From NCBI GenBank assembly GCA_022772725.1, contig JALEZT010000036.1:1-32792 (forward strand): a stretch of DNA of 32,792 nucleotides, in the 5' to 3' direction. Positions within the stretch are counted from its first letter, which is position 1. The number at the start of each line of letters is the position of its first letter. The translations under genes were made by a program, and so were the position numbers. The notes under the pieces were generated by a model. The model saw nothing but the letters and a program-made list of their open reading frames with translations. It had not been told where the DNA came from and did not search any database. Positions 1 to 32,792 of the stretch are shown in pieces. Origin of the DNA: Eubacterium sp. GTDB taxonomy: Bacteria > Bacillota > Clostridia > Oscillospirales > Acutalibacteraceae.

Positions 1-1
1 G

Positions 2-430
2 AGAAGCAAGGACCCCAGCACGCAGGTTGGTGCCTGCATTGTTAATGCGGATAACAGAATAGTCAGCGTTGGCTACAACGGCTTCCCGCGCGGCTGCTCC
101 GATGAGGATTTTCCGTGGGAAAGAAGCGCAGATAATCAAAATGACACGAAATATCCCTTCGTGTGCCACGCCGAGCTTAATGCAATTTTGAATTCAAACG
201 GCATAGGAGTTAAGGGAGCAAGGATATATGTTGCTCTTTTTCCGTGCAACGAATGTGCAAAGGCAATTATTCAGGCGGGAATAACGGAGGTTATTTACAT
301 AAGCGATAAATACGCCGAAACAGACGCAAACAAGGCAAGCAGAAGAATGCTTGAATCGGCAGGCGTTAAGCTAACCCGCTTTTCAAGCGATAAGAAAATC
401 GAATTTGATTTTGATGCGGAGAAGGTTTGA
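2..430 (+). CDS. dCMP deaminase (ComEB-like), 5'-truncated by window edge
   Basis: Open frame from base 2 reads [40 protein letters not shown]..., then [11 protein letters not shown] and [14 protein letters not shown]: cytidine/deoxycytidylate deaminase zinc-binding motifs. The ORF track lists only the internal start at 161. Confidence 0.93.
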
Positions 431-1014
431 TGGAATACGATATTTACGATTTTGATAAAACCCTTGTTCCGTTTGACAGCGGCTCGCTTTTTATTGCTTA
501 CTGTTTAATTCATTATCCGTGGATAATAATAACCGCCCCTATTATTCTTGCAGGCGGCTTATTAACTCTTTTGGGCATTATCAGCTTTACGAAATTTAAA
601 AGAGCCTGCTTTTCGTTTGTTCCTCTTATTCCGCTTGAAAGGGCGGTAAAGGGCTTTTGGAATATGCACGAAAAACAGGTTTATCCATGGTTTTTTGAGC
701 GCAAAAGAAAGGGTATTGTTATCAGTGCCTCTCCCGATTTTCTTTTAAAGGAAATTGCAAAAAGAGCAGGCTTTGATTATCTTATCTGCACACACCATAA
801 TGAAAAAACAGGCGCAATAATCGGCGAAAATTGCAGAGGCGAGGAAAAGGTGCGACGCCTTAACGAAGAGTTTAAGGATTATAAAATAGTTGATGTTTAT
901 TCGGATTCCTATAAGCACGATAAGTATATTTTTTCGCTTGCCGAGGGAAGCTGCTATCATATCGAAAAGGGAAAAAGAGTTGAATTTAAATATAAAGAAA
1001 AATACGGGGAATAA
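430..1014 (+). CDS. HAD-superfamily (IB-like) phosphatase
   Basis: N-terminal YDIYDFDKTLVPFDSGS (DxDxT motif I), VISASPDFLLKEIAKRAGFD motif II region, DVYSDSYKHD motif. ATG at 430 overlaps the upstream TGA. Confidence 0.85.
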   Translation: MEYDIYDFDKTLVPFDSGSLFIAYCLIHYPWIIITAPIILAGGLLTLLGIISFTKFKRACFSFVPLIPLERAVKGFWNMHEKQVYPWFFERKRKGIVISASPDFLLKEIAKRAGFDYLICTHHNEKTGAIIGENCRGEEKVRRLNEEFKDYKIVDVYSDSYKHDKYIFSLAEGSCYHIEKGKRVEFKYKEKYGE

Positions 1015-1016
1015 TT

Positions 1017-2321
1017 ATGGGAGAGCGCAGAATTAATTTACCGGTTGTTATTGTGTTAATAATTGTTTTCGCGGCGTTAAGCGGCTTCGGCATTTATTAT
1101 CATCAAAAAATATACATTCCTCGTCTTGAAGAGGATATTAAAAATGCACAGGTTGAGGTTAGGGAAACAGGTCCGCAAAAATCAGGCAGCAGAACGCTTC
1201 TTGCCGAATTAAAGGAAAATTCCATTCAGCTTTACAGAGACGGCGATTATGTTATTCTTGTTCATGACGGTCAGGAAACGGAATTTTCCGATTGGCACAA
1301 GGAGTTCGGCAGAAGAACGCCCGAAATATATTATTACGATTTTATCGGCGACGGTAAGGATGATATTGTTATTCGCGCCTTTGAGGGCGAGGACGAAGCA
1401 ACGGGCGAGGCACTTTACGGGTTTTATGTTTTGTCCGTCAGCACAGATTATGAGGGCAAGCATTCCTATGTTGTTAATTATACTAACGACGCAGGTTGGT
1501 CATCGGAGTTTAACGAAAGAATAAAATGCTATGTTAATCAGCTTACGAAATCTCCGAAAAGAATTCAGTTTGTTATGGCGTATGCGGGCAAAACAATTTC
1601 TTTTGATAATGAAACGGGAATTGTTGTAAGCGAAACCCCCGTTTCGTATATCTGCGCGCCTATCGCACCAAGCGGAGAGCGCTGCACCCTTAAAAGCTGG
1701 TATATGGGTCCGTGTGTTATAAACATTGACAAAAAAACACACAATATAACTGTTGATATAACAATATATTTCACTTATAACGAAACAGATAAGATACAAA
1801 CGGCAGGAACGATTAAAACGGGACTCACATACAGAGACGGAAAATTTGTTATTGCTGAAAAGAGTATTTATTTTGAGCATAATAACGAGGTGTTTGCAAC
1901 GCCTCCCGTTAGGGATGAAATTGCAGATTGGAGCATGGATTTTTCTCCAACAGGCTCATATACAGATAAAAAGGTTATTTCAAATCTTGCTTTGGAATGT
2001 ATGTTTAACCATAGAACAAATGAGTCCCTCGGATTTAAAAGCGTTTTAAATTTAGCTAATGAAGCGGGCGGAGTAAGTAAAATTTCCGCAAATCAAAATG
2101 AATTAAAAATTTATCTTAAACCGGGGTACAGCTTTTCGTCGGAGGTAACTGAAATTAAAAATATTCAGGTTACCGCCAGCGTTTTGGGCAGAATGTATAA
2201 TGTTGCTGATTCGGCTGAAATTTTAACAGAGGGATCAGTACAGGTATTGCGAATTAAATTTGACACAAAATACAGTAATTCCGAAATGAGTGATTTTAAA
2301 ATTATTATCGAAAGCAATTGA
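1017..2321 (+). CDS. hypothetical membrane-anchored protein
   Basis: 434-aa ORF with N-terminal hydrophobic segment (LPVVIVLIIVFAALSGFGIYY); no family recognised. Confidence 0.75.
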   Translation: MGERRINLPVVIVLIIVFAALSGFGIYYHQKIYIPRLEEDIKNAQVEVRETGPQKSGSRTLLAELKENSIQLYRDGDYVILVHDGQETEFSDWHKEFGRRTPEIYYYDFIGDGKDDIVIRAFEGEDEATGEALYGFYVLSVSTDYEGKHSYVVNYTNDAGWSSEFNERIKCYVNQLTKSPKRIQFVMAYAGKTISFDNETGIVVSETPVSYICAPIAPSGERCTLKSWYMGPCVINIDKKTHNITVDITIYFTYNETDKIQTAGTIKTGLTYRDGKFVIAEKSIYFEHNNEVFATPPVRDEIADWSMDFSPTGSYTDKKVISNLALECMFNHRTNESLGFKSVLNLANEAGGVSKISANQNELKIYLKPGYSFSSEVTEIKNIQVTASVLGRMYNVADSAEILTEGSVQVLRIKFDTKYSNSEMSDFKIIIESN

Positions 2322-2367
2322 AAATCTTAACTTTTTCTTAAATATTGACCGCATTTATTAAAGCCGG

Positions 2368-2397
2368 TTGAAATTTTAAATATTTTTATGATATAAT
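2368..2397 (+). promoter_or_regulatory. sigma70/sigmaA-type promoter TTGAAA-N18-TATAAT upstream of degV-family gene
   Basis: TTGAAA at 2368-2373, TATAAT at 2392-2397, 18-bp spacer, GGAGGTGA RBS downstream. Confidence 0.6.
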
Positions 2398-2432
2398 CCC
2401 ACTATTCAAAATGACTGACGGAGGTGATAATA

Positions 2433-3284
2433 ATGAAGGTTGTTATAACGGCAGATTCAACCTGTGATTTACCGCAGGAAATAATCGAGCAACGCGAAAT
2501 TGTGATAACTCCGCTTACCGTTCTTCTGGGCGAAAAATCATATCTTGATTCGGTAGAGGTTCATCCGTCGGATATTTATGAATTTGTTGAAAAAACAGGA
2601 ATGCTTCCCAAAACCGCCGCAGTTACTCCTGCGCAGTATTATGAGGTTTTCAAAAGAGAAACAGATGAGGGAAACGCCGTTGTTCATATCAGCCTTTCCT
2701 CCGCTATATCTTCAAGCCATCAAAATGCGCTTATTGCGGCATCGGAATTTAATAATGTTTATTGCGTTGATTCAAAAAATCTCTGCACGGCTATGGGGCT
2801 TCTTGTGCTTAAAGCGTGCGATTTGCGCGATAAGGGCTTTGAAGCAAAAAAAATAGCAAACAGGATTAACGCCCTTGTTCCGAAGGTGCATTCAAATTTT
2901 ATTCTTGATAATCTTGAATATCTTTATAAGGGCGGCAGATGCAGCTCTGTTGCAAAATTCGGAGCAAATGTTTTGGGGCTTAAACCCACCATTGCGGTTG
3001 ACCCTGCAACGGGCAAAATGGATGTTGCAAAAAAATATAGAGGCAAGGCAGAGGTTGTTTATAAGCAGTATGTAAACGATAATCTTGCCGATATTTCAAA
3101 GATAGACACTTCAAGAATTGTTATTGCCAATTCGGGAGGAATTTCCGGCGAAACGCTTGCGTATGCAAAGGGCGTTATTGAGGGAAAGGGTTGCTTTAAA
3201 GAGATTATCTGTGCAGACGCAGGCTGCACAATTTCTTCTCATTGCGGCCCGAAAACCCTTGCGGTGTTTTATATGAATAAATAA
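2433..3284 (+). CDS. DegV family fatty-acid-binding protein
   Basis: VVITADSTCDLPQE..., LSSAISSSHQNA, LDNLEYLYKGGRCS: DegV hallmarks. ATG at 2433 follows GGAGGTGATAATA; the track's 2424 start is GTG inside the RBS. Confidence 0.92.
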   Translation: MKVVITADSTCDLPQEIIEQREIVITPLTVLLGEKSYLDSVEVHPSDIYEFVEKTGMLPKTAAVTPAQYYEVFKRETDEGNAVVHISLSSAISSSHQNALIAASEFNNVYCVDSKNLCTAMGLLVLKACDLRDKGFEAKKIANRINALVPKVHSNFILDNLEYLYKGGRCSSVAKFGANVLGLKPTIAVDPATGKMDVAKKYRGKAEVVYKQYVNDNLADISKIDTSRIVIANSGGISGETLAYAKGVIEGKGCFKEIICADAGCTISSHCGPKTLAVFYMNK

Positions 3285-3289
3285 AAAAT

Positions 3290-3318
3290 TACGGGCTGCT
3301 TTCACGGCCCGTATTTTT
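3290..3318 (+). terminator. rho-independent terminator after degV-family gene
   Basis: tacgggc...gcccgta stem followed by ttttt. Confidence 0.75.
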
Positions 3319-3336
3319 ATAGCGAGGACTACTGAT

Positions 3337-4278
3337 ATGAGTTTAAAGAAGGACATATTGGCAGAGCTTAAAGAAAACGGCGGATTTGTCAGCGGAGAGG
3401 CTCTTGCACGGCAGTTTTCAAAAAGCAGAGCGGCTGTGTGGAAGGCAGTTAAAGCGCTTCGCAAGGACGGTTATGTTATTGAAGCCGTTACAAACAGAGG
3501 CTACCGCTTTTCAAGTGAAAACGATATTTTATCGGCAGACATAATTAAAAGCCGACTTTCCTGCGGGGTTAATGTTTATTATTACGACAGCATTGATTCA
3601 ACAAACACTCAGGCAAAGCGTCTTATCAGCGAGGGCGACTGTGCCGATATGCTTCTTGTTGCGGATGAGCAAACAAACGGCAGAGGCAGGCAGGGCAAAT
3701 CCTTTTATTCGCCTGCACAAACGGGAATTTATATGACCCTTGTTATTCATCCCGATATTAAGCTTCAAAATGCGGTTACGGCAACAACCGCCGCTTCGGT
3801 TGCCGTTTGCCGAGCAATTGAAGGCTTAACCGATTTAAAGCCGAAAATTAAATGGGTAAACGATGTTTATCTTAACGGCAGAAAAATCTGCGGAATACTA
3901 ACGGAGGCGGTTTCCGATTTTGAAACGGGAACGGTCTCAAGTGTTATAATCGGCATAGGTATGAATATTTCAACTGTTAATTTTCCAAGCGATGTTGAAA
4001 ATGCGGGAAGCCTCGGCGTTAATGTGCGCAGGGCGGATTTGATTGCAGAAATTGCAAATGAGCTGATGAAAATAACGCTCGGCGATTATAAAAGCTTTAT
4101 TGATTATTACAGAAGCAGAAGCCTCATTTTAGGCAAAAAAATAACTTATATCGAAAATTCAAAGGCGGTTTCTGCAACTGCGCTTGAAATAGACGAGGCA
4201 GGCGGCTTAACCGTTCAAAAGGAGAACGGAGAAATTCTTACGCTCAGAAGCGGAGAAATCAGCATAAGGAAAGCCTGA
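3337..4278 (+). CDS. birA: bifunctional biotin--[acetyl-CoA-carboxylase] ligase / HTH repressor
   Basis: N-terminal HTH (SGEALARQFSKSRAAVWKAVKALRKDGYVIEAVTNRGYRF) and GRGRQGKSFYSPAQTGIYMTL catalytic motif, KWVNDVYLNGRKICGILTE. Confidence 0.95.
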   Translation: MSLKKDILAELKENGGFVSGEALARQFSKSRAAVWKAVKALRKDGYVIEAVTNRGYRFSSENDILSADIIKSRLSCGVNVYYYDSIDSTNTQAKRLISEGDCADMLLVADEQTNGRGRQGKSFYSPAQTGIYMTLVIHPDIKLQNAVTATTAASVAVCRAIEGLTDLKPKIKWVNDVYLNGRKICGILTEAVSDFETGTVSSVIIGIGMNISTVNFPSDVENAGSLGVNVRRADLIAEIANELMKITLGDYKSFIDYYRSRSLILGKKITYIENSKAVSATALEIDEAGGLTVQKENGEILTLRSGEISIRKA

Positions 4279-4282
4279 AATT

Positions 4283-5047
4283 ATGAAAATAAATCTCAAA
4301 AGTAAAAAAATACGCGTGGCGGTTTTTGCCGTTTTGCTCGTTATTGCCGTTGCCTCGGCAGGTATTCTTGCCTCTCACGGCAGAGCGGTTAAGGATAAGC
4401 CTGCGCTTTTTGAAACGGATGAAAAATATGCCTGCGGAATAGATGTTTCCTCTCATAACGGGGAAATAGACTGGCAGACAGTCAACGAAAATGTTGATTT
4501 TGCCATCATCAGAGCAGGCTACCGAGGATACGGAAACGGCAAGCTTGTTGCCGATTCGCGCGTTGAAGAAAATCTTGAAAATGCGCTTAAAGCAGGAATG
4601 AAAATCGGCGTTTATTTTTATTCGCAGGCAATAACCGAGGGCGAAGCAAGGGAAGAGGCGGATTTTGTTTTAGAGCTCATAAAGGGCTACGATATTGCAC
4701 TTCCCGTTTTTATTGATTTTGAGTATGCTCACGGCGAGGACGGCGAGCTTACGGGGCGGCTTTTTGAAAGCGGAATAACAAAAACGCAGGCAAGCGAAAT
4801 CATAAACGCCTTTTGCAGCAGGATAAACGAAAACGGAAAATATGCAGGAGTGTATTCCTCCTCGTCTATGCTTAATTTTGATATTGCTTCATCAAAATTA
4901 AACGATAACGCGTATATTTGGGTTGCCGATTATAATAAGACGGTAACATTTCTCGGTGCTTACGATATATGGCAGTATAATAAGCACGGCTCCTGCCCCG
5001 GAGTTAACAGTAAATATGTTGATGTCAATTATTGGTTTGTAAAATAA
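4283..5047 (+). CDS. GH25 lysozyme (1,4-beta-N-acetylmuramidase) with N-terminal membrane anchor
   Basis: CGIDVSSHNGEIDWQTV...FAIIRAGYRGYG, GVYFYSQA, LPVFIDFEYA, IWQYNKHGSCPGV...VDVNYW: GH25 motifs. Confidence 0.93.
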   Translation: MKINLKSKKIRVAVFAVLLVIAVASAGILASHGRAVKDKPALFETDEKYACGIDVSSHNGEIDWQTVNENVDFAIIRAGYRGYGNGKLVADSRVEENLENALKAGMKIGVYFYSQAITEGEAREEADFVLELIKGYDIALPVFIDFEYAHGEDGELTGRLFESGITKTQASEIINAFCSRINENGKYAGVYSSSSMLNFDIASSKLNDNAYIWVADYNKTVTFLGAYDIWQYNKHGSCPGVNSKYVDVNYWFVK

Positions 5048-5053
5048 ATTATT

Positions 5054-5082
5054 AACGGTGCTTTGGGGCACCGTTTTTTCTT
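5054..5082 (+). terminator. rho-independent terminator
   Basis: aacggtgc-tttggg-gcaccgtt stem followed by T-tract. Confidence 0.8.
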
Positions 5083-5102
5083 TTTTCTTTCTATCTGTCG
5101 TA

Positions 5103-5131
5103 TTGACCTTTTATTTTTAATATGTTAATAT
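5103..5131 (+). promoter_or_regulatory. candidate sigmaA promoter TTGACC-N17-TAATAT upstream of glyQS-type gene
   Basis: Hexamer match and spacing, upstream of AGCGGAGG RBS. Confidence 0.5.
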
Positions 5132-5164
5132 AAAAACTGTATAATTATATAGCGGAGGTTTACT

Positions 5165-6547
5165 ATGAAAAATACAGAAAAATCACTTGACGCGCTTGTT
5201 GCGCTTTGTAAGGGCAGAGGCTTTGTTTACCCCGGCTCTGAAATATACGGCGGCTTGGCAAACACTTGGGATTACGGTCCCCTCGGCGTTGAGCTTAAAG
5301 AAAACATCAAAAAGGCGTGGCGCAGAAAATTTATTCAGGAAAACAAATATAATGTCGGTCTTGATTCGGCTATTCTTATGAATCCGCAAACATGGGTTGC
5401 CTCGGGTCATCTTGGTGGATTTTCCGATCCGCTTATGGATTGCTGTGATTGCAAAACACGCCACAGAGCTGATGATTTGATTGAGAATTTTGACGGCACA
5501 AATGTTGCAGGCTGGTCAAATGAGGAAATGAGCGCATATATTAAAGAGCACAATATCCCTTGCCCAAACTGCGGAGCAACTAATTTTACCGATATTCGTC
5601 AGTTTAATCTTATGTTCAAAACCTTCCAGGGCGTAACCGAGGATTCAAAGGATGAAATTTATCTTCGTCCCGAAACGGCACAGGGTATTTTTGTTAACTT
5701 TGCAAACATTCAAAGAACAACAAGAAAGAAAATCCCCTTCGGCGTTGCGCAGGTTGGTAAATCATTCAGAAACGAAATTACCCCCGGTAAGTTCATTTTC
5801 CGCGTTAGAGAATTTGAGCAGATGGAGCTTGAATTCTTCTGCAAGCCCGGAACAGACCTTGAATGGTTTGATTATTGGAGATCCTTCTGCCGCGATTGGC
5901 TTTATTCTCTTAATATCAGCAAGGAAAATCTTCGTTTAAGAGACCATTCTCCCGAGGAGCTTTGCTTCTATTCAAAGGCAACAACAGACTTTGAATATCT
6001 TTTCCCGTTCGGCTGGGGCGAGCTTTGGGGCGTTGCAGACAGAACAGATTACGATTTAACTCAGCATATTAACACAAGCGGTAAAAATCTTGAATATTTC
6101 GATCAGGAAGCAAACGAAAAATATGTTCCTTATGTTATTGAGCCGTCGCTCGGTGTTGAAAGACTTTTCCTTGCTCTTTTAACCGAGGCTTATGACGAGG
6201 AGATAATTGACGAGGAGAAAAACGACACAAGAGTTGTTATGCATTTCCACCCTGCAATCGCTCCTTTTAAGGCGGCGGTGCTTCCGCTTTCAAAGAAGCT
6301 CAGCGAGCAGGCAGGCGAGGTTTTTGAAAATCTTTCAAAGAAATTCAATGTTGATTTTGATGAAGCAGGCTCAATCGGCAAGCGTTATCGCAGACAGGAT
6401 GAAATCGGAACTCCGTTCTGCATTACCTATGATTTTGATTCTGTTGAGGACGGCTGCGTAACTGTTAGAGACAGAGACACTATGGAGCAGGTTAGACTCC
6501 CGATTTCAGAGCTTGATTCCTTTATTGCGGAAAAGCTTGAATTTTAA
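5165..6547 (+). CDS. glyQS: glycyl-tRNA synthetase (single-chain, class II)
   Basis: [39 protein letters not shown]..., [50 protein letters not shown]. Confidence 0.97.
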
Positions 6548-6584
6548 AACAATAAATCGGTGCTTCGCATTATTTGCGAGGATT

Positions 6585-6649
6585 GCAATTTTGTTATGCG
6601 CTTTATTTGCCCGCGGCGGCGCATAAAGTTATAATTGCTTTTGCGGGCA
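6585..6649 (+). promoter_or_regulatory. candidate structured mRNA leader (possible H-type pseudoknot) before DUF975 gene
   Basis: gcaatt-ttg-ttatgcgc (6585-6601) can pair with gcgcataa-agttat-aattgc (6619-6638); loop tgcccgc (6608-6614) is perfectly complementary to gcgggca (6643-6649), which abuts the AAAGG RBS. Confidence 0.4.
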
Positions 6650-6664
6650 GAAAGGCTAAACGGT

Positions 6665-7948
6665 ATGAATTTAGACAGAAGCCTGATAAAAAATCAGGCA
6701 AGAGCACTTATAAAAAATAAGGTTATGAAGCTGTTTTTAACCTTTTTTATCATCACGCTTTGCACAAATATAGCAGTTGAAATCACAACTGCCGTTACCT
6801 CCGGAAGGTCAGCGTGGAATTCAATCACATCAAATGAATATGACGATGCTTTCAGCGGCTACGGAGATAATGATTTCAATTATTATGATGATTTTGACCT
6901 TGATGAAAGCCAAAATGATTTTAACAGCTTTGGAGCAAATCTTGCCGTTCCTGCAAGGCTGAACACGGCATCGGCAGGAACCGAAGCAGTTACAAAAAGC
7001 GTTAAGGTCGTAACTTATGTTTTTGCGGTATTGCTTGCTCCTCTTTCGGTTGCCCTTGCGGCGTACTTTGTTGAATTTATAAGAGGCAGAGAATATGAGT
7101 TCGGCGCAGGCTTGAAAAGCATTTTTCATCAGGCGTTTTCGGTTAAATATTGGAATAAGGTTGGCGGTGCTTTGATTAAGTCCGCCTTGGAATATGCACT
7201 TTCGATTTGTTTAATTTTCCCCGGAGTTATCTTCCATTACAGCTCTTATTTCACATATCAGATTATGTGCGATTATCCCGAGCTTTCGCCGTGGCAGGCA
7301 ATTAAATTAAGCAAAAAAATGATTGAGGGCAACAGAACAGAGCTTTTCGTTCTTGATTTAAGCTTTATACCGTGGTATTTGCTTTGCATCTTCGTTTTCC
7401 CGATTATTTATGTTATGCCTTATGTTCAAACAACTCAGGCACTTTATTACGAGAATTTCCGCCTTCGTGCACTTCAAACGGGCAGGGTTACAGAGGATGA
7501 TTTCCTCTCTGATGAGCAGAAGCTTCAAAAGTATTCAAACACAGACGCTCCGTTCGAAAACGGCGCAGAGCATACATACGGAAACGATTATTCTGCTTCG
7601 CCGAGCGCAAATCCAAGCGCACAGCCTCAGCAGAGCAATGCGGCTCAGCCGTCGTATTTTACTCCTGCCGTTCAGAATGTTCAGCAGCCTGCTTATTATA
7701 CGCCGACTATTCCGAAAAAGCCCAATCCCGAGCAGCCGGTTGATATTTACACTCCGATGACGGAGGATACTGTTAATCCTCCCGAAAAGGAGCCCGTTCC
7801 TCAAATTAAGGAGGCTGATGTTGTTCTCACTCAGCCCGAGGAGCCCATTACTCCCGAGCTTATCGAGCCACAGGACGCTTTTGTTGAGGAGCAGACGCCG
7901 AGAGAGCCGAAGCCGTTAACGGATGACGGCTCTGATGTTGACCTATAA
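6665..7948 (+). CDS. DUF975-family integral membrane protein with long Pro/Glu/Gln-rich C-terminal tail
   Basis: MNLDRSLIKNQARALIKNKVMKLFLTFFIITLC..., KYWNKVGGALIKSAL..., LIFPGVIFHYSSYFTYQIMCDYPELSPWQAIKLSKKMIEGNRTELFVLDLSFIPWYLL: DUF975 pattern. ATG at 6665 is preferred to the TTG at 6635. Confidence 0.85.
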   Translation: MNLDRSLIKNQARALIKNKVMKLFLTFFIITLCTNIAVEITTAVTSGRSAWNSITSNEYDDAFSGYGDNDFNYYDDFDLDESQNDFNSFGANLAVPARLNTASAGTEAVTKSVKVVTYVFAVLLAPLSVALAAYFVEFIRGREYEFGAGLKSIFHQAFSVKYWNKVGGALIKSALEYALSICLIFPGVIFHYSSYFTYQIMCDYPELSPWQAIKLSKKMIEGNRTELFVLDLSFIPWYLLCIFVFPIIYVMPYVQTTQALYYENFRLRALQTGRVTEDDFLSDEQKLQKYSNTDAPFENGAEHTYGNDYSASPSANPSAQPQQSNAAQPSYFTPAVQNVQQPAYYTPTIPKKPNPEQPVDIYTPMTEDTVNPPEKEPVPQIKEADVVLTQPEEPITPELIEPQDAFVEEQTPREPKPLTDDGSDVDL

Positions 7949-7958
7949 AATTTTTTGT

Positions 7959-7984
7959 TTCGGCAGGGATTTATCCCTGCCGAA
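7959..7984 (+). terminator. stem-loop terminator
   Basis: ttcggcaggga-ttta-tccctgccgaa perfect hairpin just after the stop codon. Confidence 0.7.
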
Positions 7985-8012
7985 AATTATTTTATAACCG
8001 CTCGTTTATTTC

Positions 8013-8084
8013 GTAGGGGAGAACTGTGTTCTCCCGTTTTCTGTTGTTTTTTATAAAGAGCGGGCGAACGAAGTTCGCCCCTAC
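8013..8084. repeat. modular palindromic intergenic repeat (GTAGGG...CCCTAC type)
   Basis: gtaggggagaactgtgttctccc ... gggcgaacgaagttcgcccctac: two hairpins bounded by inverted GTAGGG/CCCTAC-like ends; same style as 13109-13265 and 16028-16196. Confidence 0.6.
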
Positions 8085-8147
8085 TGCCTTAATTATCAAT
8101 ATTATTGCAGGGGCAAATATCCTTTACGCGTAAATCCTTATAACAAA

Positions 8148-8177
8148 AAATGCTTCGGAAGATTTTCCGAAGCATTT
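8148..8177 (-). terminator. bidirectional terminator for the met operon
   Basis: aaatgcttcggaa-gat-ttccgaagcattt, flanked by A-tract and T-rich sequence. Confidence 0.75.
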
Positions 8178-8191
8178 TCTTTTTGCTTTTA

Positions 8192-10507
8192 TTATTCGTT
8201 GAAAAATTCCTTTGCAATTCTAACGCTTTCCATTGCGTCCTTTGCATACCAATCTGCGTTTATCATTTTGGCGTAGGACGGCGTTAAAACCGCTCCGCCA
8301 ACGAAGATTTTTGCGTCTGTTTTTTCGTGAAGAAGCGCAATCGTTTTTTCCATTGCGGGAACGGTTGTTGTCATCAAAGCGGATAAGCCAACGAGCTTAA
8401 CGCCGTTTTCCTCAACAGCCCTTAAAACCTCCTCCTCGGGAACATCCTTGCCGAGGTCGATAACATCAAAGCCGTAATTATCAAGAAGCACCCTAACGAT
8501 ATTTTTGCCTATATCGTGAATATCGCCGTGAACTGTTGCAATAACTATTTTGTTTCCCGATTTCTCCTCCTGACCGCTTAATATCATTCTTTCCTTGATA
8601 ACATCAAAAGCCGCCTTTGCGCTGTCTGCGCTCATAAGAAGCTGAGGCAGGAAAATCCTGTTTTCCTCAAAGCCGGCTCCAACCTCATCAAGAGCAGGAA
8701 TTATATATCCGTTTATAACGTCAAGCGGCTCTGAATTTTCAAGAAGAGCCCTCGCGCATTGCGCCGCCTCGTCTTTAAGCCCCTTAACAATCGCGGTGTG
8801 CAGGCTGATTTCGGGAGAAGCCGTCTGCGTTTTTGTGTCTGTAACGCTTTCAATATATTCCGTGCAGTTATCGTCAAGCCCTGCAAGAGCGTTAAAGGAA
8901 TAATAGGCGTTCATCATAGCTTCCGATTTCGGATTTATAATGCCTGCCGAAAGACCGCTTTGAAGCGCAAGAGTGAAAAATACCGTGTTAATCGCGTCTC
9001 TTTTCGGCAAGCCGAAGGAAATGTTTGAAACGCCCAAAACAGTGCAAATTCCCATTTCCTCGCGTATATATTTAACCGCTTTAAGCGTTTCCCTTGCGTT
9101 GTTTTTATCGGTGCTTATCGTCATTGTTAAGGCGTCTATAATAAGATTTTTCTTTTCAATGCCGTACTGCTCAGCCGTTTTAACAATCTTTTTTGCAATC
9201 TCAATTCTGCCCTGTGCAGTTTCGGGTATTCCGCTTTCGTCAAGGCAAAGGCAAACAACAACCGCGCCGTATTTCTTGGCAAGCGGAAAAATCTCTTTCA
9301 TATTTTCTTCCTTGCCGTTAACGGAATTAAGCATTGCCTTGCCGTTATATATCCTCAGCCCTGCTTCAAGCGCAAGGGGGTCGGAGGAGTCGAGCTGAAG
9401 AGGAGTTGAAAGAACGCTTTGAAGATTATAAACCGCGCTTTTCATCATTTCGGGCTCGTCAATTTCGGGCAGACCAACATTAACATCAAGTATGTGCGCG
9501 CCTGCCTCCTTTTGCGAAACGCCCTCCTTGATAATATAATCAATATCGTTTCTGCGAAGTGCCTCCTTGAAAAGCTTTTTGCCCGTGGGGTTTATTCTTT
9601 CGCCGATAACAACGGGCTTTGTGCCGATTTCAACCGTTTCGCTGTAAGAGGAAACAAGAGTGAAATTCTTTTTTTCGGGAATGCTTGCAGGAATATCCTT
9701 GCAGGCGTTTATCATTTCTTCAATGTGCTTTGGCGTTGTGCCGCAGCAGCCGCCGAGATATGAAACGCCGAGCTCGGCGCATTTTTTCATATACATTGCA
9801 AATTCCTCGGGCGAAACATTGAAAACCGTTTTACCGTTTACACTTTCGGGAAGTCCTGCGTTAGGCTGAACGATTATGGGAAGCTCTGTCCATCTGCGTA
9901 TTTCCTCAACAAGCGCAAGCATCTGCTTCGGCCCGAGACCGCAGTTAAAGCCGATTGCATCAATGCCGAGGCCTTCAAGCATTGTAACTGCGCTTTTTAT
10001 GTCTGCGCCCGTCAGCAGTCTGCCCTTTTCGTCAAAAATCATTGTAACGAAAACAGGCAGGTTGCAGTTTTCCTTTGCCGCAAGAACAGCCGCCTTTATC
10101 TCATAAGTGTCGCTCATCGTTTCTATAAGAACAACATCTGCGCCGTCCTTGCCTGCATTAATCATCTGCGCAAAAATATCAACCGCGTCGTTAAAATCAA
10201 GGTCGCCCATAGGCTTTAAAAGCTTGCCTGTTGGGCCAATGTCAAGCGCAACCCTTTTGCCTGTGCTTTTCGCAAGGGCAACGCCTGCCTTGATAATTTC
10301 GTCTGCATTGCCGAATTTAAGCCTGTTTGCGCCAAAGGTGTTTGTTGTTATAAATTCCGAGCCTGCCTTGGCATAGGCGTTGTGAATTTCAAGCACCTTT
10401 TCTTTGTTTGTTAAATTCCAAAGCTCGGGAAGCTCTCCCGCTTCAAGCCCTGCGGATTGAAGCATTGTTCCCATGCTTCCGTCAAAAAATTTAATTCTCA
10501 TAATCAA
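8192..10507 (-). CDS. metH: cobalamin-dependent methionine synthase lacking the reactivation domain (Hcy-MT + pterin-binding + B12 cap/binding)
   Basis: FDGSMGTMLQSAGLEAGELPELWN, NTFGANRLK, GGCCGTTPKHIE (Hcy-binding); ERINPTGKK... (pterin); GDIHDIGKNIVRVLLDNYGFDVIDLGKDVPEE (B12-binding DxHxxG). Ends without a SAM-binding activation domain. Confidence 0.95.
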   Translation of the reverse strand: MIMRIKFFDGSMGTMLQSAGLEAGELPELWNLTNKEKVLEIHNAYAKAGSEFITTNTFGANRLKFGNADEIIKAGVALAKSTGKRVALDIGPTGKLLKPMGDLDFNDAVDIFAQMINAGKDGADVVLIETMSDTYEIKAAVLAAKENCNLPVFVTMIFDEKGRLLTGADIKSAVTMLEGLGIDAIGFNCGLGPKQMLALVEEIRRWTELPIIVQPNAGLPESVNGKTVFNVSPEEFAMYMKKCAELGVSYLGGCCGTTPKHIEEMINACKDIPASIPEKKNFTLVSSYSETVEIGTKPVVIGERINPTGKKLFKEALRRNDIDYIIKEGVSQKEAGAHILDVNVGLPEIDEPEMMKSAVYNLQSVLSTPLQLDSSDPLALEAGLRIYNGKAMLNSVNGKEENMKEIFPLAKKYGAVVVCLCLDESGIPETAQGRIEIAKKIVKTAEQYGIEKKNLIIDALTMTISTDKNNARETLKAVKYIREEMGICTVLGVSNISFGLPKRDAINTVFFTLALQSGLSAGIINPKSEAMMNAYYSFNALAGLDDNCTEYIESVTDTKTQTASPEISLHTAIVKGLKDEAAQCARALLENSEPLDVINGYIIPALDEVGAGFEENRIFLPQLLMSADSAKAAFDVIKERMILSGQEEKSGNKIVIATVHGDIHDIGKNIVRVLLDNYGFDVIDLGKDVPEEEVLRAVEENGVKLVGLSALMTTTVPAMEKTIALLHEKTDAKIFVGGAVLTPSYAKMINADWYAKDAMESVRIAKEFFNE

Positions 10508-11051
10508 TTCCCGTAAATGCCGTAACGGATTTTGTCGGTATCATCTGGCAGGTGTCCGTTAGGGTTATTCCGCATCTTTTTGTTATTTCAAGCAGTGAAA
10601 AAATCTTTTTCTGCTCGCTTATGTCAAGGTCAAAATATCCCGGAGAATATCTTTGCCGTGTTTTAGCCGAGCTTTCCTTTTCGATAATTTCCTGCACCTT
10701 ATCACATTCCTGCTCAATCATCTCGGTCAGCACCGCCTGCATTGCAACAAGCCTTGCGCTTTCTCCCGAAAAAGACCTCAAAAGTCGGTCGCTCTCTGTT
10801 CCGAGCGTAACCGCCATAACGGCAACTGCCGTGCACCCTTTCAGGTTTTCCGCAAGTCGATGGCTTTTAAAGGTGTTTGAGCCTATGATAAGCGAATCAT
10901 CGGTAACCGTGCAGTCAAATATTCTGTAAATGCTTTTCGGCTGAACGGTTTTTTCGGCAAGTGCAATTTGCTCCTCAACCATACCGAGCAGAGCTTCATC
11001 TTGAATTTTGCTGTTTGTGCGCATATAGCGCAGAATTTCCGCTCTATTCAT
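10491..11051 (-). CDS. methionine synthase activation-domain-like protein (split MetH domain)
   Basis: Between metF and metH; contains AVTLGTESDRLLRSFSGES..., RYSPGYFDLDISEQKKIFSLLEITKRCGITLTDTCQMIPTKSVTAFTGI, matching the MetH activation-domain pattern (RxSPGYxDxxLxxQ...M.P..SV.). Confidence 0.88.
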   Translation of the reverse strand: MNRAEILRYMRTNSKIQDEALLGMVEEQIALAEKTVQPKSIYRIFDCTVTDDSLIIGSNTFKSHRLAENLKGCTAVAVMAVTLGTESDRLLRSFSGESARLVAMQAVLTEMIEQECDKVQEIIEKESSAKTRQRYSPGYFDLDISEQKKIFSLLEITKRCGITLTDTCQMIPTKSVTAFTGIDYEN

Positions 11052-11910
11052 TAATTATTTCCGACAGACCTTTCATTATTGAGCCTGCAACATCAGGCTT
11101 GTTCATTGTGTAAATATGAATATTATTTTGGCCATTTGCCATCAAATCTATTATCTGCTCCGTTGCGTAAACTATGCCTGCCTGCTTCATTGCCTTTGGG
11201 TTGTCTCCGAAGCGTTCAATGATTTTTTCAAACTTTTTCGGGAATTTACAGCCCGAAAGCTCAACGCTTCTTTTAATTTGGTTGGCATTTGTTATCGGCA
11301 TTATGCCTGCAATTATCGGAATATCTATTCCTTTAATAAGGCAGTTTTCCTTAAATCTGAAAAACACCTCGTTGTCAAAAAACATCTGCGTTGTTAAGAA
11401 ATCAAGTCCGCAGTCAACCTTTTCTTTAAGGTGCTGAATATCCTCAACTCTGCTTGCACTGTCGGGATGAACCTCGGGGTAGCACGCACCACCTATGCAA
11501 AAGCCGCCTCTTTCTTTAATTATTTTTACAAGCTCGCAGGCGTGATGAAAATGCTGCTCATCGGGGAAAACAAAGCCCTCGGGAATGTCTCCGCGAAGCG
11601 CAAGAATATTTTCAATTCCGCTTGCCTGCCATTCGTCTAAAACGCTGTCTATCTTATCCTTTGTGGAGGTTAAGCAGGTTAAGTGCGAAAGAGCGGTAAC
11701 GCCGTTATTCTCAACCTCTCTTGCAATTTCGGTTGTAAAGCCCGCCCGTGTGCCTGCGGCGCCGTAGGTTACGCTCATAAAGGAGGGCTTGCTTTCAGCC
11801 ATTTCTCTAACCGTTTTTTTGGTGTTTTCAATTTTATCCCATTCCTTCGGCGGAAAAACCTCAAAGGAAACGGTTACCCTTCTGTTTTTTAAAATTTCCG
11901 ATATTTTCAA
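11044..11910 (-). CDS. metF: 5,10-methylenetetrahydrofolate reductase
   Basis: VSFEVFPPKEWDKIENT, SVTYGAAGTRAGFT, NILALRGDIPEG, IGGACYPEVHPD, DFLTTQMFFDNEVFFRF, PIIAGIMPITNANQI. Confidence 0.96.
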   Translation of the reverse strand: MKISEILKNRRVTVSFEVFPPKEWDKIENTKKTVREMAESKPSFMSVTYGAAGTRAGFTTEIAREVENNGVTALSHLTCLTSTKDKIDSVLDEWQASGIENILALRGDIPEGFVFPDEQHFHHACELVKIIKERGGFCIGGACYPEVHPDSASRVEDIQHLKEKVDCGLDFLTTQMFFDNEVFFRFKENCLIKGIDIPIIAGIMPITNANQIKRSVELSGCKFPKKFEKIIERFGDNPKAMKQAGIVYATEQIIDLMANGQNNIHIYTMNKPDVAGSIMKGLSEIINE

Positions 11911-12133
11911 AATAATTCCTCTTTTCGAATTATATAATGTTTTTAATTTGCTTCTTATAAGTTTATCAAATTATCACTTTAATTTCAATAGTTAATTCAT
12001 ATTAAAAGGGTAGGAATTAATAAAAAGAGCACTCCGAAAAGCCATTTTCGTAAATTAAAAAAGAGAAAACAGATTGAAAAAATGAGAAAAAACGAGAAAA
12101 CGCAAGCAATAAGAATTTATTTTAAATTAACTA

Positions 12134-12162
12134 TTGACTTATTTTTACTCTTGTGATATTAT
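12134..12162 (+). promoter_or_regulatory. sigmaA promoter TTGACT-N17-TATTAT for rplM-rpsI
   Basis: Hexamers at 12134-12139 and 12157-12162, 17-bp spacer. Confidence 0.65.
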
Positions 12163-12211
12163 TATCCGGCAAGCTGAAAAGCAAAACTATTATTATTTGG
12201 AGGAAAGTTAA

Positions 12212-12640
12212 ATGTCAACATTTATGCCAAAGGCTGACGAAATCGAGCGCAAATGGTATGTGCTTGATGCAGCAGATAAGCCCCTCGGCAGAGTTGCGGC
12301 AGAGGCAGCAGTTCTTCTCAGAGGCAAGCACAAAGCTATATTCACACCAAGCGTTGATTGCGGCGATTTTGTTATTATTATAAACACAGATAAAGCCGTT
12401 CTCACAGGCGATAAGCTTAATAAAAAGCTCTATCAGCATCACACCGGTTACATCGGTAACCTCAAAGAAGTTAAGTATTCAACTCTTATGAATGAAAAGA
12501 GCGATTTTGCTATGGAGCTTGCCGTTAAGGGAATGCTTCCAAGCACAACTCAGGGCAGAAAGCAGCTCACAAGATGCCACATTTATAAGGGCGCAGACCA
12601 CAAGCACGAGGCTCAGCAGCCAACTGCTTGGGAATTCTAA
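12212..12640 (+). CDS. rplM: 50S ribosomal protein L13
   Basis: STFMPKADEIERKWYVLDAADKPLGRVAAEAAVLLRGKHKAIFTPSVDCGDFVIIINTDKAVLTG... Confidence 0.98.
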   Translation: MSTFMPKADEIERKWYVLDAADKPLGRVAAEAAVLLRGKHKAIFTPSVDCGDFVIIINTDKAVLTGDKLNKKLYQHHTGYIGNLKEVKYSTLMNEKSDFAMELAVKGMLPSTTQGRKQLTRCHIYKGADHKHEAQQPTAWEF

Positions 12641-12656
12641 TAGGAGGTTATAGATT

Positions 12657-13055
12657 ATGTACGAGTCAAATCCATATTTCTACGGAACAGGCAGAAGAAA
12701 AGAGTCTGTTGCCCGTGTTCGTATCTATGCAGGTACAGGTAAGGTTACTGTTAACGACAGAGATATAGACGATTATTTCGGTCTTGATACACTCAAACTC
12801 ATCGTAAATCAGCCTCTCGTTTTAACAGACACAAAGGAAAAGTTTGATATTGTTTGCCGTGTAAACGGCGGCGGCGTTTCCGGTCAGGCAGGTGCTATCC
12901 GCCACGGTATCGCCAGAGCTCTTCTTCAATATGATGAATCACTTCGTCCCGCTCTTAAAAAGGCAGGCTTCCTCACTCGTGATCCTCGTATGAAGGAAAG
13001 AAAGAAATACGGTCTCAAAGCCGCAAGACGCGCACCGCAGTTCAGCAAACGATAA
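12657..13055 (+). CDS. rpsI: 30S ribosomal protein S9
   Basis: [36 protein letters not shown]...[20 protein letters not shown]...[25 protein letters not shown]. Confidence 0.98.
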
Positions 13056-13067
13056 TTATGTTATTAC

Positions 13068-13099
13068 AAACGCTCTTGTTTTCAGGGGCGTTTTTCTTT
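13068..13099 (+). terminator. terminator of rplM-rpsI
   Basis: aaacgctcttg...caggggcgttt stem followed by T-rich tract. Confidence 0.7.
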
Positions 13100-13108
13100 T
13101 ATTTAAGC

Positions 13109-13265
13109 GGGACGGGCAACCCGTCCCCTACAAACATACATTAAATTCTCGTAGGGCAGGGGCTTGCTCCTGCCGCAAAAACGGAGTGTCGAGGTCGCCA
13201 CTCCCTACAAAAATATCATTTGGATTTTCCATAACTCGTAGGGAACACCGTCCTCGGCGTTCCTA
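13109..13265. repeat. cluster of three modular palindromic intergenic repeats
   Basis: gggacgggcaacccgtcccctac (13109-13131); gtagggcaggggcttgctcctgccgcaaaaacggagtgtcgaggtcgccactccctac (13151-13208); gtagggaacaccgtcctcggcgttccta (13238-13265). Confidence 0.75.
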
Positions 13266-13286
13266 AGAATACAGACATTAAAAAAT

Positions 13287-13313
13287 GCCGCAGAAGCACA
13301 TCGCTTCTGCGGC
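13287..13313. terminator. strong hairpin, probable terminator
   Basis: gccgcagaagc-acatc-gcttctgcggc, followed by gtttaatgttttttt. Confidence 0.55.
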
Positions 13314-13406
13314 GTTTAATGTTTTTTTATCCTATTTTTTCACAAATTGCGTTGTATTCGTTCAAATGGGTATTTCCCATTTTATATAATAAAAACGGAA
13401 ATCAAA

Positions 13407-13619
13407 TTGAAATTGGAAAGAATTCGTGATTTAAGAGAGGATAATGATTTAAAGCAAAAGGATTTGGCTTTATATCTTTCCGTTGACCAAAGCACATATT
13501 CCGATTATGAAAACGGCAGAATCAATATCCCCCCTGATATGCTTATAAAAATAGCCGATTATTATAATGTTTCGCTTGACAATCTTGCAGGCAGAAGCAA
13601 TAATAAAGATATAAACTAA
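13407..13619 (+). CDS. XRE/Cro-type HTH transcriptional regulator
   Basis: KLERIRDLREDNDLKQKDLALYLSVDQSTYSDYENGRINIPPDMLIKIADYYNVSLDNLAGR; TTG start at 13407 more plausible than the track's 13347 start. Confidence 0.85.
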   Translation: MKLERIRDLREDNDLKQKDLALYLSVDQSTYSDYENGRINIPPDMLIKIADYYNVSLDNLAGRSNNKDIN

Positions 13620-13645
13620 TGCCGAAAAAAGCAGAGGGATTTACT

Positions 13646-15943
13646 ATGCTAAAAAAATCTTTAATCGCAAAAACAGACGCTGCTGCAAACGAAAAGCAGA
13701 TATACACAAACGCGTTTGTTCGTATAACCTATATAACCTCGCGCCTCATAAGAGTTGAGCGCGCAGACACGGCAACGGATTTGCCGAGCAAAACCGTTTG
13801 GTTTCGTAATTTTGAAGCAGGGGATATGAAGGTTACTCAAAGCGGCTCAAAAACCGTTGCCGAAACAGAGGATTGTATTTTCACAATTAAAAAGTATAAG
13901 CCTTACAGCGTGTATTTTAAAGACACGGGAAAAACCGAAATCTTTTCACGGCAGAAGAATCTTAAAGGCACAAGGCGCACTCTTGATATGACCTACGGCA
14001 AGGTGTCCTTAGAGGACGGTATTATTACCGAAAAGGGCGCATATTTGCTTGACGACAGCAAAACGATGCTTATTGATGAAAACGGAATGTTTGCTCCGCG
14101 CAGAGCGGGCGCAAGCGATTATTATGCGTTTGCTTACGGAAAAAATTACCGTGAAACAATTAATGCTTTTTATAAAATCAGCTCGCCCGTGCCGATTATT
14201 CCGCGCTTTGCGCTCGGCGTTTGGTGGAGCAGATACCACGCCTACACCCAGCAGGAATACCTTGATTTAATGCAAAGATTTGCCGATGAGGATATACCGC
14301 TCACAGTTGCAACGGTTGATATGGATTGGCACTGGGTTAAGGATATAGATAAAAAATTCGGTGTTAAATACGGCGGCTGGACGGGATATTCCTGGAACAC
14401 GGAGCTTTTCCCCGATTATAAGGAATTTTTAAGAAGGCTCAAGGAGCAGAATTTACATATAACGCTCAATCTTCATCCGGCCGACGGCATTCATTCCTAT
14501 GAGGATATGTATTCCGATATGGCAAAGGCGCTCGGCGAAAATCCCGAGGAAAAGAAAACTGTTGAGTTTAAATGCTCAAGCCCTGAATTTTGGAATGCGT
14601 ATTTTGATATTCTTCATAAGCCGTATGAAAAGGACGGCGTTGATTTTTGGTGGATAGATTGGCAGCAGGGCAAAAAAAGCGATGCTGAGGGGCTTGATCC
14701 GCTTGAAGCGCTTAATCATTATCATTATCTTGATAATGCCGAAAACGGAGAAATTCCGCTCATTCTTTCAAGATATGCAGGCCTCGGCTCACACCGCTAT
14801 CCGCTTGGCTTTTCGGGAGACACGGCGATTAATTGGAGGGTGCTTGATTTTCAGCCGTATTTCACGGCAAACGCCGCAAACGCGGCTTACGGCTGGTGGA
14901 GCCACGATATAGGCGGTCATCATCAGGGTTACAGAGATGACGATTTGTATATGCGCTGGCTTGAATTCGGCGTTTTCTCTCCGATAATGAGGCTTCATTC
15001 AACGGCAATGGAATTTCTCGGCAAGGAGCCGTGGAAGTATAAAGCGGATATTTATCATTTTGCAAAGGAATGGCTTCGCCTGCGCCACCGCCTTATTCCG
15101 TATATTTTCACTATGGACCACAGAGCGCACACAGACGGCATTGCCCTTTGCGAGCCTATGTATTATTCATATCCCGAAAACAAAAATGCTTATAATGTTA
15201 AAAATCAGTATATGTTCGGAAGTGAGCTTATGGTTTGCCCCATAACCTCTCCTCAGCACAGGGATATCAATAAGGGAAGCGTTGAGGCGTGGATACCCGA
15301 GGGCAGATGGGTTGATATTTTCACGGGTCAGGCATATTCGGGCGAGCAGAGAATAGCTCTTTTCAGAGATATAAACACAATCCCCGTCCTTGCAAGAGAG
15401 GGAGCAATCATTCCTCTTTCGGCTGATGAGGGCAACACCTGCGAAAACCCCGAAAGCCTTGAAATATGGGCGTTTACGGGCAACGGCAGCTTCTGCCTTA
15501 TTGAAGATAACGGCAAAACGAATTGCGAGGAGCATAAGGCACTGACGGAGTTTAATATCGCCTTTGACGGCTCAAAGCTAACCTTTACCGTTAATAAAGC
15601 AGAGGGCGATTTATCTGTTGTTCCGCAGAAAAGAAATTATAAAATTCTTGTTAAAGACGCTGTTAAAAACGGCAAAATGCTCGTGCTTGAAATCAACGGC
15701 GCAGATATAAACGAAGCGCATACGGCTTGTGCCGAAAATGTCAGCAGGGCAGAGAAGCAGGCGCCGTTTGACGCGGTTGTTGATATTTTCTCGCGCTGGC
15801 AGGAAAAAACAAGCACAAAATACTTTGCATATAAGCCATTTGAGAATAAAAAAACAGAGGAGGAAATCAGCCGTGCGCTGAAAAAAGCCTCTCTTCCCGA
15901 TACCGTGCGCGGCGTCTTGGAGGAATATCTCTCACAAGAATAA
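13646..15943 (+). CDS. GH31 family alpha-glucosidase/alpha-xylosidase-like glycoside hydrolase
   Basis: FALGVWWSRYHAYTQQEYLDLMQRFADEDIPLTVATVDMDWHWV, GVDFWWIDWQQG nucleophile region, RYAGLGSHRYPLGFSGDTAINW, MRLHS. ATG 13646 follows AGAGGGA; an in-frame ATG also exists at 13619. Confidence 0.93.
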   Translation: MLKKSLIAKTDAAANEKQIYTNAFVRITYITSRLIRVERADTATDLPSKTVWFRNFEAGDMKVTQSGSKTVAETEDCIFTIKKYKPYSVYFKDTGKTEIFSRQKNLKGTRRTLDMTYGKVSLEDGIITEKGAYLLDDSKTMLIDENGMFAPRRAGASDYYAFAYGKNYRETINAFYKISSPVPIIPRFALGVWWSRYHAYTQQEYLDLMQRFADEDIPLTVATVDMDWHWVKDIDKKFGVKYGGWTGYSWNTELFPDYKEFLRRLKEQNLHITLNLHPADGIHSYEDMYSDMAKALGENPEEKKTVEFKCSSPEFWNAYFDILHKPYEKDGVDFWWIDWQQGKKSDAEGLDPLEALNHYHYLDNAENGEIPLILSRYAGLGSHRYPLGFSGDTAINWRVLDFQPYFTANAANAAYGWWSHDIGGHHQGYRDDDLYMRWLEFGVFSPIMRLHSTAMEFLGKEPWKYKADIYHFAKEWLRLRHRLIPYIFTMDHRAHTDGIALCEPMYYSYPENKNAYNVKNQYMFGSELMVCPITSPQHRDINKGSVEAWIPEGRWVDIFTGQAYSGEQRIALFRDINTIPVLAREGAIIPLSADEGNTCENPESLEIWAFTGNGSFCLIEDNGKTNCEEHKALTEFNIAFDGSKLTFTVNKAEGDLSVVPQKRNYKILVKDAVKNGKMLVLEINGADINEAHTACAENVSRAEKQAPFDAVVDIFSRWQEKTSTKYFAYKPFENKKTEEEISRALKKASLPDTVRGVLEEYLSQE

Positions 15944-15960
15944 TTATATAGGGTAACAGA

Positions 15961-15996
15961 AAAAATCCGAAGCACCCTTTGCGCTTCGGATTTTTT
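15961..15996. terminator. bidirectional rho-independent terminator
   Basis: aaaaatccgaagc-accctttgc-gcttcggattttt. Confidence 0.8.
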
Positions 15997-16027
15997 CTTG
16001 TGTAAAATTTGCGTTTTGATTTAACAT

Positions 16028-16196
16028 GTCGGCGTGGAAACCGACCCCTACGAAATATCTTTCGGTTTTGCAAATCCCGTAGGGCAGGGGTTATTCCCCT
16101 GTTAGGGGAAATGTCTGCGAAGCAGACAAAAGGGTCTGCCGAATCGCAGATTTGCTCCTGCCGCAAAAACGGAGTGTCGAGGTCGCCACTCCCTAC
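16028..16196. repeat. modular palindromic intergenic repeat cluster including an expanded copy of the 13151-13208 unit
   Basis: gtcggcgtggaaaccgacccctac (16028-16051), then gtagggcagggg...ttgctcctgccgcaaaaacggagtgtcgaggtcgccactccctac (16079-16196), identical flanks to 13151-13208 but about 60 bp longer. Confidence 0.75.
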
Positions 16197-16238
16197 AAAA
16201 AAATTCCATTGAGGCTTTAATATTCCCTGTTTCCGCAA

Positions 16239-17279
16239 TCACCATTTATTATGAACTCTTTCGGCAAAAACAAGCCTGTTTTCAATTTTAATTTCCGTTG
16301 AATCGTCAAGAATTGCCGTTCCGGACATAAGGCCGAAAACCTGGTGCGGAATCATACATATCAATTTAAGGTCAAGCGGCGACTGCCTGTCAATAATCGG
16401 CTTAAAGGTCATTTCAAATCTGCCGTCGGAGGAGGTAAAGGTCCATTCGTCCGTGTATTGATATTCGCCGTTTTTCATCGGAATATTAAAGGTTATATCT
16501 TCAAGCTTGTGCGATTTACCGTTATAAAAAAGCATATTCTCGCTTGCGGCGGAGGTGTTGCCGAAGCCGTATCCAATGTTAAAGCCAAAGCGACTGCCGT
16601 CGTCAAGAATCATCTGACCCGAGCCCCAGTACCAAGTATTGTCGTAGGTCCAAACACCGCGTCCCCAGTCAAGCGTTGCAAGCGCCTTGTTTTTCTCGTT
16701 GAATTCGTATCTTTTGCCGTCAAATTCAAAAAAGCCGTTTGCTCGCATACAGTTGATTTTTTGGTTGTAATAAAAATGCTTATCCTTGTCAAAGGGGGTT
16801 GCAATAACCATGCTTTCCTCGGGCATATCGGTTAAGGTAATGTCAAAAACAAGGCATTTCTTTGTGTTGCAGTAATTGTCATAAGAGCCGTAAAGCCTGC
16901 GCTCTCTGCCGTTGTTAAGGAAATTCATATCGGCTGTGCCAACCTTGGCGCGAATGTCTCCCGCCTCGCTCGTCGGCGGCAGGTTTAATTTGCCAAGAGG
17001 AAGCAAGCCGATTTCGGAATCATTCATTTGAGTGGGCTTTTCGCCGAATTGAAGGAAGGAAACGGAAAGGCAGCTAACATATCCTGCGTCGGAAATTGTC
17101 AGGCAAAGTCCGTAATCCTGCGTACCTATGTAGTAATAATCCCATTCCTTAATTCTGATTTTCGGCGCGGTAATATCGTTTCGGTTGTATTGCCAAAGAA
17201 GCTTTTTTGCAAAGCCCGGCTCGGCAATGTTGCCGTTTGAATCAAGAAGCCTCTGCTTCGCCGTTATTTCGTGCTGCAT
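16239..17279 (-). CDS. DUF2804-family protein
   Basis: QHEITAKQRLLDSNGNIAEPGFAKKLLWQYNRNDITAPKIRIKEWDYYYIG..., DWGRGVWTYDNTWYWGSGQ, RFGFNIGYGFGNTSAASENMLFYNGK: DUF2804-like. Confidence 0.82.
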   Translation of the reverse strand: MQHEITAKQRLLDSNGNIAEPGFAKKLLWQYNRNDITAPKIRIKEWDYYYIGTQDYGLCLTISDAGYVSCLSVSFLQFGEKPTQMNDSEIGLLPLGKLNLPPTSEAGDIRAKVGTADMNFLNNGRERRLYGSYDNYCNTKKCLVFDITLTDMPEESMVIATPFDKDKHFYYNQKINCMRANGFFEFDGKRYEFNEKNKALATLDWGRGVWTYDNTWYWGSGQMILDDGSRFGFNIGYGFGNTSAASENMLFYNGKSHKLEDITFNIPMKNGEYQYTDEWTFTSSDGRFEMTFKPIIDRQSPLDLKLICMIPHQVFGLMSGTAILDDSTEIKIENRLVFAERVHNKW

Positions 17280-17296
17280 AAAAGCACCCCTCTCTT

Positions 17297-17791
17297 TTAA
17301 AGATAATTTTTAATAATTTTGTATTCGTCAATAAGTGCGTCAAGCCCGAAGCGCGCGTTTGCAGGGCTTGTTGAAGGCAGACAGATTGCCTCAATTCCCG
17401 TCTTTTCCTGCTGAAAGCGGCAGTAGTATTTGTATGCCGTTTTGCCGGTTGTGAATATCGCTTTTATATCTGCCGTGTCGGTAATAACACTTAAATCGTT
17501 AGGCGTTTCGTTTTTAACGGAGCAGTCAGAGGCACCGATAATATCGCATTGCGCAAGGGTGTCCCAAAGCGCAATTTTGTTTTTAAGCAAAAGGGAAGCT
17601 CGCTCGCCGTTTGTTGTCGGCAACGGCTCTCCAAGCACGGTGCTGATAACCCTCCAAAAGCGGTTTTGCGGATGCATATAATAAAATCCGTTTTCCCTCG
17701 ATTTCGGCGAGGGCATTGTTCCCAAAATCAGCACCCTGCTTTCAGCGTTGAAAACGGGCGGAATGCCGTGTTCAATATGTTCGTATCTCAT
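17297..17791 (-). CDS. DNA-deoxyinosine glycosylase / uracil-DNA glycosylase superfamily
   Basis: HGIPPVFNAESRVLILGTMPSPKSRENGFYYMHPQNRFWRVISTVLGEPLP, LWDTLAQCDIIGASDCSVK, LPSTSPAN: UDG-superfamily motifs. Confidence 0.88.
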   Translation of the reverse strand: MRYEHIEHGIPPVFNAESRVLILGTMPSPKSRENGFYYMHPQNRFWRVISTVLGEPLPTTNGERASLLLKNKIALWDTLAQCDIIGASDCSVKNETPNDLSVITDTADIKAIFTTGKTAYKYYCRFQQEKTGIEAICLPSTSPANARFGLDALIDEYKIIKNYL

Positions 17792-17871
17792 AATTTGATA
17801 TTATCACAAAGGCGGTAAAAATAAAAGAATTTTTCTAAAAATAAAAACTGAAAATAAAATAAAAAAAGATA

Positions 17872-17900
17872 TTGACATTGCAATAATTAAGTGATATTAT
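17872..17900 (+). promoter_or_regulatory. sigmaA promoter TTGACA-N17-TATTAT for tRNA-Asn
   Basis: Near-consensus hexamers, 17-bp spacer, ending 19 bp before the tRNA. Confidence 0.75.
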
Positions 17901-17919
17901 ATTAAAGCAATTGAGACAT

Positions 17920-17995
17920 TCCTCAATAGCTCAGTCGGTAGAGCATGCGGCTGTTAACCGCAGGGTCGTTGGTTCGAGTCCAACTTGGGGAGCCA
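17920..17995 (+). tRNA. tRNA-Asn (anticodon GTT, encoded CCA)
   Basis: TCCTCAA acceptor pairs TTGGGGA, D-arm AGCTCAGTCGGTAGAGC, anticodon loop CTGTTAA, T-arm GGTTCGAGTCC, encoded CCA at 17993-17995. Confidence 0.97.
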
Positions 17996-18000
17996 AAAGA

Positions 18001-18028
18001 AAAGCACTTCTTCGGAAGTGCTTTTTCT
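18001..18028 (+). terminator. terminator downstream of tRNA-Asn
   Basis: aaagcacttc-ttcg-gaagtgcttt + T-tract. Confidence 0.85.
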
Positions 18029-18125
18029 TTTTATTGCCATAACAATAAGTCAAAAATTATATAAGCGTTAAAATTAAAAAAATGAAGCCTCTGTATTATG
18101 CAAAATGATATATATTAAAATGATG

Positions 18126-18160
18126 AAAGCACCTGACTCAAAAATGCAATCAGGTGCTTT
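18126..18160 (-). terminator. terminator for the minus-strand gene 18211-18633
   Basis: aaagcacctga...tcaggtgcttt stem, T-rich on the minus strand. Confidence 0.65.
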
Positions 18161-18210
18161 GATTTTGATAAATTAATTTTACTTTTTAATTAACACAGCT
18201 AAAAAGAGTG

Positions 18211-18633
18211 TTATTCCGAAGCGAATGTAATAACATCTCCGGAGCTTGCATATCCGCCGTATATTCCTTCAATTTCAATCGGCTCAACGGCATTGAAAAT
18301 CAGATTTCTTGTGTTAACGGGTTTTCCGTTGGTGCTGACGGATAGTGTAATATGAGGAACAGGAATGTTTTTAATCATTTTTACGATTTCAGAATCGTTT
18401 GAATAAAGCTCAACCTTAACACCCTCGTTATCTTCGTTATATCCGTATCCTGTTATTATAATTTTGATTTTTTTACCGAAAAGTGATTCATCAACACTTT
18501 CGGGCTTGTAAGCAAAGGTTATATGCGGGTTGCGTATTTGCCTGGATAAACTAACCTTTCTTATTGAATTAACTTTTTTTTGAAGATCATGATAATTTAT
18601 AAAGCAACCTACATAAATAAAATTGTGTTTCAT
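18211..18633 (-). CDS. small 2H-phosphoesterase-like protein
   Basis: Two H-x-T motifs in similar context: NPHITFAYKP (His37) and VPHITLSVS (His94), as in 2H phosphoesterase/ligase-T folds; RBS-like GGAGGG upstream of ATG. Confidence 0.6.
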   Translation of the reverse strand: MKHNFIYVGCFINYHDLQKKVNSIRKVSLSRQIRNPHITFAYKPESVDESLFGKKIKIIITGYGYNEDNEGVKVELYSNDSEIVKMIKNIPVPHITLSVSTNGKPVNTRNLIFNAVEPIEIEGIYGGYASSGDVITFASE

Positions 18634-18749
18634 TTTGCCCTCCTGTTCATAAGTATTATAGGCAATTATTTAGAATTTTATTACCGTTGCCCTAAGACGA
18701 TGAAAAGCAATCGGAAACGTGTTTGAAATTTGCAGGCTTGGGTTGTTCT

Positions 18750-20105
18750 TCATTGCTTATGGTTTTTTGACGAGCTTCTTTTTGACTTGAATAAATTTTT
18801 AAAAACAAAGGCAACGGTTACGGTTATTCCCAATATGCAACATATTTGGATTACTTTTATTCCTATGCCTCCTAAAAACCATCCGAAAAAGGACTGAACA
18901 AAATCGAAGCTATCCACAAGTGCGGAAAAGAAGCTTAAAACAGAAAGCATAAGCAACGCCTTGTTAACATTGTCGTCTCTCTTTTTCTGTTCATTTTCTG
19001 CCGTTTCCCTTCTGATTTCGCCCAACGAAACAAGCGGCTCATGAACATCCTCATACATTTTTTTTAACGAAAATGCCTGAGCCATTCTATCATAAAGATT
19101 TTGATATTGCGGAACCTCCGTAATACAGGAGAAAACAAAATCGGTTTCAAATTCATATAGCTGATGGCGATATGTTTCAAGCGTTTCTAAGTTGTTGTAT
19201 GTTCCAATGCCTATTTTAGTTAAGAACATATACAAAACATATTTTTGATGAAGCAACAGTACATACATAAATAGGTATTGGGCATTAAAGTTTTCGTAAA
19301 AGGTTGAGCGAAGGAATTTTCCCCGTCCCATATCCGGACATGCAAGGCAAACGGCAGCCTCAGAAGATATTCCCCAAACTGTATCATTAGATGGAATATA
19401 GGTTTGTTCTTCGTCAAGCTTTTCATTTTCAACGTAAAGATAGCCGTCACTGTAGCATCGCTTTAAATAATAAAGCTCTTTTTTGTAGCTTTCCTGAGGT
19501 GCAACCTCAATATATGTAAGCAGATTGGCTCTTTCGGTAGTTGGGTTTGCATAATAAAAGTAATTCATTTCGGTTATATGAGAGAACTTTTTTGTAATGC
19601 TTTTTGATATTTCAAGCATCGTGGTGCAGGGTGCATCTTTGAAATCGAGACAAATATTTTCTCTTGAAACCTTTTTTAAATAATATTGAGCATTTGAAAT
19701 CCAAAACGGATCGTTTTTCTCAAAATATATTTTAAAAGCAAATATGCCGACTGTTGTGCTGAAACAGTATAATTGTATGCTTAAAATTTTAAAACGATAC
19801 TCCTCTTCTCTTTGCTTTGATTTACCCTCCTCAACAATTTCCTTGGTTGTAAACCAGTCGTCTTTCGTTGCAAGATTCAATTCGTTTCTGGCATAGTCGG
19901 TTACTTCATAATGAAAGCACTGGCAGGACTCTTTATCATTACTGTTAATTTTATCGGAAACATATTTGAGCATATAGAGAATTTTATCGTTTGTTTTTTT
20001 AAGAAGTATACTTTTGTCAAATTCATCAATAAGGCGTTTGAAATCAGCCGGATCAGAAAAATTAAACGGAATAAAAATGTAAGATGTATTTTTCAAATAG
20101 TCCAT
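18750..20105 (-). CDS. hypothetical protein: large soluble N-terminal domain plus two C-terminal TM segments (CorA-like topology)
   Basis: C-terminus LLMLSVLSFFSALVDSFDFVQSFFGWFLGGIGIKVIQICCILGITVTVAFVFKNLF, preceded by a helical coiled stretch; no GMN motif seen. Confidence 0.7.
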   Translation of the reverse strand: MDYLKNTSYIFIPFNFSDPADFKRLIDEFDKSILLKKTNDKILYMLKYVSDKINSNDKESCQCFHYEVTDYARNELNLATKDDWFTTKEIVEEGKSKQREEEYRFKILSIQLYCFSTTVGIFAFKIYFEKNDPFWISNAQYYLKKVSRENICLDFKDAPCTTMLEISKSITKKFSHITEMNYFYYANPTTERANLLTYIEVAPQESYKKELYYLKRCYSDGYLYVENEKLDEEQTYIPSNDTVWGISSEAAVCLACPDMGRGKFLRSTFYENFNAQYLFMYVLLLHQKYVLYMFLTKIGIGTYNNLETLETYRHQLYEFETDFVFSCITEVPQYQNLYDRMAQAFSLKKMYEDVHEPLVSLGEIRRETAENEQKKRDDNVNKALLMLSVLSFFSALVDSFDFVQSFFGWFLGGIGIKVIQICCILGITVTVAFVFKNLFKSKRSSSKNHKQ

Positions 20106-20402
20106 AATTCCCCTCCGAACATAAAAGAAACCGCACAGATGTTGATTTGTGAAAGATTACTTTTATATCAATATATTAATTTTACAAACAGTTTCTGTTT
20201 TTGTCAATTGCTAAAAAACATATACAATAGGCGGGCGGTTGGCTTTTAAAACCAAAGCTGTTTTTCTTTGTGATTTTTCACCACGCAAAAGTAGTCCGTT
20301 GCCTAACAAATATTGTAAATAAAATGAGAATTTAGTAAAATTTTTAAGTAATTATTATATTTAAAATATGAACTTCACAACAAAAAGTAACGGAGAATTT
20401 TT

Positions 20403-22394
20403 ATGGATCGATTTAAACGATGGATTTCCACAAAAGCATATAAAAGAATAAAGTTGTTTATTTTTGTGTTTATCGTTCTGTTCAATATACTTGCCATTTT
20501 TGTTGGAGGCTTGCTTCTTCATTTGGCATCGCCGGAATCCTTTAAAACAGTTGCCGCGGGCATGTGGCAGATTTTCACCGATATTTTAGATCCCGGTTTT
20601 TTAAGCAGTCACGCCCAAACATCCGCGGGCGGAACAACCTTTACGAAATCGGTTGAAGTTGTTGTTATTCTTGTTTGCATGGTAACCTTTACGGGCGCAA
20701 TCATAGGTTACATTTCAAATATGATAACATCAATAATTGAGAATTCAGTCGGCGGTCCGAAAAGAATGTATCTTAAAGACCATATTCTTATCCTTAATTG
20801 GAACAACAGAGCGGCCGGAATTATATCCGAATATTTATATACCGAGCTTTGCGAAGATGTTGTTGTGTTGACCACAAATGACAGAAACGAAGTTATCAAA
20901 GAAATTGAAGACAGCATTTTTGAAAGCGGATACGGAAAAAATCAGCGGCATGTTAATTTCGTGGTTAAGCAGGGAGAGCCGTTTTCTTATTCCGAGCTTG
21001 ATGCAATCTGCGTTAAACAGGCAAGAACAATCATTGTTTTATCGGATAAAAATCCGGAAGACGGAGAATTAAGAACTCTGAAAACAGTTATGATGGTTTC
21101 GCAAATGAACAGCCATAGAAATAATTGTTCTATTGTAGTTGAAACAGACAGCCAAAATATATATGAGCTTGTTGGAAGAATCAAAGAGAATAATTCAAAT
21201 GAAATAATACCGGCTTATCTTAATAAGCTTCTTGGAAAGCTGCTTGCTCAAACAGCTCTTCAACCAAAGCTCAATATTGTTTTTGCCGAGCTGTTTTCGC
21301 ATGGCGGCAATGAATTTTATCATATTCCGTTTGAAAGGCTTGAAGGTATTCGTTCCGATATGAGCGAAGAAGAAATTATTAACGAATATTTTAAAAGATA
21401 TAACAGAGCAATTCCTCTTACAACATCAAGAAGCTTTGATTCCGATAATTCCGAAAAACTGTTTTTGCTTTCGGGTAAAAAATCCCATGTTTTGAATTGC
21501 AGAGAAAAAGAATTAAATGACGGCAACATAAAGCATATTGAGTTTAAGGAAGAATATGTTGTCCCGAAAAAGATAATTGTTCTGTTGGGCAGCAACAGTA
21601 AAATGAAATACATCATAAACAGCTTTAAAGCCTATATTTCAAATTACGGGGAAGACAAGCTGACCGTATATCTGGTTGATGTTGAAGCTCATCTGAAAAA
21701 TATTCCCGACCATCCGTGCTTTAATAAAATATGTATCTCAGACAGATATGACGTTCTTGAAATCAGGAGGGTTATTAATTCGTTTGATTTGAGAGAAATA
21801 GACACTATTGTAATCCTGTCTGACGATATGGTTTCATCTGCGGAATATGATTCGGGCGCACTTATTTCATTAATTGATATTAACCGTGAAATTGATAAAA
21901 TTGAAAAATCCGAACGACCGGAAATTATTGTTGAAATATTGAATCCGAAAAATCACGAGATTGTCCAGCAATACAACATTGATAATGTTATTGTAAGTAA
22001 CAAATATATCAGTTCTATGGTTGCACAGCTTGGAGACGATAGCTCAATTTATGAGCTTATATATGATATATTAACCTTTGATAATGAGCTTGATGATTTT
22101 GAGCAGGTTTATTCGTCTAATAAAGAAAGTAAAGAGCTTTACATAAAACGATGCGGTGATTATTTCAAGGAAAGACAATGCTTTGATTCAATCGCGCAGC
22201 TGGTGTATTCAATATATATCAGCAGCGGGAAAACTCAAATACCGATCGGTGTAATATACGCAGATTCAAGTAAAAATAAGGGCTCGGTTGAGATGTTTGA
22301 AAGAACATATACCTTCCCCGATGATATTGATACAGAAAGAAAAATTGAACTTTGCGATGATGATTGTTTGATTATTTTTGCAAGTGATTTTTAG
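20403..22394 (+). CDS. CASTOR/POLLUX-like ion channel with tandem RCK-like domains
   Basis: N-terminal TM, pore-like WQIFTDILDPG...GGTTFTKSVEVVVILVCMVTFTGAIIGYISNMI, then KDHILILNWNNRAAGIISEY (RCK Rossmann), GEPFSYSELDAICVKQARTIIVLSDKNPEDGELRTLKTVMMV, SIVVETDS..., LAQTALQPKLNIVFAELFSHGGNEFYHIPF: arrangement typical of CASTOR/POLLUX. Confidence 0.85.
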   Translation: MDRFKRWISTKAYKRIKLFIFVFIVLFNILAIFVGGLLLHLASPESFKTVAAGMWQIFTDILDPGFLSSHAQTSAGGTTFTKSVEVVVILVCMVTFTGAIIGYISNMITSIIENSVGGPKRMYLKDHILILNWNNRAAGIISEYLYTELCEDVVVLTTNDRNEVIKEIEDSIFESGYGKNQRHVNFVVKQGEPFSYSELDAICVKQARTIIVLSDKNPEDGELRTLKTVMMVSQMNSHRNNCSIVVETDSQNIYELVGRIKENNSNEIIPAYLNKLLGKLLAQTALQPKLNIVFAELFSHGGNEFYHIPFERLEGIRSDMSEEEIINEYFKRYNRAIPLTTSRSFDSDNSEKLFLLSGKKSHVLNCREKELNDGNIKHIEFKEEYVVPKKIIVLLGSNSKMKYIINSFKAYISNYGEDKLTVYLVDVEAHLKNIPDHPCFNKICISDRYDVLEIRRVINSFDLREIDTIVILSDDMVSSAEYDSGALISLIDINREIDKIEKSERPEIIVEILNPKNHEIVQQYNIDNVIVSNKYISSMVAQLGDDSSIYELIYDILTFDNELDDFEQVYSSNKESKELYIKRCGDYFKERQCFDSIAQLVYSIYISSGKTQIPIGVIYADSSKNKGSVEMFERTYTFPDDIDTERKIELCDDDCLIIFASDF

Positions 22395-22402
22395 GAGGCA
22401 TT

Positions 22403-22867
22403 ATGAAAGGTATTATTAAATTAGTTGTTGTGATAATTGTTGCGGCTTCTGCCGTCGGTATCGGAGTTACAGTTGTAAACAATGTTGTTGATTCCCCTAA
22501 AAAAACAATAGCCAAGATGGAAGAAGCGTATAATTCGCTTGATGTGGATGCATTTATTGAGTGCTATGACCCAACAGTTCAGGCAATTTATTCAGGTGCA
22601 AATTCTTTAATGGGTGAGTTTTTCGGAATGGACATAAGCGATATTGCCGCTTTGGCGCCGTTCCTTTCGGAATATGACGAGGATTTTGATGCTTCGGATT
22701 TCCCGAAAATATCAATAAAGGTTACGGATGTTGATAAAACCTCGGATACAACCGCAACAGTTTATTGCGATGTTGAGTATTCCAACGGCCAAGTTATGAC
22801 TAATGAAGAAATTGATATGGTAAAAATTGATGGAGAATGGTATATATCCGGTGAAGGATTGTTTTAA
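22403..22867 (+). CDS. small secreted/membrane-anchored protein, NTF2/DUF4878-like
   Basis: N-terminal hydrophobic segment IIKLVVVIIVAASAVGIGVTVV; PKKTIAKMEEAYNSLDVDAFIECYDPTVQ... and C-terminal KIDGEWYISGEGLF typical of lumazine/NTF2-like folds. Confidence 0.6.
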   Translation: MKGIIKLVVVIIVAASAVGIGVTVVNNVVDSPKKTIAKMEEAYNSLDVDAFIECYDPTVQAIYSGANSLMGEFFGMDISDIAALAPFLSEYDEDFDASDFPKISIKVTDVDKTSDTTATVYCDVEYSNGQVMTNEEIDMVKIDGEWYISGEGLF

Positions 22868-22911
22868 TTATTCCCGGTAAATAATAAATCGATACAAAGG
22901 AGAAAAAGAAT

Positions 22912-24039
22912 ATGGCTTTTTGCACAAAATGCGGAAGAAAGCTCGAGGAAGGCGAAATTTGCCACTGTCAGGACAATGCTGTTAATCAAAGCACGGCGAA
23001 CAACGGATTTGATCCGTATAGCGTTAAGTCTGAAAAATCGGGCGTTACACAAACGGAGAATGATGTCGTAATAAATATCGACACGGATAAAATCAAAGAA
23101 AACATTTCAGGTGTTAAAGATAATATAGTCGGCGCGCTTGATAAAATCGGCGCAGGCAGCTCTGAGGAAGACGGAACGGATGTTTATGAGCGCGGCAAGC
23201 TTATAGTGCCGGAATGTATTAGTGCCAATGATGGAGAGGTTCCGATAAAGCAGTATAATTTTGCAAAATTAAGAACAAGATTTATGTTTGCCAAAGCAGA
23301 AGGAAGGCTTCAAGTTACAAACAAAAGAGTGCTTTTCAGAGCAACAGGTAGATCAATAATGGGCAGAACCACTTTGCACGAAGAATTTGAGATAAACGAG
23401 ATTGCCGGCGTTGAAATAAGAAACAAATACGATTTCAGCTTTTTAAGCCTTCTCGGAGGACTTTTGCTCACAGCACTTTGCGGTGCTATCGGTGTTGGCG
23501 CGGCAATTCTTGCAATGCGCGCTAATTCTTCGGGCGCAATTTCGTTTTTTGAGATATTGGCAGTGATTTATAACCTTCTCGTTTTCGGCCTTTGTGTTGC
23601 GGCAACATACATATTTGCTAAAAGAAAATCCCAGGAGAAGTTTTATTCTGTAAGGCAGATACTTCTTGCTATCGGAGCTGGAGCTTGCGGAATGTATATA
23701 GATGGTTCGCGTTATGCTGATGGATTACCGAGTGAATTTCTTTTGTTCTCAACCATATTTATGGGAGTTTGCTGCTTAGTAAATGTTCTTTTGATTTCCT
23801 TTGTGCCTGATCTTGTTTGCCTCATAAAAACAAAGGGCGCAATTCCCGGAATCGAAATTCAAAGAGAAGCACAAATGGGATTGCTTTCCTTCCTGTTTAA
23901 AGGACAGCTTGATGAAAGAACAGGATTCTACGAGGTTTGTCCTTGGAAAGATACACAAATTGCAATTAAAGAACTCGGAACTATGATTGATGACATTCAA
24001 ACAATGGGCGATGCCGCAATTGAAAAATGGAAAAACTGA
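22912..24039 (+). CDS. zinc-ribbon membrane protein with PH-like domain
   Basis: MAFCTKCGRKLEEGEICHCQ zinc ribbon; LRTRFMFAKAEGRLQVTNKRVLFRATGRSIMGRTTLHEEFEINEIAGVEI PH/GRAM-like; several TM segments; KDTQIAIKELGTMIDDIQTMGD. Confidence 0.7.
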   Translation: MAFCTKCGRKLEEGEICHCQDNAVNQSTANNGFDPYSVKSEKSGVTQTENDVVINIDTDKIKENISGVKDNIVGALDKIGAGSSEEDGTDVYERGKLIVPECISANDGEVPIKQYNFAKLRTRFMFAKAEGRLQVTNKRVLFRATGRSIMGRTTLHEEFEINEIAGVEIRNKYDFSFLSLLGGLLLTALCGAIGVGAAILAMRANSSGAISFFEILAVIYNLLVFGLCVAATYIFAKRKSQEKFYSVRQILLAIGAGACGMYIDGSRYADGLPSEFLLFSTIFMGVCCLVNVLLISFVPDLVCLIKTKGAIPGIEIQREAQMGLLSFLFKGQLDERTGFYEVCPWKDTQIAIKELGTMIDDIQTMGDAAIEKWKN

Positions 24040-24050
24040 ATCATCACGAT

Positions 24051-24071
24051 AAGGACACCAACGGTGTCCTT
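24051..24071 (+). terminator. short intra-operon hairpin (attenuator or weak terminator)
   Basis: aaggacacc-aac-ggtgtcctt followed by attg; no proper T-tract. Confidence 0.35.
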
Positions 24072-24118
24072 ATTGCTGATTTTTATGAAAATTTTTAAGC
24101 GGAAGGCTGAGTGAAAAA

Positions 24119-24409
24119 ATGACTGAAAATATGCTGCGAAGCAAACTGAAAGAAATCTATTCCAATGAAAAAGATATAGATGTTGCCATATTCAAAATCA
24201 GTTTATTTAAGCCGGAATTAATCAAGGCTTTTGTTAACTATGTTGAAACAGGAGATATTCCCGAAATCAGTGTTGATGGCAACACTATCAGCTCTATATC
24301 GAAAAAAACCTTTAAGAGCTGTACCGAGGCGTTTTTCATCATGGATAAACTTATGAAGGATGAGGAATACAGGAAGCTATTTCCCGGTATGTCCTTCGGT
24401 AAAAAATGA
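24119..24409 (+). CDS. hypothetical 96-aa protein
   Basis: ORF overlapping the next gene by ATGA (translational coupling). Confidence 0.65.
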   Translation: MTENMLRSKLKEIYSNEKDIDVAIFKISLFKPELIKAFVNYVETGDIPEISVDGNTISSISKKTFKSCTEAFFIMDKLMKDEEYRKLFPGMSFGKK

Positions 24410-26214
24410 TGGACTTTTTCAGTAATTCTTTTTCAGGCAAAAGCAGCAGTCAGCCGGTTTATTCAGATGCAGACGCTTATTCGGGAAGAAATCAAATTCT
24501 TGAAACACCGAGCTATTTAGATACCTTTAAATCCGAAAATTATAAAAACGCATCGGCAGAGGAAAGGATGTATGCTTTCCAGGCACTCGAACATGATATG
24601 GCGCAAAAACAGGGAAGAAAAGAGCGTCAAATTGTGTTTAAAGAAATGGAGCCCGATCTTTGTGGTTACTATACTGACGAAGATGATTGCATTTATTTAA
24701 ATTCTGCCTATATTTCCGATGAAGGGGCAATGAACAATCTGCAATATGACGGAATGGACACCGTAATTCACGAAGGAAGGCACGCAACGCAGGCGGATTG
24801 TATCAATGGCTATTGCGATCCACCAGATGATAAGCTTTCAAGAAATATGGAAGGAATTCGGAATTGTAATGTTCCGGGTGTTTATACCGAAGGAAAGAAA
24901 ACCGGAAATTATCGTTTGCTTCCTAATGAGTATGATGCTTTTAATTATGCTAATGATGTTATGAGCGGAGATATGTCGAAGCATTTTAATGATGATCCGG
25001 CATATAACGATTATGTTGCCTCCCAAAGAAAAAGCAACGAAGAAGCAGTTAATGATGCTTATAACAGTAGGGCGGCACAATATCTTCTTCAAGAAGACCG
25101 TTCAAACTATAATGATGCATTAAACAACATTAATACTGTTGCACAATTTCAAACGCTTGAAGAGGCATATCAAAATCCGCAATATTATCAAAATGCACAG
25201 CAACGGCTTGATGATGCAACAAACACATTAAGGGAACACAGTAATCCCGAAACGTTAGGAAATGAATATGCCAATGAGACGGCAGAAAAATACAGGTCAA
25301 TGGGAGCTGATGTTCTTCCTCCGTCGGATGCGCAAAGAGAAACGCAAAACAGACCTGACGGAGCAAAGGTTGAGCCTATAAATGAAGAACCGAAGTTAGA
25401 ATCAGATAATCAAAACAAAGAATCAAACGAAATTGAAAAAAATGAAGGCGAGAATGAAGAAAAGCCTTCGGAAGAGAGTGAATCAAAACTCGAAGAACCG
25501 CAGGGAAATCAAATCCCTGAAAATGCAGACAGTCCCGAGAATTCAATGCAAAAAAGCGAAAATCCCGAAAATGCACAAAGCACTGAGAATTCGGAAGAAA
25601 ACGGAGCAAAGCCCGAGCAGGAGGAGTCTGCAAAAGAAAATTCTCAAACAAACGAATCAATAGAACAGTCGGATAAAGAAACCGAACAGGATAAAAGCGA
25701 AGAAAACGCACAGAACGATTTTCGAGAACAGGAAAACGGCGCAAAGCCGGAAGAACCGCAGGAAAATCAAATCCCTGAAAATGCAGACGGTCCCGAGAAT
25801 TCAGTGCAAAAAAGCGAAAATCCCGAAAATGCAGAAAGCGCTGAAAATTCGGAAGAAAACGGCGCAAAGCCCGAGCAAAAAGAGCAGGAACAGGAAAGCC
25901 CTGAATCAGAACAGAACGGCGAAAAACCTGCCAAAGAAAATGGTGGAGAAGCACCAACTAAAGACAGTTCTGCCGAAAATGGTGCAAAGCCAAATCAGGA
26001 TAATTCTTTTGAAAACGGTACTAAAACAGAAAACAGTCAGGGTGCGAATGATTCGTCTAATGCTGCGCAGCCGTTGTCAGACGAACAAAGTGGAAATCAT
26101 GATCAGGACAAAGACCAAGGAGAAGAAAACAGTCCCCCTCCGGCGCAATCAGAAGATAACGAGACTTCTCCAAGCGGTCCTTCAAATGATAATTCTATGG
26201 ATATGGGAGAGTGA
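24406..26214 (+). CDS. HExxH (zincin-like) protein with long acidic, repeat-containing tail
   Basis: GMDTVIHEGRHATQADC (HEGRH, 24769-24783), downstream YRLLPNEYDAFNYANDVM; residues beyond about 300 are E/N/S/P-rich with an in-frame 43-aa duplication. Confidence 0.7.
   Translation: MMDFFSNSFSGKSSSQPVYSDADAYSGRNQILETPSYLDTFKSENYKNASAEERMYAFQALEHDMAQKQGRKERQIVFKEMEPDLCGYYTDEDDCIYLNSAYISDEGAMNNLQYDGMDTVIHEGRHATQADCINGYCDPPDDKLSRNMEGIRNCNVPGVYTEGKKTGNYRLLPNEYDAFNYANDVMSGDMSKHFNDDPAYNDYVASQRKSNEEAVNDAYNSRAAQYLLQEDRSNYNDALNNINTVAQFQTLEEAYQNPQYYQNAQQRLDDATNTLREHSNPETLGNEYANETAEKYRSMGADVLPPSDAQRETQNRPDGAKVEPINEEPKLESDNQNKESNEIEKNEGENEEKPSEESESKLEEPQGNQIPENADSPENSMQKSENPENAQSTENSEENGAKPEQEESAKENSQTNESIEQSDKETEQDKSEENAQNDFREQENGAKPEEPQENQIPENADGPENSVQKSENPENAESAENSEENGAKPEQKEQEQESPESEQNGEKPAKENGGEAPTKDSSAENGAKPNQDNSFENGTKTENSQGANDSSNAAQPLSDEQSGNHDQDKDQGEENSPPPAQSEDNETSPSGPSNDNSMDMGE
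25492..25878 (+). repeat. direct repeat pair 25492-25620 and 25750-25878 (129 bp each, offset 258 bp, in frame)
   Basis: EEPQGNQIPENADSPENSMQKSENPENAQSTENSEENGAKPEQ vs EEPQENQIPENADGPENSVQKSENPENAESAENSEENGAKPEQ. Confidence 0.9.
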
Positions 26215-26216
26215 AT

Positions 26217-27533
26217 ATGAACGATAAAAGGCAGTCTTCATCGGTTTTATTCGGCGACGAGCTTAAATATATGATTCCTTGTATAAAAACAAATCAACCA
26301 CTTCTTGTGCTGGGTGGAACCGATGCAAATGGCGTACAAGCAGGAATTCCGATTGATTCTGCGATTTTAAGTCGTCATATTATGTTGTTAGGAGGCATAG
26401 GAACAGGAAAAACAAATGCGTTTTTTCAAATTGTTAACCAATTAAATAATAAGATGAGCCAAGACGATGTAATGGTTATTTTCGATACAAAAGGCGATTT
26501 CTATAAGGAATTTTACACAGATGGCGATGTTGTAATCAGCAACGACAAATTTGCAACAGGGTATGACGGACTTGATTATTGGAATATATTCAATGAAATT
26601 GAAACCGGAGAACACCTAATCGAAAGCGTTATAGAAATTTCAAAGAGCCTTTTTGCCGAGCAATGTAAAAAAACGAATCAAATATTTTTTCCAAATGCAG
26701 CAAAAGATATTTTTATGGCTTGCTTATTACACTTTATGCGTTCTGTTCCTCCAAAAAACAGAACAAATAAAAATCTCATTAATTATATAAATTCCACTCC
26801 AACATCTGAAATTAAGCAAATGCTTGATTCGTATGATGATTTAAGAGCAATGAAGAGCTATATTGAGAAAGAGGATTCGGCTCAAACCCAAGGCGTAATG
26901 TCGGTTCTTCAACAAGTTGTGAGGGAGGTTTTTGTTGGGAATTTTGCAAAAACGGGAACTCTTTCACTAAAAGGTCTTGTAAGAAAAAAAGGAAAAAGGA
27001 AAATCTTTATAGAATATGATTTGAGTATCGGAAAGATGCTCTCTCCGATTTACAGCCTGATGTTTGATATGGCAATTAAGGAAGCATTGAGTAGAAAAAG
27101 AAGCACAGGTAGCGTGTATTTCATAACTGATGAATTTAGGCTCCTTCCCAACCTTGAACATATAGATGATGCGGTGAATTTCGGAAGAAGTCTTGGAATT
27201 AAATTTATGATAGGCATTCAAAATGTTGAACAAATATATGAATGCTACGGAGAACAAAGAGCAAGAAGCATATTAAGCGGATTTTTAACCAGCTTCTCTT
27301 TCCGTGTTAACGATGCAAAATCAAGAGAGTATATTCAGCAGCTTTATGGCAAAAACCAAAAGGTTGAAGCATATCTTCCAACAAATCAGAGCAAGGGATT
27401 AATAGAAAATCAGAGAGAAGCAAATGTTGTTGAGGATTGGGATGTTTCAAATTTAATTATAGGTCAGGCTATTATAGGTATGCCGAATGTTGAGCCCTTC
27501 ATATTTAGATTTAACGAATATATTACAAAATAA
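26217..27533 (+). CDS. TraG/TraD/VirD4-like type IV coupling-protein family ATPase
   Basis: Walker A LLGGIGTGKTNAF (26391-26414), Walker B VMVIFDTKGDFYKEF, YWNIFNEIE, VYFITDEFRLLPNLEHIDDAVNFGRSLGIKFMIGIQNVEQIYECYG: T4CP motifs. ATG 26217 (GTG alternative at 26211). Confidence 0.88.
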   Translation: MNDKRQSSSVLFGDELKYMIPCIKTNQPLLVLGGTDANGVQAGIPIDSAILSRHIMLLGGIGTGKTNAFFQIVNQLNNKMSQDDVMVIFDTKGDFYKEFYTDGDVVISNDKFATGYDGLDYWNIFNEIETGEHLIESVIEISKSLFAEQCKKTNQIFFPNAAKDIFMACLLHFMRSVPPKNRTNKNLINYINSTPTSEIKQMLDSYDDLRAMKSYIEKEDSAQTQGVMSVLQQVVREVFVGNFAKTGTLSLKGLVRKKGKRKIFIEYDLSIGKMLSPIYSLMFDMAIKEALSRKRSTGSVYFITDEFRLLPNLEHIDDAVNFGRSLGIKFMIGIQNVEQIYECYGEQRARSILSGFLTSFSFRVNDAKSREYIQQLYGKNQKVEAYLPTNQSKGLIENQREANVVEDWDVSNLIIGQAIIGMPNVEPFIFRFNEYITK

Positions 27534-27546
27534 AGGAGTGTATTAA

Positions 27547-29070
27547 ATGCTTTGTAAAGAATGTGGATGTCCGATTAATCCGGATGATCTTTTCTGCGGA
27601 AATTGCGGAGCTAAAATTGAAAAAGAGCAGACTGTTGAAGAATCAACAGAAAAGGAAGCGGTTAGTTGCGAAAATCCATTGCAGCAAGAAGAACCGGAAG
27701 CGAAGAAATTAAGTGCAAATAAAGAGGAGGGCTTTGATCCGTATAGCTATAAGCAGGGAGTCGAGTCTTCTGTTGAAGATAAATCAGAAGCTTCAGAAGT
27801 AAGCAAAGAAGAGAAGCAGGAAGAAACGCAGGAAAAAAAGCAGGAAGCACCAACCGAGCAATCTCAAACAAAAAAATCAGGCAAAAAATCAATAAAGATA
27901 AACAAAAAGGCATTAATTGCAATAGGAATTGCAATCATTGTAATAATCGCCGCAGCTGTGGGTGTAAATGCGGCTAAAACAAAGTTCGCACCTATAAAAA
28001 CCGCTGAAGAATTTGCCAATGATTTGTTTTCAAAAAATTGGAACAACGTTTACAATTTGATAAACATTGAAGAAAGCGAATTTGTGAATAAGGACACATT
28101 TATAGCTATGTGTGAAAACAACCCGAATTGCTTTGTCGTTGATTTGAACACAGCAACCTATTATGATGTTTATTGCACATCCGGCGGCGAACCGGGAATG
28201 GAAAGGTCTTTATTTACTATGTCGTGTGTAACCGAATATGGTGATGAAGACATTGAATTTGTAGTTGTAAAGGATAAAGACCGTTTTTGGTTTTTTGATA
28301 CATATAAAGTGGAGATTACATACAGCCCGATAGTATCATATAGGATTTATGCACCCTCCGATAGCTCAGTAAAGGTTAACGGAATAGAAATAGCTTATGT
28401 TGAAGAAACAGAGGAAGATTATGGCCATTATGGCATTGATAAAATTCTACCCGGTAAATATACACTTGAAGTTTCAAGGGAAAATTGCGAAAGCTATAGT
28501 GCAGATGTTACTGTTTATAATAGATTTGAAGCCGAAAGCGGAGAGGCTTATTGGGGAGATGAAGAGGATTACGAAATGGTGAACGGCGGAGGAACAGATA
28601 ACCGTTATTATGTTTCTCTTTATTATACAGATGAATATGTTAAATCTGTTGAGGATACCGCAATATCGCTTATGACTTCCATGTTGAAAAAAGCGGCGGC
28701 GTGTAATAGTGATGTTTCAGATATTCCGTTCACAGATGAAGCCGCAAAGCAATATGCAATAGAAGAACTTAATGAATCAATAGAAGATATTGATGTTAAT
28801 ACCGATGATTCATATTATACATACGGGGATATTTCTATTGACAGTTTAACAATAGACCGTGAATATGACGATATTATATATTGTTCATGGAATAATGATT
28901 ATACCTACTATTATGATTTTATTTTAAAGTATTCGTATTCATGGAACTATAACGGCTCTTATTATGAGGATTCAGGTGTTCGTGATCGCACCGCCTATCC
29001 GGATATCACAATTGTAAATGTTGACGGCGAATGGAAAATTGATGATATATCTTTTTATATGTATGTTTAG
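27547..29070 (+). CDS. zinc-ribbon, single-TM protein with extracytoplasmic TcaA-like domains
   Basis: CKECGCPINPDDLFCGNCGAKIE zinc ribbon; K/E-rich linker; TM KALIAIGIAIIVIIAAAVGV; extracellular APSDSSVKVNGIEI...LPGKYTLEVSRENCES. Confidence 0.72.
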   Translation: MLCKECGCPINPDDLFCGNCGAKIEKEQTVEESTEKEAVSCENPLQQEEPEAKKLSANKEEGFDPYSYKQGVESSVEDKSEASEVSKEEKQEETQEKKQEAPTEQSQTKKSGKKSIKINKKALIAIGIAIIVIIAAAVGVNAAKTKFAPIKTAEEFANDLFSKNWNNVYNLINIEESEFVNKDTFIAMCENNPNCFVVDLNTATYYDVYCTSGGEPGMERSLFTMSCVTEYGDEDIEFVVVKDKDRFWFFDTYKVEITYSPIVSYRIYAPSDSSVKVNGIEIAYVEETEEDYGHYGIDKILPGKYTLEVSRENCESYSADVTVYNRFEAESGEAYWGDEEDYEMVNGGGTDNRYYVSLYYTDEYVKSVEDTAISLMTSMLKKAAACNSDVSDIPFTDEAAKQYAIEELNESIEDIDVNTDDSYYTYGDISIDSLTIDREYDDIIYCSWNNDYTYYYDFILKYSYSWNYNGSYYEDSGVRDRTAYPDITIVNVDGEWKIDDISFYMYV

Positions 29071-29135
29071 TTTTTAATTCCGCAACTATATTTTGATTAT
29101 ATTTGCTATTTTTTATAAAAGGAGGCGTATCTTAT

Positions 29136-31622
29136 TTGAAAAAAACATTATCGAAAATAATCGCAATATCCCTATTACTTTCGATATTATTATCGGCGGT
29201 CAGCACCTGCTATGCAGAAACGGTATTGTCTGTAACCGATATCGGCAAGGAAAGCAAAAAGGTTATCAATATCGTTTATGACGATTCCGGAAGCATGGTT
29301 AACGGAAACGAAACGGATGTTTCAAACAGCTCAGCGTATGTTGCAACATGGGCACAGGCAAAATATTCGCTTGAAGCCTTTACGGCTATGATGAACGATG
29401 ATGATGTGCTGAATATTTATTGTATGTCAGGCGCAGGGAAATTGGCAAAAACTGTTAAAGGATCGGATCGTAAAGACGGAGTTGATGAAATCCATTCGGA
29501 TTTTAAAACGGGTGATTATAGCGTATTAACGCCGATTCAAACTCTAAAAGCGGCATACGAGGGACTTTCCGACAGCAAATATAACGATTGCGAAAAGTGG
29601 CTGGTTGTTTTAACCGATGGTGCCTTTACCGTGTCAAACAGCAGTGGCGAAAAGGTTAGCGATTCAGAGGTCAGCAGACTGTTGTCGTCCTATGGGTCGA
29701 GTCTTTCCGGACGGTTAATTTACATACCGATAGGAAGCAGTGCAAATGAGTACCAAGGCTCGGAGTTTAAAACCCTCAAAGCTTCAAGCGGAGAAGAAAT
29801 ATTAAGCCAAGTTAAAGCGGCAACAGAATATATTTATTCGGGAAGAGACAAAAAAGAAATTTCGGAAACCTCAATATCGCTCGGCGTATCAATGAAAAAA
29901 ATTATTGTTTTTGCTCAGGGCGCAGGGGTTGAAATTGAAGGAACAAGCAAAGGTCAAATATCAAATAATATTTCTGTTAAATACACAGACGCAGAAAACG
30001 CCGTAAAATATGATAATTCAAAAACGACATTCTCCGGCAATGAGGATAAAATTAAAACCGATAATTCTTTGCAAGGCGTTGTTGCAACAATTGAACCAAA
30101 CGGCGACTGCATAGAGCCGGGGCAGTTAAATATTTCTTTCGGTGATGTAACCCCTAAATCATATACAATTTATTATGAGCCCGCAGTTAAAGCATATTAC
30201 TCGCTTGAAAAGGATGGGGTAGAATACATATCAAGTGAAAATCCAACCGATGGAGGTTCACTCAATCCCGGAACATATAAGCTTACTGCTTATATAGCAG
30301 ATGCCTTCCAAAAAACAGAGGATTCAAAGCCTCTTGATGTGTCCGATGCACAGGAAATTCAAGATATAAACTTTGATCTAACATTAAGTGGAAGTGGCGT
30401 TGTCGGAGGTTCGCAAGCCTTTTCAACACAGGAGCTTAGAAACGGAGTAAATGTTGAATTGGAAAAAGGCGAAATAGAATGCGACGCTCAGGCTTCGATT
30501 CTTTACGGAAAGTATGCCGTTGATACAACCGCCTTATCCAATGCATTCGGCAATATAATTGTTAAAGACACTTATAGATTAGAGGTTTCGTATGAAAAGC
30601 CGACAGCAGATCTTTTGAGTTATCGCTTTAAGAAAACAAATTTCACTCTTCATTCATTAAAGAAAATTGATGATAAAGAGGATATGATTAAAGCAATTGT
30701 TACTTGCTATGACAACAACGGTAATAAGGTTGATATAACAGAAGAGCAATGGGCAACGGTTAACGCTCAAACGGTTAAGATCTATAACGGAGAAAAAACA
30801 AAGGTTCAATATGATCAAAACGCTTTTGATTTTCATGTTGAAAACGGTTGCGGAGTGTTTTATCTATGTCCTCAGTATTGGACGGAAAACGATAAAGCAG
30901 ACAAAGGAAAAACAACCCATACAAATTATTTGCATGGCAAGCGATTTTGCGAGGTTAGAACTGAATTGAATTTGGATATATCTGATTCGCTTGCATATTC
31001 AACCTTGGGAACCGAAGCAGCTAAAAAATCCACAACCTATGAAATTGCTCTATGTATTTTGCATACAATAGCAGCTGCGATAATTTTTATTATTATTATA
31101 GGTCTTATATTTAAGAAAAAGCTTCCTAAAACAAAGAGAGCAAAAGCAGAGCTTGACGGATACTATTATAAATCAATTGATGAGGACGGCAATGTTGTTT
31201 GGAGACCGGAGGATGAGCTCGGATCGGACAAATGGATTAGCATAGAGATCTCATCTTTCATAGACTTTATAAGCAGAATAGTGCCGTTTATGAGTCAAAG
31301 AGGCACTGTTAAGCTGCCGGGAGTTACAAATCTTAAAATTAAGGCAACACAGATGACCGGAAAAAGAACAAGGGTTCGATTGATGAATCCCCCATCTAAT
31401 TTTGAGAGCATAAACGGCTCGGAAGATATTGGGGATGGAAACCGATACATTAGAACCTCAAAGGGCTCTATAACTAAGGAAACTCTTGAGAATTTGAAAA
31501 AAAATCATAAAAAATATGAGTTTTCAATGACAGGCATTAGGTTTGGGTCAGATATGAATGACGGAACATTTGCGGCATACAAAGGTTTAAGCTTTATTAA
31601 AGAAAGGAAAAAGAGAAAATGA
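29136..31622 (+). CDS. secreted/membrane-anchored vWA-domain protein with C-terminal TM and cytoplasmic tail
   Basis: TTG start at 29136 behind AAAGGAGG; signal peptide KKTLSKIIAISLLLSILLSAVSTCYA; MIDAS VYDDSGSM (DxSxS, 29280-29297); TM IALCILHTIAAAIIFIIIIGLIF followed by a basic cytosolic tail. Confidence 0.85.
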   Translation: MKKTLSKIIAISLLLSILLSAVSTCYAETVLSVTDIGKESKKVINIVYDDSGSMVNGNETDVSNSSAYVATWAQAKYSLEAFTAMMNDDDVLNIYCMSGAGKLAKTVKGSDRKDGVDEIHSDFKTGDYSVLTPIQTLKAAYEGLSDSKYNDCEKWLVVLTDGAFTVSNSSGEKVSDSEVSRLLSSYGSSLSGRLIYIPIGSSANEYQGSEFKTLKASSGEEILSQVKAATEYIYSGRDKKEISETSISLGVSMKKIIVFAQGAGVEIEGTSKGQISNNISVKYTDAENAVKYDNSKTTFSGNEDKIKTDNSLQGVVATIEPNGDCIEPGQLNISFGDVTPKSYTIYYEPAVKAYYSLEKDGVEYISSENPTDGGSLNPGTYKLTAYIADAFQKTEDSKPLDVSDAQEIQDINFDLTLSGSGVVGGSQAFSTQELRNGVNVELEKGEIECDAQASILYGKYAVDTTALSNAFGNIIVKDTYRLEVSYEKPTADLLSYRFKKTNFTLHSLKKIDDKEDMIKAIVTCYDNNGNKVDITEEQWATVNAQTVKIYNGEKTKVQYDQNAFDFHVENGCGVFYLCPQYWTENDKADKGKTTHTNYLHGKRFCEVRTELNLDISDSLAYSTLGTEAAKKSTTYEIALCILHTIAAAIIFIIIIGLIFKKKLPKTKRAKAELDGYYYKSIDEDGNVVWRPEDELGSDKWISIEISSFIDFISRIVPFMSQRGTVKLPGVTNLKIKATQMTGKRTRVRLMNPPSNFESINGSEDIGDGNRYIRTSKGSITKETLENLKKNHKKYEFSMTGIRFGSDMNDGTFAAYKGLSFIKERKKRK

Positions 31623-32792
31623 GTACAGGAAAAACTTACGAAGAATTAATGATTGAAAGAAACGAAAGAGCTATTGCTCCCAATATTTTTATCGGCCTTG
31701 GCGGACAAGGCTGCAAGATGGTTGCTCAGCTTGCCAAAAAAGCAAAGGAAGAGCATAGCCCTGCCAAGTATCTTAGCTTTGTTGCTATTGATACGGATGT
31801 TAATGAGCTGAGAAAGATAAAAATGGTTGCAAACGAGGTTGTTACAGTTCAAACCTCTTCAAGAATGACAATCGGGGAATATCTTGAATATGACCATAAT
31901 GCAAGAAACAATTGGTTCCCGATAAATGACATTATTCTTGATAAAACTCCCAGTGAGGGCGCCGGCCAAATTCGTGCAATTTCTAATTTGGTTGCGCACA
32001 ACGCAATAAGAGAAGGCGAATTTACTGCTATAAACGACGCAATAGACGCCTTGTTCCCGTTGAGCGACGATGATTATGAGCAGTCCGTTCATGTTACAAT
32101 TATGGGAACTCTTGCCGGAGGAACCGGTTCGGGTCTTGTTTTGCCGGTTGCTCTTTATGTTAAAAATTACTTGGAGACAATCAGACAGCAGAAATCAGCT
32201 GTAATAAGAGGCTTCTTCATTTTGCCCGATGTTATGGAAAGTGTTATCACTAACGAGGTTGAAAGAAAGAATCAGTATTCAAATGCCTATGCTTCTCTTC
32301 GTGAAATTGATGCATTTATGAGACGCCCGTATGATGTTGGCCTCCAAAAGAGATATCCTGATTTAAAGGTTATTATCCCGAAGGTTGGCGGAGACGGCTA
32401 TGATGAGTTCAATAACGCACCGTTTAATTTCTGCTTCCTCTTCAATAAAATCAATAATAAGGGAACATCTATCACAAATAAAGATGACTTGCTTATGCAG
32501 GCAGTTGAATGTGTGTATGATATGTCGATTTCTCCGATTTGCACAAAGGTAAATTCACAGGAAGACAATATTATCAGAGAAAAAATCTCATCAGGAAACA
32601 GATCAAGCTATGCAGGTGCAGGCGCATCCAGACTTGTATATCCCTATAAAGACATTGTTGAATATGTTGCACTTCATTGGGCAAAGAATTCAATATCCCA
32701 AAAATGGCTTGAAGGCGATCAATATATTATTGACCAACAAAAAGACAGAAATGAGGCAATGAACAGCGGTTCACTTGTTGATGCATTTGATG
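31619..32792 (+). CDS. tubulin/FtsZ-superfamily protein (Tubulin_2-like), 3'-truncated by window end
   Basis: ATG at 31619 overlaps the vWA TGA. Frame reads MSTGKTYEELMIERNERAIAPNIFIGLGGQGCKMVAQLAKKAKEEHSPAKYLSFVAIDTDVNELRK...SEGAGQIRAISNLVAHNAI...VHVTIMGTLAGGTGSGLVLPVALYVKNYLE...: FtsZ-like GxGGxG start and GGTGSG (32117-32134) nucleotide-binding signature; open to window end. Confidence 0.88.
   Translation, partial: MSTGKTYEELMIERNERAIAPNIFIGLGGQGCKMVAQLAKKAKEEHSPAKYLSFVAIDTDVNELRKIKMVANEVVTVQTSSRMTIGEYLEYDHNARNNWFPINDIILDKTPSEGAGQIRAISNLVAHNAIREGEFTAINDAIDALFPLSDDDYEQSVHVTIMGTLAGGTGSGLVLPVALYVKNYLETIRQQKSAVIRGFFILPDVMESVITNEVERKNQYSNAYASLREIDAFMRRPYDVGLQKRYPDLKVIIPKVGGDGYDEFNNAPFNFCFLFNKINNKGTSITNKDDLLMQAVECVYDMSISPICTKVNSQEDNIIREKISSGNRSSYAGAGASRLVYPYKDIVEYVALHWAKNSISQKWLEGDQYIIDQQKDRNEAMNSGSLVDAFD

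Follow-up and report, generated by a model that had tools for sequence, protein, structure and literature searches.

A truncated gene at the end of a Eubacterium sp. contig encodes the front part of a Tubulin_2/FtsZl1 protein with a near-constant peptidase partner

At the end of a 32,792-nucleotide stretch of Eubacterium sp. DNA (hereafter the window), positions 31619 to 32792 of the forward strand hold a real gene, which encodes the front part of a protein of a known family. Its product belongs to the FtsZl1 family of Makarova and Koonin 2010 (PMC2875224), the work to which a 2023 survey linked the FtsZ-like proteins with a Tubulin_2 domain (PMC9871819). FtsZl1/Tubulin_2 is a known and experimentally unstudied relative of FtsZ and tubulin. 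Three observations are new with respect to the main text of the 2010 paper: the structural model shows elements resembling H7, T7, H8 and S7 of FtsZ, together with an SxEDN motif that is invariant in the subfamily but varies within Tubulin_2 at large; the operon carries a near-constant peptidase partner; and a long helical insertion may interrupt the FtsZ-type C-terminal domain. We tentatively favor the reading of an accessory Tubulin_2/FtsZl1 GTPase, part of a membrane-linked, GTP-dependent assembly that would couple an envelope vWA sensor to a protease (probability of roughly 0.45).

A gene cut off by the assembly

The gene is truncated by the assembly because the window is an entire contig (C64), in a draft genome of 199 contigs and 1.62 Mb. 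From the ATG at 31619, a total of 391 codons run without a stop to the last base of the contig, and the gene is missing from the track of closed ORFs only because no stop codon precedes the contig end; the preliminary description of this DNA had read the open frame, and its absence from the track, correctly. The ATG overlaps the stop codon of an upstream vWA gene as ATGA, the arrangement of translationally coupled genes. A tight gene run extends from a terminator-like hairpin onwards, and the features of the locus are as follows:

20403 to 22394, + strand: RCK/Castor-like channel protein, upstream; linked homologues occur in 7 of 80 loci and also in L040
24047 to 24075, + strand: strong terminator-like hairpin with a stem of 13 bp, ahead of the run
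24119 to 24409, + strand: short ORF of 96 aa, with which the run probably begins
24406 to 26214, + strand: HExxH-motif protein (HEGRH) with a Glu-rich linker, 139 bp of which are 82% identical to contig C109
26211 to 27533, + strand: VirD4/TraD-like ATPase, same gene run
27547 to 29070, + strand: zinc-ribbon-like protein with one TM helix, same gene run
29103 to 31622, + strand: vWA-domain membrane protein with a signal-like N-terminus, MIDAS motif DDSGS and a single TM helix toward the C-terminal end; the start codon is uncertain
31619 to 32792, + strand: Tubulin_2/FtsZl1 gene, N-terminal 391 codons (Pfam, AlphaFold, Foldseek)
31688 to 31717, + strand: T1-like loop FIGLGGQGCK (aa 24-33); G28, G29 and G31 invariant in 67 of 67 sequences
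31952 to 31984, + strand: T3-like loop SEGAGQIRAIS (aa 112-122); G114, A115, Q117, R119 and S122 invariant
32114 to 32134, + strand: T4-like loop AGGTGSG (aa 166-172); GGTGSG invariant in 67 of 67 sequences
32480 to 32527, + strand: H7-like helix (aa 288-303) of the AlphaFold model; the element assignment is an interpretation
32555 to 32569, + strand: SQEDN (aa 313-317), candidate T7/H8 acidic motif, conserved in the subfamily

Neither the VirD4/TraD-like ATPase nor the HExxH protein, both within the run, had a BLASTP match in 80 related loci, and they may be local additions. PADLOC returned HerA/mad8-like matches for the VirD4-like ATPase only.

Family and relation to canonical FtsZ

In Pfam, residues 23-359 match Tubulin_2 (PF13809) with an E-value of 4e-73 and a score of 247 bits where the cut-off is 27, a match far above chance, while the general Tubulin family scores slightly below its cut-off. 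The gene had initially been proposed as a divergent paralogue of the Tubulin_2/FtsZ-like type and not as canonical FtsZ, a proposal that agrees with the Tubulin_2 match, the predicted fold and the existence of a separate canonical FtsZ in the same genome. The latter lies on contig C171 and carries the sole FtsZ_C match of the genome, so that canonical FtsZ is ruled out as the identity of the window gene. Both proteins share the GTPase fold and the T1 and T4 glycine loops, but the window protein has no FtsZ_C match, carries SxEDN instead of the NxDxxD T7 motif and is about three times longer. As in FtsZl1 (PMC2875224), an N-terminal FtsZ-like domain precedes a coiled-coil and helical C-terminal part, a vWA gene is a neighbor and a canonical FtsZ is found alongside.

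At the level of sequence, the relation to proteins of known structure is a distant one. When PDB chains were searched by sequence, none scored above noise for the Tubulin_2 family of the window gene, and hhalign against FtsZ aligned the N-terminal half only, with a probability of 11%. Scanning genome contigs with a single sequence retrieved no relatives, and an alignment query retrieved hundreds.

Predicted fold and motifs of the GTPase domain

An AlphaFold model calculated from the window fragment and 66 homologues (pLDDT 85.2, pTM 0.81) predicts the fold of FtsZ, CetZ, TubZ and tubulin. Among the Foldseek matches listed, 50 of 50 PDB entries were FtsZ, CetZ, TubZ, PhuZ or tubulin (best E-value of 2.3e-6), and the plain Rossmann dehydrogenase or other fold that would have spoken against the original proposal did not appear. 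TM-scores of about 0.3-0.5, below 0.5 in nearly all matches, show a strong divergence of the model from known structures. The solved structures of CetZ and TubZ are among its best fold matches, but they share only 10-14% identity with the window protein and lack the long C-terminal part.

The elements of the model run S1-H1-S2-H2-S3-H3-S4-H4-S5-H5-S6-H7-H8-S7-H9 and follow the FtsZ order through S6. S6 is followed by one helix at 288-303 and, after a short loop, by another at 309-324; then a strand and a long helix complete the model. We read these elements, the loop included, as H7, T7, H8, S7 and H9, a naming that is our interpretation. The H7-like helix is short (16 residues), and S7 and H9 are present already in the fragment model. 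These H7-, T7-, H8- and S7-like elements bear on the statement in the main text of the 2010 paper that T6-H7 was unidentifiable in FtsZl1 (PMC2875224), whereas T6-H7-like elements can be seen in the model.

The two glycine motifs pointed out at the start, FIGLGGQGCK and GTLAGGTGSGL, are present as claimed, the second as the T4 equivalent, which reads AGGTGSG versus GGGTG[ST]G; SEGAGQIRAIS is likewise confirmed. The expected T7-loop Asp is a more complex case. The helix after H7 does carry SxEDN, with S313, E315, D316 and N317 invariant in 67 of 67 subfamily sequences, but this is not NxDxxD and it does not hold throughout Tubulin_2: EDN is kept in four of the distant members (L019, L047, L048 and L049), ESN is found in two (L014 and L050), and the motif is lost in several others. 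Because distant members vary or lack it, SxEDN is ruled out as the universal T7 of Tubulin_2 and is a subfamily feature, a candidate catalytic motif only.

The probable rest of the gene

Within the same genome, the C-terminal part of a relative matches only the start of contig C109 (L057), where an 827-codon continuation without a start codon precedes three further ORFs of that strand, two for membrane proteins (636 and 1159 aa) and one for a zinc-peptidase-like protein (391 aa). In the family alignment, with L068 as a reference (1135 aa), the window part reaches position 392 and the part on C109 begins at 401; the two contigs show no base overlap, and a gap of a few codons lies between them. 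A segment of 139 bp in the window (25613-25749) is 82% identical to C109 positions 7665-7802, which fits a single locus. We infer a C64-C109 join that is strongly suggested, short of proof, and the full-length protein would have roughly 1,225 aa if the join is right. The shared segment encodes a Glu-rich linker and lies in two different proteins of the locus. Further along C109 (about 14900-20000), the G+C content climbs from about 0.39 to 0.57 at the point where genes for HypA/HypB-like proteins and an Fe-S oxidoreductase start, a possible sign of a chimeric contig or of a foreign segment.

The preliminary description had stated that the lack of any C-terminal domain in the full-length gene would count against its assignment. 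Full-length relatives do have a long C-terminal part, and an extended coiled-coil and helical region follows the GTPase domain both in the C109 continuation, if joined as above, and in the model of L068. This full-length model (pLDDT 88) is nearly all helical from about 346 to 773, and then shows a strand-helix-strand-strand arrangement at 790-840 (strands 790-796, 820-823 and 830-840), and its S7 is longer, with 10 residues against 3 in the fragment model. Because of this strand order and the lengthening of S7, a helical insertion of about 450 residues may interrupt an FtsZ-type C-terminal activation domain, whose remaining strands could be those at 790-840. We keep this split as a hypothesis because Foldseek, when given the full-length model, left its second half unaligned to the FtsZ C-terminal domain.

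A conserved operon with membrane proteins and a putative peptidase

Partner genes were counted by BLASTP over 80 loci from public genomes, a count that is lowered where contig ends cut the loci. The vWA protein was found in 71 of them, the C-terminal part of the tubulin-like protein in 72, a membrane protein corresponding to the 636-aa ORF (p636) in 63, a second membrane protein corresponding to the 1159-aa ORF (p1159) in 58, and a zinc-peptidase domain in 51. The order vWA, tubulin-like protein, p636 and p1159 with peptidase is constant across these loci and occurs in several phyla. In most Bacillota, p1159 and the peptidase are fused in one protein of about 1,350-1,570 aa, and they are separate ORFs in Actinomycetota and in the genome of the window. 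A crude hydropathy scan predicts TM helices flanking the vWA domain, a pair in p636 and four N-terminal ones in p1159, a layout that is identical in L068 and L078 and common to Bacillota and Actinomycetota. The MIDAS residues of the vWA protein are invariant in its homologues, and HExxH is retained in 49 of the 51 peptidase-bearing loci. No usable relative emerged when the PDB was searched with profiles of p1159, p636 and the vWA protein.

This near-constant peptidase-bearing membrane protein differs from FtsZl1 as described in the 2010 main text, where a protein kinase, a P-loop GTPase or OmpA were frequent partners, neither constant nor defining (PMC2875224); none of the three was found among the operon proteins that we scanned. 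In a Treponema homologue of p1159 (L112 15716-20797), the C-terminal zinc peptidase is absent and a subtilase domain with D, H and S catalytic motifs is present, an exchange that suggests proteolysis as an output of the operon.

Some loci show further peculiarities. An uncharacterized coiled-coil-like protein with the signature IDEYxLKI...NVLTIEAPPGYRVNLNRLRxWAM follows the operon in 15 loci (L066 12171-13451 and 14 others). In the complete genome of Allobaculum sp. Allo2 (L117), the operon is broken into several shorter frames, possibly through decay or sequencing errors.

Distribution

In the order to which the organism belongs, 21 of 297 genomes have a match at E<=1e-15, and within the genus, any Tubulin_2 occurs in 5 of 80 genomes. 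The tree mixes sequences from Bacillota, Actinomycetota, Spirochaetota and Pseudomonadota, and the same-genus copies placed there branch apart from the window copy. Horizontal transfer is likely, in a tree limited by long branches and possibly by mis-binned metagenome assemblies.

Genomes of the same genus (L015, L016, L017 and L018; G029, G028 and G001) carry a different Tubulin_2 type; two matches lie near each other in G028 and G029, and in G001 the tubulin gene has GAP1-M at a distance of about 10 kb. A pair of vWA and tubulin-like genes is also present in a human faecal GenBank scaffold labelled "Bacteriophage sp." (L051, MT836542.1), which is probably bacterial DNA. A phage origin is ruled out: this unverified scaffold is the only phage match, and the other genes of the window are ordinary bacterial ones.

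Possible functions

In the reading that we favor, the tubulin-like protein would bind GTP and form a scaffold or filament at the cytoplasmic side of the membrane. An envelope signal would be reported, or the scaffold anchored, by the vWA protein, which has an extracytoplasmic metal-dependent domain, a single TM helix and a cytoplasmic tail. Assembly would be linked through the two partner membrane proteins to the zinc-peptidase domain, and this domain would cleave a target. The short H7-like helix, the non-universal acidic motif, the mostly low TM-scores (<0.5) and the FtsZ profile alignment confined to the N-terminal half all speak against it. A bolder version, which we regard as rather improbable, holds that FtsZl1 keeps a complete FtsZ fold with a helical insertion of about 450 residues between H9 and S8 of the C-terminal activation domain, that SxEDN serves as the T7/H8 catalytic acid in the present subfamily and that the polymer gates the membrane-bound protease when the extracytoplasmic vWA sensor responds. 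If true, a cytoskeletal filament would control proteolysis across a membrane.

Other explanations have to be weighed against this one. Makarova and Koonin proposed membrane remodelling (PMC2875224), in which the tubulin-like protein would bend or organize the membrane, the vWA and membrane proteins would anchor it and the peptidase would be regulatory. The family and the vWA partner are the same as in their work, and the vWA protein, p636 and p1159 all have predicted TM helices, but the near-constant association with a peptidase is left unexplained and we consider this role unlikely here. The invariance of the T1, T3 and T4 glycine loops across 67 sequences suggests retained nucleotide binding, and this weighs against a degenerate, non-polymerizing scaffold that would keep the GTPase fold only as a protein-binding platform. 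A short H7-like helix, a non-canonical T7 and very large helical additions could be expected from such a scaffold, to which we nevertheless give a slim chance.

A conflict system (anti-phage or suicide), as put forward for the GAP1-N2 systems by Kaur et al. 2020 (PMC7159879), would turn invasion into assembly and then into protease activation. The linkage of tubulin and vWA genes was published for those systems, which resemble the present one in a tubulin domain with a helical or coiled-coil C-terminus, a membrane vWA protein and their occurrence in Firmicutes and Actinobacteria (PMC7159879); a peptidase output, the patchy presence in the genus and the mixed-phylum tree would also suit a conflict role. 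However, GAP1-M (PF20014) was not found in the genome, which is 89.8% complete, nor in the order-level relatives tested, the core proteins match none of the PADLOC defence models, and the neighbors are not consistently defence genes. The present locus also has one tubulin gene instead of two and other partner proteins. Membership in the GAP1-N2 systems is unsupported, and a conflict role in general seems doubtful to us.

The interest of this gene lies in its structural clues to an open question on the FtsZl1 fold and in the near-constant protease partner. The models suggest that the missing FtsZ elements exist in the family in diverged and interrupted form, and the analysis names two residues, E315 and D316, as well as a partner enzyme. 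Among the carriers of the operon are named isolates such as Faecalicatena contorta and a Microbacterium strain, and this brings the question within reach of bench work.
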